Assembly: GCA_027045875.1 (NCBI GenBank)
Contig: JALUAG010000066.1
Coordinates: 1-64,000 of the forward strand
Direction of reading: 5' to 3'
Source of the DNA: Alphaproteobacteria bacterium
GTDB lineage: Bacteria; Pseudomonadota; Alphaproteobacteria; Geminicoccales; Geminicoccaceae
Length of the DNA stretch: 64,000 nucleotides
Positions within the stretch are counted from its first letter, which is position 1; every line of letters starts with the position of its first letter. The position numbers and the translations under genes were made by a program. Under the pieces are notes generated by a model. That model did not search any database. It worked only from the letters and a program-made list of their open reading frames with translations, and had not been told where the DNA came from. Shown here piece after piece: positions 1 to 64,000 of the stretch.

Positions 1-763
1 CCCGCACGAGCCCCGTCCGATAGCGCTTCAGGTTCTCGATCTGGCCCCGGAAGATGCGGCCGATATGCTGCTGCACGGGGGTCATCGCCCGCTTGCGCCG
101 GATCGTCCAGCGCAGCACCTCGGAGACCGCGAACATGCCGATCATGGCCGGGATGAAGCTCACCCCGCCCATCAGCTCGACGACGCCGAAGGCGAAGCGC
201 GGATAGCCCGTCGTGATGTCGATGCCGATGGTGGCGATGAACAGGCCCAGGAGCAGCGAGACGAGCCCCTTGAGGGGGCTGCCGGTGGCGATGAAGGCGG
301 CGCAGGAGAGGCCGAAGAGCGCCAGCCAGAAATATTCGAAGGAGCTGAACTTGAGGGCGAACTCGGCGAGGATCGGGGCGGTCGAGGCGAGGATCACCGA
401 CCCCACCAGACCGCCGATCACCGAAAAGAGGAGGCCGGCGCCGAGCGCCCGCTCGGCCTGCCCCTTGCGGGTCAGCCGGTAGGCGTCCTCGACATAGGCG
501 GCGGAGGCGGGGGTGCCCGGGATCCGCAGCAGCGCCCCGGGCAGATCGCCGGCGAAGATGGCCATCGCGGTGGTGGTCACGATCGCCGCCAGCGCCGGTA
601 CGGGATCCATGAAGAAGGTGACGGGCACGAGAAGCGCGGTGGCCAAGGTCGCGGTCAGGCCGGGCATGGCGCCCACGAACAGCCCGAACAGACCGGCCAT
701 GAACACCACCAGCAGGGTGCCGGGGCTCAGCACCAGCGCGACGGCGTCGAACAGCGGCTCCAT
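1..763 (-). CDS. tctA: Tripartite tricarboxylate transporter large permease TctA (3' part beyond window)
   Basis: Large inner-membrane permease of a TTT-family carboxylate importer, working with TctB and the periplasmic binder TctC just upstream. The visible 254 codons begin at the ATG ending at 763 with MEPLFDAVALVLSP, and the frame stays open to the left edge, so roughly the second half of the usual ~500 residues is missing. Typical TctA features are the glycine-rich GAMPGLTATLA segment near residue 32, LPGALLRIPGTPASAA near residue 75, and alternating hydrophobic helices. The start lies 6 bp after the tctB stop, so the two are probably translated together. The family is clear. The substrate (citrate, tartrate, glutamate, terephthalate or another carboxylate) cannot be read from the sequence. 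Confidence 0.93.
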   Translation of the reverse strand, partial: MEPLFDAVALVLSPGTLLVVFMAGLFGLFVGAMPGLTATLATALLVPVTFFMDPVPALAAIVTTTAMAIFAGDLPGALLRIPGTPASAAYVEDAYRLTRKGQAERALGAGLLFSVIGGLVGSVILASTAPILAEFALKFSSFEYFWLALFGLSCAAFIATGSPLKGLVSLLLGLFIATIGIDITTGYPRFAFGVVELMGGVSFIPAMIGMFAVSEVLRWTIRRKRAMTPVQQHIGRIFRGQIENLKRYRTGLVR

Positions 764-769
764 GCCCGC

Positions 770-1246
770 TCACCAGGGCAGGTAGGGCAGCGGCCCCAGC
801 GGCAGGGGCACGAGGAGCAGCACGCGGAACAGCCAGTCCACGACCAGCACCGCGAGGAGGGCGAGACCGAAGGCGAGAAGGACGCCGCGGCCGCGAAAAC
901 GCCAGATGAGCCCGCCGACGATGGCGGTGGCGGTGATCAGGAAGCCGAGCCGGTCGGCGAGCAGGATGAAGGCGGCGAGCCCCGCCACCACCGCCGCGGC
1001 GTCGAGCAGGCGGGCGCGGTCGCGCGCCCCCTCGCTCAGCACCACGAGGGGCGGCCGCGGACGGCGTCGCAGATCACCGACGATCAGCGCCAGGCCGCAG
1101 AGGAACAGCCCGGCGCCGACGATGCCGGGCATCAGCGCCGAGCCGTAGGCCTGACCCGGCAGGATGGGGAAGCTCTGCGCCCACCAGAAGACGGCGAGAC
1201 CGAAGAGCGACCAGAGAAATCCCCACAGACGATCGGAGAGGATCAC
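770..1246 (-). CDS. tctB: Tripartite tricarboxylate transporter small permease TctB
   Basis: Small membrane subunit of the TTT carboxylate transporter, 158 aa, which is usual for TctB. Four hydrophobic segments are visible: residues ~5-25, ~35-57, ~85-105 and a double helix ~110-145. The early GQAYGSALMPGIVGAGL stretch matches the conserved TctB pattern of a loop followed by P-x-[IV]-x(2)-G. It sits between tctC (27 bp upstream) and tctA (6 bp downstream) on the same strand, as expected for a tctCBA operon. TctB diverges strongly in sequence, so the call rests on size, topology and neighbours together. Confidence 0.9.
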   Translation of the reverse strand: MILSDRLWGFLWSLFGLAVFWWAQSFPILPGQAYGSALMPGIVGAGLFLCGLALIVGDLRRRPRPPLVVLSEGARDRARLLDAAAVVAGLAAFILLADRLGFLITATAIVGGLIWRFRGRGVLLAFGLALLAVLVVDWLFRVLLLVPLPLGPLPYLPW

Positions 1247-1273
1247 CGGTCGCCCCCCGTTCCCTCCGCGGGA

Positions 1274-2251
1274 TCAGCCCTTGGCCAGGCCCAGCTTCTT
1301 CATCACCTTGCCCAGCGCCGCGTCGCGCTCGGCCATGAAGGCCTCGAAGTCGGCGGGGCCCTTCCACACCACGCCGAAGCCGCGCTGCGCCATGAAGTCC
1401 CGGAACTCCTTGCTCTCGTGGATCTCCTTCAGCACCGGCACCAGCGTGTCCACCACCTCCTGGGGCAGGCCCTTGGGTCCGGCGATGCCGCGCCAGGCGC
1501 CGAGGGTCCAGTCGACCCCCTCCTCCTTCAGGGTCGGCACGTCGGGGAACACCGGATTGCGCTCCTCGGCCATCACCGCGAGGCTCTTGACCTTGCCGGC
1601 ATCGATCAGGGCCTTGGCCTCGGGCACCGAGGAGGTGACGATGTCCACGCCGCCGGCGACCAGATCCTGGAGACCCGGGGCCGCCCCCTGGCTCGGCACC
1701 CAGGTCACGCGGTCGGATTCGAGCCCTGCCGCGTCCAGCATCCCGGCCAGCGCCAGATGCCAGATGCCGCCCTGCCCCGTCCCCGACGCCTTGTACGTCC
1801 CGGGCGGGTTGCTGCGGATGTCCGCCAGCATCTCCTCGACGCTGTTCCAGGGCGAGTCCACCCGCACCTGCACGCCCGCGGGATCCTCGTTGTAGAGGGC
1901 GAGCGGGGTGTAGGAGCGATAGTCGATGTCGGTGAGACCGGCCCAGTGCATCATCCCGGTCTCGACGGTGATGACGCCGATGGTGTAGCCGTCGGGCGGC
2001 GCGTTGGCGATCGCCGCATGGCCGACCACGCCCGAGCCGCCGGTGCGGTTCACGACCGTGACCGGCACCCCGAGACGCTTTTCCATGAGGCTCGCGAGGA
2101 TGCGACCGGTGGCGTCGGTGCCGCCGCCGGCACCCCAGGGCACGATGATGGTGATCGGCCGCTCCGGATAGGCGCTGGCGCTGGTGCCGGAGAAGGCGAA
2201 GGCGGCGGCCACGGCCAGGCCCACCGTCGCCAGAAGGGTTCTGCGCAACAT
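1274..2251 (-). CDS. tctC: Periplasmic tricarboxylate-binding protein TctC (Bug family)
   Basis: Solute-binding protein that captures a carboxylate in the periplasm and hands it to TctAB. It has 325 aa. The chosen ATG at 2251 is preceded by a strong GGGGAGG ribosome-binding site and opens a signal peptide, MLRRTLLATVGLAVAAAFAFS, with cleavage near ASA-Y. The mature start YPERPITIIVPWGAGGGTD is the Bug/TctC hallmark, followed by GGSGVVGHAAIANAPPDGYT. Bug proteins are very numerous in some proteobacteria and bind diverse ligands, so the substrate is unknown. It is the first gene of the tctCBA operon, divergent from the glycosylase gene at 2388; the ~136 bp between them should hold both promoters. 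Confidence 0.94.
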   Translation of the reverse strand: MLRRTLLATVGLAVAAAFAFSGTSASAYPERPITIIVPWGAGGGTDATGRILASLMEKRLGVPVTVVNRTGGSGVVGHAAIANAPPDGYTIGVITVETGMMHWAGLTDIDYRSYTPLALYNEDPAGVQVRVDSPWNSVEEMLADIRSNPPGTYKASGTGQGGIWHLALAGMLDAAGLESDRVTWVPSQGAAPGLQDLVAGGVDIVTSSVPEAKALIDAGKVKSLAVMAEERNPVFPDVPTLKEEGVDWTLGAWRGIAGPKGLPQEVVDTLVPVLKEIHESKEFRDFMAQRGFGVVWKGPADFEAFMAERDAALGKVMKKLGLAKG

Positions 2252-2387
2252 CTTCTGCCTCCCCTGTTGTCGCTGCGTCGCGTTCGCGCTTCTGATGCCG
2301 CAGGCCAATGTCATAGGACCGCGCGGGGTGCCAGGGCAAGAGCGAAGCCCGCAACGGATCGAGGATTCCCCGGATGCCCGCGGGACG

Positions 2388-2999
2388 ATGGGGCGATCGG
2401 TCGCGGATTTCGCGCGCCTGCTGGCGGAGATCCGGGCCTGCTCCGTCTGCGCCGCCCGTCTGCCGGCGGGACCGCGTCCGATCGTCCAGCTCCACCCCGC
2501 CGCCCCCGTCCTCATCGTCAGCCAGGCACCGGGCCTCGCCGCCCATCGGAGCGGCATCCCCTTCGACGATCCGAGCGGCGAACGGCTGCGCGCCTGGATG
2601 GGGATCGACCGCACCTGCTTCTACGATCCCACCCGGATCGCCATCATGCCGATGGGTTTCTGCTATCCGGGCCGCGGCAGGGACGGCGATCTCCCGCCGC
2701 GGCCGGAATGCGCGCCCCTCTGGCACCCCCGCATCCTGGCGCGGCTGCGCGCCCTCCGGCTGGGGCTCCTGATCGGCCGCTACGCGGTGCGCCACTATCT
2801 GGGCACGCGGTTCGGCCGCAACCTCACCGGGACGGTGGCGAACTGGCGGCAGCTTCCCTCGCCCTGGCTCGCCCTGCCCCACCCCTCGCCCCGCAACGGC
2901 CCCTGGCTCGACGCCCATCCCTGGTTCGAGCGGGAGCTGCTGCCGGTCCTCCGGGACCGGGTGCGGGCGGCCCTCGCCTCCGGTGGCGATCGGCGGTGA
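2388..2999 (+). CDS. Uracil-DNA glycosylase family protein (COG1573-like)
   Basis: Putative DNA base-excision glycosylase of the UDG superfamily, 203 aa. Motif 1 appears as SQAPG at residues 45-49, in place of the commoner GQAPG or GEAPG, followed by the conserved GIPFDDPSGERLRAWMGID. Motif 2 is LPHPSPRN around residue 165. Five cysteines (18, 21, 77, 92, 108) resemble the Fe-S ligands of family 4/5 enzymes, in the contexts CSVC, TCFYD, FCYPG and PECA. The PMGFCYPGRG and ECAPLWHPRIL blocks place it in a proteobacterial subgroup whose enzymology is, as far as I know, poorly defined. ATG 2388 was chosen because homology starts there (MGRSVADFARLLAEIRAC); the ribosome-binding site is weak. Its stop overlaps the GTG of the next gene by 4 bp. 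Confidence 0.85.
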   Translation: MGRSVADFARLLAEIRACSVCAARLPAGPRPIVQLHPAAPVLIVSQAPGLAAHRSGIPFDDPSGERLRAWMGIDRTCFYDPTRIAIMPMGFCYPGRGRDGDLPPRPECAPLWHPRILARLRALRLGLLIGRYAVRHYLGTRFGRNLTGTVANWRQLPSPWLALPHPSPRNGPWLDAHPWFERELLPVLRDRVRAALASGGDRR

Positions 3000-3772
3000 C
3001 CGCGCCCGAAGCCCTCGCCGTCATCCGCCGCCGTCTGGCGCGCGCCGGCCTCCTGCTGCGCGGCGGCTTCCATCCCCGGGCCGACGACGGGGTGCCGCAT
3101 CTCGCGGACGGCCGGCCGACGCGCACCCTGCTGCTGGTCGGCAATGCGGGACGCACCCTCTGGCGCCGTCTCGCGGGATCACCCGAGATGACGCGGCCTC
3201 ACCCGTTCGACGCCTACTGTCGACGGGTCCTGGGCGAGCTCGCCGCTGGGTGCGGCGCGCGGGCCGTGTTCCCGGACGAAGGACCTCCCTGGTATCCCTT
3301 CCAGCGCTGGGCGATGCGGGCGGAGCCCGGCCTTCGCCCCTCGCCGCTGGGCATTCTCCTGCACCCGCGTTTCGGCCCCTGGCACGCCTATCGCGGGGCG
3401 CTGCTGTTCGCCGGGCGGCTGCCGCTCGCTGCGCCCCCGCCCCTCGCCTGGCCCTGCGTGGTCTGTCGGGACCGTCCCTGCCTCACCGCCTGCCCGGCGG
3501 GCGCGGTCACCGCCGAGGGCTACCATGTCGCCCGCTGCCGCGCCCTTCTCGAACGGCTGCCGGACGGCCCCTGCATGCGCGGCGGCTGTCTCGCCCGTCA
3601 CGCCTGTCCGGTCGGCCGTGCCTTCGTCTACGATGCCGCCCAGGCGGCCCATCACATGCGGGCCTTCGTCACTCCGGAGAGGGACAGGGCTCGCCCAGAA
3701 AGCGAACCTGATCGCGGGGATAGCGCTCCGCGTCCACCACGTTGCCCGCCCAACCGGGCTCGACGAGATTGA
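2996..3772 (+). CDS. 4Fe-4S protein with MMACHC/QueG-like N-terminal region
   Basis: 258-aa cytoplasmic protein of unassigned function. Cysteines 154, 157, 162 and 166 form a CxxCx4CxxxCP ferredoxin motif, and 181, 193, 198 and 204 could hold a second cluster; the layout recalls the ferredoxin tail of epoxyqueuosine reductase QueG. The N-terminal half carries HPRFGPWHAYRG at residues 123-134, very like the HPRFGGWFAIRG segment of the human cobalamin chaperone MMACHC (recalled, not searched). QueG and reductive dehalogenases are known relatives of MMACHC, so a cobalamin-linked redox role is plausible but inferred. The start is a GTG overlapping the glycosylase stop by 4 bp (GTGA), so the two are coupled. 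The last ~35 residues are Arg/Pro-rich, unconserved in appearance, and overlap the convergent gene at 3669-5009. Confidence 0.7.
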   Translation: MTAPEALAVIRRRLARAGLLLRGGFHPRADDGVPHLADGRPTRTLLLVGNAGRTLWRRLAGSPEMTRPHPFDAYCRRVLGELAAGCGARAVFPDEGPPWYPFQRWAMRAEPGLRPSPLGILLHPRFGPWHAYRGALLFAGRLPLAAPPPLAWPCVVCRDRPCLTACPAGAVTAEGYHVARCRALLERLPDGPCMRGGCLARHACPVGRAFVYDAAQAAHHMRAFVTPERDRARPESEPDRGDSAPRPPRCPPNRARRD

Positions 3773-5009
3773 CCCATTCCCAGACCACCTCGCCGCTTTC
3801 GGGCTCCACCTCGAACAGCCGTCCGCCGTGGGAATCGACGGCCAGGATGTTGCCATTGGGCAGCGGCGCCTGCTCGCCGCGGGAGCGGTTGTAGAAGGCG
3901 AACTCCCCCTTTCCCTCCCACTCCCAGACGATGCGGCTGCCGACCGGGTCGATCTCGAGCAGCCGCGTGTTGCCGAAGAGCGCCTTCGCGCCGGTGATCC
4001 GGTTGTCGTAGAGGAGAATGTGGCCGTCGGGCAGGAAGTCGGGGTCGTGCTGTCCGAGGAAGGGGCCGGTGGTCGACCATTTGACGAGGCGGGAACGGCC
4101 GTCGAAGACGACGATGGTGTTGATGTTGCGGAACGAGACCATGATGTCCCCGGCCTCGAACAGCGGAAAGGCATCCGCCATCTCGGCGTCCAGCACCTCG
4201 ACCGTGTTGTTGTGGAGGGGATCCTTGACCCGGCTCGCGACGGTGGAACCGGGACCGGAGAACAGAAGATCCTGGCGATCGCTCGCATAGAGCGCGTCGA
4301 TGAGCGACCACTCCTCGAGAATCTCTCCCTCGGGAGACACCCGGATCAGCGTCTCGTCCAGATAGTAGCCCTCGGGACCGGGAAAGAGCCGCGGACGCTC
4401 GGGACGTGTCTCGAAGACCTTCTCCCAGCCGACGATGAGCAGATCACCGTTCGGCAGGAAGTCCATGTCGTGATGGGTATCGCGGGCGATGCTCCAGACC
4501 GGCCGCGAACAACGGTCGAGCTTGACCGTGCCCAGGGCGTAGACGTTGAGGAACACGTCGCCCTCGGGAGTCATCATCGCGCCGTGGATGTTCATGTCGC
4601 GCAGGATGCCCGCCGGGCTTTCCTGGATCCGGTCCGGCCACAGCTCGCGCGGATCCATCGTCCAGCGATGGACGATCTCGCCGTTCATGTCGAGCAGCAG
4701 GGCCTGCGCCATGCCCTCGTAGTTGGCGGTGACGAAGGTGTAGCCGTCGAATGCCCGCTGCCGATCGTAGACGGTCACCCCCCCGGTCCGGCGGGGCGTC
4801 GGCTCCACGTACCTCGAACGGATGCCGAGATAATGGCGCCAGTTTTCCTTCCAGTCCTGTGCGGCGTCCATCGCCATCCTGAGCTGCCGTGCCGGCGGCC
4901 AGTCGTACTTCCCGACACCGATGCCATACACGAACATCACGAGCGCGATCGCCGCGTAGAGCGACAGCCTTTCGATCCGGTCGGCGACCCGTGCCAGTTT
5001 CGTCGCCAT
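3669..5009 (-). CDS. Arylsulfotransferase (ASST) family beta-propeller protein
   Basis: 446-aa protein with an N-terminal membrane anchor (residues ~15-32) and a periplasmic portion. Repeated blade motifs such as HRWTMDPRELWPDR, THHDMDFLPNGDLLIVGWE, LVKWSTTGPFLGQHDPDFLPDGHILLYDN and QAPLPNGNILAVDSHGGRLFEV are typical of the ASST/arylsulfotransferase-like beta-propeller (pfam05935/pfam14269). Classical ASST transfers sulfate between phenols through a histidine and is matured by a dedicated DsbL/DsbI pair. No such partner lies nearby, and the protein has only two cysteines of note (C-SRPVW and the C-terminal CPSPE). Many anchored relatives have no known substrate. The ATG at 5009 follows a GGCGAG-like ribosome-binding site. 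The 3' end overlaps the convergent ferredoxin-like gene by 104 bp. Confidence 0.8.
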   Translation of the reverse strand: MATKLARVADRIERLSLYAAIALVMFVYGIGVGKYDWPPARQLRMAMDAAQDWKENWRHYLGIRSRYVEPTPRRTGGVTVYDRQRAFDGYTFVTANYEGMAQALLLDMNGEIVHRWTMDPRELWPDRIQESPAGILRDMNIHGAMMTPEGDVFLNVYALGTVKLDRCSRPVWSIARDTHHDMDFLPNGDLLIVGWEKVFETRPERPRLFPGPEGYYLDETLIRVSPEGEILEEWSLIDALYASDRQDLLFSGPGSTVASRVKDPLHNNTVEVLDAEMADAFPLFEAGDIMVSFRNINTIVVFDGRSRLVKWSTTGPFLGQHDPDFLPDGHILLYDNRITGAKALFGNTRLLEIDPVGSRIVWEWEGKGEFAFYNRSRGEQAPLPNGNILAVDSHGGRLFEVEPESGEVVWEWVNLVEPGWAGNVVDAERYPRDQVRFLGEPCPSPE

Positions 5010-5177
5010 CTGCGCGTCTCGCCTCCTGTTCTCCGGGGCGACAGCCGAGGACCGGACGCCGCCGCCCCCCGTCCGCGCCTCTCTATGCTCCCTGTGGTCG
5101 ATCAGGGCAAGTGAGTATCATCCGACAGTTGTGGACGATCCGCGTTACACAGCCGATGTTGCCTGCTCCCGCGACGC

Positions 5178-7160
<1,983 letters not shown>

Positions 7161-7248
7161 CGGATCCGACAGTTCGGGCGTTGCCAGGCGATGGCCGATG
7201 CTTACCAGCAGCGTCGCCGCGCAGCCAGCCCGCCGCGACGGGGCGTCC

Positions 7249-7722
7249 TCAACCGGCTACCAGCTTGGCGCCGAACTGGGCCTCGGTGGCCAGCGCACCG
7301 TCGACCGACGCCCGCCCCTCGAAGCGGTAGACCCCGAGCCGGCTGCGCACCAGCTCGACCTCGAGGCGGAGCTGATGGCCGGGCCGGATGGGGCGCCGGA
7401 AGCGGGCGCGGTCCACCGACATGAAATAGACGGGGCTGCCCTCGAGGCCGGCTCCCATGCTGGCGATCACGAGAACGGCCGCCGTCTGGGCCATGGCCTC
7501 GATGACCAGCACCCCCGGCATGATGGGATCGCCCGGAAAATGGCCGCCGAAGAAGGGCTCGTTGATGGTCACGTTCTTGATGCCCACCGCTCGCTCGAAG
7601 GCCCGGATGTCGGTGACGGCGTCGAGCATCAGCATCGGGAAACGGTGCGGGATGATGCGCATCACCTCGTTGACGTCGAGATCGGGCATCGGCGTGCCGG
7701 GCGCCTTCTCTTCGTGCACCAT
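7249..7722 (-). CDS. fabZ: 3-hydroxyacyl-ACP dehydratase FabZ
   Basis: Dehydrates (3R)-hydroxyacyl-ACP in fatty acid elongation; cytoplasmic hot-dog fold. 157 aa. The catalytic signature is present: [11 protein letters not shown] (catalytic His) near residue 25 and [23 protein letters not shown] (catalytic Glu) near residues 57-79. The ATG at 7722 has GAGGAG seven bases upstream. It lies 35 bp after skp. In most Gram-negatives fabZ sits between lpxD and lpxA; here skp precedes it and a pccA-like gene follows it, so both lipid A genes are missing from this locus. It is the last clearly recognisable member of the rpsB-to-fabZ run. Confidence 0.96.
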
Positions 7723-7757
7723 CGATATCTCCTCGTCGCTGCGGGGATCCCCGTGTG

Positions 7758-8354
7758 CTATTCCGTGCCCCCGGCCGCAACCTCGGGCACCTCGACACGC
7801 GGCAGTCGGGCGTCGAGGCCGGACAGCACTTCCTCGGTCAGATCGAGGCGGGGCGAGAACAAGAGCACGGCCGTGCTGGGCAGGACGAGATTGAAGCCCC
7901 GCTCCTCGGCCAGTTCCCCCACCACCTCGATGATGGCGTTGCGGACCTCGGCATAGGCACTGGCCGAGGCGGCGTCGAGCTGGCGCCGCCGTTCCTGCAC
8001 CTGCCGCTGCACGGCCGCGGCCTCCCGCTCGAACTCGCGCCGTTTCCTGGCGAACGCCTCGGGCGAGAGCAGGCTGCGCTGACGGGTGATCTCCCGCTCC
8101 TTCTCCAGCAGCTCCTGCTCCTTTTTCTTGATTTCCTCCTGATAGCGCCGGCGACGGGCCTCGATCTCCTCGCGTATCTGTCGTGCCGCCTTGGCCTCCC
8201 GCAGCAGCCGCTGATAGTTGACCACCGCCACAACCGCGGGCGGAAACGGCTCGGCCGAAAGGTTCCCGCCCCCGGGGGCGGCGGCGCCGAGGGTGAACCC
8301 GCAGGCGGCCGTCAGAACCCCTCCCAGCAGCCGGCGCCGGGCCGGAGAGCGCAC
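7758..8354 (-). CDS. skp: OmpH/Skp family periplasmic chaperone
   Basis: Periplasmic holdase that delivers unfolded outer-membrane proteins to BamA, encoded 13 bp upstream. A signal peptide ([22 protein letters not shown]) is followed by [19 protein letters not shown] and a long charged coiled coil (about residues 50-130; [22 protein letters not shown]), then a C-terminal strand [24 protein letters not shown], the standard OmpH layout. I favour the GTG at 8354 (198 aa) because it opens directly into the signal peptide and avoids overlap with bamA. An ATG at 8417 (219 aa) is the alternative and would overlap bamA by 50 bp. The usual downstream neighbour lpxD is absent. Confidence 0.85.
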
Positions 8355-8367
8355 CCCCGGCGGCCCG

Positions 8368-10650
8368 CTAGAAGCGCGTACCGAAGCTGAGACGGAAGGT
8401 TTCCGTATCGTCTTCATCGTCCTTGACAAGCGCTTGCGCGAAATCGATCGCCAGCGGGCCGAGAGGCGACAGCCAGGAGAGACCGACCCCGGCGCTGACC
8501 CGGATGTTGCCGCTGTCCTCGAGCTGGGAGCCGGAGACATCGATGTCGGTCAGGCTGCCGGCATCGACGAAGGCGCGCCCGAACATGCGCAGCTCCTTGG
8601 GCAGCCCCAGCGGGAAACGGATCTCGGCCGTCCCCACGTAGTAGAGATTGCCGCCGAGGGCATCGTCGGTGTCGGTGTCGCGCGGCCCGATGCCCGCCGC
8701 CGCGAAGCCGCGGAAGCTGGAACCGCCCAGGAAGAAGCGGTCGGACAGATGCACGTCCTCGCCCGCGAAGCCGAAGACGTAACCCGCCGCGCCGCCGAGG
8801 TTGAGCACGACGTCGGGTGCCAGGCTGTAGTAGAAGTCGGCCTTGAGCTCGTGGCGGACGTACTTGCTGTCGCCCAGAAGCCCGGCGATGTCCTGATCGA
8901 GGCGGAGCACGTAGCCCTCGGAAGGCAGGAAGCGGGTGTCGCGCCGGTCGTAGGTGAAGGTCTGGCCGATCGCCGAAGTGAGCCGCTCGCCCTCTTCCTG
9001 CTTGATGAAATCCGAGGCGTCGTTGTCGACGTCGCGGATGTCGCTGTTCTTGAGCGTGTAACGGACGGAATGGCGGAGGTACTCGGTGAGCTCGTAGCTC
9101 GCCCGCAGCCGGCCGCGGGTCACCGTCTCGTCGAAGGAGCTCTCGGTCTGGAAGTCGCTCTGGGTGTGGGCGATATCGATCCCGGCCGCCAGGTCCCGGT
9201 CGAGGAAATAGGGCTCGGTGAAGCTGAACTCGATGCGCTGGCGCCGCTCCGCGACGGTGAAGCTCAAGAGCAGCGCCTGCCCGCGGCCGAGAAGGTTCTC
9301 CTCGGACAGCCGGACGTCGGCCAAGGGGCCGTCGGCGGTCGAGTAGCCGGCGCCGAAGGACAGGGATCCGGTGGATTTCTCGGCCACTTCCACCTCGACG
9401 ATGATGCGGTCCGGCGCGCTTCCCTGGCGGGTCCGCACATCCACCTTCTCGAAGAAATCGAGATTGCGCACGCGCTGGATGGAACGCCGCAGCAGCACGG
9501 TGTTGAAGGGATCGCCTTCGGCCAGCCGGAACTCGCGGCGGATCACCGAATCGAGAGTGCGCACGTTGCCCCTGATGTCGATCCGCTCGACGTAGACCCG
9601 CGGACCCTCGTCGATCCGGTAGGTGACGTCGACGGTGAGATTGTCGCGGTCGATGTCCTGGACCGGCTCGATGCGGGCGAAGGCGTAGCCCAGCTTGCCC
9701 ACCTCGTCGGTCAGCGCCTGGACGGTGGCCTCGATGGCGTCGGCGTCGTAGAGGGTGCCTTCCCGCGTGGTGACGAAGGAGCGCAGCTGCTCGGGCTCCA
9801 GATCGCGCAGCCGACTGTCGATGGCGATCTCGCCGAACCTGTACCGCGGTCCCTCCTCCAGGGTGAAGGTGATGTAGAAGCAGCGCCCGTCGGGGCTGAG
9901 CTCGGCCACCGCCGACAGCACCTTGAATTCGGCATAGCCGCGGGCCTGGTAGAAGCGCCGTAGCAGCTCCTTGTCGAAGTCCACGCGGTCCGGATCGTAG
10001 GTGTCTTCGTTGGTGAAGATGCGGTACCAGGCGCTCTCGACGGTGCGGATGGTGCCGCGCAGGGTGCTGTCGGCGAACTGCGTGTTGCCGATGAAGGTGA
10101 TGCCGCAAACCTTGGTCAGCGGCCCCTCCTCGATCTCGAACACGAGATCGACGCGGTTCTGGTCGAGCTCGATGATCTTGGGCTCGACGGTGACGGCGTA
10201 GCGGCCGTTGCGACGGTAGAGCTCGAGGATCCGCTCGACCGCACTCTGCACCGCGGCCCGCGAGAAGACGGTGCGCGGCCGGAGGCGCACCTCCGCCTCC
10301 AGTTCCTCGTCGCCGATGCGCCTGTTGCCCTCGAAGGCCACGCGGTTGATGATCGGGTTCTCGACCACCCGCACGACCAGCACATCGCCCTGCCGCTCGA
10401 GGCTCACATCGTCGAACAGGCCGGTGGCGAACAGACTGCGCAGGGAGTCGTCGAGCAGAGCGGGATCGAAGGGATCGCCGCGTCGGACCCGAAGGTAGCT
10501 TTCGACCGTCTCGGTCTCCACCCGCTGGTTGCCTTCGACCCGAATGTCCCGGATCACCCCGTCCGCGGGCTGGGCCGTCGCCGGCGTGATCCACAAGAGC
10601 ACCAGCAAAAGGAAAGACAACCACCCCGCGCAGCGTCCCGTCCCAGGCAT
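8368..10650 (-). CDS. bamA: Outer membrane protein assembly factor BamA
   Basis: Essential outer-membrane insertase. 760 aa: a signal peptide (FLLLVLLWITPATA, cleavage near residue 26), five POTRA domains from IRDIRVEGNQRVETETVESYL to about residue 350 (each with a G-x-x-[RV] turn such as VAFEGNRRIGDEEL, ITFIGNTQFADSTL and IDIRGNVRTLDSVI), then a 16-strand barrel. The L6 region has the conserved FFLGGSSFRGFAAAGIGPRD (VRGF-like motif as FRGF), and the chain ends in Phe (LSFGTRF), as outer-membrane barrels do. The ATG at 10650 is preceded by GGGAGG. It sits between rseP and skp in the standard order. Confidence 0.97.
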   Translation of the reverse strand: MPGTGRCAGWLSFLLLVLLWITPATAQPADGVIRDIRVEGNQRVETETVESYLRVRRGDPFDPALLDDSLRSLFATGLFDDVSLERQGDVLVVRVVENPIINRVAFEGNRRIGDEELEAEVRLRPRTVFSRAAVQSAVERILELYRRNGRYAVTVEPKIIELDQNRVDLVFEIEEGPLTKVCGITFIGNTQFADSTLRGTIRTVESAWYRIFTNEDTYDPDRVDFDKELLRRFYQARGYAEFKVLSAVAELSPDGRCFYITFTLEEGPRYRFGEIAIDSRLRDLEPEQLRSFVTTREGTLYDADAIEATVQALTDEVGKLGYAFARIEPVQDIDRDNLTVDVTYRIDEGPRVYVERIDIRGNVRTLDSVIRREFRLAEGDPFNTVLLRRSIQRVRNLDFFEKVDVRTRQGSAPDRIIVEVEVAEKSTGSLSFGAGYSTADGPLADVRLSEENLLGRGQALLLSFTVAERRQRIEFSFTEPYFLDRDLAAGIDIAHTQSDFQTESSFDETVTRGRLRASYELTEYLRHSVRYTLKNSDIRDVDNDASDFIKQEEGERLTSAIGQTFTYDRRDTRFLPSEGYVLRLDQDIAGLLGDSKYVRHELKADFYYSLAPDVVLNLGGAAGYVFGFAGEDVHLSDRFFLGGSSFRGFAAAGIGPRDTDTDDALGGNLYYVGTAEIRFPLGLPKELRMFGRAFVDAGSLTDIDVSGSQLEDSGNIRVSAGVGLSWLSPLGPLAIDFAQALVKDDEDDTETFRLSFGTRF

Positions 10651-10689
10651 CGCCCCTCCCTCATCCGACCAAGACGCGGCCCGACACCC

Positions 10690-11811
10690 CTAGGACGACA
10701 CCAGTCGCGTGAAGAAGTCGAAGATCCTCAGGTTGACGAGATCGTTCCAGGTGGCGAACAGCATCAGGCTCAACACCATCGCCAGACCGAGGCGGAATGC
10801 GATCTCCTGGCTGCGTTCCGTCAGGGGGCGGCCGCGAACCGCCTCGATCGTGTAGAGCAGCAGATGGCCGCCGTCCAGCATGGGGATGGGGAACAGGTTG
10901 ATGAGACCGAGGTTGATGGACAGGATCGCCGTGAACCAGAGCGCCGGCAGCAACCCCTGGTTGGCGATCTCGCCCGACATCTGGGCGATCCTGAGCGGCC
11001 CGCCCAGCTCCTGGGTGCCGCGGGAGCCGATCACCATCTCCCACAGGGCGTGTAACGTCCCGCCGATGATCCGGAGCGTCTCGCCGGTGGCCTCCACCGG
11101 CGCCAGCAGCGGGTTCGAGCGTCGGAACTCGATGCCACGGCGACTCACGCCGATCATGCCCACCCGCTGTTCGCCGAACCGGTCCTCGAGCACGCGGAGC
11201 TCGGGGGTGATGGTGATCTCGAGCCGCTGCCCATCGCGGGCGATCGTGAACGCGAGCGGCTCGCCGGGCCGGTCGCGTACGAGCAGCTGGAGCTCCTCGA
11301 AGCTCTCCACCGGCTCGCCATCGACGGCGAGGATGCGATCGCCGGGCCGCAGACCCGCCGCCTCGGCCGGGCTGCCGGGCACCACCTCCCCTACCACCGG
11401 CGGCGTGAACGGGCGGCCGACGAGGCTGAACAGCAGCGCCAGCACGATGATGGCGAACAGGAAATTGGCCATCGGGCCGGCGACCACGATGGCCATCCGC
11501 TGCCAGACGGTCTTCGAGGGAAAGGCGTCCGGATCGAGGGCGGTGACGGCATCGGGACGCGAGCTCGTGGCATCCTCGTCCCCCTTCATCCGCACGTAGC
11601 CGCCGAGCGGGACGATGCTGAACTTCCAGCGGGTGCCGGTGCTGTCGTCCCAGCCGAACAGTTCGGGACCGAAACCGATCGAGAACACCTCGACCCGCAC
11701 ACGGTTGCGCCGCGCCACCCAGTAGTGGCCGAACTCGTGCACGAACACCACGACCGAGAGGATCAGGATGAAGGGGACGATGTAGCTGGTGATCAGGCCG
11801 AGGATGCTCAT
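10690..11811 (-). CDS. rseP: RIP metalloprotease RseP
   Basis: Inner-membrane site-2 zinc protease that cleaves transmembrane substrates such as anti-sigma factors and remnant signal peptides. 373 aa. HEFGH at residues 25-29 (HExxH zinc motif) lies in the first membrane helix, GGYVRMKGDED follows the membrane loop, a single PDZ domain spans about 125-205 (GSPAEAAGLRPGDRILAVDG), and the second zinc ligand lies in NLFPIPMLDGGH, ending at residue 316. E. coli RseP has two PDZ domains; the shorter form seen here is usual in alphaproteobacteria. Its ATG overlaps the dxr stop by 4 bp (ATGA, 11808-11811). Confidence 0.96.
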   Translation of the reverse strand: MSILGLITSYIVPFILILSVVVFVHEFGHYWVARRNRVRVEVFSIGFGPELFGWDDSTGTRWKFSIVPLGGYVRMKGDEDATSSRPDAVTALDPDAFPSKTVWQRMAIVVAGPMANFLFAIIVLALLFSLVGRPFTPPVVGEVVPGSPAEAAGLRPGDRILAVDGEPVESFEELQLLVRDRPGEPLAFTIARDGQRLEITITPELRVLEDRFGEQRVGMIGVSRRGIEFRRSNPLLAPVEATGETLRIIGGTLHALWEMVIGSRGTQELGGPLRIAQMSGEIANQGLLPALWFTAILSINLGLINLFPIPMLDGGHLLLYTIEAVRGRPLTERSQEIAFRLGLAMVLSLMLFATWNDLVNLRIFDFFTRLVSS

Positions 11812-13016
11812 GCGCCGGTTCCGTAGAGCTTGCGGGGGTTGCGGGCCTCACACGCCCGGGCGGTTCGCAGACGCGCCTCGCGATCGACCGCCAGGATCTC
11901 CTCCATACTGTCCGCGGGCATCTCCACCAGCGGAGTGCCCAGCATATCGGCGACGATCCGCGCGATGTCCAGAAAGCCGATGCGGTTTTCGAGGAACGCC
12001 TGCACCGCCACCTCGTTGGCGGCGTTGAGCACCGCCGGTGCGGCGCCGCCCGCCCGCAGCGCCTCGCGGGCGGTGGCGAGGGCCGGAAAGCGGTCGGGGT
12101 CCGGGGGCAGGAACTCGAGCCGGCCGAGGGCCAGCAGATCGAGCCGCCCCACCCCGCAGCGCATGCGCTCCGGCCAGGCCAGGGTGGAGGCGATCGGCAC
12201 CCGCATGTCGGCGGGACCGAGCTGGGCGAGCATCGAGCCATCGCGGTAGAGCACGAGCCCGTGCACCGCCGACTGGGGATGGACCATCACCTCGATCGCC
12301 GGTTCCGGGAGACCGAACAGATGGTGGGCCTCGATCACCTCGAAGCCCTTGTTCATCATGGTGGCGCTGTCGACGCTGATCTTGGCGCCCATGCGCCAGT
12401 TGGGATGAGCCGTCGCCCGTGCCGGGGTGACGGCGGCCATCTCCTCGATGCTGGCGTGCAGGAAGGGGCCGCCGGAGGCGGTCAGGACGATCTTCTCGAC
12501 ATCGGCGGGATCGCCGCCGAGCAGCGCCTGGAAGACGGCGTTGTGCTCCGAATCGACCGGCAGCAGGGTGGCGCCGTGACGGCGGACCTCGGCCATGAAC
12601 AGGGGGCCCGCGGAGACCAGGCACTCCTTGTTGGCCAGCCCCACGATGGCGCCGCGGCGCACCGCGGCCAGGGTCGGCGCGAGACCGGCGGCACCGACGA
12701 TGGCGGCCATCACGAACTCGGCCGGGCGTTCGGCCGCCTCCACGAGGGCCTCCTTTCCGGCCCCGGTCTCGATGCCGCTGCCGGCGAGCGCCTCCCGGAG
12801 CTCGCGGTAGCGGGAGGGATCGGCGATGACCGCGAGGCGCGCCCGGTGCCGGCGGGCGAGCCGGGCGAGTTCGGCCGTGTTGGTGCGGGCGGTCAGGGCC
12901 TCGATCTCGAAACGCCCGGGATGCTCGGCGATCACCGCCAGGGTGGAACGACCGATGGAGCCGGTGGCCCCGAGCACGGTGACTCGGCGTGGCCGGCGCC
13001 CGCGCGCCCCGCTCAC
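11808..13016 (-). CDS. dxr: 1-deoxy-D-xylulose-5-phosphate reductoisomerase
   Basis: Converts DXP to MEP with NADPH, the committing step of non-mevalonate isoprenoid synthesis, and so feeds UppS encoded two genes upstream. 402 aa. The Rossmann motif VTVLGATGSIGRSTL starts near residue 13, ANKECLVSAGPL and the metal-binding DSEHNAVFQAL lie mid-protein, LTASGGPF and HPNWRMGAKISVDSATMMNKGFEVIEA follow, and the C-terminal helical domain is complete. The frame is open further upstream, but GTG 13016 gives the family length and overlaps the cdsA stop as GTGA (13013-13016), so I take it as the start. Confidence 0.95.
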   Translation of the reverse strand: MSGARGRRPRRVTVLGATGSIGRSTLAVIAEHPGRFEIEALTARTNTAELARLARRHRARLAVIADPSRYRELREALAGSGIETGAGKEALVEAAERPAEFVMAAIVGAAGLAPTLAAVRRGAIVGLANKECLVSAGPLFMAEVRRHGATLLPVDSEHNAVFQALLGGDPADVEKIVLTASGGPFLHASIEEMAAVTPARATAHPNWRMGAKISVDSATMMNKGFEVIEAHHLFGLPEPAIEVMVHPQSAVHGLVLYRDGSMLAQLGPADMRVPIASTLAWPERMRCGVGRLDLLALGRLEFLPPDPDRFPALATAREALRAGGAAPAVLNAANEVAVQAFLENRIGFLDIARIVADMLGTPLVEMPADSMEEILAVDREARLRTARACEARNPRKLYGTGA

Positions 13017-13861
13017 GTGCCGCCTCCGGAAAGGCGTGCGAGGGCGACCAGCGCGGCGAAGCAGGGGGCGGCGAAGAGCACCCCGTCGAAGCGGTCGAGC
13101 ACGCCCCCGTGGCCGGGCAGCAGGGTCCCGCTGTCCTTCACGCCGGAACGCCGCTTGAGCCAGGACTCCACGAGATCCCCACCTTGCGCCACCACCGCCA
13201 GCAGCATGGCCACCGGCACCGCCACCAGCGCTCCGGTCACCCCGTCGCCGTGCAGCCACACCGCGATCCCGCCGACGGCTCCCGCCAGCACCACGCCACC
13301 CGCCAGCCCGGACCATGTCTTGCCGGGGCTGATATGGGGCGCGAGCCGCGGTCCGCCCAGCGTGCGGCCGACGAAATAGGCGCCGGTATCGGTGGCCACG
13401 ATGACGAGGAACAGCCACAGCACCAGGAGCGCGCCTTCCGGATGCTCGCGGCGCAGCCACAAAAGCGACGCCAGGGGGACCAGCAGATAGAGGGTGCCGG
13501 CCAGCCAGGCGAGCGGCCGGCGGCCGGCGGCGCCCCCGAGGGCCGCCACCGCCACGGCCAGGGCGAGAACGGCCGTTCCTCCCGTGCGCCAGCCGAAGAT
13601 GTGCAGCGCCGGCAGACCCAGCAGGGCGGCAGCGAGGATGCCGGAGCTGAGCAGCAGCCGCAGACGGCGGTCGGTCTCGAGAAGGCGGGCGAGCTCGCGC
13701 GCCATGGCCGCCGCCATGGCGATCAGAAAGATGGTGTAGACCGGCCCCCCGGCGAGGATCGCCGCCACCACCAGGACCGCCAGCACCGAACCCGTGAGCA
13801 GACGTCGGCGCAGGGCACGGTCGAAGGTGTCAGCCAGCGGACGCCCCATAGCGCCGTTCAC
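13013..13861 (-). CDS. cdsA: Phosphatidate cytidylyltransferase CdsA
   Basis: Makes CDP-diacylglycerol from CTP and phosphatidic acid for phospholipid synthesis; integral membrane enzyme with about eight hydrophobic segments. 282 aa. The family signature is intact near the C-terminus as SWLKRRSGVKDSGTLLPGHGG followed by VLDRFD, and TDTGAYFVGRTLGG with the KTWSG block precedes it. The start is uncertain: GTG 13861 (overlapping uppS by 32 bp) or ATG 13849, four codons later; neither has a strong ribosome-binding site. It is translated between uppS and dxr. Confidence 0.95.
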   Translation of the reverse strand: MNGAMGRPLADTFDRALRRRLLTGSVLAVLVVAAILAGGPVYTIFLIAMAAAMARELARLLETDRRLRLLLSSGILAAALLGLPALHIFGWRTGGTAVLALAVAVAALGGAAGRRPLAWLAGTLYLLVPLASLLWLRREHPEGALLVLWLFLVIVATDTGAYFVGRTLGGPRLAPHISPGKTWSGLAGGVVLAGAVGGIAVWLHGDGVTGALVAVPVAMLLAVVAQGGDLVESWLKRRSGVKDSGTLLPGHGGVLDRFDGVLFAAPCFAALVALARLSGGGT

Positions 13862-14570
13862 GCCGTCCGAACTCGGCGATGGCCTCGAACAGGTGGCATT
13901 CCTCGAATTCCGGCCAGGTCACGGGCACGAACACGAGCTCGGTGTAGGCGAGCTGCCAGAGGAGGAAATTGCTGATGCGCTGTTCGCCGCTGGTGCGAAT
14001 GAGCAGATCGGGATCCGGAATGTCGGCGGTGAACAGGGCGGCGGCGACGTCGCGCTCCTCGATCGTTTCGGGGCACAGCTCGCCGCGGGCGGCCCTGGCC
14101 GCCAGCCGGCGCACGGCGAGGAGGATCTCCCGGCGGCCGCCGTAGTTGAGGGCGACCACCAGATCCATGCGGCGGTTGCCGGCGGTGCGCCGCTCGGCAT
14201 GCGCGATGAGCTCGACGATGTCCTCGGCGAGGCCGGTCCGCTCGCCGATGACCCGCACCCGGATGCCGTTGCGGTCGAGACTGTCGATCTCCCGCCGGAG
14301 ATAGTAGCGCAGCAGGTTCATGAGTTCCCCCACCTCCTGGCGGGGGCGGCGCCAGTTCTCCGAGGAGAAGGCGTAGAGGGTGAGATAGCGGACACCGAGC
14401 CGGGCGCAGGCCTCGACCGTCCGCCGTACCGTCTCGGCACCGCGACGGTGGCCGTAGATGGCCGGCTTGCCGTGGGCCCGCGCCCAGCGGCGGTTGCCGT
14501 CCATGATGATGGCGATGTGGACCGGCAGCCCGGACTCGAAGCCGGCGGCGGGAGCTGGGCGCACGTTCAA
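13830..14570 (-). CDS. uppS: Isoprenyl transferase (undecaprenyl diphosphate synthase)
   Basis: Cis-prenyltransferase that extends FPP with IPP to the C55 lipid carrier for peptidoglycan and other polymers. 246 aa. The catalytic HIAIIMDGNRRWAR has Asp at residue 24, followed by LYAFSSENWRRP, the basic NYGGRREI block, and the C-terminal DLLIRTSGEQRISNFLLWQLAYTELVF. The best start is TTG 14570: no ATG is available, and a GAGGAG lies nine bases upstream, overlapping the frr stop. GTG 14564 is a weaker alternative. It is 13 bp downstream of frr. Confidence 0.95.
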   Translation of the reverse strand: MNVRPAPAAGFESGLPVHIAIIMDGNRRWARAHGKPAIYGHRRGAETVRRTVEACARLGVRYLTLYAFSSENWRRPRQEVGELMNLLRYYLRREIDSLDRNGIRVRVIGERTGLAEDIVELIAHAERRTAGNRRMDLVVALNYGGRREILLAVRRLAARAARGELCPETIEERDVAAALFTADIPDPDLLIRTSGEQRISNFLLWQLAYTELVFVPVTWPEFEECHLFEAIAEFGRRERRYGASAG

Positions 14571-14583
14571 TACGATGCGCTCC

Positions 14584-15147
14584 TCATACCGTCATGATGT
14601 CCTTTTCCTTCTGCTCGAGCAGGCCGTTGATGGCGGCGATGTGCCGGTCCGTGAGCTTCTGGATCTCGTCGGCGAGATGGCGATGCTCGTCCTGGGAGAT
14701 CCGCCCCTCGCGCTCGAGACGCTTGAGCTGGTCCATGCCGTCGCGGCGCACGTTGCGCACCGCGATCCGCGCCTGCTCGGCATAGCGGTGCGCCACCTTC
14801 ACGAGCTCGGTGCGCCGCTCCTCGCTGAGCTCGGGCAGCGGGATGCGGATGAGATTGCCCTCAGTCTGCGGGTTGAGACCGAGATCGGCGCTGCGGATCG
14901 CCTTCTCCACCGCCTTGACGAGCCCCTTGTCCCAGACCTGGACGGTGAGCATCCGCGGATCCGGCACCCCCACCGTCCCCACCTGGGAAAGCGGCATCTC
15001 GGTCCCGTAGGCCTCGACGGTGATGGGATCGAGGAGTCGCGCCGAGGCGCGTCCGGCACGCAGCCCGGCGAACTCGCGCCGCAGCACTTCGACCGCACCG
15101 TCCATCCGCTTGTTGATGTCCTTGAGGTCGATTTCGCCCTGGCTCAT
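14584..15147 (-). CDS. frr: Ribosome recycling factor
   Basis: Splits post-termination ribosomes together with EF-G. 187 aa, the normal length. Recognisable blocks are the N-terminal helix [39 protein letters not shown], the hinge and beta domain ([19 protein letters not shown]), and the C-terminal helices [21 protein letters not shown] with the final KEKD. The ATG overlaps the pyrH stop by 4 bp (15144-15147), continuing the rpsB-tsf-pyrH-frr order found across proteobacteria. Confidence 0.97.
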
Positions 15148-15884
15148 GCCTCCGCCTCCTCGATGACCGTGTGCGGCGCCTCGCCCCGCAGCACCCTCGG
15201 AAAGCTGCCGGGTTCCCGGACCGAGAAGACGATGATCGGGATCCGGCTCTCCCGCGCGAGGGCGATGGCCGAAGCGTCCATCACCCGGAGATCCTTGGAC
15301 AACACCTCGAGATAGGTCAACCGGTCGTAGCGCACGGCCTGCGGATCGCGCATCGGATCGCTCGAATAGACCCCGTCCACCTGGGTGCCCTTGAACAGCC
15401 CGTCGCAGTTCATCTCCGCCGCCCGCAGCGCCGCCGCCGTGTCGGTGGTGAAGAAGGGGTTGCCGGTGCCGGCGGCGAAGATCACCACCCGGCCCTTCTC
15501 GAGATGACGCAGGGCGCGGCGGCGGATGTAGGGCTCGCAGACCGCCGACATGGGAATGGCCGACATCACCCGGGTGTGGGTGCCGGTCTTCTCGATCACG
15601 CTCTGGATGGCGAGCGCGTTGATGACCGTGCCCAGCATGCCCATGTAGTCGGCGCTGGTGCGCTCGACCCCGGCGGCGGCGAGGGTGCTGCCGCGCACGA
15701 TGTTGCCGCCGCCGATGACGATGCACAGCTCGATGCCCATCTCGCGGGCCGCCCGCACATCCTCGGCGAGATGGCGCAGCACCTCGCTGTCGTGACCGAA
15801 ATCGCGGTCACCCATCAGCGCCTCGCCCGACATCTTGAGAAGAACGCGACGGTACCTCGGAGGCGCTGCCGGGCGATCCTGCAT
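15144..15884 (-). CDS. pyrH: UMP kinase
   Basis: Phosphorylates UMP to UDP; hexameric and subject to allosteric control in bacteria. 246 aa. Motifs: [13 protein letters not shown] at the N-terminus, [12 protein letters not shown] near residue 55, [36 protein letters not shown] and [17 protein letters not shown] 15884 was chosen because it has a GGAA-type ribosome-binding site and gives the family length; the frame extends upstream without homology. It lies 68 bp downstream of tsf. Confidence 0.96.
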
Positions 15885-15952
15885 GCCGTTCCGTTCTCCG
15901 CTGTGTCGGGCGCGGCCCCGCGCCGCGCCCTGCCCGCCGGCGGTGGCCCGCC

Positions 15953-16879
15953 TCAGCCGCCCCCGAGCTGGGCCACCTCGGCGGCGAAGTCCTCCTCGCG
16001 CTTCTCCACCCCCTCGCCGAGGACCATGCGCACGAAGGCCACCACCTCGACCGGCTCGCCGGTCTCCCCGGCGAACTCCTCGAGCACCTTCTGCACCCGC
16101 TTGTCGGGGTCCATGACGAAGGGCTGCTCGAGCAGCACCACCTCCTGATAGAACTTGCGCAGACGGCCCTCGACCATCTTCTCGATGATGTTCTCGGGCT
16201 TGCCGGAGGCGCGGGCCTGCTCCGCCAGGATCGCCCGCTCGCGTTCCACCACCGCCGGATCGAGCCCGGCCACCGCCACCGCCTGCGGGCCGCTCGCCGC
16301 GACGTGCATGGCGAGCTGCTTGCCGAGCTCGGCGAGCCTCGCCGGATCGGCCTTGGAGCGCAGGCCCACGAGCACCCCGATCTTGCCGAGTCCGGGCGCC
16401 ACCTGGGCGTGGACGTAGCCCGCCACCAGCCCCTCGTCGACCTCGAGATGGGCGGTCCGGCGCAGGTTGAGGTTCTCGCCGATCACCGCCACCGCCTGGG
16501 TGATCTCCTCGGCCACGGTGCGGCCGCTGTCCGGCAGGGTGAGGGACTTCAGGGCCTCCACATCGCCCCGGGCCGCCGGCGCCACCTCGAGGATGCGCCG
16601 CACCAGGTCCTGGAACACCTCGTTGCGGGCGACGAAATCGGTCTCCGAATTGACCTCCACCATCACCCCGACGCGGCCCTCGGCCTTGAGGCCGATGAGA
16701 CCTTCCGAGGTGGCCCGGCCGGCCTTCTTGGCGGCCGCCGCGAGGCCCTTCTTGCGCAGCCAGTCGGAGGCCGCCTCGAGGTCGCCGCCGCTTTCGGCGA
16801 GGGCGCGCTTGCAATCCATCATGCCGGCTCCGGTCCGCTCCCGGAGCTGCTTCACCAATGCTGCACTGATCTGGGTCAT
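15953..16879 (-). CDS. tsf: Elongation factor Ts
   Basis: Guanine-nucleotide exchange factor for EF-Tu. 308 aa. The N-terminal UBA-like domain ([21 protein letters not shown]) and the core [14 protein letters not shown] motif, which contacts the EF-Tu nucleotide site, are intact. The following [10 protein letters not shown] and [22 protein letters not shown] are standard. It starts at ATG 16879, 33 bp after rpsB. Confidence 0.98.
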
Positions 16880-16912
16880 GGTTTCCGTATCTCTCTCGCG
16901 ATGGGGGCGGCT

Positions 16913-17863
16913 TCAGGACGCCTGCTGCGGCTCCGTCTCGCCCTCGCCCTCGGCGGCCGCGGCCGCCTTCCCGGTGTCCTCGTCCGCCTGCGCTTCGGCC
17001 CCGGCTTCGCCGCCGCGCTCTGCGGCCGCGGCGTCGGCGGTCTCTTCCACGGCTTCGGAGGCCGCCGCCACGCTCTCCGCAGGCGCCTCCGCCGTCTCTT
17101 CGGCCGCCACCTCGGGCAGTTCCTCGACCACCTCCTCCATCTCGCCGACATCGACGCCGGTGGCCGCCATCTCCGCCTGGATGCCGTCGAGCACCGCCTG
17201 CACCATCAGATCGCAGTAGAGGTTGATGGCGCGGCTGGCGTCGTCGTTGCCGGGCACCGGATAGCGGATGCCGCGCGGATCGCTGTTGGTATCGCAGATC
17301 GCCACCACCGGCAGACCGAGCTTCCTCGCCTCGGCGACGGCGATGGCCTCCTTGTTGGTGTCGATCACGAACAGGATGTCCGGCAGCCCGGCCATGTCCT
17401 TGATGCCGCCCAGCGCCCGTTCGAGCTTGTTGCGCTCCCGCTCGAGATGGAGCAGCTCCTTCTTGGTCAGGCCGGCGGTGGCCTGGGCGTCGGAGAGCTT
17501 GGCCTCGAGATCGCGCAGCCGGCGGATGGACTTCGAGATGGTCCGCCAGTTGGTCAGCGTGCCGCCCAGCCAGCGGTGGTTGACGTAGTACTGGCCGCAG
17601 CGCCGGGCGCTGCGGGCGATGGGCTCCTGGGCCTGGCGCTTGGTGCCCACGAACAGGACGCGGCCGCCGCCGGCCACCACTTCGCGCACCGCGTGCAGGG
17701 CGCGGTAGAGCATCGGCACCGTCTGGGTGAGGTCGATGATGTGGACGCCGTTGCGCACGCCGTAGATGTACGGCGCCATGGCCGGGTTCCAGCGTCGCGT
17801 CTGATGCCCGAAATGGACGCCGGCTTCGAGGAGCTGGCGCAGCGTGAAGGTGGGGAACGCCAT
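16913..17863 (-). CDS. rpsB: 30S ribosomal protein S2 with long Ala/Glu-rich C-terminal tail
   Basis: Small-subunit protein S2. 316 aa against about 240 in E. coli. The S2 core ([80 protein letters not shown]) ends near residue 230. The remaining ~80 residues are low-complexity and acidic, almost only Ala, Glu and Gly with no aromatic residue. Extended acidic S2 tails occur in other alphaproteobacteria. The ATG at 17863 follows AAGGA. It heads a long operon; the promoter and a leader hairpin lie upstream. Confidence 0.98.
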
Positions 17864-17901
17864 CGGTCTTTTCCTTTTCCGGTTGTTCCGCCGCAGGCGA
17901 G

Positions 17902-17922
17902 GTCCGATCGCGGCGATCGGAC
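17902..17922 (-). promoter_or_regulatory. Hairpin in the rpsB 5' leader
   Basis: A perfect 8-bp inverted repeat, GTCCGATC / GATCGGAC, with a 5-base loop lies about 40-60 nt upstream of the rpsB ATG and within the predicted transcript. S2 autoregulates its mRNA in other bacteria, so a leader structure is expected. That this hairpin is the control element is inference. Confidence 0.45.
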
Positions 17923-17974
17923 ACCGGAGTGGGTCGGCACGATGGTGCCGGAGCCTGCGTGAGGTGTCGCCGCC

Positions 17975-18003
17975 TACTTAATGGTCGCTGCCTGCGATGA
18001 CAA
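17975..18003 (-). promoter_or_regulatory. Predicted sigma-70 promoter of the rpsB operon
   Basis: Reading the minus strand, TTGTCA (-35, 17998-18003) is followed after 17 bases by TAAGTA (-10, 17975-17980). This gives a leader of roughly 100 nt before the rpsB ATG. It is the most promoter-like stretch in the otherwise GC-rich 169-bp gap between the CCA-adding enzyme gene and rpsB. Confidence 0.5.
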
Positions 18004-18032
18004 GCCCGCGCACCGGCCGGCCGCACGGCGGA

Positions 18033-19274
18033 TCAGGCGCGCAGCCGTCGCTCGAGCTCGGCCAGCAGGGCCTCCCGGTCGGCCGCGAGCCCGCCCTCGA
18101 GCCACCACGCCTCGAGCGCCCGCAGGAGACGCCCCATCGCCGGTCCGGGCGCCACGCCGCGGTCCAGGAGGTCCCGCCCCCTCAGGGGAAAGGCGGGCGG
18201 AGTCCATCGGGCGGCGAGCGCGAGCAGGGCCTCGAGCCGCGCGCGGTCCATCGCCCCCTCGGCCGCCGCCAGCCGCAGGAGATCGGCATAGGTGCGGGCA
18301 CCGAGCCTGTAGATCCCCGCCTTGTGCCGGCCCTCGGGTGCCCCGGGATCGGGCAGCGGGGCGGTGGTCAGCCGCAGGAGCCGCTCCGTCTCGCGCCGGG
18401 AAAGCCGCAGCCGGTGGGCGATCGTGAGCACCTTGGACGCATCCGCCTCGGGCCCCCTGAGGAGTGCCGCGAGACGGAGCAGGGGGTCGGCCTCCGGTGC
18501 CAGCTCGAGCAGCCGCGCGAGACGATCGCGATGGACCGGAACCGGCAGGATGCGGGCCAGCCCTCCCGTCTCAGCCATGAGGTCGAGGGCCGCGAGCACA
18601 CCGGGTGCCGCCAGCAGTCGCAGGAGCTCCTCGCGAATGCGCTCGCCCGACAGTCGGTCCAGGCCTTCGGCTTCGGCCGCACAGGCGGCGAGCGCTTCGG
18701 CATCCGCCGGCGGCCGGCCGAAGCGGGCGAAGAAGCGGAAGAAGCGCAGGATGCGGAGATAGTCCTCGCGGATGCGCCGGCGGGGATCGCCGACGAAGCG
18801 GATGCGCCCCGCGGCGAGGTCCTCGCGACCGCCGAAATAGTCGAAGAGCCGCCCCTCGGCGTCGCAGCTCATGGCGTTGATGGTGAAATCGCGGCGTGCC
18901 GCGTCGGCCTCGAAGTCCTCGGTGAATTCCACCGCCGCATGGCGCCCGAAACATTCCACGTCGCGCCGCAGGGTGGTGATCTCGTAGTGGCGATCGCCCG
19001 GAATCGCGGTCACCGTGCCATGGGCGAGCCCGGTGGGCACCACCTTGATGCCGGCGGCCTCGAGGCGGGCCATGACCTCCTCGGGGCGGGCGGCGGTGGC
19101 GATGTCGAGATCGACGATGTCGATCCGCGGATCGAGCAGCGTGTCGCGCACGCAGCCGCCGACGAAGCGCGATTCCTTGCCGGTCGCGGCCAGTGCCTCC
19201 AGCACCCGTCGCGTTTCCGGCGCCGTCAGCCAGCGCGCGCCCGCCAGCGGCCGATCCCCGCCGTCGCCGCCCAT
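18033..19274 (-). CDS. cca: CCA tRNA nucleotidyltransferase / poly(A) polymerase family
   Basis: Class II nucleotidyltransferase that adds or repairs the 3' CCA of tRNAs. 413 aa. The N-terminal head has FVGGCVRDTLLD, the metal-binding DIVDLDIAT (DxD), VPTGLAHGTVT, the RRDFTINAM block near residue 128 and IREDYLRILRFFRFFARFG near 168, the segment that selects nucleotides in this superfamily. The rest is the helical body and tail. The alphaproteobacterial order DUF1285-NUDIX-CCA supports the role. The ATG at 19274 lies 3 bp beyond the NUDIX stop. Confidence 0.93.
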   Translation of the reverse strand: MGGDGGDRPLAGARWLTAPETRRVLEALAATGKESRFVGGCVRDTLLDPRIDIVDLDIATAARPEEVMARLEAAGIKVVPTGLAHGTVTAIPGDRHYEITTLRRDVECFGRHAAVEFTEDFEADAARRDFTINAMSCDAEGRLFDYFGGREDLAAGRIRFVGDPRRRIREDYLRILRFFRFFARFGRPPADAEALAACAAEAEGLDRLSGERIREELLRLLAAPGVLAALDLMAETGGLARILPVPVHRDRLARLLELAPEADPLLRLAALLRGPEADASKVLTIAHRLRLSRRETERLLRLTTAPLPDPGAPEGRHKAGIYRLGARTYADLLRLAAAEGAMDRARLEALLALAARWTPPAFPLRGRDLLDRGVAPGPAMGRLLRALEAWWLEGGLAADREALLAELERRLRA

Positions 19275-19277
19275 CGG

Positions 19278-19901
19278 TCAGGACCGCCGCCCGGCGGCGT
19301 CGCCGGTCAGCAGGCGCGAAAGGCCCACGAGGATGCCCGCGGTGGCACCCCAGATGCGACGGTCGTCGTAGGGCAGCACCCAGGTGAGGCGACGCCTGCC
19401 GCGGCCCTCGTAGGTCTCGCGCCGGTGGTTGGCGGGGTCGAGGACGAAGGGTAGCGGCACCTCGAACACCTCCTCCACCTCGCGGGGATCGAGGCGCAGC
19501 GTCGGTGCCGGCTCGATCCAGCCCACATAGGGATGGATGCGGAACCCCGTGGCGGTATCGTAGATCGGAAGCCGCCCCAGGAGGCGCACGCGATCGCGGG
19601 CGATCCCCACCTCCTCCTCGGCCTCCCTCAGAGCGGCGCAGGCGGGATCGGAATCGCAGCCCTCGATGCGCCCGCCGGGGAAGCTGATCTGCCCGGCATG
19701 ATCGCGCAGCCGCGGGCTGCGGCGGGTGAGCAGCACGGTGGTCCGGTCCTCGCGGCCGATCAGCGGCACCAGCACGGCGGCGGGCACCGGCTCCCCGCCG
19801 GCGGGGTCCTTCCCGCCGTCCCCGCCCGGCGGCGCGTTCCCGGCCGCAACCAGTCGAGCGGCGATGGCCTCGGGATCGAAACGGCCGTCGGTCGGGATCA
19901 T
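19278..19901 (-). CDS. NUDIX CoA pyrophosphatase (YeaB/NudL-like)
   Basis: Putative hydrolase of CoA or acyl-CoA to phosphopantetheine and 3',5'-ADP. 207 aa. The NUDIX box is clear near residues 75-98 (PGGRIEGCDSDPAC followed by AALREAEEEVGI), preceded by LLTRRSPRLRDHAGQISFPGG. That LTxRxxxLxxHxGQxxFPGG block is the CoA-specific UPF0035 signature. The ATG overlaps the DUF1285 stop by 4 bp (19898-19901), and its own stop lies just before the CCA-adding enzyme gene. Confidence 0.88.
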   Translation of the reverse strand: MIPTDGRFDPEAIAARLVAAGNAPPGGDGGKDPAGGEPVPAAVLVPLIGREDRTTVLLTRRSPRLRDHAGQISFPGGRIEGCDSDPACAALREAEEEVGIARDRVRLLGRLPIYDTATGFRIHPYVGWIEPAPTLRLDPREVEEVFEVPLPFVLDPANHRRETYEGRGRRRLTWVLPYDDRRIWGATAGILVGLSRLLTGDAAGRRS

Positions 19902-20452
19902 GCCTCCCCTTCCTCGGGCCGTACGCCGTCGGTCTCGAGGGGGAAGAAGCGGCCGGCACTCCATACACCGAGCGCCCCGTCCGCCTCGCCGGGCACCGCC
20001 AGCTCCGCGAGCTCGTAGTAGACCGGGCGCGCGATCCGCGCCTCGAGCCCCCGCTCGAGCCCGAGATAGGGCACGCAGGCACCGTGCGCATCGGGGCGCA
20101 GACGGAGCCCGGCCTCCTCGCCCAGGGTCACCCAGCGATCGAGATTGGTACGGAAGCGCAGGCGCTGCCGCCGTCCCTCGCCTTCGCGATCGAGCTCGAC
20201 CGCGAGGAAAGGGGCGTCCTCCACCTCCACCGGGATCTGTTCGAAGGGGGTGAGCAGCCAGTAGCGGCCGTCGGGTGCACGGCGGAGGGCGGTGGCGAAG
20301 AGGCGCACGAGCTCGAGGCGCCCGATGGGCGCGCCCTCGTGGTACCAGGTGCCGTGGCGGTCGATGCGCATGCCGATATCGGAACAGCGGGCGCCCGCCC
20401 CGGCCGCGAGCGCGGCCAGCTCGGCCTCCGGATCCCATCTGCGCTCGGCCAA
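19898..20452 (-). CDS. DUF1285 domain-containing protein
   Basis: 184-aa cytoplasmic protein of unknown function. The DUF1285 signature is present: DRHGTWYHEGAPIGRLELVRLF near residues 31-52, then YWLLTPFEQIPVEVEDAPFLAVEL. The N-terminal half pairs small beta strands, and the C-terminal half is rich in charged and aromatic residues. No ATG is available at the proper position. TTG 20452, with GGGGAG eight bases upstream, is the likely start. It leads the three-gene DUF1285-NUDIX-CCA unit, divergent from the MoxR cluster. Confidence 0.82.
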   Translation of the reverse strand: MAERRWDPEAELAALAAGAGARCSDIGMRIDRHGTWYHEGAPIGRLELVRLFATALRRAPDGRYWLLTPFEQIPVEVEDAPFLAVELDREGEGRRQRLRFRTNLDRWVTLGEEAGLRLRPDAHGACVPYLGLERGLEARIARPVYYELAELAVPGEADGALGVWSAGRFFPLETDGVRPEEGEA

Positions 20453-20550
20453 TTCGCGGCTCCCCGCTCGCCTTTATTTCCTCTGCGATCGCTCCAGTTT
20501 TGGGTTATGTATGGCCGAAGAGAGCCGCGATCCAGTGGTGGTGGAACCAG

Positions 20551-21547
<997 letters not shown>

Positions 21548-21558
<11 letters not shown>

Positions 21559-22450
21559 GACCGCCGCCACACCGGCGCCGCTGCTGCGGCTGCGGGAGCG
21601 GGCGGAACGGCTGGGAGAGCGGCTGCCGGCGCTGCTCGTGGAGGCCGAACGGGTGGCGGCGACCGTGGCCCAGGGCGTGCACGGCCGGCGGCGCACCGGC
21701 ACCGGCGAGACCTTCTGGCAGTTCCGTCTCTACCAGCCCGGCGACGACGCCCGCAGCATCGACTGGCGGCAGTCGGCGCGCGCCACCCAGCACCATTTCG
21801 TGCGCGAGCAGGAATGGGAGGCGGCCGAAAGCGTCTGGATCTGGTGCGACCGTTCCCCGTCCATGCGCTACCGCTCGCCGCCGGTGGCCGAGGCCAAGGA
21901 GGAGCGCGCGCTGCTGCTGGCGATCGCGCTCTCGGTGCTGCTGGTGCGGGCCGGGGAGCGGGTGGCGCTGCTGGGCACCGGCGAGCCGCCCCGCGGCGGC
22001 CGTTTCGGTCTCGACGCCCTGTGCCGGGGGCTGGCCGCCAGCGCCACCTCCGACACCCTGCCGCCCGTGGTCCGGCTGCCGCGCCACGCCCGCCTCGTGC
22101 TGATCTCGGATTTCCTCGCCCCGGTGGAGCGCTGGCAGGAGTTGCTCGCCCGCTACACCGGCCTCGGCCTGCGGGCGGCGGTGCTGCAGATCACCGACCC
22201 GGCGGAGGAGGAGCTTCCCTTCGAGGGGCGGGTGCTGTTCGAGGGGCCGGAGGAGGAGGGACGTCACCTGATCGGCAACGTGCGCGAGGTGCGCGCCCGC
22301 TACCGCCGTCTGTTCGCGGCCCATCGGGAACGGTTGCGCCGGCTGTGCCTGTCGCGGGGCTGGAACTTCGCCGTCCATCGCACCGATCGGGCCGCGGCAT
22401 CCGGCCTGCTGACTCTCTACCAGATGCTGGCCCCGAGCGCCGTCGACTGA
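21548..22450 (+). CDS. DUF58 (VWA-like) domain protein
   Basis: 300-aa cytosolic partner of MoxR ATPases. The DUF58 core HGRRRTGTGETFWQFRLYQPGDDARSIDWRQSAR lies at residues ~45-80. It is followed by a VWA-like fold with an apparent metal-ion site, WIWCDRSPSMRY (DxSxS) near residue 101, and the strand LVLISDFLAPVERWQELL. Function in this family is unsettled; proposed roles include envelope stress and chaperone partnering. It overlaps moxR by 11 bp and lies 3 bp before the BatA-like gene, so all are likely co-translated. Confidence 0.9.
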
Positions 22451-22453
22451 GCG

Positions 22454-25168
22454 ATGCTGTCCCTCGGTCCCCTCGCCTTCGCCCAGCCCTGGCTGCTCCT
22501 CGCCCTCGCCGCCCTGCCCGCCATCTGGTGGCTGCTGCGGGCGACGCCGCCGGCGCCGCGCCGGGTGGTGTTCCCGCCGTTCCTCATCCTGGCCCGGCTG
22601 CTGAGCAGCGAGCGGACGCCGGCTCGCACCCCGTGGTGGCTTTTGCTCCTGCGCCTCGTCATCGCGGCCCTCCTGATCCTGGCGATGGCCGGCCCGGTCC
22701 TCGATCCACGGCCGCGCCTCGCCGGCGACGGGCCGCTGCTGATCGTGCTCGACGACGGCTGGGCCGCCGCCCCGCGCTGGAAGGGGCGGATCGACACGCT
22801 GCGCGACCTGCTGGCGCGCGCCCAGCGCGAGAACCGTCCCGTCCATCTGCTGCGCACCGCCCCCCGGCGCGGCGGAACCGAGCTCCTGGCCGACGATCCC
22901 GGGCGCCTCGCCCGGCGGGTGGCCGATTTCGCGCCGCGGCCCTGGCCCGTGCGCCACGATCTCGCGCTCGAGACGCTGTCCCGGCTCGAGGGTTCCGCCT
23001 TCACCGTCTTCTGGCTGGCGGACGGCATCTACGCCGATCCCGAGGGGCGGGAGACGGCGGCCGATTTCGCCCGCGAGCTGCGACGGCTCGGCCCCCTCAC
23101 CGTGTTCGCCGATCCGAGCGCCGACCGGGCCCGGCTGCTGCGCGAGCCGGTCGCCGAAGGTGACACGCTGCGCCTCGAGCTCCTGCGGCCGCTGGCCGGA
23201 CCGCCGGAAGCGGTGCCGGTGACGGCCCGCGGTCCTGCCGGCGAGATCCTCGCCCGCACCGAGCTCCGCTTCGCCGCGGGCGAGCGGACCGGCCGCGGTG
23301 GCATCACCCTGCCCCTCGAAATCCGCAACCGCATCGCCCGCCTCGAGACCCCCACTGCCGGCGCCGGCACGGTGGTGCTGTTCGACGAGCGCTGGCGACG
23401 CCGGATCGTCGGCCTCACCGGCGCCGAGCGCGATCCCGAGGCCCAGCCCCTGCTCTCGGAGCTCTACTTCGTGAGCCGCGCCCTCGCACCCTACGCCGAG
23501 CTGCGCCAGGGGCGGATCGCCGACCTGGTCGCGGCGCCGCTGTCGATGATCGTGCTCGCCGATGTCGGCCGCCTCGCCGACGACGAGCGGGAGCTCCTCG
23601 AGAACTGGATCCGCCGCGGCGGGGTGCTCCTGCGCTTCGCCGGCCCGCGGCTCGCCGCCGGTGGCGACGATCTCCTGCCCATCCGCCTGCGGCAGGGCGA
23701 TCGCATCCTGGGCGGGGCCATGTCCTGGTCGAAACCGCTGCCCTTCGCGCCCTTCCCGAACGAGGGTCCCTTCGCCGGGCTGGAGACCACCTCCGAGGCG
23801 CTCGTCTACCGCCAGGTGCTGGCCGAGCCGGGACCCGAACTCGCCGCCGCCACCCTGGCGACCCTCGAGGACGGCACGCCGATCATCACCGGCCGGCGCA
23901 TGGGTGAGGGATGGCTGCTGCTCGTCCACACCACCGCCAACACGAGCTGGACGAGTCTTCCCCTTTCGCGGCTGTTCATCGACATCATGCGGCGCACCAT
24001 GGCCCTGGCGCCGGGCGTGGGCGGTCGACCGGAGGGCATGCTGCGCGCCACCCGGGTGCTCGACGGCTTCGGTCGCCTCGGAGCGCCGCCGGCCGATCTC
24101 CTGCCGCTGCCGGCGGGCGAGCTCGCCGCCGCCCTGCCCGGCCCCGACACACCGCCCGGTCTGTGGGCGCCGGTGGCCGCCGAGGCGGAGGCACCGGGCG
24201 TCGCCCTCAACCTCCAGAAGGGGGTCCGGGACAGCCGCGCCCTCGATCTCGAGGCGCTGGTTCCCGAAGTACGGCCCTACGAGCGCGGCCGCGAGACGCC
24301 CCTCGCCCCCTGGCTGCTCGCCGCCGCGCTGCTGCTGGCCCTCGCCGATCTCCTGATCGCCCTCGCGCTGCGCGGCCTTCTGCGGCCGGTGGCGGCGGCC
24401 TTCCTCCTGGTCGCGCTCGCCGCCGCCCCGGCGGGCGCCGCCGAGGACGACGCGGCCCTCGCCCAGCGCCTCGCCCAGACCCGCCTCGCCTACGTGCGCA
24501 CAGGCCTCCCCGAGGTGGACCGCCTGAGCGCCGCCGGCCTCGAGGGGCTGGGCTTCGTGCTCGCCCGCCGCACCTCGGTGGAGCCGGCCGATCCGGTCGG
24601 GGTCGATCCCGCCGCCGACGAGCTCGCCCTCTATCCCCTGCTCTACTGGCCGGTCCCGCCCGAGCATCCCGATCTCGCGCCCGGCACCCTCGCCCGGGTG
24701 GACGGCTATCTCAAGAACGGCGGCATGATCCTGTTCGACACCGGCGATGCCGGCCGCCTGCTGCCGGGCCAGAGCGGCGGGCCGGGCGAACAGCGGTTGG
24801 CCCAGCTCCTCGAGGGGCTCGATCTGCCGCCGCTCGTGCCGGTGCCCGAGAACCACGCTCTCACCCGCTCCTTCTATCTGCTGCGGGAGTTCCCGGGGCG
24901 CTTCACCGGCCAGCCGGTCTGGATCGACGAGGTGCCCGCCGGCATCAATGACGGGGTGTCGAGCGTGGTCATCGGCGCCAACGACTGGGCGGCGGCCTGG
25001 GCCATCGACGATCTCGGGGCGCCGCTGCTGCCGGTGGTGCCGGGGGGCGAACGGCAGCGGGAGATGGCGCGGCGCTTCGGCGTCAACCTCGTGATGTACG
25101 CGCTGACCGGCAACTACAAGACCGACCAGGTGCACATCCCGGCCCTGCTCGAGAGGCTCAGCCAATGA
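22454..25168 (+). CDS. BatA-like membrane protein with C-terminal DUF4159 domain
   Basis: 904-aa membrane protein. The N-terminus (LGPLAFAQPWLLLALAALPAIWWLLR; then ARTPWWLLLLRLVIAALLILAMAGPVLDP) is the BatA-type double helix. A VWA-like region follows in which the metal motif has decayed to LDDGWAA. The middle (about 340-600) is a class I glutamine-amidotransferase-like fold (IVLADVGRLADDERELLENWIRRGG). Two further membrane helices occur near 615-660, the second ending in AAPAGAAED like a signal sequence. The last ~220 residues are DUF4159 (RLAYVRTGLPEVDRLSAAGLEGL; DELALYPLLYWPV; YLKNGGMILFDTGDAG). The overall plan suggests an envelope protein exposing DUF4159 outside. Biochemical role unknown. 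Its stop overlaps the next ATG by 4 bp. Confidence 0.85.
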   Translation: MLSLGPLAFAQPWLLLALAALPAIWWLLRATPPAPRRVVFPPFLILARLLSSERTPARTPWWLLLLRLVIAALLILAMAGPVLDPRPRLAGDGPLLIVLDDGWAAAPRWKGRIDTLRDLLARAQRENRPVHLLRTAPRRGGTELLADDPGRLARRVADFAPRPWPVRHDLALETLSRLEGSAFTVFWLADGIYADPEGRETAADFARELRRLGPLTVFADPSADRARLLREPVAEGDTLRLELLRPLAGPPEAVPVTARGPAGEILARTELRFAAGERTGRGGITLPLEIRNRIARLETPTAGAGTVVLFDERWRRRIVGLTGAERDPEAQPLLSELYFVSRALAPYAELRQGRIADLVAAPLSMIVLADVGRLADDERELLENWIRRGGVLLRFAGPRLAAGGDDLLPIRLRQGDRILGGAMSWSKPLPFAPFPNEGPFAGLETTSEALVYRQVLAEPGPELAAATLATLEDGTPIITGRRMGEGWLLLVHTTANTSWTSLPLSRLFIDIMRRTMALAPGVGGRPEGMLRATRVLDGFGRLGAPPADLLPLPAGELAAALPGPDTPPGLWAPVAAEAEAPGVALNLQKGVRDSRALDLEALVPEVRPYERGRETPLAPWLLAAALLLALADLLIALALRGLLRPVAAAFLLVALAAAPAGAAEDDAALAQRLAQTRLAYVRTGLPEVDRLSAAGLEGLGFVLARRTSVEPADPVGVDPAADELALYPLLYWPVPPEHPDLAPGTLARVDGYLKNGGMILFDTGDAGRLLPGQSGGPGEQRLAQLLEGLDLPPLVPVPENHALTRSFYLLREFPGRFTGQPVWIDEVPAGINDGVSSVVIGANDWAAAWAIDDLGAPLLPVVPGGERQREMARRFGVNLVMYALTGNYKTDQVHIPALLERLSQ

Positions 25169-27228
25169 ACGGCAGCAGCATCGTCTGGGCACCCTGGCTG
25201 CCCCTCTGGCTGCTCCTGCCGCTCGCGGTCCTGGCCGCGGCGCTGGTCGCCTTCGGCCTCTGGCGGCGGGCCCGCGGCATCGGCTTCCGCGCCCTCTTCC
25301 TCGGGCTGCTGCTGCTCGCCCTGGCCGGCCCCTCCCTCTACCGCGAGGAGCGCGATCCCCTGGGCAACATCGCGCTGCTGGTGGCCGACCGTTCGCCGAG
25401 CCAGCGGCTCGACCGGCGCGGGGAGCAGACCGAGGAGGCCCTGGAGGCGCTGCGTGCCCGCCTTTCCCGGCTGCCCGGGCTGGAGCTCCGCGAGGTCACC
25501 GTGCGCGGTGACGGGCGCGAGGGCACGCCCCTCTTCTCCCGCCTGCGCGAGGCCCTCGGAGAGGTCGACCGCAGCCGCCTCGCCGGGGTGATCGCCATCA
25601 CCGACGGGCAGGTGCACGATCTGCCGGAGGAGGTCTCCGGCTGGCCCGAGGAGGTGCCGCTCCAGGTGCTGCTCACCGGCCGCCCGGACGAGAGCGACCG
25701 GGCCCTGTTGATCGAGGCGGCGCCGAGCTTCGCCGTCGTCGGCGAGCCGCAGGAACTGGTCCTGCGGGTAATCGAGCAGCCACCCCTCCCCGAGCGGCGG
25801 CCGCTCCGCCTCCTCCTCCGCCGCGACGGCGAGGTCATCGCCGATACCCGCGTCATCGCCGACGATCCGGTCCGGATTCCCTTCACGCTGGAGAAGGCGG
25901 GCCGCACGGTGCTCGAAGCCGAGGTGGAGACGAGACCGGGCGAGCTCACCACCCTCAACAACCGGCAGGTGCTCTTCGTGAGCGGCGTGCGCGACCGGCT
26001 GCGGGTGCTCCTGGTCTCGGGCCTGCCCTATCCCGGGCTCCGGGTGTGGCGCAACCTGCTCAAGGCCGATCCCTCGGTGGACCTCGTGCATTTCACCATC
26101 CTGCGGCCGCCGGAGAAGCAGGACGGCACGCCGATCCGCGAGCTGGCGCTGATCGCCTTCCCCACCCGAGAGCTGTTCGAGCTCAAGCTCGGCGAGTTCG
26201 ACCTCGTCATCTTCGACCGCTACGCTCGCCGCGGGCTCCTGCCCCTCGTCTATCTCGACAACATCGCCCGCTACGTGGAGGAGGGCGGCGCCCTGCTCGA
26301 AGCGGCGGGACCGGAATTCGGCTCGCTCCTCAGCCTCTACCGCACGCCCCTCGCCCGCGTCCTGCCCGGCCGTCCCACGGGCCAGGTCCTGGAGCAGGGT
26401 TTCCGCCCGCGGCTCACCGAGCTCGGCCGTCGCCATCCCGTCACCCGCGGCCTCGCCGGCGCCGCTCCCGACGATCCCCGTTGGGGCCGCTGGTTCCGCC
26501 AGATTGAGGTGGAGGCGCAGGCGGGGGAGGTGGTGATGACCGGCGTCGACGGCCGGCCGCTCCTCATCCTCCAGCGGGTCGGCGAGGGCCGCGTGGCCCA
26601 GCTCCTCTCCGACCAGGCCTGGCTGTGGGCGCGCGGCTTCGAGGGCGGCGGTCCGCAGAGCCTGCTGCTGCGCCGCCTCGTCCACTGGCTGATGCGCGAA
26701 CCCGAGCTCGAGGAGGAGGCGCTGGTCGCCCGCCCGGTCGAGGGCGGCATCGAGATCGAGCGCCGCTCGCTGGCCGAGGCGCCGGCGGAGGTGGTGATCG
26801 AGAGCCCCTCGGGCGTGCGCCGCACCGTCACCCTGGAGCCCGACGAGGACGGCATCGCCCGCCTGCGCGTCGCCGCCGAGGAGGAGGGCCTCTACCGCAT
26901 CGGCGACGGCGAACGGATGGCCTTCGCCGCACCGCGGCCGATCGCCGCCCGGGAGCTCGAGAACATGCTCTCGACGCCGGAGATCCTGGCGCCCCTCGCC
27001 GAGGCCACCGGCGGCACGGTCACCCGTCTATCCGCCGCCGGCACGCCGGATGTCCGCCTCGTCGGCAGCGGCCGGCGCGCCTTCGGCCGCGGCTGGATCG
27101 GGCTCCGCGACCGCGAGCGCTACGTGGTGCGGGCGACGAGCCGCACGCCCCTGCTGCCGGCGCCGCTGGCCCTCCTTCTCCTCCTGGCCACCGCCGCCCT
27201 CGCCTGGTGGCGCGAGGGTCGCGTCTGA
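25165..27228 (+). CDS. Membrane protein with VWA-like and glutamine amidotransferase-like domains
   Basis: 687 aa, last gene of the MoxR cluster. Two N-terminal helices (residues ~8-30 and ~40-57) and one C-terminal helix (~662-680) bracket a large soluble region. The first part has a VWA-like core with an intact DxSxS site (LLVADRSPSQRLDRRG near 70) and VIAITDGQVHDL near 143. The second (about 270-410) is class I GATase-like (RVLLVSGLPYPGLRVWRNLL; FDLVIFDRYAR; NIARYVEEGGALLEAAGPEFG) but has no obvious Cys-His-Glu triad, so it is probably non-catalytic. It is a common neighbour of DUF4159 proteins; no function is established. The ATG at 25165 overlaps the upstream stop (ATGA). Confidence 0.8.
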   Translation: MNGSSIVWAPWLPLWLLLPLAVLAAALVAFGLWRRARGIGFRALFLGLLLLALAGPSLYREERDPLGNIALLVADRSPSQRLDRRGEQTEEALEALRARLSRLPGLELREVTVRGDGREGTPLFSRLREALGEVDRSRLAGVIAITDGQVHDLPEEVSGWPEEVPLQVLLTGRPDESDRALLIEAAPSFAVVGEPQELVLRVIEQPPLPERRPLRLLLRRDGEVIADTRVIADDPVRIPFTLEKAGRTVLEAEVETRPGELTTLNNRQVLFVSGVRDRLRVLLVSGLPYPGLRVWRNLLKADPSVDLVHFTILRPPEKQDGTPIRELALIAFPTRELFELKLGEFDLVIFDRYARRGLLPLVYLDNIARYVEEGGALLEAAGPEFGSLLSLYRTPLARVLPGRPTGQVLEQGFRPRLTELGRRHPVTRGLAGAAPDDPRWGRWFRQIEVEAQAGEVVMTGVDGRPLLILQRVGEGRVAQLLSDQAWLWARGFEGGGPQSLLLRRLVHWLMREPELEEEALVARPVEGGIEIERRSLAEAPAEVVIESPSGVRRTVTLEPDEDGIARLRVAAEEEGLYRIGDGERMAFAAPRPIAARELENMLSTPEILAPLAEATGGTVTRLSAAGTPDVRLVGSGRRAFGRGWIGLRDRERYVVRATSRTPLLPAPLALLLLLATAALAWWREGRV

Positions 27229-27240
27229 GCCGCCCGCCGC

Positions 27241-28968
27241 TCAGAGATCGGCGTAGGCCACGACCTCGCCCCTGGCGCCGGGGTGCGTGACCGCCCCCTT
27301 CTCCGCCGGGCCCACGTTCTGGGCGTAGCGCCAGAGCGCGCCCGAGCCGTACATGGTGGCGCGCGGCGTCCATTCGCGGCGCCGCGCCTCGAGCTCGGCC
27401 TCGGAGAGCTCGACGTCGAGGGTTCCCGCCTCGGCGTCGATGGCGATCACGTCGCCGTCGCGCAGCAGGCCGATGGGACCGCCCACCGCCGCCTCGGGAC
27501 CGACATGGCCGATGCAGAAGCCGCGGGTGGCGCCCGAGAAGCGACCGTCGGTGATGAGCGCCACCTTGTCCCCCATGCCCTGACCGTAGATGGCGCTCGT
27601 GACCCCCAGCATCTCGCGCATGCCGGGGCCGCCCTTGGGTCCCTCGTAGCGGATGACGATCACCTCGCCCGCCTCGTAGCGACGCGCCTGCACCGCCGCC
27701 ATGGCGTCCTCCTCGCAGTCGAACACCCGTGCCGGCCCGCGGAACTTGAGGGAAGGCAGGCCCGCCACCTTGACGATCGCTCCCTCGGGCGCGAGGGAGC
27801 CGCGCAGGCCCACCACCCCGCCCCAGCTGGTGATGGGATCGGAGACCGGCCGCACCACCTCCTGATCGGGGTTCCAGGCGACATCGGCCAGGTTCTCGGC
27901 GATCGTCCGACCCGTCACGGTGAGGCAGTCGCCGTGCAGATAGCCCCCGTCCAGGAGCGCCTTCATCAGCAGCGGCACCCCCCCGGCGTCGGCCAGGTCC
28001 TTCATGACGAAGCGTCCGGCCGGCTTGAGGTCGGCGATGTAGGGCGTCTCGCGGAAGATGCGCGCCACGTCGTGGAGATCGAAGTCGATCCCCGCCTCGT
28101 GGGCGATGGCCGGCAGATGCAGGGCGGCGTTGGTGGAGCCGCCGGAGGCCGCCACCACCCGGGCGGCGTTCTCGAGGCTCTTGCGGGTGACGATGTCGCG
28201 CGGGCGGATGCCGAGCTCCAGGAGCTTAATGACCATCTCGCCCGACCGCTCGCCCCAGCGGTCGCGGGCCTCCATGGGCGCCGGCGTGCCGGCCGAATCG
28301 GGCAACGCCAGGCCGATCGCCTCCGAGACGCAGGCCATGGTGTTGGCGGTGAACTGGCCGCCGCAGGCGCCGGCCGAGGGACAGGCCGCCTGTTCGAGCT
28401 CGTAGAGCTCCTCCTCGCTCATCTCGCCCACGGCATGCTTGCCCACCGCCTCGAACACGTCCTGCACGGTGACGTCGCGGCCGCGCCAGCGCCCCGGCAG
28501 GATCGAGCCGCCGTACATGAAGATCGCCGGGACATTGAGGCGCACCATGGCCATCATCATCCCCGGCAGCGACTTGTCGCAGCCGGCGAGCGCTACGAGG
28601 GCGTCGTAGGCGTGGCCGCGCATGGTGAGCTCGACCGAATCGGCGATCACCTCGCGCGAGACGAGCGAGCTCTTCATGCCCTGGTGGCCCATGGCGATGC
28701 CGTCGGTGACGGTGATGGTGGTGAATTCGCGCGGCGTGCCACCGGCCCGCGAGACGCCCGTCTTGACCGCCTGCGCCTGTCGGTGGAGGGCGATGTTGCA
28801 GGGAGCGGCCTCGTTCCACGCCGTGGCCACGCCTACGAACGGCCGGTCGATGTCTTCCTTGGACAGGCCCATCGCGTAATAGTATGAGCGGTGCGGCGCG
28901 CGATCCGGACCAAGGGTCGCATGACGGCTCGGCAGCCGGGACTTGTCGAAGATCGTGATCGTGGGCAT
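27241..28968 (-). CDS. ilvD: Dihydroxy-acid dehydratase
   Basis: Fe-S dehydratase of the third step in valine, isoleucine and pantothenate synthesis. 575 aa. Conserved blocks are [66 protein letters not shown] (cluster cysteine), [24 protein letters not shown] and [23 protein letters not shown]. The ATG at 28968 is preceded by a strong GGAGGGAG. It converges on the MoxR cluster with a 12-bp gap and is divergent from yihY. No other ilv gene is in the window. Confidence 0.97.
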
Positions 28969-29058
28969 GGCTCTCCCTCCCCGTCGCTCGGGCGGCGCGA
29001 AACTACCGCGCCCCCGACCGTCTGACCAGAGCGCAGGAGAGCCGGAACGGGAGCGGCG

Positions 29059-30099
29059 ATGACGACGCCGCCGCGCCCGCGCCGGCGCAGGGGGCTCCCC
29101 ACTCTCGAGCCGATCGCCGGTCTGCCGGGGCCCGTAGTGCCGCTCAGGAGCCGGCGCAAGCGGGCCCGGGCCGATTTCCGTCACGCCCGCCACCGTCTCG
29201 GCCGCCGCCTCGCACCGCTGCGCCGGGTGCTCGGCGAGGCGTTCCACGACTTCTTCTTCAGCGACAGCCTGATCCTCGCCGGCAACATCGCCTTCACCAC
29301 CCTGTTCGCCGCCTTTCCGTTCCTCATCTTCCTCCTCACCCTGGCCGGGCTGTTCGGACAGACGGAGGCGGTGCGGCAGTCGATCGAGCTCGCCCTCGAG
29401 CTCATCCCGCCCGAGGTGGCGAGCGTGCTGCGGCCGGCGGTGGAGGAGGTGCTGCGGGAGGCGAGCGCCGGGGTGCTCACCGTGAGCATCCTCGTCTCCC
29501 TGTGGTTCGCCTCCTCCGGCCTCGAGAGCCTGCGCCACGCCATGAACCACGCCTATCAGGTGCCGGAGCTGCCGCATTTCCTGGTCGGACGCCTGGAGAG
29601 CATCCTGCTCACCATCTTCTCGGCCATCGTCATCCTGATCGCCACCGTGGCCCTCGTGGGCTGGCCGGTGGCCCGCGAGGTGATCGCCTGGCTGTCGGAG
29701 CGCGAACTCTTCGAACGCAACCTCTACTCGGTGGTGCGCTACGTGCTGGGCGTGGGGCTGCTCTTTGGCCTCACCGTCACCCTCTACATGGTGCTGCCCA
29801 ACATCGACCTGCGGCTGCGCGACGTGGTGCCCGGTGCGCTCGTCGCGGTCACCGTCTGGACCCTGATCGCCGTCGCCTTCTCCTGGTATCTGCGCAATTT
29901 CGCCCGCTACAGCCTGATCTACGGCAGCCTCGCCGGCATTGTGCTGACGCTGCTGTTCTTCTACATCTCGGCCGCCATCTTCATATTCGGCGCCCAGCTC
30001 AACAGCGCCATCCGACGCGAGCGCATGCGCCGTCTCGGCGACCGGGCGACGGCCGGCGAGGACGCGAGCGGAAGCGGTTCCGAAGCACCCGGAGTCTGA
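29059..30099 (+). CDS. YihY/BrkB family inner membrane protein
   Basis: 346-aa polytopic membrane protein (UPF0761). The Arg-rich cytoplasmic N-terminus of ~65 residues is followed by six helices. The family core [27 protein letters not shown] is near residue 78, and [34 protein letters not shown] is near the C-terminus. The family was once annotated as RNase BN in error; its true role is unknown. The ATG at 29059 has GGGAG seven bases upstream. It lies 17 bp before fabI on the same strand. Confidence 0.93.
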
Positions 30100-30116
30100 A
30101 CGGAGATCAGCGAACC

Positions 30117-30944
30117 ATGTCGATCCAGAGCCCCCTGATGGCCGGCAAGAGAGGCCTGATCATGGGCATCGCCAACGAGCGCTCGCTCGCCTGGGGAATC
30201 GCGCGCGCGGTGGCCGAACAGGGGGCCGAGCTCGCCGTCACCTGGCAGGGAGAAACCCTGAAGAAGCGGGTGCGGCCGCTGGCCGAACGGCTGGGTGCCG
30301 CCATCACCGCCGATGCCGACGTCACCGATCCGGCCAGCCTGGATGCGCTGTTCGACGAGATCGCCGGCCGCTGGGGCCGACTGGACTTCCTGGTGCACGC
30401 CATCGCCTGGTCGGACAAGGAACAGCTCAAGGGGCGCTACGTCGACACGACGCGCGAGAACTTCCAGCGCAGCATGCTGATCTCCTGCTATTCCTTCACC
30501 GAACTCGCCCGCCGCGCGCTGCCGCTCATGGAGGAGCAGGGCGGAAGTCTCCTGACCCTCACCTACATCGGTGCCGAACGCGTGGTGCCTCACTACAATG
30601 TGATGGGCGTCGCCAAGGCGGCCCTCGAGGCCTCGGTGCGCTACCTCGCCGCCGATCTCGGCCCCGCCGGCATCCGCGTCAACGCCATCTCGGCCGGACC
30701 CGTGCGCACGCTGGCCGCGAGCGGCATCGGCGACTTCCGCTACATCCTCAAATGGAACCAGCTCAATTCGCCCCTCAAGCGCAACACCACCATCGAGGAC
30801 GTGGGCGGTGCCGCCCTGTTCCTGCTCTCCGATCTCGGTGCCGGCACCACCGGCGAGATCCTGCACGTCGATTCGGGCTATCACGTGGTGGGCATGAAGG
30901 CGGTGGACGCTCCCGACATCGCCACGGTGCAGAACGACGGCTGA
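30117..30944 (+). CDS. fabI: Enoyl-ACP reductase FabI
   Basis: NADH-dependent enoyl-ACP reductase finishing each fatty-acid elongation cycle. 275 aa. [19 protein letters not shown] is the nucleotide-binding segment, the catalytic pair is in [30 protein letters not shown] (YxxMGxAK), and [21 protein letters not shown] is the flexible substrate loop. It complements FabZ encoded at 7249-7722. ATG 30117 was chosen for family length; the ribosome-binding site (GGAG, 11 bases upstream) is loosely spaced. Confidence 0.97.
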
Positions 30945-30948
30945 GGCG

Positions 30949-32043
30949 ATGGCCGGCTCGAGCTTCGGCGAGATCTTCCGTTTCACCACCTGGGGCGAGA
31001 GCCACGGGCCGGCGATCGGGGTGGTGGTCGACGGCGTACCGCCCCGCCTGCCGCTCCACGAGGACGACATCCAGCACTGGCTCGACCGCCGGCGACCCGG
31101 TCGCAGCCGCTTCACCACCCAGCGCCGCGAACCCGACCGGGTCGAGATCCTCTCGGGCGTGTTCGGCGGCCGCACCACCGGCGCGCCGGTGAGCCTCGTC
31201 ATCCGCAATCTCGACCAGCGCTCGAAGGATTACGGCGAAATCCGTGATCTCTATCGTCCCGGTCACGCCGACTTCACCTACGAGATGAAGTACGGCATCC
31301 GCGACTGGCGGGGCGGCGGCCGGGCCTCGGCGCGGGAGACCGCCTGCCGGGTGGCGGCCGGCGCCATCGCCCGCAAGATCCTCGGCGACGGCATCAGGAT
31401 CCGCGGCTATCTGGTTCGGATCGGCTCCGATTGCATCGACCGCTCGCGGTTCGACGAGGCCGAGATCGAACGCAATCCCTTCTGGTGCCCGGACGCCGCC
31501 GCGGCGGCCCGCTGGGCCGATCTCCTGGACGCCGTGCGCAAGCGGGGATCCTCGCTGGGCGCCGTCATCGAAGTGGTGGCCGAAGGGGTGCCGCCGGGGC
31601 TCGGCGAGCCGGTCTACGACCGGCTGGATGCCGATCTCGCCAAGGCGATGATGAGCATCAACGCCGTCAAGGGGGTGGAGATCGGCGCCGGCTTCGAGGC
31701 GGCGCGCCTCCACGGCGAGGAGAACGCCGACGAGATCGTGATGCGGGACGGGCGGCCGCATTTCCTCTCGAACCGCGCGGGCGGCGTCCTCGGCGGCATC
31801 TCCACCGGCCAGCCCGTCGTGGTCCGCTTCGCCGTCAAACCCACCTCCTCGATCCGCATTCCGCGGCGCACCATCGACCGTCTCGGCCACGAGCGGGAGG
31901 TGGTGACCAAAGGGCGCCACGATCCCTGCGTGGGCATCCGGGCGGTGCCCGTCGGCGAGGCGATGATGGCCTGCGTGCTGGCCGACCATCTGCTGCGCCA
32001 CGCCGCGCTGCTGGCCGCCGCACCGCCACGGGGCGGCGACTGA
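30949..32043 (+). CDS. aroC: Chorismate synthase
   Basis: FMN-dependent enzyme making chorismate from EPSP for aromatic amino acids, folate and quinones. 364 aa. Signatures present: [21 protein letters not shown] at the N-terminus, [29 protein letters not shown] near residues 105-133, and [17 protein letters not shown]-like [14 protein letters not shown] near 270. It begins 4 bp after the fabI stop, so the two are probably coupled. Confidence 0.97.
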
Positions 32044-32111
32044 GGCACCCGCTTGCGAGGCCTTCGGCGGTAGCCTAGCCTCCCGTTGTCGCGAGCGACG
32101 GAGAGGAAACG

Positions 32112-32708
32112 ATGAGAAGCCTTCTGCCCCTGGTCCTCGCCGTACTCCTGGCCGGCGGGTCCGGCGCCCGGGCCGACGAGTTCCTGGACCAGCTGGACCT
32201 CGCCCGCCAGCTCTACGAGGAAGGCGATGTCACCGGCGCGATGACGGAGCTCGACTTCGCCCGCCAGCTCCTGCAGGAGAGGCTCGGCCAGCGTTTCGTC
32301 ACCGCCTTTCCCGATCCGCCCGAGGGCTGGGAGGCGGAGCCGGCGGAGCTCCAGCCCACCGGCATGCTCGGCGGCGGCCTGCTGGTAACCCGCGGCTACC
32401 GCCGGATCGACGGACCCGGCGAGATCGATGCCCAGATCGTCGCCAACAGCCCGATGATCCAGGCCTTCGCGGCGATGATGTCGAACGCCGCCATGATGGC
32501 CGCCGAGCCGGGAGCGAAGCGCATCCGGGTGGGCCGTGCCACCGCCATTCTCACCTGGGACGAGGAGGCGCGCACCGGCGAAGTGCGGCTCGCCGTCGGG
32601 CAGGCGATGATCTCGCTCGAGGGGCGGGACCTCGACGGCAGCGAACCGCTGATCGCGCTCATCAAGGCGTTCGACCTCGAGACGATCAAGGCGCTGGCCG
32701 GCGGCTGA
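32112..32708 (+). CDS. Exported protein of unknown function
   Basis: 198 aa. A signal peptide (MRSLLPLVLAVLLAGGSGARA) with cleavage before DEF is followed by a helical segment, LARQLYEEGDVTGAMTELDFARQLLQ, that resembles one TPR-like hairpin. An FPDPPEGWEAE element, a methionine-rich stretch (SPMIQAFAAMMSNAAMMA) and a short beta-rich tail follow. I do not recognise a named domain. The ATG has GAGAGGAA nine bases upstream. It follows aroC by 68 bp and converges on gshA. Likely periplasmic. Confidence 0.7.
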   Translation: MRSLLPLVLAVLLAGGSGARADEFLDQLDLARQLYEEGDVTGAMTELDFARQLLQERLGQRFVTAFPDPPEGWEAEPAELQPTGMLGGGLLVTRGYRRIDGPGEIDAQIVANSPMIQAFAAMMSNAAMMAAEPGAKRIRVGRATAILTWDEEARTGEVRLAVGQAMISLEGRDLDGSEPLIALIKAFDLETIKALAGG

Positions 32709-32745
32709 GGGGCGAGGACGGATCCCGCCCCTTCCCGCTCCACGC

Positions 32746-34113
32746 TCAGTAGGCGTACTCGCGGAACACCGGATCGACGCTGCCGCCCCAGCGGCCGTGG
32801 AACTTCGCGAGCTTCTCCTCCGCCGGCGTGACGCCGGTGCCGGCGATGCGCCAGAGGTTGGCGAGATAATATGTCTCGTCGTGACCGGCGACGCCCACGC
32901 GGTTGCGCGCCGAGAGACCGGAATCGGCGAGCGCCAGCACCTCGAGTGCAATGTCCCGCAGGGTGCGGCCGCGGAAGGGGGTCTTGAGGCCGAGGCGCGG
33001 CACCTCGCGGCGGAGATACTGGTGCTCCTCGAGGGTCCAGTCGCGGCAGAGATCCCAGGCCGCGTCGAGCGACGGCCGGTGATAGAGGAGGCCGGTCCAC
33101 AGCGCCGGCAGGCCGCACAGCTTCTGCCACCGCCCGCCGTCGGCGCCGCGCATCTCGATGTAGCGCTTGAGCCGCACTTCCGTGAACACGGTCGTCAAGT
33201 GGTCCGCCCAGTCGGCGAGGGTCGGCACCTCGCCCGGCAGCGCCGGCAGGCGGCCGGCGAGAAAGTCGCGGAAGGACTGGCCGGCGGCGTCGATGTAGCG
33301 GCCGTGCCGGTAGACGAAATACATGGGCACGTCGAGCACGTAGTCCACGTAGCGCTCGAAGCCCATCCCCGCCTCGAACACGAAGGGCAGGATGCCGCAG
33401 CGATCGGGATCGGTGTCGTTCCACACATGGCTGCGATAGCTGAGATAGCCGGTCGGCCGGCCGTCGGCGAAGGGCGAGTTGGCGAACAGCGCGGTGGCCA
33501 CCGGCTGCAGCGCGAGGCCGACGCGGAACTTCTTCACCATGTCGGCCTCGTCCGCGAAGTCCAGATTGACCTGGATCGTGCAGGTCCGCAGCATCATGTC
33601 GAGACCGTGACCGCCGCGCTTCGGCATCCAGCGGCGCATGATGGCGTAGCGCCCCTTGGGCATCCAGGGGATCTCCTCCCGCCGCCATTTGGGCTGGAAG
33701 CCCATGCCCAGCATCCCCACACCCAGGGGCTCGGCGACCTGGCGGACCTGTTCGAGATGGGTATGGACCTCGCAGCATGTCGCGTGGATGTCCTCGACCG
33801 GCGCCCCGGAGAGCTCGAGCTGGCCGCCCGGCTCCAGGGTCACCGAGGCGCCGCCCTGGCGGAGGGCGACGGGATTGTCGCCCTCGCGCACGATCTCCCA
33901 GCCGAAGCGCGCCGCGAGCCCCTCGAGCAGCGCCCGGATGCCGCCCCGCTCCTCGTAGGCGAGCGGCCGCAGCGTGTCCTTGTGGAAGCCGAACTTCTCG
34001 TGTTCGGTGCCGATCCGGAAGTCCGCTTCCGGCTTGCAGCCGGCTTCCAGATAGGCCACCAGCTGCCGCCTGTCGGTAACGGGCTCGCCGCCCTCCACGG
34101 GTGGTCCCGACAT
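32746..34113 (-). CDS. gshA: Glutamate-cysteine ligase (plant-type GCS2)
   Basis: First and rate-limiting step of glutathione synthesis. 455 aa. This is the plant/alphaproteobacterial type rather than the E. coli type: [12 protein letters not shown] near residue 33, [16 protein letters not shown] near 91, [37 protein letters not shown] near 325, and a C-terminal [18 protein letters not shown] 34113 is preceded by GGGGGAGGAGG. No gshB in the window. A ParA-like gene lies 43 bp upstream on the same strand. Confidence 0.96.
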
Positions 34114-34156
34114 GCCTCCTCCCCCGTCATCTACGCCATTCCGCGCCGCGGCGGGT

Positions 34157-34789
34157 CTAGCCGAGCAGAGCCGCGATCTCCGCGGCCAGGGCCCGGGATT
34201 CGGCGGCCGCCCGGCTGCGCGGCTCGCTCTCCACGACGCCGAGACCGCGGGCGATGGCGCGCACGAAGGCCTGCCGGTTGCCGAGCCGGCTTTCGAGCGC
34301 GGCCATCCCGGCCTCGGCCATCGCCGCCTCCGCCTCGGCGATGCTGCGGCCCCGCGCCGGTACGCGGTTGAGCAGCAGGCGCACCGCCCGCCCCTCTCTG
34401 GCCGCCAGCTCGAGCGTTCCCCGCGAGGCCCAGAGATCGAGGGGGCTCGGCTGGCTGGGCACCAGCACGAGGTCCGCCTCCCGCACCGCCGTCCGGGCCT
34501 CCGCCTCGGCGTGGGGCGGGGTGTCCACCAGCACCAGATCCGCCGCTCGGCGCACCCGCTCCAGCTCCACCCCGAGACGCCAGCCGCCCACCGCCGAGAG
34601 CGGCAGCTCCGCGACCCGGCCCGCCGCCCTCTCCCGCAGCGCCGCCCAACCGGCGAGACTGGCCTGGGGGTCGGTGTCGACCATCGCCACCCGCCGCCCC
34701 GCCTCGGCGAAGGCGGTGGCCAGCTGCACCACCAGCGTGGTCTTGCCGGCCCCGCCCTTCTGCTGTGCGACACAGATCACCCTGGCCAT
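34157..34789 (-). CDS. Orphan ParA-like ATPase
   Basis: 210-aa MinD/ParA-superfamily ATPase. The deviant Walker A is [18 protein letters not shown] (signature Lys at 11, second Lys at 16), Walker A' lies in [20 protein letters not shown], and [38 protein letters not shown] contains Walker B. No ParB and no parS-like site are next to it. It lacks the N-terminal DNA-binding part of plasmid type Ia ParA. Such solitary short ParAs can position non-chromosomal cargo such as chemoreceptors; which cargo applies here is unknown. Confidence 0.82.
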
Positions 34790-34812
34790 GCCCGCTCCCC
34801 GACGGAATGGGG

Positions 34813-35739
34813 TCAGTACCCCCGCTCGCGCCGCACCACATGGCGCAAAGGCCGGCCTTCGCGCAAGCGGCGAATGTTGTCCGCCACCACTTCCGCCCCG
34901 GTCTCGGGGAGGCTGTAGCTGGCGGTGTGGGGCGTCACCCGGATGCGGGGATGACGCCAGAAGGGATGGTCCGCCGGCAGCGGCTCCTCCCGGAAGACGT
35001 CGATCACCGCCCCCCGCAGATGCCCACGTTCCACCGCGTCGAGCAGGTCCCGTTCGACGAGATGGGCACCGCGGGCGAGGTGCACGAGGCAGGCGCCCCG
35101 CGGCAGCCGGGCGAACAGATCCGCGTCCAGGATGTTCTCGGTCTCGGGGGTGAGCGGCAGCAGACAGATCACGATGTCGAGGCCCTCGAGGAAGGCGCCG
35201 AGCTCCTCCCCGCCGGCGAAGCTCGCCACCCCCTCGATCGCCTTGCGGCCCCTGCTCCAGCCGCGCACGCGGAAACCGTGGGCGACGAGGGAGCGGGCGG
35301 CGTCGGCCCCGAGCTCGCCCAGCCCCATCACCCCGACGGTGGTGCTCGCCGCCGGCCGCGGCATCTCCATCTCCCAGCGTGCCCGCCGCTGCCGCTCCTC
35401 GTAGAGATCGAGGCGCCGGTGGTAGAAGAGCGCGAGAGCGAGGGCGTATTCGCTCATGCTCCGGGTGAGCGAGGGATCGACCATGCGGCAGAGGGGCACG
35501 GCCGGCAGGGTGGGATCGGCGAGCAGCGCATCGACGCCGGCGCCCAGGGAGAAGACGGCGCGCAGATTGGGCAGCCCGGCGAGCAGACCCGGCGGTGGCC
35601 GCCACACGAGGGCGGTGTCGATCGCCTCGGGATCACCGAGATCCGGCCAGATGCGCACCTCGAGATCGGGCAGCCTCGCCTCGAGGGCCGCCTTCCAGGC
35701 CACCGGATCGTCCTCGCGGCTGTAGAACAGAAGCGCCAT
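34813..35739 (-). CDS. 2-hydroxyacid dehydrogenase (glyoxylate/hydroxypyruvate reductase A-like)
   Basis: NAD(P)H-dependent D-2-hydroxyacid dehydrogenase, 308 aa. The C-terminal Rossmann domain has VGVMGLGELGADAARSLVAHGFRVRGWSR (GxGxxG) near residue 135. Catalytic elements: LARGAHLVERDLLDAVERG (Arg), AVIDVFREEPLPADHPFWRHPRIRVTPHTAS (Glu and His). Sequence and length resemble GhrA, which reduces glyoxylate and hydroxypyruvate; the substrate is inferred. It starts at ATG 35739 with GGAGAGGAA, and is divergent from the DUF3750 gene. Confidence 0.88.
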   Translation of the reverse strand: MALLFYSREDDPVAWKAALEARLPDLEVRIWPDLGDPEAIDTALVWRPPPGLLAGLPNLRAVFSLGAGVDALLADPTLPAVPLCRMVDPSLTRSMSEYALALALFYHRRLDLYEERQRRARWEMEMPRPAASTTVGVMGLGELGADAARSLVAHGFRVRGWSRGRKAIEGVASFAGGEELGAFLEGLDIVICLLPLTPETENILDADLFARLPRGACLVHLARGAHLVERDLLDAVERGHLRGAVIDVFREEPLPADHPFWRHPRIRVTPHTASYSLPETGAEVVADNIRRLREGRPLRHVVRRERGY

Positions 35740-35880
35740 TTCCTCTCCGCTCCTCCACCGGTCCCTATCTTCGGCCACCACCCGCGGCCCGCACAAGCGT
35801 CCGCCGCCCCTTGTCCGCCCGCCACCGGCCGGACATCTTGAACGGCGGACGCCGCCCCATCCTCGCCGGAGGGCCCGAGG

Positions 35881-36618
35881 CTGTCGAAGCTCACGCTGCT
35901 GCTCACGACGCTCCTGCTGCTGCCGCTGTCGGCCCAGGCCGTGCTGGTGTTCGCCCGCGGCCTGCCCCACTGGCGGGACGCGCGCTGGGACAGCGCCGGG
36001 CTCGCCCCCGATCCCGCCGCCTTCCGGGGCGCGGTGGTCCAGATCTACGCCGCCCGCGCCTGGGGATGGAAGGGCGTGTTCGCCGTGCACAGCTGGATCG
36101 CCTTCAAGCGCGAGGGTGCGGCCGCCTACGAGCGCTACGAGGTGGTCGGCTGGGGGGTGAAGCACGGGCTTCCCGCGGTGCGCCGCAACATGCGCCCGGC
36201 CGACGCCTACTGGGCCGGCAACCGGCCGCGTCTCCTGGCCGACCTCCGCGGCCCGGCGGCGGCGGCGCTCATTCCCCGCATCGAGGCGGCGATCGCGAGC
36301 TACCCCTACCGCCGCAGCTACCGGAGCTGGCCCGGCCCCAATTCCAACACCTTCGTCGCCCATCTCCTCCGCAGCCTGCCCGAACTCGGCGTCGAGCTGC
36401 CGCCCGAGGCGGTCGGCAAGGACTATCTCGGTGCCACCCGCTGGCTCGCCCGCACACCCAGCGGCACCGGCGTCCAGCTTTCCTTCTGGGGCCTTTTCGG
36501 CCTCACGCTGGCCCGCGAGGAGGGGCTCGAGCTCACTTTCCTCGGCCTCAACCTCGGGATCGACCCCCTGGACCTCGCCCTCAAGCTGCCGGGTGTCGGC
36601 CGGCTCGCCCTGCGCTGA
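35881..36618 (+). CDS. DUF3750 domain protein, probable CTG start
   Basis: 245 aa if initiated at CTG 35881, 225 aa from GTG 35941. The DUF3750 core is plain: VVQIYAARAWGWKGVFAVHSWIAFK, RYEVVGWGVKHG, SYPYRRSYRSWPGPNSNTFVAHLLRSLPEL and GKDYLGATRWLARTPSGTG. The DGAT-like invariant PGPNSNTF suggests an enzyme, but no activity is known to me. The upstream 20 codons read as a classical hydrophobic signal or anchor sequence (SKLTLLLTTLLLLPLSAQA). A GGAGGG at 35868-35873 sits seven bases before CTG 35881, while GTG 35941 has no comparable site. There is no ATG, GTG or TTG between the upstream stop at 35839 and 35941, so a CTG start best explains the data. A VOC gene follows 13 bp downstream. Confidence 0.78.
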   Translation: MSKLTLLLTTLLLLPLSAQAVLVFARGLPHWRDARWDSAGLAPDPAAFRGAVVQIYAARAWGWKGVFAVHSWIAFKREGAAAYERYEVVGWGVKHGLPAVRRNMRPADAYWAGNRPRLLADLRGPAAAALIPRIEAAIASYPYRRSYRSWPGPNSNTFVAHLLRSLPELGVELPPEAVGKDYLGATRWLARTPSGTGVQLSFWGLFGLTLAREEGLELTFLGLNLGIDPLDLALKLPGVGRLALR

Positions 36619-36631
36619 GGAGGACCGCCCG

Positions 36632-37057
36632 GTGACGACGGAACGACGGAGACCGGAGGTGCAGCCCCTCGACCGCATCCTCGAAACGGTGCTCTACGTG
36701 GACGATCTCGAGGCCGCCGAGGCCTTCTACGGCGGCGTCCTCGGCCTCGAGTGCACGGCCCGCCGACCGGGTCTCTTCGTCTTCTTCCGTATCGGCCGCC
36801 AGATGCTGCTGCTGTTCGATCCCGAAGGCTCCGCGAACAATCGGGAGCTGCCCGCGCACGGCGCCCGCGGTCCCGGCCACGTCTGCTTCGCCGTCCCGGA
36901 GGCGGAGCTCGAGGCCTGGCGCGCGCGGCTCGCGCGCCACGGCGTCGCGATCGAGCACGTCCAGCGCTGGCCCGCCGGCGCCCGTTCCCTCTATTTCCGC
37001 GATCCCGCGGGCAACAGCGTCGAACTCGCCCCGCCGGTCATCTGGGGCCTCGCCTAG
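36632..37057 (+). CDS. VOC (glyoxalase/bleomycin resistance) superfamily protein
   Basis: 141-aa paired beta-alpha-beta-beta-beta protein. ILETVLYVDDLEAAEAFYGGVLGLE at residues ~13-37 and GPGHVCFAVPEAELEAWRARLARHGV near 80-105 are the two module starts, and SLYFRDPAGNSVELA near 125 carries the usual metal-ligand Glu. The VOC fold covers glyoxalases, dioxygenases and resistance proteins; substrate unknown. The GTG at 36632 follows GGAGG with eight-base spacing. It is probably co-transcribed with the DUF3750 gene. Confidence 0.88.
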   Translation: MTTERRRPEVQPLDRILETVLYVDDLEAAEAFYGGVLGLECTARRPGLFVFFRIGRQMLLLFDPEGSANNRELPAHGARGPGHVCFAVPEAELEAWRARLARHGVAIEHVQRWPAGARSLYFRDPAGNSVELAPPVIWGLA

Positions 37058-37079
37058 ACCCGGTTTTTTCCCGGGTTTT
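37058..37079 (+). terminator. Possible terminator after the VOC gene
   Basis: Directly after the stop codon, a 6-bp inverted repeat ACCCGG / CCGGGT with a T-rich loop is followed by TTTT. It is short but well placed for the DUF3750-VOC unit. Confidence 0.4.
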
Positions 37080-37084
37080 CCACA
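37076..37084 (+). promoter_or_regulatory. DnaA-box-like 9-mer TTTTCCACA
   Basis: An exact match to the relaxed DnaA box TTWTNCACA in the gap between the convergent VOC and NDUFA12 genes. The same 9-mer occurs twice more at 41886 and 41923. Alone it proves nothing; see the cluster near 41886-41931. Confidence 0.35.
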
Positions 37085-37107
37085 GGCCCTCCCCGGCCCC
37101 TGAGCGG

Positions 37108-37128
37108 CGCTGAGCCCTTCCCTCAGCG
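37108..37128. terminator. Hairpin between convergent VOC and NDUFA12 genes
   Basis: A perfect 7-bp repeat CGCTGAG / CTCAGCG with a 7-base loop, within a patch of repeated CTCAG/CTGAG words (37100-37147). No T-run follows on either strand. It could act as a bidirectional transcription stop for the two convergent genes. Confidence 0.4.
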
Positions 37129-37143
37129 TTGCCTCAGCGCGCC

Positions 37144-37566
37144 TCAGGCGCCGTCCGGCCGCCAGGGCTCGTAATCGCCCGTGGCCTTCGGCCGCCGACC
37201 GCCCCGGAGCTGGTGGCCGGGCGGCAGCCAGGCCTCGGCGGTGCCGCTGGGGTTGGGCCTGTGGGGCTTCTCCCAGTACTTCACCGGCAGCGGCTGTTCG
37301 CTCGGCGGCTTCTCGACGGTATGGTGCAGCCAGGCGTTCCATCCGGGCGGCACGGTGCTGGGCTCGATCTCCCCCTCGCCGGCGTAGACGACCCAGCGGC
37401 GCTCCCGGCGCCAGTCCCTGGCCCGCCGCTCCCGGTAGTAGCGGTTTCCGAATTCGTCCTCGCCCACATACTCGCCCTTGCGGCCGATGAGCAGGCGGGT
37501 TCCGAGACGGTTCCAGGCGAGCCAGGAGAGCACGATGTCCTCCGCGGAAGGTCGCGTCGCGCGCAC
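37144..37566 (-). CDS. NDUFA12-family NADH:ubiquinone oxidoreductase subunit
   Basis: Supernumerary complex I subunit homologue, shared by mitochondria and alphaproteobacteria (bovine B17.2). 140 aa. The diagnostic block GTRLLIGRKGEYVGEDEFGNRYYRER is at residues ~22-47, followed by RRWVVYAGEGEIEPSTVPPGWNAWLHHTVEKPP. The basic, Pro-rich tail is typical. The start is GTG 37566 with a GAGGGGG five bases upstream. It is isolated from the nuo operon, as is usual for this gene. Confidence 0.93.
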   Translation of the reverse strand: MRATRPSAEDIVLSWLAWNRLGTRLLIGRKGEYVGEDEFGNRYYRERRARDWRRERRWVVYAGEGEIEPSTVPPGWNAWLHHTVEKPPSEQPLPVKYWEKPHRPNPSGTAEAWLPPGHQLRGGRRPKATGDYEPWRPDGA

Positions 37567-37809
37567 TATGCCCCCTCGCCCGGCCGCCGTCCAGCCGCCC
37601 GCGGCGCCACGCCACGGCGGCGGCCGGCCCCGGAACTTCCCCGGGCTGTGGGCAACCTGGGATTGTGAGAGCGCCTCAGATCCGCTGACCGATCCTCAGC
37701 CCCACAGACCCCGTTCGCTCCGCCCGAACTGATCGTGAGACCGTCTCCAGCCCCTCTCCGGCGAACCTCCTCGGATGTCCGGCGCAGCGTCCGGCCGCTT
37801 CGGAGAACT

Positions 37810-37831
37810 ATTGTGACCTTTGGGCCACAAT
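37810..37831. promoter_or_regulatory. Inverted repeat upstream of nrdJ
   Basis: 9-base arms ATTGTGACC / GGCCACAAT with one mismatch around TTTG. The CCACAAT half matches the left half of the NrdR-like box 30 bp downstream, so it could be a second, partial NrdR site or an independent operator. Confidence 0.4.
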
Positions 37832-37860
37832 CGCAGATCTCGTAAGGGCTTTACGAATGA

Positions 37861-37879
37861 CCCACAATATGTAGTATTG
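37861..37879. promoter_or_regulatory. Candidate NrdR box upstream of nrdJ
   Basis: CCACAATATGTAGTAT agrees with the NrdR consensus ACACAATATATAGTGT at 13 of 16 positions (my hand alignment to the consensus as I recall it). NrdR represses ribonucleotide reductase genes in an ATP/dATP-dependent way and usually binds tandem boxes. The second box here would be the weaker CCACAAT-containing repeat at 37810-37840. Confidence 0.55.
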
Positions 37880-38107
37880 GGGAGGCGAGCCCGGCGGAGA
37901 TCGGGCCAGCCGCTGCGGGAACTGGCGGGCCTCCTCGGGGCCCCCGGCCCCGCGCCGGGCGGTGCGGCGCCCGGCAGGGTGCGGAACGGGTTGTGCGATG
38001 GTCGCGAGGGCACTAAACTGGGCGTTGAGTGAGTCCGCAATCAATCGGCGCTGATCCTCGTTGATCGCGATACGGCCCGGCAGATCGCTTGCGTGGTGGG
38101 AAGGGTA

Positions 38108-38137
38108 TTGACGGAACAGGTCGTGAACATCGATAAA
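38108..38137 (+). promoter_or_regulatory. Predicted promoter of nrdJ
   Basis: TTGACG (38108-38113) and GATAAA (38132-38137) with an 18-base spacer, 26 bp before the nrdJ ATG. The short leader that results includes the GAGGAG ribosome-binding region. The NrdR-like box lies about 230 bp upstream, which is far for direct repression, so another promoter nearer 37880 is possible. Confidence 0.4.
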
Positions 38138-38163
38138 ACGCGCGACGAGGAGAACAGGGGTCG

Positions 38164-41100
38164 ATGAAGATCCAGCGCAGGTTCACGCGGGCCGGTGAAA
38201 GCCCCTATGCGGACATCTCCTTCCGGACGGCGGTCAGCGAGATCCGCAATCCGGACGGCACGGTGGTGTTCCGGCTCGAGAACATCGAGGTGCCGAGCCA
38301 CTGGTCGCAGGTGGCGGTGGACGTGCTGGCCCAGAAGTACTTCCGCAAGGCCGGCGTGCCCGCCCGGCGCAAGCCCGTGCGCGAGAAGGGCGTGCCCTCC
38401 TGGCTCGCCCGCCAGACGGCCGACGAACAGGCCCTCGCCCGGCTGCCGGTCGAGAAGCGCTACGTGAGCGAGCATCGGGCCCAGGAGGTGTTCGACCGCC
38501 TCGCCGGCACCTGGACCTACTGGGGCTGGAAGGGCGGCTACTTCGACGGCGAGGAGGATGCCCGCGCCTTCTTCGACGAGCTCCGCTACATGATGGCGAT
38601 GCAGTACGGCGCGCCCAATTCGCCGCAGTGGTTCAACACCGGCCTGCACTGGGCCTACGGCATCGACGGGCCGGCGCAGGGGCATTTCTACGCCGACCAC
38701 GAGACCGGCCGGGTGCAGCCGTCGCGCTCGGCGTACGAGCGGCCCCAGCCCCACGCCTGCTTCATCCAGAGCATCAAGGACGATCTCGTCAATCCGGGCG
38801 GCATCATGGATCTCTGGATCCGCGAGGCCCGGCTGTTCAAGTACGGCTCCGGTACCGGCACCAACTTCTCCTCCCTGCGCGGCGAGGGCGAGCCCCTGTC
38901 CGGCGGCGGCCGCTCCTCCGGCCTCATGAGCTTCCTCAAGATCGGCGATCGCGCCGCCTCGGCCATCAAGTCCGGCGGCACCACGCGGCGGGCGGCCAAG
39001 ATGGTGATCGTCGACATCGACCACCCCGACATCGAGCCGTTCATCGACTGGAAGGTGGTCGAGGAGCAGAAGGTGGCCGAGCTGGTGGCCGGTTCCAAGC
39101 TCCTCGCCCGCCACGCCCGGGCCATCATGGAGGCCTGCCACGACCCCGCCTACACCGGCGCCGACCGCTTCGATCCGCGCGAGAACCCGGCCCTCCGGAA
39201 GGCGGTGCGGGCGGCCCGGCGGGCGATGCTGCCCGAGGGCATCATCCAGCAGATCATCCTCTTCGCGAGCCAGGGCTACACCGAAATCGAGGTGCCGACC
39301 TACGAGGCGGACTGGGACAGCGAGGCCTATCTCACCGTCTCGGGGCAGAACTCCAACAATTCGGTGCGGGTCACCGACGCCTTCATGAAGGCGGTGCTGG
39401 AGGACGGCGACTGGCCGCTGATCCGGCGTACCGACGGGGCCGTGGCGAAGACCGTCAAGGCCCGCGCGCTGTGGGACCGCATCGGCACCGCCGCCTGGTT
39501 CAGCGCCGATCCCGGCATCCAGTACGATACCACCATCAACGACTGGCACACCTGCCCGGCGGAGGGGCGGATCAACGCCTCCAACCCCTGCTCGGAGTAC
39601 ATGTTCCTCGACGACACGGCCTGCAATCTGGCCTCCCTCAACCTCGTCATGTTCCGTCGCGAGGACAACGGCTTCGACGTCGAGGCCTTCCGCCACGCGG
39701 TGCGGCTGTGGACCGTGGTGCTCGAGATCTCGGTCATGATGGCCCAGTTCCCGAGCGCGCGGATCGCCGAGCTCTCCTGGAAGTACCGCACCCTCGGCCT
39801 CGGCTTCGCCAATCTGGGCGGGCTGCTGATGGCCTCCGGCATCCCCTACGACAGCGATCGCGGCCGCGCCTACTGCGCCGCCGTTTCGGCGATCATGACC
39901 GCCACCGCCTACGCCACCTCGGCCGAGATGGCGGGGCAGCTCGGCCCCTTCGCCGGCTTCGCCGAGAACCGCGACAACGTCCTGCGGGTGCTGCGCAACC
40001 ACCGGCGGGCGGCCTGGAGCGAGACCACCGGCTATGAGGGGCTCAATACCCCGCCCGTTCCCTTCGACGCCTCCAACTGCCCCCATCCCGAGCTCGTCGA
40101 GGCGGCGCGGGCGAGCTGGGACGAGGCGGTGGCGGCGGCCGAGAAGCACGGCCTCAGGAACGCCCAGGTGTCGGTGATCGCCCCCACCGGCACCATCGGC
40201 CTCGTGATGGACTGCGACACCACCGGCATCGAGCCCGATTTCGCCCTCGTCAAGTTCAAGAAGCTGGCCGGCGGCGGCTACTTCAAGATCATCAACCGGA
40301 TGGTGCCGCAGGCGCTGAGGACGCTGGGCTACGGCGAATCGGAGATCGAGGACATCGGCCGCTACGCGGTCGGCCACGGCACCCTCAAGGGAGCGCCGCA
40401 CATCAACCACGACAGCCTCCTCGCCAAGGGCTTCACCGAAGAGGCGATCCGCAAGATCGAAGCCGTGCTGCCGGGCACCTTCGATCTCCGCTTCGCCTTC
40501 AACCGCTTCACCCTGGGCGACGCCTTCCTCAAGGAGAAGCTCGGGATCTCCGATGAGCAGCTGGCCGATCCCCGCTTCGATCTCCTCACCGCCCTCGGCT
40601 TCTCGAAGGAGCAGATCGAGGCCGCCAACGCCTACTGCTGCGGCACCATGACGGTGGAGGGGGCGCCCCACCTCAAGGAGGCGCATCTGCCGGTGTTCGA
40701 TTGCGCCAATCCCTGCGGCCGCATCGGCAAGCGCTATCTCTCGGTGGAGAGCCACATCCGCATGATGGCCGCCGCCCAGCCCTTCATCACCGGCGCCATC
40801 TCGAAGACCATCAACATGCCGGCGCGGGCGACGGTGCGCGACTGCCAGGAAGCCTACATGGAAGGCTGGCGGCTCGGGCTCAAGGCGCTCGCCCTCTATC
40901 GCGACGGCTCCAAGCTCTCGCAGCCCCTGTCGGCCATTCACCTGGGCGACGAGGAGGAGGACGAGGACGGCGCCGAGGAGCTGCTCGACCGGCCGCAGAC
41001 CCAGCGGGTGGTGGAGGTCACCGAGCGCATCGTCGAGCGCTATCTCGCCGAACGGCGCAAGCTGCCCTCGCGCCGCAAGGGCTACACCCAGAAGGCGGTG

Positions 41101-41763
41101 GTGGGCGGCCACAAGGTCTATCTGCGGACCGGCGAGTACGAGGACGGGCAGCTGGGCGAGATCTTCATCGACATGCACAAGGAAGGCGCCGCCTTCCGCT
41201 CGCTGATGAACTGCTTCGCCATCGCCATCTCCATCGGCCTGCAGTACGGCGTGCCCCTCGAGGAGTTCGTGGAGGCCTTCGCCTACACCCGCTTCGAGCC
41301 CTCGGGCATCGTCCAGGGCAACGATTCCATCAAGATGGCGACCTCGGTGCTCGACTACATCTTCCGCGAGCTCGCCATCTCCTATCTCGGCCGCACCGAC
41401 CTCGCCAACGTCGACCCCAGCCAGCTCCGCCACGATTCGCTGGGCGGCGGCGTGGCCGAGGGGCAGCTTCCCTCGGAAGCGGTGGCGCAGATCGCGAGCG
41501 CCGGCTTCGTGCGCGGCAATCTGCGGCTGTTGACGGGCGGCGCGGCGGAGACCGGGAGCGAGACGGCGCGGGCCACCGCCGGCGGCGAGAAGCAGCTCGC
41601 CGAAACGGGGTCCGCCTTCAACAGCCGCGCGGAGCAGGCACAGATCGCCCGCATGAAGGGCTACAGCGGCGATCCCTGTCCCAGCTGCGGCAACTTCACG
41701 CTGGTGCGGAACGGCACCTGCCTGAAATGCGACACCTGCGGCGGCACCACGGGCTGCAGCTAG
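38164..41763 (+). CDS. nrdJ: Adenosylcobalamin-dependent (class II) ribonucleotide reductase
   Basis: Reduces ribonucleotides to deoxyribonucleotides using a thiyl radical made by adenosylcobalamin; works with or without oxygen. 1199 aa, the long form common in alphaproteobacteria. The active-site [16 protein letters not shown] starts at residue 474 (thiyl Cys 476, Glu 478). The N-terminal part has [11 protein letters not shown] and [40 protein letters not shown] and [19 protein letters not shown] follow. The C-terminus ends in a Cys-rich module ([20 protein letters not shown]) with redox and zinc cysteines. An Asp/Glu-rich linker ([11 protein letters not shown]) lies near residue 930. No class I nrdAB is visible in the window. 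It implies a cobalamin supply. Confidence 0.97.
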
Positions 41764-41775
41764 GTGGGCGCATAG

Positions 41776-41804
41776 CGTCCCGTCGGGCAGCGGGACGTTC
41801 TTCC
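41776..41804 (+). terminator. Intrinsic terminator after nrdJ (first of two)
   Basis: A 7-bp stem CGTCCCG / CGGGACG with an 8-base loop is followed by TTCTTCCTT, starting 13 bp past the nrdJ stop. Confidence 0.65.
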
Positions 41805-41823
41805 TTGTATTCTCCTCCATTCG

Positions 41824-41856
41824 GGCCCCGGGGCGACCCGGGGCCTCCTTTTTTTT
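41824..41856 (+). terminator. Strong intrinsic terminator after nrdJ (second)
   Basis: A 9-bp GC stem GGCCCCGGG / CCCGGGGCC with loop GCGA and a following run of eight T. This is the most convincing Rho-independent terminator in the window; with the first one it isolates nrdJ from trmFO. Confidence 0.88.
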
Positions 41857-41885
41857 CGGCTGCTGGCCGCGGAAGGTCGGGGAGG

Positions 41886-41931
41886 TTTTCCACAGTTATC
41901 CCCAAGCCGGTTTTCCCGGCGGTTTTCCACA
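41886..41931 (+). promoter_or_regulatory. Cluster of DnaA-box-like 9-mers upstream of trmFO
   Basis: Within 46 bp, all in one orientation: TTTTCCACA (41886-41894), TTATCCCCA (41896-41904) and TTTTCCACA (41923-41931), with TTTTCCCGG between them. Two match TTWTNCACA exactly and TTATCCCCA differs from TTATCCACA by one base. The spacing suggests cooperative DnaA binding, regulating neighbouring genes or titrating DnaA. I see no AT-rich unwinding element, so I do not call it an origin. Confidence 0.5.
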
Positions 41932-42058
41932 GGCGCACGGTCCTGGGATCATGGTCCTGGCTTAGAGACGTTGATGTTCCGGTTGAGACCTCTCCCGCCC
42001 TTGCGCCGCCCCCACGCCGTGCCTATCTGCGCAGCCGGCGCGGAACGCGAGGAGAAGG

Positions 42059-43432
42059 GTGGTGCGACCGGTTCACGTGATCGGCGGCGGCCTCGCCGGC
42101 AGCGAGGCGGCCTGGCAGCTCGCACGGGCGGGGGTGCCGGTGATCCTCCACGAGATGCGGCCGGTGCGAGGCACCGAGGCCCATCGCACCGACCGTCTCG
42201 CCGAGCTCGTCTGCTCCAATTCCTTCCGCTCCGACGATGCCACCGCGAGCGCGGTCGGCCTGCTGCATGCCGAGATGCGGCGGCTGGGCTCGCTGGTGAT
42301 GCGGGCCGCCGACCGGCACCGGCTGCCGGCGGGCGGCGCCCTCGCCGTCGACCGGGAGGGGTTCGCGGCGGCGGTGCAGGCGGCGCTCGAGGCGGAGCCG
42401 GCGATCGAGATCCGGCGCGAGGAGGTGCGGGCGCTGCCGCCCGCCTCGCAGGGGCTCGCCATCCTCGCCACCGGCCCCCTCACCTCGCCCGCCCTCGCGG
42501 AGGCGGTGCGCGCCGCGACGGGCGAGGAATCCCTCGCCTTCTTCGACGCCATCGCTCCCATCGTCTACCGGGACAGCATCGACTTCTCGAAGGCCTGGTT
42601 CCAGTCCCGCTACGACAAGGCGGGGCCGGCCGGCACCGGCGCCGACTACGTCAACTGCCCGCTCGATCGCGAGACCTACGAGGCGTTCGTGGATGCGCTC
42701 CTCGCCGGCGAGACCACGGAGTTCCGGGAATGGGAGCGCGATACGCCCTATTTCGAGGGCTGCCTGCCCATCGAGGTGATGGCCGCCCGCGGCCGCGACA
42801 CCCTGCGCTTCGGCCCCATGAAGCCCGTCGGGCTCGTGGATCCGCGCACCGGCCGGCGCCCCTACGCGGTGGTCCAGCTGCGCCAGGACAACGCCCTCGG
42901 CACGCTGTTCAACATGGTCGGCTTCCAGACCAAGCTCCGGCACGGCGAGCAGGTGCGGATCTTCCGCATGATCCCGGGCCTCGAGAACGCGCGCTTCGCC
43001 CGTCTCGGCGGCCTGCATCGCAACACCTTCATCAACAGCCCGCGCCTGCTCGACCGCGAGCTGCGCCTGCGCCGCCTCCCCCATCTCCGCTTCGCGGGCC
43101 AGATCACCGGCGTGGAGGGTTACGTGGAGAGTGCCGCCACGGGCCTGCTCGCCGGCCTCTTCGCCGCCGCCGAGAGCCGCGGCCTCGCGCTCGCGCCGCC
43201 GCCGCCCGAGACCGCTCACGGCGCGCTCCTCCACCACGTCACCGGCGGCGCCCGGGCCGACGGCTTCCAGCCCATGAACGTCAACTTCGGGCTGTTTCCG
43301 CCGTTCGCCGAGCGGGTCCCGAGGAAGGCCCGCAAGGCCCGCTACGCCGAGCGGGCCCTGGCGGCGCTCGAAGGGTGGATTGCAACCGAGGCGCGAAAGG
43401 TCTCGCCGCTCGACGCCGCCGCCGCGGACTGA
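42059..43432 (+). CDS. trmFO: Methylenetetrahydrofolate-tRNA uracil-5-methyltransferase TrmFO
   Basis: Folate/FAD-dependent enzyme making ribothymidine 54 of tRNAs. 457 aa. The dinucleotide-binding [20 protein letters not shown] opens the protein. The two functional cysteines expected for TrmFO are seen in [12 protein letters not shown] (Cys 52) and [26 protein letters not shown] and [12 protein letters not shown] follow, and the C-terminus has [10 protein letters not shown]. Start at GTG 42059, with GTG 42062 equally possible; GAGGAGAAGG lies just upstream. It is separated from nrdJ by two terminators. Confidence 0.96.
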
Positions 43433-43508
43433 GGGCGGGCGGTCTCGCCCCCGTCCGGAAAAGAGCGCCGGGGCAGGCGCATACTAGATCTTGTTTCGCC
43501 TACCGGTT

Positions 43509-44306
43509 ATGGCTACAAGACAGGGAGTGACGCACGGGCCGGACATCCGCGGATGGCGGCGGAGCGACGAGGTGCAGCGAGAGGTGGCTTCCACCGCAGA
43601 CCAGACCAGCCGAAGTCTCCCGTTCCAGGTCCGCGGCTCCCTCCAGACGGTCCTCGCCCTCCGGCTCCTCGAACCCGACGATCCCGAGTTCCTGACCAAG
43701 CTGGTGGAGAAGATCGCCTACGCGCCCGACTTCTACCGGGATGCGCCGATCGTTCTCGACCTCGCCGCCGTCACCGACCGTGAGCCCATCGATCTCGTCC
43801 GCTTCGCCGAGGAACTGCGGCGGCACCGCCTCGTGCCGGTGGGCGTGCAGCACGCCGGGCCGGCCTGGCTCGAGGAGGCGGAACGGGCCGGTCTCGCGGT
43901 GTTCGCGGCGGGCGGTCCGGGCGGCGCGGCGCAGTCGGGGCGGGGCGTCCAGCCGCCACGCGGCGCCCGGCGCCCGGCCTCGGCCATGGTCGTCACGGAG
44001 CCGGTGCGCGGCGGCCAGCAGCTGGTGGCCCATGAAGGGGATCTCGTCGTGCTGGCGCCGGTCGGGCACGGGGCGGAGATCGCCGCCGCCGGCCACATCC
44101 ACGTCTACGCCCCCTTGCGCGGCCGCGCCTACGCCGGCATCGAGGGGGACGAGAGCGCGATGATCTTCTGCGACCAGCTCGATGCCGAGCTGGTGTCGAT
44201 CGCCGGCGTCTACGTGGTCAACGAGGAGATCGACACGACGCTGCTCGGCAAGAGGGTGCGCATCTCCTGCATGGGCGATCGCCTGCATCTCGCGCCGATG
44301 TCCTGA
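43509..44306 (+). CDS. minC: Septum site-determining protein MinC
   Basis: FtsZ antagonist that blocks septation away from midcell when carried to the membrane by MinD. 265 aa. The N-terminal MinC_N domain (SLPFQVRGSLQTVLALRLLEP to about residue 115) is joined by a low-complexity Gly/Ala/Arg linker to the C-terminal beta-helix (VVTEPVRGGQQLVAHEGDLVVLAPVGHGAEIAAAGHIHVYAPLRGRAYAG) that binds MinD. ATG 43509 is taken as start; TTG 43491 would add six residues. The ribosome-binding site is weak for both. It heads minCDE. Confidence 0.94.
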   Translation: MATRQGVTHGPDIRGWRRSDEVQREVASTADQTSRSLPFQVRGSLQTVLALRLLEPDDPEFLTKLVEKIAYAPDFYRDAPIVLDLAAVTDREPIDLVRFAEELRRHRLVPVGVQHAGPAWLEEAERAGLAVFAAGGPGGAAQSGRGVQPPRGARRPASAMVVTEPVRGGQQLVAHEGDLVVLAPVGHGAEIAAAGHIHVYAPLRGRAYAGIEGDESAMIFCDQLDAELVSIAGVYVVNEEIDTTLLGKRVRISCMGDRLHLAPMS

Positions 44307-44352
44307 GGGTCGGAGCAACCGGGTTCACCGCAACCGCAACAGGAGGTTCCCT

Positions 44353-45168
44353 TTGTCGAAAGTCATTGTCGTCACCTCCGGCAAGGGTGGAGTGGGCAAG
44401 ACAACGAGCGCCGCTGCCCTGGCCACGGGCCTCGCCCAACGCGGTCACAGAACGGTGGTCATCGATTTCGATGTGGGCCTCAGAAACCTCGACCTCATCA
44501 TGGGTTGCGAGCGCCGCGTCGTGTTCGATTTCGTCAACGTCATCAACGACGGCATCCGCCTGCACCAGGCGCTGATCAAGGACAAGCGGGTCGAGAACCT
44601 GTACATCCTCCCCACCTCCCAGACCCGCGACAAGGAGGCCCTCACCCGCGAGGGGGTGGAGAAGGTCATCGCCGAACTCCGGAAGGAGTTCGCCTACATC
44701 ATCTGCGACAGCCCGGCGGGCATCGAGAAGGGGGCGCAGATGGCCCTCTACTACGCCGACGAGGCGGTGGTGGTGACCAATCCCGAGGTGTCCTCGGTGC
44801 GCGACAGCGACCGCATCCTGGGCATCCTCAATTCCAAGTCGCGCCGCGCCGAGATCGGCGAGGAGCCGATGAAGCAGCATCTGCTGCTCACCCGCTACGA
44901 TCTCGACCGCGTGCAGCGGGGCGACATGCTCAAGCTCGACGACGTGCTCGAGATCCTCGCCATCCCGGTGCTCGGCGTCATTCCCAACGATCCCCTCGTG
45001 CTGCAGTGCTCCAACGTCGGCATGCCGGTCATCCTCGAACCCAAGTCCAAGGCGGGTCAGGCCTACAAGGACTCGGTCGGGCGACTCCTCGGCGAGCAGA
45101 TCGAGCTGCGCTTCACCCAGCCGCAGAAACGCGGTCTCGTCGACTGGCTGCTGAGGAGAAGCGCGTGA
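44353..45168 (+). CDS. minD: Septum site-determining ATPase MinD
   Basis: Membrane-cycling ATPase that recruits MinC and is released by MinE. 271 aa. The deviant Walker A SGKGGVGKTT spans residues 9-18; VVIDFDVGLRNLDLIMGCE and IICDSPAGIEKGAQMAL follow; the C-terminal amphipathic membrane helix is KRGLVDWLLRRSA. The start is TTG 44353, six bases after a perfect AGGAGG. The stop overlaps the minE GTG by 4 bp. Confidence 0.97.
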   Translation: MSKVIVVTSGKGGVGKTTSAAALATGLAQRGHRTVVIDFDVGLRNLDLIMGCERRVVFDFVNVINDGIRLHQALIKDKRVENLYILPTSQTRDKEALTREGVEKVIAELRKEFAYIICDSPAGIEKGAQMALYYADEAVVVTNPEVSSVRDSDRILGILNSKSRRAEIGEEPMKQHLLLTRYDLDRVQRGDMLKLDDVLEILAIPVLGVIPNDPLVLQCSNVGMPVILEPKSKAGQAYKDSVGRLLGEQIELRFTQPQKRGLVDWLLRRSA

Positions 45169-45446
45169 GGCTGTTCGACTTCTTCCGGCTGAACCGACGC
45201 AACCGGAACACGGCCGAGACCGCCCGCCAAAGGCTCCAGGTGCTGGTGGCCCTCGACCGGAGCGGTGGCGGCGGCCCCGACTTCCTGCCGCTCCTGCAGC
45301 GGGAGCTCCTCGAGGTGATCCGCAAATACGTGGAGATCGACCTCGACCGGGTGAAGGTGGAGCTCGAGCGCGGCAACGGCTTCTCCACCCTCGAGGTCAA
45401 CGTCGAACTGCCGACGGAGCATCTCGAACGGCGGGCCGCCGTCTGA
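45165..45446 (+). CDS. minE: Cell division topological specificity factor MinE
   Basis: Stimulates MinD ATPase and drives pole-to-pole oscillation. 93 aa, the normal size. The N-terminal membrane-targeting MRLFDFFRLNR is followed by the MinD-contact helix TAETARQRLQVLVALDR and the C-terminal dimer domain (LLQRELLEVIRKYVEIDLDRVKVELER). The start is GTG 45165 in a GTGA overlap with minD; GAGGAG lies upstream inside minD. Confidence 0.96.
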   Translation: MRLFDFFRLNRRNRNTAETARQRLQVLVALDRSGGGGPDFLPLLQRELLEVIRKYVEIDLDRVKVELERGNGFSTLEVNVELPTEHLERRAAV

Positions 45447-45455
45447 TCGCCCGCC

Positions 45456-46415
45456 TCAGATCCGCGGCGGCGGCACCTCGCGTCCGAGACGGACGGCGGT
45501 GAGGCCGGGTGCGAGGCGGCGCGACGGCATCACCAGCACGCAGCGGTCGTAGGGCGTGCGGACGGGCTCGCCGCCGTCGGTGGCGATGGTGGTGCCCGCC
45601 CGGTCGATCACCTCGAGGCCGCGGAAACCGTCCTTGAACAGGAACGGTCCGCGCCGCACCGTGACCGCGTGGGTGACCTCGATGAAGCGCTGCCGGCCGC
45701 CCGCCCGGGTGGGAGCGAGCCGCATCGCCAGTTCGGGATCCAGCACCGCCGTCGCCCGCAGGAAATGGAGGCATCCCGCGAGCGCCACGTCGATGGAGCT
45801 CCGCGCCCAGTGCTGGCCCGCCTCCAGCAGCACCGCCACCGGCTTCTTCCGAGGCGCGCCGAAGGCGCCGTAGTCGATCAGCCGCACCCCGCCGGGATGG
45901 CCGGCGTCGGCCACCACCACCGCCGGATAGCCCATGCGCCGGGCGAAGCGCCGGGCCTTGGGTGTGAGCCCGCACAGCAGCAGCGGCGCCGATGCCGTCT
46001 GCATGGAGTGGAGATCGAGGAGGAAATCCAGCGCGCGGAAATGGGGCAGCAGTTCCCGCGCCCGCCGCAGCTCCACCGTGGTGGCGGGACCGTCGAGCAG
46101 CTCCGGCCGCCACAGCCGGTTCATGTCCTCCTCGACGAAGCGCGAGGCGGTGGGATCGGCGGCATCGAAGCGGGAGAAGGCGTCGATGTTGGCGAAGGAC
46201 AGGCTGAGCCGCCCACATTGAGGCCGCAGCCCCAGCTCCAGGAGGCGCACGAGCGCCCAGGCGCCGGAGAGCTCGTTGCCGTGGATCAGCGCGTTGATGC
46301 CGACATGCGGCCCCGCGCGGCCGCTGTCGAAGCTCCAGACGTAGGGGATGCCGCTATTCCCCTCCCGGTAGGGGCGGAGGTCGGGCGGCGTGATCTCTAT
46401 CCTGGGGCCGTTCAC
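45456..46415 (-). CDS. Succinylglutamate desuccinylase/aspartoacylase family protein
   Basis: Zinc carboxypeptidase-like deacylase (M14/AstE-ASPA). 319 aa. The zinc site is visible as INALIHGNELSGAWAL (His 45, Glu 48) and FLLDLHSMQ (His near 143); LLEAGQHWARSSIDVA provides a catalytic Glu. The C-terminal ~100 residues form the small beta domain of AstE-like proteins (HAVTVRRGPFLFKDGFRGLEVIDRAGTTIA). It starts at a GTG overlapping the M20 peptidase stop as GTGA (46412-46415). The two probably act on related N-acyl amino acids. No other arginine-succinyltransferase genes are present, so a classical AST role is not supported. Confidence 0.85.
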   Translation of the reverse strand: MNGPRIEITPPDLRPYREGNSGIPYVWSFDSGRAGPHVGINALIHGNELSGAWALVRLLELGLRPQCGRLSLSFANIDAFSRFDAADPTASRFVEEDMNRLWRPELLDGPATTVELRRARELLPHFRALDFLLDLHSMQTASAPLLLCGLTPKARRFARRMGYPAVVVADAGHPGGVRLIDYGAFGAPRKKPVAVLLEAGQHWARSSIDVALAGCLHFLRATAVLDPELAMRLAPTRAGGRQRFIEVTHAVTVRRGPFLFKDGFRGLEVIDRAGTTIATDGGEPVRTPYDRCVLVMPSRRLAPGLTAVRLGREVPPPRI

Positions 46416-47575
46416 CGCAGCTCCCGCCGCACGAGCCCCTCGAGGAAGGCCAGGCAGCGGGCGAGCTCGTCGAGGGTGACGAACTCGTCCGGCCGGTGGG
46501 CGCGGGCGATGTCCCCGGGGCCGCAGACCAGCGCCGGCATGCCGGCACGGGCGAAATGCCCGGCTTCGGTGCCGAAGGAGAGCCGCACCGGCCCGCCCCC
46601 GGCCAGCTCCAGGCAGGCTCGGGCGAAGGGGTCGTCGAGATCGGCCCGCAGGCCCGGATAGACCATCAGGGTCTCGAAGGTGATCGTGGCCTCGGGCGCC
46701 CCTTCCCGCAGCCGCGGCAGCACGCCTTCCTCCGCCTGCCGGCGCAGGCGGGCCGCGTGATCTTCGGGATCCTCCCCCGGCAGCGTGCGGAACTCGCAGA
46801 CGAAGCGGCAATGGCCCGGGACGATGTTGAGTGCGCTGCCGCCTTCGATGGTGCCGACGTTGACGGTCGTGTGCGGGGGCTCGAAACCCTCCTCGCGCCG
46901 CCCTTCGGTGGCCAGCCTGCGCGCCTCCGCGGCCAGCCAGGCGACCAGCTCGGCGGCGGCGAAGACGGCGTTGGCGCCGAGATGGGGCAGCCCGGAATGG
47001 GATTCCCTGCCGCGGACCGTACAGCGCAGGCCGATCTTGCCCTTGTGGGCGTCGCCCACCCGCATGCCGGTGGGCTCGCCGACGAGGCAGCCGAGAGGCG
47101 GCGCCGCTTCCTCGAGCAGGGCCTCGATCAGCAGCGGCACGCCCCGGCAGCCCACCTCCTCGTCCCAGGAATAGGCGAGCAGCAGGGGCTGCGGCAGCAC
47201 CTCGCCCGCCGCCGCCTCCGCCACCGCCGTCATGCAGGCGAGAAAGCCCTTCATGTCGGTGGCGCCGCGCCCGAAGACGCGACCCTCGCGGCATACCGCG
47301 CGGAAGGGGTCGCTCGACCAGCGCTGGCCCTCCACCGGTACCACGTCGGTATGGCCGGAGAGCAGGAGGCCCGGGCGGTCGCGGGGACCGAGAAAGGCGA
47401 GAAGCCCGGCCTTCCCCTCCTCCGCCGCGGGCACCCGCAGGCAACGGAGCCCGGCCGCGGTCAGCGTCTCCTCCAGATAGGCGATGAGAGCGAGATTGGA
47501 GCGGCTGCTCACCGTATCGAAGGCGATCAGCCGCTGGAGATGGGCGAGGGTGCGCGCGAGCAGGCGATGCGGCAT
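46412..47575 (-). CDS. argE: Acetylornithine deacetylase (ArgE-type M20 peptidase)
   Basis: Cytoplasmic metallo-deacylase of the M20 family. 387 aa from ATG 47575 (MPHRLLARTLAHLQRLIAFDTVSSRSN). Metal and catalytic residues: LLSGHTDVVPV near residue 80, GRGATDMKGFLA near 110, AYSWDEEVGCRG near 143, a lid domain starting GKIGLRCTVRGRESHSGLPHLGANA, and the closing SFGTEAGHFARAG with FVTLDELARC. ArgE activity (N-acetylornithine) fits the family best; other N-acyl amino acids are possible given its downstream partner. The frame runs 29 codons further upstream without homology. Confidence 0.87.
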   Translation of the reverse strand: MPHRLLARTLAHLQRLIAFDTVSSRSNLALIAYLEETLTAAGLRCLRVPAAEEGKAGLLAFLGPRDRPGLLLSGHTDVVPVEGQRWSSDPFRAVCREGRVFGRGATDMKGFLACMTAVAEAAAGEVLPQPLLLAYSWDEEVGCRGVPLLIEALLEEAAPPLGCLVGEPTGMRVGDAHKGKIGLRCTVRGRESHSGLPHLGANAVFAAAELVAWLAAEARRLATEGRREEGFEPPHTTVNVGTIEGGSALNIVPGHCRFVCEFRTLPGEDPEDHAARLRRQAEEGVLPRLREGAPEATITFETLMVYPGLRADLDDPFARACLELAGGGPVRLSFGTEAGHFARAGMPALVCGPGDIARAHRPDEFVTLDELARCLAFLEGLVRRELR

Positions 47576-47728
47576 CGAGATCCAGATGGAGGCCGGGCCG
47601 GCCCCCACTATAGGCGCCGCTCGCGGCCCTGTCATGACGGGGACCGCGCGGAGGCGGGACAAGCGGGGACACAGCGGCTATATTGAAGGGCGAGTTCGGC
47701 CGTCTCCAACCATCGTGGAGCCCTCCAC

Positions 47729-47977
47729 ATGACACGCGCACGCATCCTCGCCCTGCCGCTCTCCCTCGCCCTCGTCCTCGCCGTCGGCGGCTGTGCCGCA
47801 CTCGACAGCACGACCGGCCAGCGGGTCGCGACCGGCGCCGCGGTGGGTGCGGCCGGCGGCGCGGTGGTCGGCGCCATCAGCGGCGGCTTCATCAACAACA
47901 CCCTCATCGGTGCCGCGGCCGGGGCCGCCGGCGGTCTCGTCTACGACCAGATCAAGAAGAGCCAGGGCGAGGACTGA
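47729..47977 (+). CDS. Small glycine-zipper lipoprotein
   Basis: 82-aa predicted outer-membrane lipoprotein. The signal peptide ends in a lipobox LAVGGC (Cys 22). The remainder is a glycine-zipper segment, GAAVGAAGGAVVGAISGGFINN followed by GAAAGAAGGLVYDQIKK, with Gly/Ala every fourth residue. This resembles the YMGG/OmpA-like glycine-zipper families; function unknown. It ends 5 bp before the convergent squalene/phytoene synthase homologue. Confidence 0.82.
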   Translation: MTRARILALPLSLALVLAVGGCAALDSTTGQRVATGAAVGAAGGAVVGAISGGFINNTLIGAAAGAAGGLVYDQIKKSQGED

Positions 47978-47982
47978 GCCCC

Positions 47983-48786
47983 TCAGAGCCGCGGCGGGCG
48001 GCCCTGCCGGCGCCGCCAGAGCAGCAGCCGCAGCGGCAGCAGCGGATCGCCGTGGCGCGGGAGCCGCGCGGGTTCGTCGCCCACCGCCGCCAGGGCCCGC
48101 AGCTGCCGCCGCGTAAGCCGGGCGAGCAGCCGGCTCGGCGGATCGAGCCGCTGCCAGACGGCGGGCGCGAGGGCGGACAGCCGTCGTCGGGCGCGCTCAC
48201 GGACCTCCGCGATCCGCACCGGCCGCGCGTTGCTCGCGGGCTCCGGCAGCACGACGATGCCGAAACGGGCGAGACGGGGCGCCGCCCGCAGCAGGCCCAC
48301 CAGCCCGTAGGCGGTGCCCACCTCCTCGGCCGCTGCCGGTTCCCCCCTCCCCTCCGTCGACAGCACGGCGAGCAGCCCCTGGAGGCATCCGGAGGTGCGC
48401 CGCGCATGGTCCTCGAAGGCGTCCGTCCCGGCCAATCCCCCCGCTTCGAACAACGCCTCCTGTGCTTCCAGCAGGTCCAGCAGCGCCTCGGCGGCCACCC
48501 TGCCCTCGCGGAGATCGGCCGCCAGCACGTCGAGCGCCGGATGCTCCGCCGCCGCGCCGCGGGCGGTGGCCCGGATCCGCTCGCGCCACCACTGGTAGCG
48601 CACGAGCCCCGCCATGGGCTCCCGGACGAGCTCGGGAATGCGGGCGAACTCGGCGTGGAGCAGCACGAGCGCGGCCAGTCGCGAGCGGATCCGGGGCGGC
48701 GCGAAGAGGCAGACGAGCAGGCGCTCGCGGTCGTATCTGCGGGCCAGATCGAGGACCGGATCCGCGCCCCTCACATGCCCGTTCAT
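47983..48786 (-). CDS. Squalene/phytoene synthase family protein (NDUFAF6-like)
   Basis: 267 aa. The family helix ERLLVCLFAPPRIRSRLAALVLLHAEFARI is at residues ~17-46 and PMAGLVRYQWWRERIRATARG near 52-72, the GxxRxQWW element typical of the NDUFAF6-like branch. The Asp-rich motifs expected of true squalene or phytoene synthases (DxxxD) are not intact: the first reads LLHAE. A prenyl-transfer activity is therefore doubtful, and a complex I assembly role, as for mitochondrial NDUFAF6, is the better guess. In many alphaproteobacteria it sits next to the secDF-DUF498 block; here sodB and traT lie between. Confidence 0.78.
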   Translation of the reverse strand: MNGHVRGADPVLDLARRYDRERLLVCLFAPPRIRSRLAALVLLHAEFARIPELVREPMAGLVRYQWWRERIRATARGAAAEHPALDVLAADLREGRVAAEALLDLLEAQEALFEAGGLAGTDAFEDHARRTSGCLQGLLAVLSTEGRGEPAAAEEVGTAYGLVGLLRAAPRLARFGIVVLPEPASNARPVRIAEVRERARRRLSALAPAVWQRLDPPSRLLARLTRRQLRALAAVGDEPARLPRHGDPLLPLRLLLWRRRQGRPPRL

Positions 48787-48971
48787 CGCCTTCCCCGCTG
48801 GGCTTCCCGCCCCGCTCGGGCCTTGCACCACCCGCGCCACCGGATTAGAGCGAGCATACCGCTGGCGGTGCGGACGAAGGCCTCCTGGCGCAATCGTTCG
48901 TCCGGAACCGATCCCACCCGGCGGCGGGGCATCGCACACCCCGGGGATCACAGCACAGCGACGAGGGAGCC

Positions 48972-49577
48972 ATGCCGTTCGAACTGCCCGATCTGCCTTA
49001 CGCCTACGACGCGCTCGAGCCCTACATCTCCTCGCAGACCATGCATCTGCACCATGACAAGCACCATCAGGCCTACGTGACCAATCTCAACAACCTGATC
49101 GAGGGCACCGACCTCGAGGGCAAGGGCCTCGAGGACATCATCGTCACCTGCTGGAAGGACCCCGCCAAGGAAGGCATCTTCAACAACGCCGGCCAGCACT
49201 GGAACCACACCCTTTTCTGGCGGGTGATGCGCAAGGGCGGCGGCGGCGCCCCCGGCGGCGAGCTGCAGCGCCGGATCGAGGACGCCTTCGGCTCCTTCGA
49301 GAGCTTCAAGGAGAAGTTCAAGGAGGCGGCGGTGACCGTGTTCGGCTCCGGCTGGGGGTGGCTCGCCGTCGACGGCGACGAGCTCAAGGTCCTCAAGACC
49401 CCGAACGGCGTCAACCCGATCGTGCACGGGATGGTGCCGATCCTGGGTATCGACGTCTGGGAGCACGCCTACTATCTCGATTATCAGAACCGGCGTCCCG
49501 AATATGTCGCCGCCTTCCTCAACCATCTGGTCAACTGGGAAGTGGTAGAGGAGGAGCTGGAAAAGGCGCTGGCCTGA
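48972..49577 (+). CDS. sodB: Iron-type superoxide dismutase
   Basis: Cytoplasmic enzyme dismutating superoxide. 201 aa. Metal ligands are in HLHHDKHHQAYV (His 27), NNAGQHWNHTLFW (His near 77) and GIDVWEHAYYLDYQNRRPEYV (Asp and His). FNNAGQHWNHTLFW, GSGWGWLAV and KVLKTPNGVNPI fit Fe-SOD more than Mn-SOD, though metal cannot be certain from sequence. No signal peptide. GAGGGAG precedes the ATG. Monocistronic or co-transcribed with traT 63 bp downstream. Confidence 0.96.
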   Translation: MPFELPDLPYAYDALEPYISSQTMHLHHDKHHQAYVTNLNNLIEGTDLEGKGLEDIIVTCWKDPAKEGIFNNAGQHWNHTLFWRVMRKGGGGAPGGELQRRIEDAFGSFESFKEKFKEAAVTVFGSGWGWLAVDGDELKVLKTPNGVNPIVHGMVPILGIDVWEHAYYLDYQNRRPEYVAAFLNHLVNWEVVEEELEKALA

Positions 49578-49640
49578 ACGGTGGACGGAGCGGGACCGCG
49601 GGCGGCGGTCCCGGTCTTCCGGCCCGCGGGGAGAGACGAA

Positions 49641-50396
49641 ATGCGAAGCGGCGCGAGACGGATTGGCGTGACGGTCGTGCTGGCCCTGTTCCTGGCCGGC
49701 TGTGCCGCGGTGACCACCTCCATCGAGAAGCGTGATCTCGATGTCCAGGTGAAGATGAGCGACACCATCTTCCTCGACCCCCTGCCGCCGCAGGCGCGCA
49801 CCGTCTACGTCGAGGTCCGCAACAGCTCGGACCGACCCGATTTCGAGCTCGCCGCCGCCGTGCGCCAGAGCCTCGCCGCCCGCGGATTCCGGGTGGTGGA
49901 GGATCCCGACGCCGCCAACATCATCCTGCAGGCGAACGTGCTGCAGGTGGGTCGCAGCGCCCAGTCGGCGGCCGACGAGGCGCTCGCCGGCGGTTTCGGC
50001 AGCGCCATCGAAGGCGCCGTGATCGGCGGCGCGGTCGGCTACGGCCTCGGCAAGGCCGGTGGCCACGACGCACTGCTGACGATCGGCGGCGCCATCGCCG
50101 GCGCCGCCGTCTCCACCGTCGCCAACGCCGCGGTGCAGAACGTCACCTACACGGTGATCACCGACGTGCAGATTTCGGAGCGGGTGCGCGACGGCGAGCT
50201 CGTGAGCCAGAGCGAGACCCAGAACATCCCTCAGGGCAGCGCCGGGACCGTTACCCAGTCGCGCAGCACGACCACCGAATGGCGGCGTTACCGGACCCGC
50301 ATCGTCGGGACCGCCAACAAGGCCAACCTCACCTACGAGGAGGCGGCACCCGTGCTGGTGGAGCGGCTCACCCAGGTCATGTCCAACATGCTCTGA
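49641..50396 (+). CDS. traT: TraT-family complement-resistance lipoprotein
   Basis: 251-aa outer-membrane lipoprotein with a lipobox LAGC near residue 19. It aligns through its length with F-plasmid TraT as I recall it: the start CAAVTTSIEKRDLDVQVKMSDTIFLDP, the middle IILQANVLQVGR, a glycine-zipper (GAVIGGAVGYGLGKAGG; GAIAGAAVSTVANAAV), VTYTVITDVQISERV, and the end RTRIVGTANKANLTYEEAAPVLVERL. On F, TraT mediates surface exclusion and serum resistance. No conjugation genes are nearby, so this is a chromosomal homologue with an unknown role. ATG 49641 is preceded by GGGGAGAG. Confidence 0.9.
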   Translation: MRSGARRIGVTVVLALFLAGCAAVTTSIEKRDLDVQVKMSDTIFLDPLPPQARTVYVEVRNSSDRPDFELAAAVRQSLAARGFRVVEDPDAANIILQANVLQVGRSAQSAADEALAGGFGSAIEGAVIGGAVGYGLGKAGGHDALLTIGGAIAGAAVSTVANAAVQNVTYTVITDVQISERVRDGELVSQSETQNIPQGSAGTVTQSRSTTTEWRRYRTRIVGTANKANLTYEEAAPVLVERLTQVMSNML

Positions 50397-50430
50397 CCGC
50401 CGCCGGCGAACCCGCATCGGCGGGCGGCGG

Positions 50431-50826
50431 TCACCGCCCGCCCGATTCCGGCAGCACGATGAGCGCCGCCGCCACCCGCCTCCCCTCGGAAAGCAGCAGG
50501 TTGAAGGTCCGGCAAGCGGCGGCGGTGCTCATGAGTTCGTAAGGCAGGCGCCACGTCGAAAGGGCGCGCAGGACCTCGCGATGGGGCAGGGCGAAGCGCT
50601 CGCCGAGCCCCAGCAGCAGCAGATCGAGCGGCGGCTCGCACGCCCGGAAGAGCGCCAGATGGCGGCTCTCGAGGGCCGCCGCATCGACCACCTCCCACGG
50701 TTGCACGCGATCGGCGAAGACCGCTACCGAGCCCCGGTAGCGTCGCCCCGAGATGGTGAACCCTCCCGGATGATAGCGCTGGATCTCCTGCTGATCGGCA
50801 TGCCGGGAATGGCCCACCAGATGCAT
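50431..50826 (-). CDS. DUF498/Mth938-like protein (NDUFAF3 homologue)
   Basis: 131-aa single-domain protein. IQRYHPGGFTISGRRYRGSVAVFADRVQPWEV near residues 15-46 and LLLLGLGERFALPHREVLRAL near 70 are the domain signature, with the family's typical final TAAACRTFNLLLSEGRRVAAALI. Human NDUFAF3 is the complex I assembly homologue. It begins 4 bp after secF, giving the conserved yajC-secD-secF-DUF498 order. Confidence 0.9.
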   Translation of the reverse strand: MHLVGHSRHADQQEIQRYHPGGFTISGRRYRGSVAVFADRVQPWEVVDAAALESRHLALFRACEPPLDLLLLGLGERFALPHREVLRALSTWRLPYELMSTAAACRTFNLLLSEGRRVAAALIVLPESGGR

Positions 50827-50830
50827 CGCC

Positions 50831-51769
50831 TCACCCCGCGGCCGACGCCGAGCCCTCCTTGGCCAGTACGGCCCGCAGGTTGAAATATATCAGAACCGGG
50901 GCGGCGATGTAGATGCTGGAATAGGTACCCACCACCACCCCCCAGATCATGGCGAATGTGAAGTCGCGGATCACTGCGCCGCCGAAGAAGAACAGGGCGA
51001 ACAGCGCGAGCAGGGTGGTCAGCGAGGTCATGAGGGTGCGCGACAGGGTCTCGTTGATGCTGCGGTCGATCACCTCCTCCAGCTTCAGGGTCTTGAAACG
51101 GCGGAGGTTCTCCCGGATGCGGTCGTACACCACCACGGTGTCGTTGAGCGAGTAGCCGACGATGGTCAGGATCGCGGCCACGGTCGACAGGTTGAATTCG
51201 AGCCCCACCACCGCGAACACGCCGATCGTGGTGGCGACGTCGTGCACGAGAGCGAACACCGCCCCGGCGCCGAACTGCCATTCGAAGCGGAACCAGATGT
51301 AGACGAGCACCAACGCGACCGCGAGCAGCACGGCCATGATGCCGTTTCTGAGGAGCTCCTCGCTGACCTTGGGGCCGACGAACTCGGCGCGGCGGAACTC
51401 GATCCGGTCGCCGAAGTCCTCCACCAGCCGCTGCTTGACGATCTCGATCGCCTTCTGCTGCTGCTCGGCCTCCCCCTCCTGGCGCTCGATGCGGATCAGC
51501 ACCTCCCGCTCGTCGCCGAAGTTCTGGAGCTGCACCTGGCCGAGGCCGAGATCATTGAGCGACCTGCGCATGGTGGCGAGATCGGCCGGCCCCGGCATCC
51601 GCACCTCGAGCAGGGTGCCGCCGCGGAAGTCGATGCCGAAATTGAGCCCGACCGTCAGCACCGCGATCACCGACAGCAGGATGGCCAGGATCGAGCCGCC
51701 GAGGAACAGCAGCCGGTGGCGCATGAAGGCGATGGAGGTGCTGTCCGGGATCAGCCGAAAGCGGCGCAT
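50831..51769 (-). CDS. secF: Protein translocase subunit SecF
   Basis: RND-like partner of SecD that uses proton motive force to aid late steps of Sec export. 312 aa. FMRHRLLFLGGSILAILLS is the first helix, followed by the periplasmic domain opening GLNFGIDFRGGTLLEVRM, then VGPKVSEELLRNGIMAVLLA and the SecF motif FNLSTVAAILTIVGYSLNDTVVVYDRIRENLR. The helical core is complete. It starts 13 bp after the secD stop. Confidence 0.97.
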   Translation of the reverse strand: MRRFRLIPDSTSIAFMRHRLLFLGGSILAILLSVIAVLTVGLNFGIDFRGGTLLEVRMPGPADLATMRRSLNDLGLGQVQLQNFGDEREVLIRIERQEGEAEQQQKAIEIVKQRLVEDFGDRIEFRRAEFVGPKVSEELLRNGIMAVLLAVALVLVYIWFRFEWQFGAGAVFALVHDVATTIGVFAVVGLEFNLSTVAAILTIVGYSLNDTVVVYDRIRENLRRFKTLKLEEVIDRSINETLSRTLMTSLTTLLALFALFFFGGAVIRDFTFAMIWGVVVGTYSSIYIAAPVLIYFNLRAVLAKEGSASAAG

Positions 51770-51782
51770 CGCGAGAGCCCTT

Positions 51783-53387
<1,605 letters not shown>

Positions 53388-53396
53388 GACGGCCGG

Positions 53397-53792
53397 CTAT
53401 TTCTTGGGAAACAGCCGACCGAGGAGCCCGCCCCCGGCCTGGCCGCCCTGCTGCTGCGCCTGGTTCTGGTTGGCCGGCTTGGGCTTGGTCAGCAGCTCGG
53501 CGATGGTGTGACGGACCACCCGCACCTGCACGTTGGGGGCGATCTCGAGCAGCAGCAGATTGTCGCCGGCATCGACCTTGACGATCTTGCCGACGATGCC
53601 GCCGCCGGTGACCACGGTGTCCCCCTTCTTCAGGTTCTGGATCATCTGCTGATGTTCCCGGACCTTCCGCTGCTGGGGACGGATCAGCAGCAGCCAGAAC
53701 ACCACGAAGATCAGGATCAACGGCAGGAGAGTGACGAAGAAATCGCCGCCCTGCCCGCCCGCCGCCTGCGCATAGGCCGGGGAAATCCACAT
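53397..53792 (-). CDS. yajC: Preprotein translocase subunit YajC
   Basis: Small single-span partner of SecDF-YidC. 131 aa. MWISPAYAQAAGGQGGDFF leads into the helix VTLLPLILIFVVFWLLLIRPQQRKVREHQ, then LKKGDTVVTGGGIVGKIVKVD. The C-terminal Gln/Gly-rich tail (QNQAQQQGGQAGGGLLGRLFPKK) is longer than in E. coli (110 aa). It starts at ATG 53792 after GAGGACAAC, and is divergent from the DUF815 gene. Confidence 0.94.
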   Translation of the reverse strand: MWISPAYAQAAGGQGGDFFVTLLPLILIFVVFWLLLIRPQQRKVREHQQMIQNLKKGDTVVTGGGIVGKIVKVDAGDNLLLLEIAPNVQVRVVRHTIAELLTKPKPANQNQAQQQGGQAGGGLLGRLFPKK

Positions 53793-53960
53793 GTTGTCCT
53801 CGAAAGTGATGAGGCCTGGAACCGGCGCCGGACTATAGCCTTCTCGGCCCGGATTGCAATCGGCACGAGGCCGCAGCCCCACCCCTCTTGCCGTCCTCGG
53901 CACCGCTGCTAGGCTCGGCCCGCCCGCCGCCGGGCGGCGGCAACCGCAGGACGACCCCGC

Positions 53961-54836
53961 ATGCAGCAGGACCCCCGCCTCGCCGATCTCCTCGAGCGCA
54001 TCGCGAGCGCCCTCGAACGGCTGGCCCCGCCGCCCCCGCCGGCCGCCGATCTCGCCCGCGCCGACGCCTTCGTCTTCGAGGCGGCGAGCGGCCGGCTGCG
54101 CCCGGTCGCGAGGGTGGCGGCGCCGCCTCTCGAGCTCCTCTGCGGCATCGACCGGGTGGCCGACATCCTGCTCGCCAACACCCGCCGCTTCGCCCGCGGT
54201 CTGCCGGCCAACAACGCGCTCCTCTGGGGCGCCCGGGGGATGGGCAAGAGCAGCCTCGTCAAGGCGGTCCACGCGACGGTCGCGCGGGAGGTGCGGCCGG
54301 CGCCGGCGCTGATCGAGATCCACCGCGAGGAGATCGATCACCTGCCGCGGCTGCTGCAACTGCTGGCGGGACAACCGCGGCGCTGCCTCCTGTTCTGCGA
54401 CGATCTCAGCTTCGATACCGGCGAGACCTCCTACAAGTCCCTGAAGGCGGTGCTCGAGGGGGGGCTCGAGGGGCGGCCGGCCAACGTCCTCTTCTATGCC
54501 ACCTCCAACCGGCGCCATCTGATGCCCCGGCAGATGATCGAGAACGAACGCGGCACCGCCATCCACCCCGGCGAGGCGGTGGAGGAGAAGGTGTCGCTGT
54601 CCGACCGCTTCGGCCTGTGGCTCGGCTTCCATCCCTGCGACCAGCCGACGTATCTGGCGATGGTCGCGCGCTACGCCCGCCACTACGGGCTCGACATCGT
54701 CGAGGACGAACTGCGGCGCCAGGCCCTCGAATGGGCCACCACCCGCGGTGCCCGTTCCGGGCGCGTGGCCTGGCAGTTCATCCAGGATCTGGCCGGTCGC
54801 ATGGGCCGCCGGCTGGAGGCCGAGGCCGGCGCCTAG
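53961..54836 (+). CDS. DUF815 AAA-type ATP-binding protein
   Basis: 291-aa cytoplasmic P-loop NTPase. Walker A GARGMGKSSLVKAVHA is at about residue 93, Walker B-like CLLFCDDLSFD near 150, then YKSLKAVLEGGLEGRPANVLFYATSNRRHLMPR and the DRFGLWLGFHPCDQPTYLAMV block typical of the family. Function unknown. Its stop codon shares the palindrome CTAG with the stop of the convergent nlpD-like gene. An ATG at 53961 with AGGA ten bases upstream is used. Confidence 0.87.
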   Translation: MQQDPRLADLLERIASALERLAPPPPPAADLARADAFVFEAASGRLRPVARVAAPPLELLCGIDRVADILLANTRRFARGLPANNALLWGARGMGKSSLVKAVHATVAREVRPAPALIEIHREEIDHLPRLLQLLAGQPRRCLLFCDDLSFDTGETSYKSLKAVLEGGLEGRPANVLFYATSNRRHLMPRQMIENERGTAIHPGEAVEEKVSLSDRFGLWLGFHPCDQPTYLAMVARYARHYGLDIVEDELRRQALEWATTRGARSGRVAWQFIQDLAGRMGRRLEAEAGA

Positions 54837-55636
54837 TCGGAACGCGCGACCTCGATCCCGCCCAGCAGCCGCCGCGGATCCACCGGATCGCGGCCGGCCC
54901 GCAGCTGGAAGTGGAGCTGCGGCCGGGCGACGTTGCCGGTGGCGCCCACCCGGGCCACGATCTGGCCGCGCCGCACCCTATCGCCCACGGTGACCAGCAG
55001 CGCCTCGTTGTGGGCGTAGGTGGTGAGGTAGCCGCCGGCATGGCGGATGATCAGCATGCGACCGAAGGCCGGAACGGCACTGCCGGCATAGACGACGATG
55101 CCGTTCTCCGCCGCCCGCACCGGGGTGCCCGCCCGGGCGGCGATGTTGATGCCGTCGTTGCGCCGCCCGTCGGGCTTGGGTCCGAAGCCGTCCACCACCT
55201 CGCCCTGCACCGGCCAGAGAAAGCCCTTCCCGGAAAGCGGCGGCGGCTCCGCCCGTGCCGCCTCCCGGGTGCGGGCGAGGCCGGTCGCGGGCCGGATCGG
55301 CGCCGCTGCGCGGGGAACCGGCCGGGCCGCCGCCACCCCGTCCCGTGCGGGGATGCGCAGGACCTGGCCGACGTAGATCCGGTAGGGTGGTCGCAGCCCG
55401 TTCCGCCGCGCGAGTTCCTTCATCGGTACGCCGAACCGCAGGGCGAGCTCGCTCAGCGTGTCGCCGGGCATGACGATGTAGCCGTCACCCGCCGGACGCG
55501 CCTCGGCCAGCGGCGTACGCGCCGCCGGCACCGGCCCCCCCTTGCCCCATTTCGCGGGCTGGTAGCTGGTGCAGGCGGCGAGAAGAAGGACGCCGGCCAG
55601 AACCAGCCGACGCAACGGTCCACTCCGGCAACTCAT
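54833..55636 (-). CDS. nlpD: LysM + M23-like lipoprotein, NlpD-type amidase activator
   Basis: Outer-membrane-anchored activator of peptidoglycan amidases. 267 aa. Signal peptide with lipobox LLAAC (Cys 22), one LysM domain (GYIVMPGDTLSELALRFGVPMKELARRNGLRPPYRIYVGQVLRIP, about residues 52-97), a Pro/Ala linker, and a LytM domain from GFLWPVQGEVVDGFG. The zinc site is degenerate: the expected His of HxxxD is Asn (RRNDGINIAA), while QLHFQLR keeps only one His of HxH, as in E. coli NlpD. It is therefore predicted to be a non-catalytic regulator. It follows surE by 100 bp. Confidence 0.88.
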   Translation of the reverse strand: MSCRSGPLRRLVLAGVLLLAACTSYQPAKWGKGGPVPAARTPLAEARPAGDGYIVMPGDTLSELALRFGVPMKELARRNGLRPPYRIYVGQVLRIPARDGVAAARPVPRAAAPIRPATGLARTREAARAEPPPLSGKGFLWPVQGEVVDGFGPKPDGRRNDGINIAARAGTPVRAAENGIVVYAGSAVPAFGRMLIIRHAGGYLTTYAHNEALLVTVGDRVRRGQIVARVGATGNVARPQLHFQLRAGRDPVDPRRLLGGIEVARSD

Positions 55637-55717
55637 GGCCGGGAAAATATCACCGCCGTCACAGGCACATCAAGTTCAATCGGGAGAAAACGACTCTTTC
55701 GCGCCCACGGTGATGAT

Positions 55718-55741
55718 GTTGAAGTGATGTTTTACTTCAAC
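55718..55741. promoter_or_regulatory. Inverted repeat at the surE 3' end
   Basis: Perfect 8-bp arms GTTGAAGT / ACTTCAAC around GATGTTTT. The repeat overlaps the surE stop codon (55737) and lies in an unusually AT-rich ~60 bp. Neither strand has a T-run after it, so it may be a weak terminator or an operator for nlpD rather than an intrinsic terminator. Confidence 0.4.
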
Positions 55742-56534
55742 TGCCGTCCTGCCGACTGTCCTCCGCGAGGATCTTGCGGAAGGATTCCAAGCTCTGGTGA
55801 TGCGTCAGATCGAGATGCACGGGAGTGACCGAAATGTAACCGTCGGCTATGGCGGCGAGATCGGTGCCCTCCGCCCAGTGCTCCTCCTCGCGCAGCGCGC
55901 CGATCCAGTAGTAGGGCTCGCCGCGGGGATCGATGCGCTCCACCAGCGCGTCCCCCACCTTGCGCTTGCCCTGCCGGGTGACCCGCACGCCCTCGACGGA
56001 CGCGCTCACCCGGTCGGGGAAGTTGATGTTGACCAGCACGCCTTCGGGCCAGGGGGCAGCGCACAGCCGTTCGAGGATCTCCGGCGCGAAGCGCTCCGCC
56101 GTCCCCCATTTGACCGGATGACCGTTGCGGCAGCTCTGGGAGAGGGCCACCGCCCGCACCCCGAGGACGGTGGCCTCCATGGCCGCCGCGACGGTCCCCG
56201 AATAGGTCACGTCCTCGCCCAGATTGCTGCCGTGGTTGACCCCCGAGAGGACCAGATCGGCGGCGCCGTCGAGGATCTTCTGCAGCGCCAGCAGCACGCA
56301 GTCGGTGGGGGTGCCGTCGACGGCGTAGTGGCGGGCGGAGATCCTGCGGATGCGCAGCGGGCGGCTCAGGGTCAGGGAATGGCTGGCCCCGCTCTGGTTG
56401 GTCTCCGGCGCCACCACCCAGACCTCCCCCCCGAGCCGACGGGCGATGGTCTCCAGCACCTTGAGGCCGGGGGCGTGGATGCCGTCGTCGTTGGTGACCA
56501 GGATGCGGCGCCCGCCGCCGGCGGCGTCAGCCAT
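55737..56534 (-). CDS. surE: 5'/3'-nucleotidase SurE
   Basis: Metal-dependent survival nucleotidase acting on nucleoside monophosphates. 265 aa. [15 protein letters not shown] holds the metal-binding Asp pair; then [35 protein letters not shown] and [28 protein letters not shown]. The ATG overlaps the serS stop by 8 bp. In related genomes pcm usually follows surE; here nlpD follows directly. Confidence 0.96.
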
Positions 56535-57801
56535 CGGGCTCGAGCCGCTCGAGACCGCCCATGTAGGGCCTGAGCACCTGCGGCACGACCACCGAACCGT
56601 CCGCCTCCTGGTAGGTCTCCAGCACCGCCACGAGCGCTCGCCCGACGGCCACGCCGGAACCGTTCAGGGTATGGACGTGCCGGGTGCGCTTCTCGCCCTC
56701 CGGGCGGTAGCGGGCGGCCATGCGCCGGGCCTGGAACTCGCCGCAGTTGGAGCAGCTCGAGATCTCGCGATAGCGCCCCTGCCCCGGCAACCACACCTCG
56801 AGGTCGTAGGTCTTCATGGCGGCGAAGCCGGTATCGCCCGAGCACAGGGTCATCACCCGGTAGGGCAAGTCCAGCTCCCGCAGCACCTTCTCGGCACAGG
56901 CGGTCATGCGTTCGTGCTCGGCCGCCGACTGTTCGGGCGTGGTGATGCTCACGAGCTCCACCTTCTCGAACTGGTGCTGGCGGATCATGCCCTTGGTGTC
57001 GCGCCCCGCCGCCCCCGCCTCGGCCCGGAAGCAGGGCGTGCCGGCCGTGAACCGCAGCGGCAGGTCCGCCTCGGCCAGGATCTCTCCGGCGACGAGGTTG
57101 GTGAGCGGCACCTCGGCGGTGGGAACGAGCCAGTAGCCGTCGGTGGTGCGGAACAGATCCTCGCCGAATTTCGGCAGCTGGCCGGTGCCGAACAGGGCCC
57201 GGTCGCGCACCAGGAGCGGCACCGAGACCTCGGTGTAGCCGTGCTCGCGGGTGTGCAGATCGAGCATGAACTGGGCGAGCGCCCGCTCCAGCCGTGCGAG
57301 CCCCCGCTCCAGCACCACGAAGCGGGCGCCCGACATGCGGGCGGCGCGGGCGAAGTCCATGCCGAGCCGTGCCCCGAGCTCGTCGTGCGGCCGCGGCGGG
57401 AACGGGAACGTCCGCGGCTCGCCGATGCTGCGCTCGAGGCGGTTGTCGTTCTCGTCCTCGCCGTCCGGCACGTCCTCGGCGAGCAGGTTGGGAAAGCCCG
57501 CGAGGCGCGCCTCCAGCGTCTCGCTCAGCTCCCGCAGCCGCGCCTCCCCCTCCTTGACCCGCTCCTTGAGGGCCGCGACCTCGGCCAGCAGCGCCTCCAC
57601 CTCCTCGCCGCGGCGACGGCGCTCGCCGATCTCCCGGGACAGCCGGTTGCGCCGTGCCTGATCTTCCTGCAGCCGCGTCTCCAGGGCCCGGCGTTCGGCG
57701 TCGAGGGCCAGGATCCCGGCCGCCGCCGGCGGCAGGCCGCGGCGTCTCAGATTCCGATCGAATTCCTCAGGATGCTCGCGCAACCATTTGAGATCGAACA
57801 C
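56527..57801 (-). CDS. serS: Seryl-tRNA synthetase
   Basis: Class II synthetase charging tRNA-Ser. 424 aa. The N-terminal coiled-coil arm ([22 protein letters not shown] to about residue 110) is followed by class II motifs: motif 1 near 165 ([18 protein letters not shown]), [15 protein letters not shown], motif 2 [42 protein letters not shown], and motif 3 [17 protein letters not shown]. The start is GTG 57801 with GAGGGAAA upstream, since no ATG is in position. Confidence 0.97.
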
Positions 57802-57863
57802 GTCTTTCCCTCGGCTCCGGAGAACGACCGACGCCCGGGTCCGGCCCGCGGCGGCCCGTCCGG

Positions 57864-58670
57864 CTATTCGGCCTCTTCCGCGGCCTCCCGTTCGCGGCGG
57901 CGCTTCTCCGCCATGCGTACCATGATGATGGAGACCTCGTAGAGGAGGATGATGGGCAGCGCCAGCCCCACCTGACTGATGATGTCGGGCGGGGTGAGGA
58001 CCGCGGCGACGCCGAAGACGGCGACGATGGCGTACTTGCGGTTTCGCGCGAGCCCCTCGGAGGAGACGAGGCCGACCCGGCCCAGCAGGGTCAGCGCCAC
58101 AGGCAGCTGGAAGGAGATGCCGAAGGCGAAGATGAGCTTCATGACGAGATCGAGGTATTCGCCGACCCGCGCCTCGAGCTGGATCGGCAGCGAGCCCTCG
58201 ACGCCGGGGGTCTGGAAGCTCAGGAAGAAGCGCCACGCGAGCGGAAAGATGAAATAGTAGACCACGGCGCCGCCGATGAAAAACAGCACCGGGGTGGCCA
58301 CCAGGAAGGGGAGCAGTGCCTCCTTCTCGTGGCGGTAGAGGCCGGGGGCGATGAACAGCCAGAGCTGGGTGGCGACGAAGGGAAAGGTGACGAAGGCGCC
58401 GGCGAAGAAGGCGACCTTGAGATAGGTGAAGAAGGCCTCGGTGAGACCGGTGTAGATCATGCGCGTGCACAGCGGACGCTGGTCGGGACCGCTGTTGGCG
58501 AGGCAGATGTCGGCCAGGGGCTTGGTGAGGAAGCGGTAGATCTCGTCGGCGAAGAAGTAGCTGACGACGAAGCCGAGAAGGATCGCCGCCGCCGAATACA
58601 TCAGCCGGTTCCTGAGCTCGATCAGATGATCGAGCAGCGGCATTTCACGATCGTCGATATCCTTGAGCAC
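57864..58670 (-). CDS. tatC: Twin-arginine translocase subunit TatC
   Basis: Receptor for twin-arginine signal peptides. 268 aa, six helices. [18 protein letters not shown] contains the conserved cytosolic N-terminal motif with HLxELRxR; Pro- and Glu-containing segments ([42 protein letters not shown]) are typical. A periplasmic [14 protein letters not shown] loop is seen. The start is GTG 58670, 6 bp after the tatB stop. Confidence 0.97.
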
Positions 58671-58676
58671 GGGCGG

Positions 58677-59126
58677 TCAGCTCTTTTCCGGCTGCGAGGC
58701 GGGCACGGCGGAGGCGCTCTTGCCGGCCGGTTCGGTGGCGATGCCGCCCGCCTCCTCCGCCCCGCCCGGCTTCGCCGGTCCCTCGATGCCGCCGGCGGTC
58801 GGCTCCGGCCGCGCGGACGGCCTGTCCTCCTTGCCCGCGTCCGAGAAATCGAAGGCCCGGTCCAGCTCGCCCTCGGGGTCGATGGTCCTGGCGATGCTGC
58901 TCTTGAGATCGGTGCTGCCGACCTTCTCTATTCCCTTCTTGATCTCGTCGAGCTCGGCTTCGCGGGCCATGTCCTCGATGGAGCGCTGGAAGTCGCGCGC
59001 CATCGCCCGCGCCTTGCCGATCCAGCGGCCGGCGGTGCGCGCCACCCTGGGCAGGTCCTTGGGTCCGATGACGATCAGGGCCACCAGCAGGATGATGGCC
59101 ATCTCGGACCAGCCGATGTCGAACAT
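58677..59126 (-). CDS. tatB: Twin-arginine translocase subunit TatB
   Basis: 149 aa. N-terminal helix MFDIGWSEMAIILLVALIVIGPKDLP is the TatB signature (with Glu at residue 8 and the GPKDLP hinge), followed by the amphipathic helix PRVARTAGRWIGKARAMARDFQRSIEDMAREAELDEIKK and a low-complexity acidic/Pro tail. Lies between tatA and tatC. Confidence 0.96.
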   Translation of the reverse strand: MFDIGWSEMAIILLVALIVIGPKDLPRVARTAGRWIGKARAMARDFQRSIEDMAREAELDEIKKGIEKVGSTDLKSSIARTIDPEGELDRAFDFSDAGKEDRPSARPEPTAGGIEGPAKPGGAEEAGGIATEPAGKSASAVPASQPEKS

Positions 59127-59156
59127 CGCCCGCGCTCCCGGGGGCCCCGCGGCGGG

Positions 59157-59408
59157 TCAGCTCTTGGCCGCCTCGTCGCGCTGCTGGACGGTGGCGTCCA
59201 CCACCGGCCCGGTGGCCTTCTCGGTCTTCTCGGCCGTCACCGGCTTGGGCTTCTCCGTCTCGTCGTCGTCCGTGTCCTCGGCGAGACCCTTCTTGAAGTT
59301 CTTCACCCCCTTGGCGACGTCGCCCATCACCTTGGGCAGCTTGCCGGCCCCGAACAGGATGAGGACGATGAGCAGGATCAACACGACCTGCCAGATTCCG
59401 ATGCTCAT
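59157..59408 (-). CDS. tatA: Twin-arginine translocase subunit TatA
   Basis: 83 aa. MSIGIWQVVLILLIVLILFGAGKLPKVMGD is the TatA transmembrane helix and FGAGKLP hinge, then the amphipathic helix VAKGVKNFKKGL and a charged tail. It starts the tatABC operon. A 96-bp gap separates it from the ABC ATPase gene and likely holds its promoter. Confidence 0.97.
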   Translation of the reverse strand: MSIGIWQVVLILLIVLILFGAGKLPKVMGDVAKGVKNFKKGLAEDTDDDETEKPKPVTAEKTEKATGPVVDATVQQRDEAAKS

Positions 59409-59504
59409 GGGAACTCCTCGCGCACGTCTTCGATCGTGACCGTTCCGGCCATGCAGTTGCAGCGGACAATGGCAGAATTCGGGGGGCGACGCAACGACCC
59501 CCGG

Positions 59505-60635
59505 TCACTCCTCCGGGAACACGAAGAGGTGCCGCGGGTCCAGCGCCACCGTCACCTCCTCGCCGATGGCGACGTCGACGACACCGGTCTCCCGGACCTT
59601 GACCCGGCTGCCGTCGGGGAGCCGCAGCCACACCACATGGACGGGTCCGAGATCGCGCCGCGCCTCGAGCCGCGCCCGCGAGCCGCTGCTGCCGTCGGCG
59701 CGCGTGAGGCGGATGCCCTCGGGTCGTACCACCACCTCGACATCCTCGCCCTCGTCCAGCCGCGCCACCCGGATCTCGCCCAAGGGCGTCGCCACCGCAC
59801 CGCCGCGCACCCGCGCCCGGAAGCGGTTCACCGGCCCGAAGAAGCCGGCCACGAAGGCGTTGGCGGGGCGGGCGTAGAGCTCGGCCGGGGCGCCGCTCTG
59901 CACGATCCGCCCCTCCTGCATGGCGTGGATCACGTCCCCGGCGCGGATGGCCTCCTCGGCGTCGTGGGTGACGAGCAGGGTGGCGGTGCCGGCCTCCCGC
60001 AGGATGGCCAGGGTCTCTTCCCGGATCTGGGTGCGGAGCGCCGTGTCGAGCGCCGAGAAGGCCTCGTCCAGGAGCATCAGATCGGGGTCCGGGGCCAGCG
60101 CCCGGGCGAGTGCCACCCGCTGCTGTTCGCCGCCCGAGAGGGTGTGGGGATAGGCGTCCCGGTAGGCGGTCATGTCGACCCGCGCGAGGAGCTCGCGCAC
60201 CCGGTCATCGCGCGCGCCACGACCCAGATGGCGCAGGCCGAAGGCCACGTTCTCGGCCACCGTCAGATGGGGGAAGAGGGCGAAATCCTGGAACATCAGG
60301 CCCACGCGCCGGCGTTCCGGCGGGATCGAGAAGCCGGGCTCGGCGACGAGACGGCCGCGGATCCGGATCCGGCCCTCCTGGATCGCCTCCAGCCCGGCGA
60401 CCAGCCGCAGGGTGGTGGTCTTGCCGCAGCCCGAGGGGCCGACGAGACAGTGGACCTCGCCCCGCTTCACCGCGAGAGAGACGCGGTCGACCACCCGCCG
60501 CTGCGCGAAGGCGTGGCTCAGGTCCTCGATCTCGAGGCCCGCCGGCTCCTCCTTCCTCTGCCTCGGGGCCGAAATCACGCCCGTCCGATCTGGTTCCTGG
60601 AGCATGCTGGCGATGGTCCGCGCCTTTCTAGCCAT
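59505..60635 (-). CDS. ABC transporter ATP-binding protein (FbpC/PotA-like, orphan)
   Basis: Cytoplasmic ATPase of an importer. 376 aa. Walker A GPSGCGKTTTLRLVAGLE is near residue 70, Q-loop VGLMFQDFALFPHL, signature LSGGEQQRVALARALA and Walker B LMLLDEAFSALD, H-loop LLVTHDAEEA. The C-terminal TOBE-like region (VVVRPEGIRLTRADGSSG; VHVVWLRLPDGSRVKVRETG) resembles ferric or polyamine importers. No permease or binding protein is near. Start taken as ATG 60635, giving the 8-bp overlap seen at other junctions here; ATG 60605 is possible. Confidence 0.88.
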   Translation of the reverse strand: MARKARTIASMLQEPDRTGVISAPRQRKEEPAGLEIEDLSHAFAQRRVVDRVSLAVKRGEVHCLVGPSGCGKTTTLRLVAGLEAIQEGRIRIRGRLVAEPGFSIPPERRRVGLMFQDFALFPHLTVAENVAFGLRHLGRGARDDRVRELLARVDMTAYRDAYPHTLSGGEQQRVALARALAPDPDLMLLDEAFSALDTALRTQIREETLAILREAGTATLLVTHDAEEAIRAGDVIHAMQEGRIVQSGAPAELYARPANAFVAGFFGPVNRFRARVRGGAVATPLGEIRVARLDEGEDVEVVVRPEGIRLTRADGSSGSRARLEARRDLGPVHVVWLRLPDGSRVKVRETGVVDVAIGEEVTVALDPRHLFVFPEE

Positions 60636-61164
60636 CGGCGGCCGGCTTGAAAAGGGAAGCCCCTTCCAGCTCCTCGAGCCGCGGCAGGTCGTCGAGCGAG
60701 GAGAGCCCGAAATGGTCGAGAAAATGCGGCGTGGTCACCCACATCACGGGCCGTCCCGGCACCTCCTTGCGGCCGCGGGGCGCGACGAGCCCGGTCTCCA
60801 CCAGCAGATCGAGGGTGCCGCGGCTGACCGCGACCCCGCGCACCGCCTCGATCTCCCCCCGCGTCACCGGCTGCCGGTAGGCGATGACCGCCAGGGTCTC
60901 GAGAGCGGCGGCGGACAGCCGACGCGGTCGCCGATCGGGGCGCTGCAGGAAGGGCGCGAGCTCGGGCGCCGTGCGGAACGCCCAGCGGCCGCCGCCGCAT
61001 TCGAGCCGTACGCCCCGGCCCGCGTACTGCCGCTGCAGCTCCCGCAGCAGCGGCCCCGCCTCGCCGCGCTGGCCCAGGACCTCCTGCACCGCCCCCTCGG
61101 ACAGGGGCTCGGCGGCGGCGAACAGCAGCGCCTCGACGATGGAGAGCGGGTCGGGTGCGGTCAT
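60628..61164 (-). CDS. scpB: Segregation and condensation protein B
   Basis: Winged-helix partner of ScpA-SMC in chromosome condensation. 178 aa. DPLSIVEALLFAAAEPLSEGAVQEVLG is the first winged helix, and AALETLAVIAYRQPVTRGEIEAVRGVAVSRGTLDLLVETGLVAPRGRKEVPGRPVMWVTTPHFLDHFGL the second. The ATG overlaps the scpA stop by 4 bp (61161-61164). Confidence 0.95.
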   Translation of the reverse strand: MTAPDPLSIVEALLFAAAEPLSEGAVQEVLGQRGEAGPLLRELQRQYAGRGVRLECGGGRWAFRTAPELAPFLQRPDRRPRRLSAAALETLAVIAYRQPVTRGEIEAVRGVAVSRGTLDLLVETGLVAPRGRKEVPGRPVMWVTTPHFLDHFGLSSLDDLPRLEELEGASLFKPAADG

Positions 61165-61904
61165 CGTCGGCGGATCATCAGCGGTGCGAAGGGACGGGTC
61201 TGGTGCAGCTCGATCTCTCCCCGCCGGGCCAGCTCGAGGCTGGCGACGAAACTGGCGGCCAACGCCGAACGGCGCGGCAACAGCTCCATATAGTCCGGCG
61301 GCAGGAAGGCGGAAAGCTCGCGCCACTCGCGGCCGACCAGCAGCCGCGACAACCGCTCCAGCGCCGCCTCCACGGTCATCAGCCGCGGCCGGGGCATCCG
61401 CACCACCTCGCCGCCGCGGCGCGCGCCGAGCCGCGCACAGGCGCGCAGGAGCTCGGCCAGGGTCGCCGCCGCCCCGCCCTCGCGGCGCCGCGGGAGATCC
61501 TCGGGCATGCCGCGGGGGAAGCGGGCGCTGCCGAGACGCGGTCGCCCGGCCAGCCAGGCGGCACCGCGGCGGACGGCGTCCAGCAGCCGCAGACGCTCGG
61601 CGAGATCGCGGGCCATCTCGTCGGCGTCGGGCTCGTCGCGTTCCTCGGGCGGCAGCAGCAGCTGGCTCTTGAGGTAGAGGAGCCAGGCGGCGATCACGAG
61701 GTACTCGGCCGCGAGTCGGAGCTGCATCCGCCGTGCCCGGCGAAGATAGGCGAGATACTGGTCGGCGAGGGCGAGGATCGAGATGGCGGCGAGATCGACC
61801 TTTTGCGCGCGGGCGAGATCGAGCAGGAGCTCGAGCGGCCCGCTGAAGCCGTCGAGCTCGACGACGAACCCGCCCTCCCCGGCGCCGCTCAGCCGATGTT
61901 CCAT
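61161..61904 (-). CDS. scpA: Segregation and condensation protein A
   Basis: Kleisin subunit bridging SMC heads. 247 aa. The N-terminal kleisin motif FVVELDGFSGPLELLLDLARAQKVDLAAISILALADQYL (about residues 13-51) and YLVIAAWLLYLKSQLLLPP are clear. The C-terminal winged helix ends SLELARRGEIELHQTRPFAPLMI. It overlaps the M50 protease stop by 16 bp. Confidence 0.95.
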   Translation of the reverse strand: MEHRLSGAGEGGFVVELDGFSGPLELLLDLARAQKVDLAAISILALADQYLAYLRRARRMQLRLAAEYLVIAAWLLYLKSQLLLPPEERDEPDADEMARDLAERLRLLDAVRRGAAWLAGRPRLGSARFPRGMPEDLPRRREGGAAATLAELLRACARLGARRGGEVVRMPRPRLMTVEAALERLSRLLVGREWRELSAFLPPDYMELLPRRSALAASFVASLELARRGEIELHQTRPFAPLMIRRR

Positions 61905-62584
61905 CCCGAGACCGCCAGCACGATGTCGTAGAGGGTGCCGACCACCGGCAGCAGCACCCAGGCGAGCGGGTTGAAGGCGTAGCCGAACTCGCGGGCGGCC
62001 ATCGGCAGCACGAAGAGCACGAGGATCAGCAGCAGCAGCCCGTAGCGCTCGATGCGCGCGAACCGGGTGGCGAGCGGCAGCGGCAGAATGCCGGTCAGCA
62101 CGCGACCGCCGTCGAGGGGCGGGATCGGCAGCATGTTGAAGGCCGCCAGCACGACGTTGACGATCACCGCATTGGCGAGGTTCTCGCCCACCCATGCGGC
62201 ATAGGGAGGCGGCAGGCCGCTCGTCAGGTGCATGAGGAGCGCCGCCGCCACCGCCAGCAGCATGTTGATGCCGGGGCCGGCGAGCGCCACCCAGATCATG
62301 TCCCGCTTGGGGTGGCGCAGGCGGTGGAAGGCCACGGGTACGGGCTTCGCCCAGCCGAAGATGAAGGGGGCGCCGAACACCAGGAGCAGACCCGGCAGGA
62401 CGAGGGTGCCGAAGGGATCGACATGGGCGATCGGGTTGAAGGTCACCCGCCCCAGCCGGCGCGCGGTGTCGTCGCCCAGCTTCTCGGCCATCCAGCCGTG
62501 CGCCGCCTCGTGGAAGGTGATGGCGACGATGACCGGCAGGAACCAGACCGAGAGGGTGCGCCCGAACTCGACCAGATCAGGCAT
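61889..62584 (-). CDS. Site-2 protease-like M50 membrane metalloprotease
   Basis: 231-aa polytopic membrane protease. Zinc motif HEAAHGWMAEKLGDDTARRLGR is at residues ~25-46 in helix 1, and NMLPIPPLDGGRVLTG near 173 gives the third ligand. Unlike RseP it has no PDZ domain, placing it in the small YwhC/FtsH-linked-type group. Substrates unknown. Inserted between nagZ and scpA, and translationally overlapped with both. Confidence 0.92.
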   Translation of the reverse strand: MPDLVEFGRTLSVWFLPVIVAITFHEAAHGWMAEKLGDDTARRLGRVTFNPIAHVDPFGTLVLPGLLLVFGAPFIFGWAKPVPVAFHRLRHPKRDMIWVALAGPGINMLLAVAAALLMHLTSGLPPPYAAWVGENLANAVIVNVVLAAFNMLPIPPLDGGRVLTGILPLPLATRFARIERYGLLLLILVLFVLPMAAREFGYAFNPLAWVLLPVVGTLYDIVLAVSGWNIG

Positions 62585-63599
62585 CGGCGGCCGTCAGCAG
62601 GGCGTGGAGCTCGCTCCGGGCGGCGGCGCCGTCGGCCCCGGCCGCCGCCAGGCCCGCAAGGGCCGAATCCAGGCGGGCGAGCAGATCCTCCGCCGCCGGC
62701 GCCAGCGCCTCGAGGACGGCGGCGTTGGCGGCGGGATCGCCCGGACAGTAGAGGGCGACATCGCAGCCCGCGGCGAGGGCCCGCCGCGCCCGCGAGGCGG
62801 GATCTCCGGAAAGGGCGTTCATGGCCAGATCGTCACTCAAGAGAATCCCCGAAAACCCGATCCGCTCGCGGACCAGTCGCCGCAGCACGGCGGGCGAATG
62901 CGTGGCCGGACGCTCGCCGTCGACCGCCGTCACCACCACATGCGCCGTCATCGCCAGCGGCGCGGTACGGCAGCGGCGGAACGGCAGGAAGTCGGTCCGT
63001 TCGAGCTCGGCCAGCGGGGCCTCGATATAGGGCAGCCGGTGGTGGCTGTCGACGCGTGCCCGTCCGTGACCGGGAAGATGCTTGATCACCGGCAGCACCC
63101 CGGCCGCCCGCAGGGCCCCGCAGAAACGGGCGCCCAGCCGGCCCACCATCTCCGGATCGCCGCCGAAACTGCGGTCGCCGATGGCCTCGGTGGTGTCGGG
63201 AAAGGCGAGATCGAGGACCGGGGCACAGTCGACGTCGATGCCCACCGCCCGCAGATCGGCGGCGATCGCCGTCGCGAGCGCCGCCGCCGCCCGCTCCCCG
63301 CGGGCGGGATCGCGCCGAAAGAGGTCGCCGATCCGCCGGGCCGGCGGCAACGCGCCCCAGTGGGGCGGGCGCAGCCGCTGCACCCTGCCCCCTTCCTGGT
63401 CGACCAGGATCGGCACCCGACGGTCCGGAAACAGGGCTCTGAGTTCCGTCGTGAGGGCCCGCAGCTGTTCCGGCTCCGCGCAGTTGCGGGCGAACAGGAT
63501 GAAGCCCAGCGGCGGCATCTCCCGGAAAAGCGCCCGCTCCTCGGAGGTGACGGCGGTGCCCGCGACGCCCAGGATCGCAGGCCGCGGCCGCGGCGTCAC
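62577..63599 (-). CDS. nagZ: beta-N-acetylhexosaminidase NagZ
   Basis: Cytoplasmic GH3 enzyme that trims GlcNAc from recycled anhydro-muropeptides. 340 aa. LVDQEGGRVQRLRPPHWGALPPA near residue 65, the catalytic KHLPGHGRARVDSHHRLP near 173 (with the acid/base His of the DSH dyad) and the nucleophile-containing ILLSDDLAMNAL near 250 are present. GTG 63599 is the start, overlapping the SPOR protein stop as GTGA. Confidence 0.96.
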   Translation of the reverse strand: MTPRPRPAILGVAGTAVTSEERALFREMPPLGFILFARNCAEPEQLRALTTELRALFPDRRVPILVDQEGGRVQRLRPPHWGALPPARRIGDLFRRDPARGERAAAALATAIAADLRAVGIDVDCAPVLDLAFPDTTEAIGDRSFGGDPEMVGRLGARFCGALRAAGVLPVIKHLPGHGRARVDSHHRLPYIEAPLAELERTDFLPFRRCRTAPLAMTAHVVVTAVDGERPATHSPAVLRRLVRERIGFSGILLSDDLAMNALSGDPASRARRALAAGCDVALYCPGDPAANAAVLEALAPAAEDLLARLDSALAGLAAAGADGAAARSELHALLTAADA

Positions 63600-64000
63600 C
63601 GCACGGGCCCGACCACGAAACAGTCGCCGCCGGCCCGCTTGATGCGCGTGCAGCGGGCGCGGGCCTCCTCGCGGCTCGCGAACGCTCCGGCCTGCACCCG
63701 GTAGAGGGTGTGCTCACCGCGGCGCGCCGGCTCCACCACCGGCTCCAGCCCCTCGAGCAGGGCGCCGTAGCGGCGGCGGAACCCGTCCCAGGCGCGTGCG
63801 GCCGCCGCCTCGTCGCTGAGCGCCGCGAGCTGGATGCGGAACACGGGACCGCTCGCCGGCGGCGGAGCCGGCTCCGGCTCCCGCCGTGCCGCGACCCGCG
63901 TCGGCGGCTCCGGCTCGTCGCGCAGGGCCGGCGGCACCGGCGATTCCTCCTCTTCTGCCGTGCCGGCGGCATCGCCTGCTGCCGGCTCGATGCCGGCGAT
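63596..64000 (-). CDS. SPOR domain protein (5' part beyond window)
   Basis: The last 134 codons of a gene entering from the right edge. The C-terminal ~75 residues form a SPOR domain, FRIQLAALSDEAAAARAWDGFRRRYGALLEGLEP to RVQAGAFASREEARARCTRIKRAGGDCFVV, which binds denuded peptidoglycan at the septum. The visible upstream part is Pro/Glu/Ala-rich linker. The N-terminal membrane anchor is expected beyond the edge. In alphaproteobacteria a SPOR protein usually precedes nagZ-scpAB. Confidence 0.9.
   Translation of the reverse strand: MAGIEPAAGDAAGTAEEEESPVPPALRDEPEPPTRVAARREPEPAPPPASGPVFRIQLAALSDEAAAARAWDGFRRRYGALLEGLEPVVEPARRGEHTLYRVQAGAFASREEARARCTRIKRAGGDCFVVGPVR

Follow-up and report, generated by a model that had tools for sequence, protein, structure and literature searches.

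Lipid A gene loss and a ceramide-type gene cluster with its own Lpt permease genes in the Geminicoccaceae

Does an alphaproteobacterium with a complete outer-membrane assembly operon but no lipid A genes within it still make lipopolysaccharide (LPS), and if not, which lipid could take its place? The question arises from contig C66 of a genome of the family Geminicoccaceae (G000; 3.53 Mb, 110 contigs, 99.93% complete), of which a stretch of 64,000 nucleotides, hereafter the window, was analyzed. The minus strand of the window carries the genes rpsB-tsf-pyrH-frr-uppS-cdsA-dxr-rseP-bamA-skp-fabZ in the order usual for alphaproteobacteria. The relevant part of this operon comprises the following features:

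5178-7160, minus strand: alpha subunit of a propionyl-CoA-type acyl-CoA carboxylase, biotin carboxylase with BT domain (PF00289, PF02786, PF02785, PF18140, PF00364)
7161-7248, minus strand: junction after fabZ, 88 bp, site of the missing lpxA-lpxI-lpxB, judging by the order in LPS-positive relatives
7249-7722, minus strand: fabZ, 3-hydroxyacyl-ACP dehydratase (TIGR01750, 171.6 bits, cut-off 155)
7723-7757, minus strand: skp-fabZ junction, 35 bp, site of the missing lpxD (absent from G000, present after skp in relatives)
7758-8354, minus strand: skp/OmpH-like periplasmic chaperone (PF03938, 84.7 bits; start chosen by codon usage)
8368-10608, minus strand: bamA, outer-membrane protein assembly factor (TIGR03303, 789 bits; PF01103 and five POTRA stretches)
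10690-11811, minus strand: rseP (PF02163 and PDZ)
11808-13016, minus strand: dxr (homology, and order as in the operon of Geminicoccus roseus)
13013-13861, minus strand: cdsA (PF01148)
13830-14570, minus strand: uppS (homology, and order as in the operon of Geminicoccus roseus)

In Geminicoccus roseus (G005), the counterpart operon reads skp-lpxD-fabZ-lpxA-lpxI-lpxB, and lpxD directly follows skp also in G002, G004, G011, G012, G013, and G027. The window leaves only 35 bp between skp and fabZ and 88 bp between fabZ and the carboxylase gene, so that lpxD and lpxA-lpxI-lpxB are cleanly missing, with no space for a remnant gene. Thus, the domain searches and coordinates bear out what the initial annotation had read from this region, namely, the standard order of bamA, skp, and fabZ, the absence of lpxD and lpxA from the window, and a pccA-like gene after fabZ, which encodes a carboxylase with the propionyl-CoA carboxylase BT domain PF18140. 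The proteins that it had listed as signs of an outer membrane (FabI, SecD, SecF, YajC, an NlpD-like LysM/M23 protein, TraT, and BamA) are all present in the window as well. G017 and G010 likewise have the carboxylase gene immediately after fabZ. Several LPS-less species of the family have two divergent genes after fabZ (encoding about 435 and 475 amino acids), and genes of the same lengths follow lpxB in the LPS-positive G002, which is consistent with simple excision. Two further genes of the window deserve mention. An arylsulfotransferase (ASST)-like protein is encoded directly after the carboxylase gene (3669-5009, minus strand), likewise in G017, and a TraT-family protein (49668-50396, plus strand; PF05818, 243.7 bits) is encoded on the chromosome; this family is best known from conjugative plasmids.

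The lipid A genes are gone from G000 rather than relocated. Searches of the whole genome returned no match for LpxC (PF03331; the positive controls from E. coli and Caulobacter were matched, and the congeners also lack a match), for LpxD, LpxA, and LpxB (joined query built from the G. roseus proteins), or for KdtA (PF04413). The genome-wide loss that had previously been only surmised is therefore confirmed for these five proteins, and the other option raised at the time, that the genes had moved elsewhere, fails. It could still be argued that the genes moved and diverged too far for detection, or fall outside the assembly, given that G000 consists of 110 contigs and that some diverged LpxC proteins are known in relatives. 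We consider this very improbable: five pathway steps are jointly undetected both in the nearly complete G000 and in its congener G017 (listed as 100% complete), the same queries succeed in eight relatives, and the junctions within the operon are clean. A gene for a KdsD/KpsF-like arabinose-5-phosphate isomerase is found beside lptA in G000 (contig C52, locus L208, 9604-10674) despite the loss of KdtA; because this isomerase is kept, Kdo may still be made for some other use or polymer.

The pattern extends across the family. Among 31 species of Geminicoccaceae, 3 of which belong to the genus of the window, lpxD, lpxA, lpxB, and kdtA occur jointly in exactly 8 (G002, G004, G005, G011, G012, G013, G018, and G027) and are all absent from the remaining 23, including the entire genus of the window. 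A search with the Sphingomonas serine palmitoyltransferase (SPT; 2JG2) identified an SPT with about 50% identity to the query in all 23 LPS-less species and in two LPS-positive ones, G013 and G018, which accordingly possess both systems; SPT was undetected with this query in six species, each of which carries the lpx set. No species among the 31 lacks both lipid systems (Fisher p = 4e-5 for the association of SPT with LPS genes, uncorrected for kinship). The two states can be close neighbors: G013 and G014 belong to the same genus and differ in LPS genes.

Sphingolipids had been named in the initial annotation as a possible substitute for LPS, and SPT is indeed encoded in G000 (C109:30997-32154; 53% identity to 2JG2; NF047599, 621 bits, cut-off 500), inside a ceramide-type cluster (contig C109, locus L089). 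SPT is followed in this cluster by an acyl carrier protein, a CerR candidate of the NAD-epimerase family, and a fatty acyl-AMP ligase; the aasR, cerR, acpR, and spt candidates are consecutive at 9456-13706 of L089, as in the Caulobacter-type cluster. The opposing genes encode a fatty acid hydroxylase, a candidate ceramide synthase of 379 aa, a MobA-like nucleotidyltransferase, and a metallophosphoesterase, as well as LptF and LptG, a DAGK-type lipid kinase, and a protein of 301 aa. The kinase contains the DAGK_cat domain (PF00781) and is a candidate ceramide kinase. Neither the candidate ceramide synthase nor the 301-aa protein has a match in Pfam or NCBIfam, and both are designated solely by their position; the former is conserved in the cluster, and a PDB search returned no meaningful relative for it. 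This gene set is divided between two separate loci in G001, G003, G009, G010, and some other relatives. Because the cluster includes a lipid kinase and no recognized glycosyltransferase, the sphingolipid probably bears an anionic, phosphate-linked head group and is likelier to be a phosphosphingolipid than a glycosphingolipid. The earlier proposal of another glycolipid, such as sphingolipids, in place of LPS is thus supported at the gene level as regards a sphingolipid, with a sugar head group being the less likely form.

The type of LptF and LptG genes varies with the lipid genes. LptF and LptG (PF03739) are encoded in all 31 species. The LPS-less species possess only the pair of the sphingolipid cluster type; 18 were assigned by gene context, and G019, G020, G021, G023, and G025 were scored as this type because SPT and LptFG share a contig in these genomes and are no more than a few kb apart. 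The canonical pair is located between pepA and lptD in five SPT-less species (G002, G005, G012, and G027 by context, G004 by an adjacent LptD match), G018 carries both pairs, and G013 (87% complete) encodes LpxD, LpxA, LpxB, KdtA, a partial LpxC, and SPT, yet the only LptFG found in it is of the sphingolipid type. Where the canonical pair would be expected from this arrangement, pepA adjoins lptD with no recognized gene in between in G000, G001, G003, G015, and G026. In the LptF tree as well as in the LptG tree, the canonical and cluster types are separated with 100% support. The grouping of G026 with G018 among the cluster copies matches the species tree and points to vertical descent from an ancestor that had both pairs.

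The rest of the machinery is partly retained. G000 keeps LptD, split across two overlapping contig ends, and LptA, beside LptB. Matches to LptC (PF06835) were confined to G026 and six LPS-positive species; there was no match in 22 of the 23 LPS-less genomes, including anywhere in G000, where the gap between kdsD and lptA is 119 bp, compared with a full lptC at this place in G. roseus. Since the PF06835 model also misses the LPS-positive G013 and G018, LptC is less securely absent than the canonical LptFG, and a diverged LptC may be present. A 356-aa gene before lptA in G000 was considered as a potential lptC and rejected as KdsD/KpsF-like.

Some of the LPS-less species retain a relic of the lost pathway. 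Classification by LpxC alone would give 14 LPS-positive genomes and was rejected, as 6 of these carry an orphan LpxC without lpxD, lpxA, lpxB, or kdtA (G003, G014, G015, G028, G029, and G030; loci L210-L215). In the five with readable surroundings (all except G028), the lpxC-like gene occupies its native site after ftsA-ftsZ. Alignment with canonical sequences indicates that G014 retains both the zinc ligands and the catalytic histidine, that these residues are partly changed in G003, that G015 has damage at the positions that we take to correspond to His79, His238, and Asp242 in the E. coli enzyme, and that the Asp242 position is damaged in G028, G029, and G030. The reading frames are open, although active-site residues are changed in five of the six; hence, either decay set in recently or the protein serves some other purpose.

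A single origin of the LPS-less state is rejected by the tree of operon proteins (AU p = 2e-43 for one LPS-less clade). The same test does not reject a more limited LPS-less clade, of 13 species (p = 0.098), and for this reason we put the number of lipid A losses, under a model that allows loss only, at four or more (one each in G026, G014, and G015, and at least one among the others). The tree provides 3-4 independent LPS contrasts, so that the family by itself is too small for statistical proof of the coupling between LPS and SPT. A broader sample consisted of 289 alphaproteobacterial genomes that were at least 90% complete, of which 39 were scored as lacking KdtA (19 of these through absence from the listed matches). 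SPT was found in 26 of these 39 compared with 17 of the 250 KdtA-bearing genomes (p = 2e-16, uncorrected for kinship). Most of the listed genomes that lack both KdtA and SPT have a small size of 0.7-1.8 Mb, in line with a host-bound life. One genome of 3.1 Mb (G054) has neither KdtA nor, at an E value of 1e-90, SPT, and is accounted for neither by host-bound reduction nor by a sphingolipid. Three other families (f24, f66, and f79) each include KdtA-bearing species along with KdtA-less, SPT-bearing ones, and so the lipid swap seems to have been repeated outside the Geminicoccaceae.

The explanation that we favor, with a probability of about 0.8, is that G000 has a real outer membrane devoid of lipid A, in which a ceramide-based sphingolipid exported by the retained Lpt machine substitutes for LPS, and that its ancestor had both lipids. 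From the genes described above, we infer what lipid is made, which head group it bears, how it is transported, and that it resides in the outer leaflet. Under this scenario, SPT, the acyl carrier protein, the CerR-like reductase, the fatty acyl-AMP ligase, and the candidate ceramide synthase would produce ceramide, to which the lipid kinase and the neighboring nucleotidyltransferase-like and phosphoesterase proteins would add an anionic head group; the LptF and LptG of the cluster, together with the general LptB ATPase, would extract the sphingolipid, and LptA and LptD would deliver it to the outer leaflet. The family would go back to an ancestor with both lipids and two LptFG pairs; some descendants would have dropped lpx, kdtA, and the canonical LptFG (mostly along with LptC), and others the sphingolipid cluster with its LptFG. 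At about even odds, we would add that the LptB-LptA-LptD bridge is loaded by the dedicated LptFG without a canonical LptC, that, given the proposed ancestor with both systems, there were at least four losses of lipid A and about three of sphingolipids, and that LpxC is the last enzyme to decay.

Two other accounts accept the loss of lipid A and differ in the role of the sphingolipid. The outer leaflet might consist of plain phospholipid, as in LPS-deficient Acinetobacter, with the sphingolipid a minor component unrelated to the loss of LPS. Co-occurrence of genes proves neither the placement nor the amount of a lipid, and the independent events are few; however, a phospholipid-only outer membrane should not need LptA, LptB, LptD, and one LptFG pair, all of which are kept, no genome in the family lacks both lipid systems, and SPT is strongly enriched in the KdtA-less members of the class, all of which makes this account improbable. 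Even less probable, in our assessment, is the export of another glycolipid or a polysaccharide-linked lipid by the retained LptD, LptA, and LptFG, with a different role for the sphingolipid. The retained KdsD/KpsF-like isomerase would fit such a cargo, and the head group of the sphingolipid is itself only a prediction, but the only remaining LptFG genes sit among the ceramide genes, and the two are absent together from the SPT-less species.

Replacement of LPS by sphingolipids is already known; what appears to be new is the reciprocal losses, the swap of the Lpt permease, and the relic LpxCs. We found no prior report, in the open-licence literature, of a family with LPS-only, double, and sphingolipid-only species, of such a permease swap, or of a relic lpxC; one may exist elsewhere. 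The route of sphingolipids to the bacterial outer membrane has been stated to be unknown (PMC11324152), and why some species tolerate the loss of lipid A has been termed an open question (PMC10964400). The Geminicoccaceae amount to a natural experiment on swapping the outer-membrane lipid, with cultured strains (Geminicoccus) available for comparison, and the finding that, within one family, the canonical LptFG disappear along with lipid A while LptA and LptD persist points to a specific sphingolipid route. The findings also suggest that Alphaproteobacteria with genomes of ordinary size lack LPS more widely than one would conclude from the Sphingomonadales alone.

Among the Alphaproteobacteria known to lack LPS, the Anaplasmataceae (Wolbachia and relatives), which have no Kdo2-lipid A genes (PMC3087551), are obligate intracellular bacteria, unlike G000 with its 3.5 Mb genome and retained BamA, LptA, and LptD. 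Rhodothalassium salexigens, a member of a different order and in part a further case of sphingolipid in place of LPS, is reported to have an outer membrane without LPS, dihydroceramides, and an SPT gene (PMC11762602). The closest resemblance in lipid content is to Sphingomonas and Zymomonas (Sphingomonadales), which have no LPS and in which sphingolipids are essential and substitute for it (PMC11324152, PMC10964400); G000 likewise combines the lack of the lipid A genes searched for with a bacterial SPT. The sphingolipid genes of Sphingomonadales are reported to be scattered over the genome, whereas those of the Geminicoccaceae form one or two clusters, and, in contrast to the Sphingomonadales, this single family comprises LPS-positive and LPS-less species together with mixed ones. 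In gene organization, the counterpart is Caulobacter crescentus, in which the phosphosphingolipid region CC_1152-CC_1168 includes LptC2 along with a second LptF (LptF2, CC_1156) and a second LptG (LptG2, CC_1155), for which sphingolipid transport has only been proposed (PMC11324152). As in G000, ceramide genes, a (candidate) ceramide kinase gene, and the second LptF and LptG lie together in one region. Caulobacter, however, keeps LPS and both permease sets, whereas the LPS-less Geminicoccaceae are without the canonical pair, so that, in these bacteria, the second pair is isolated for study.
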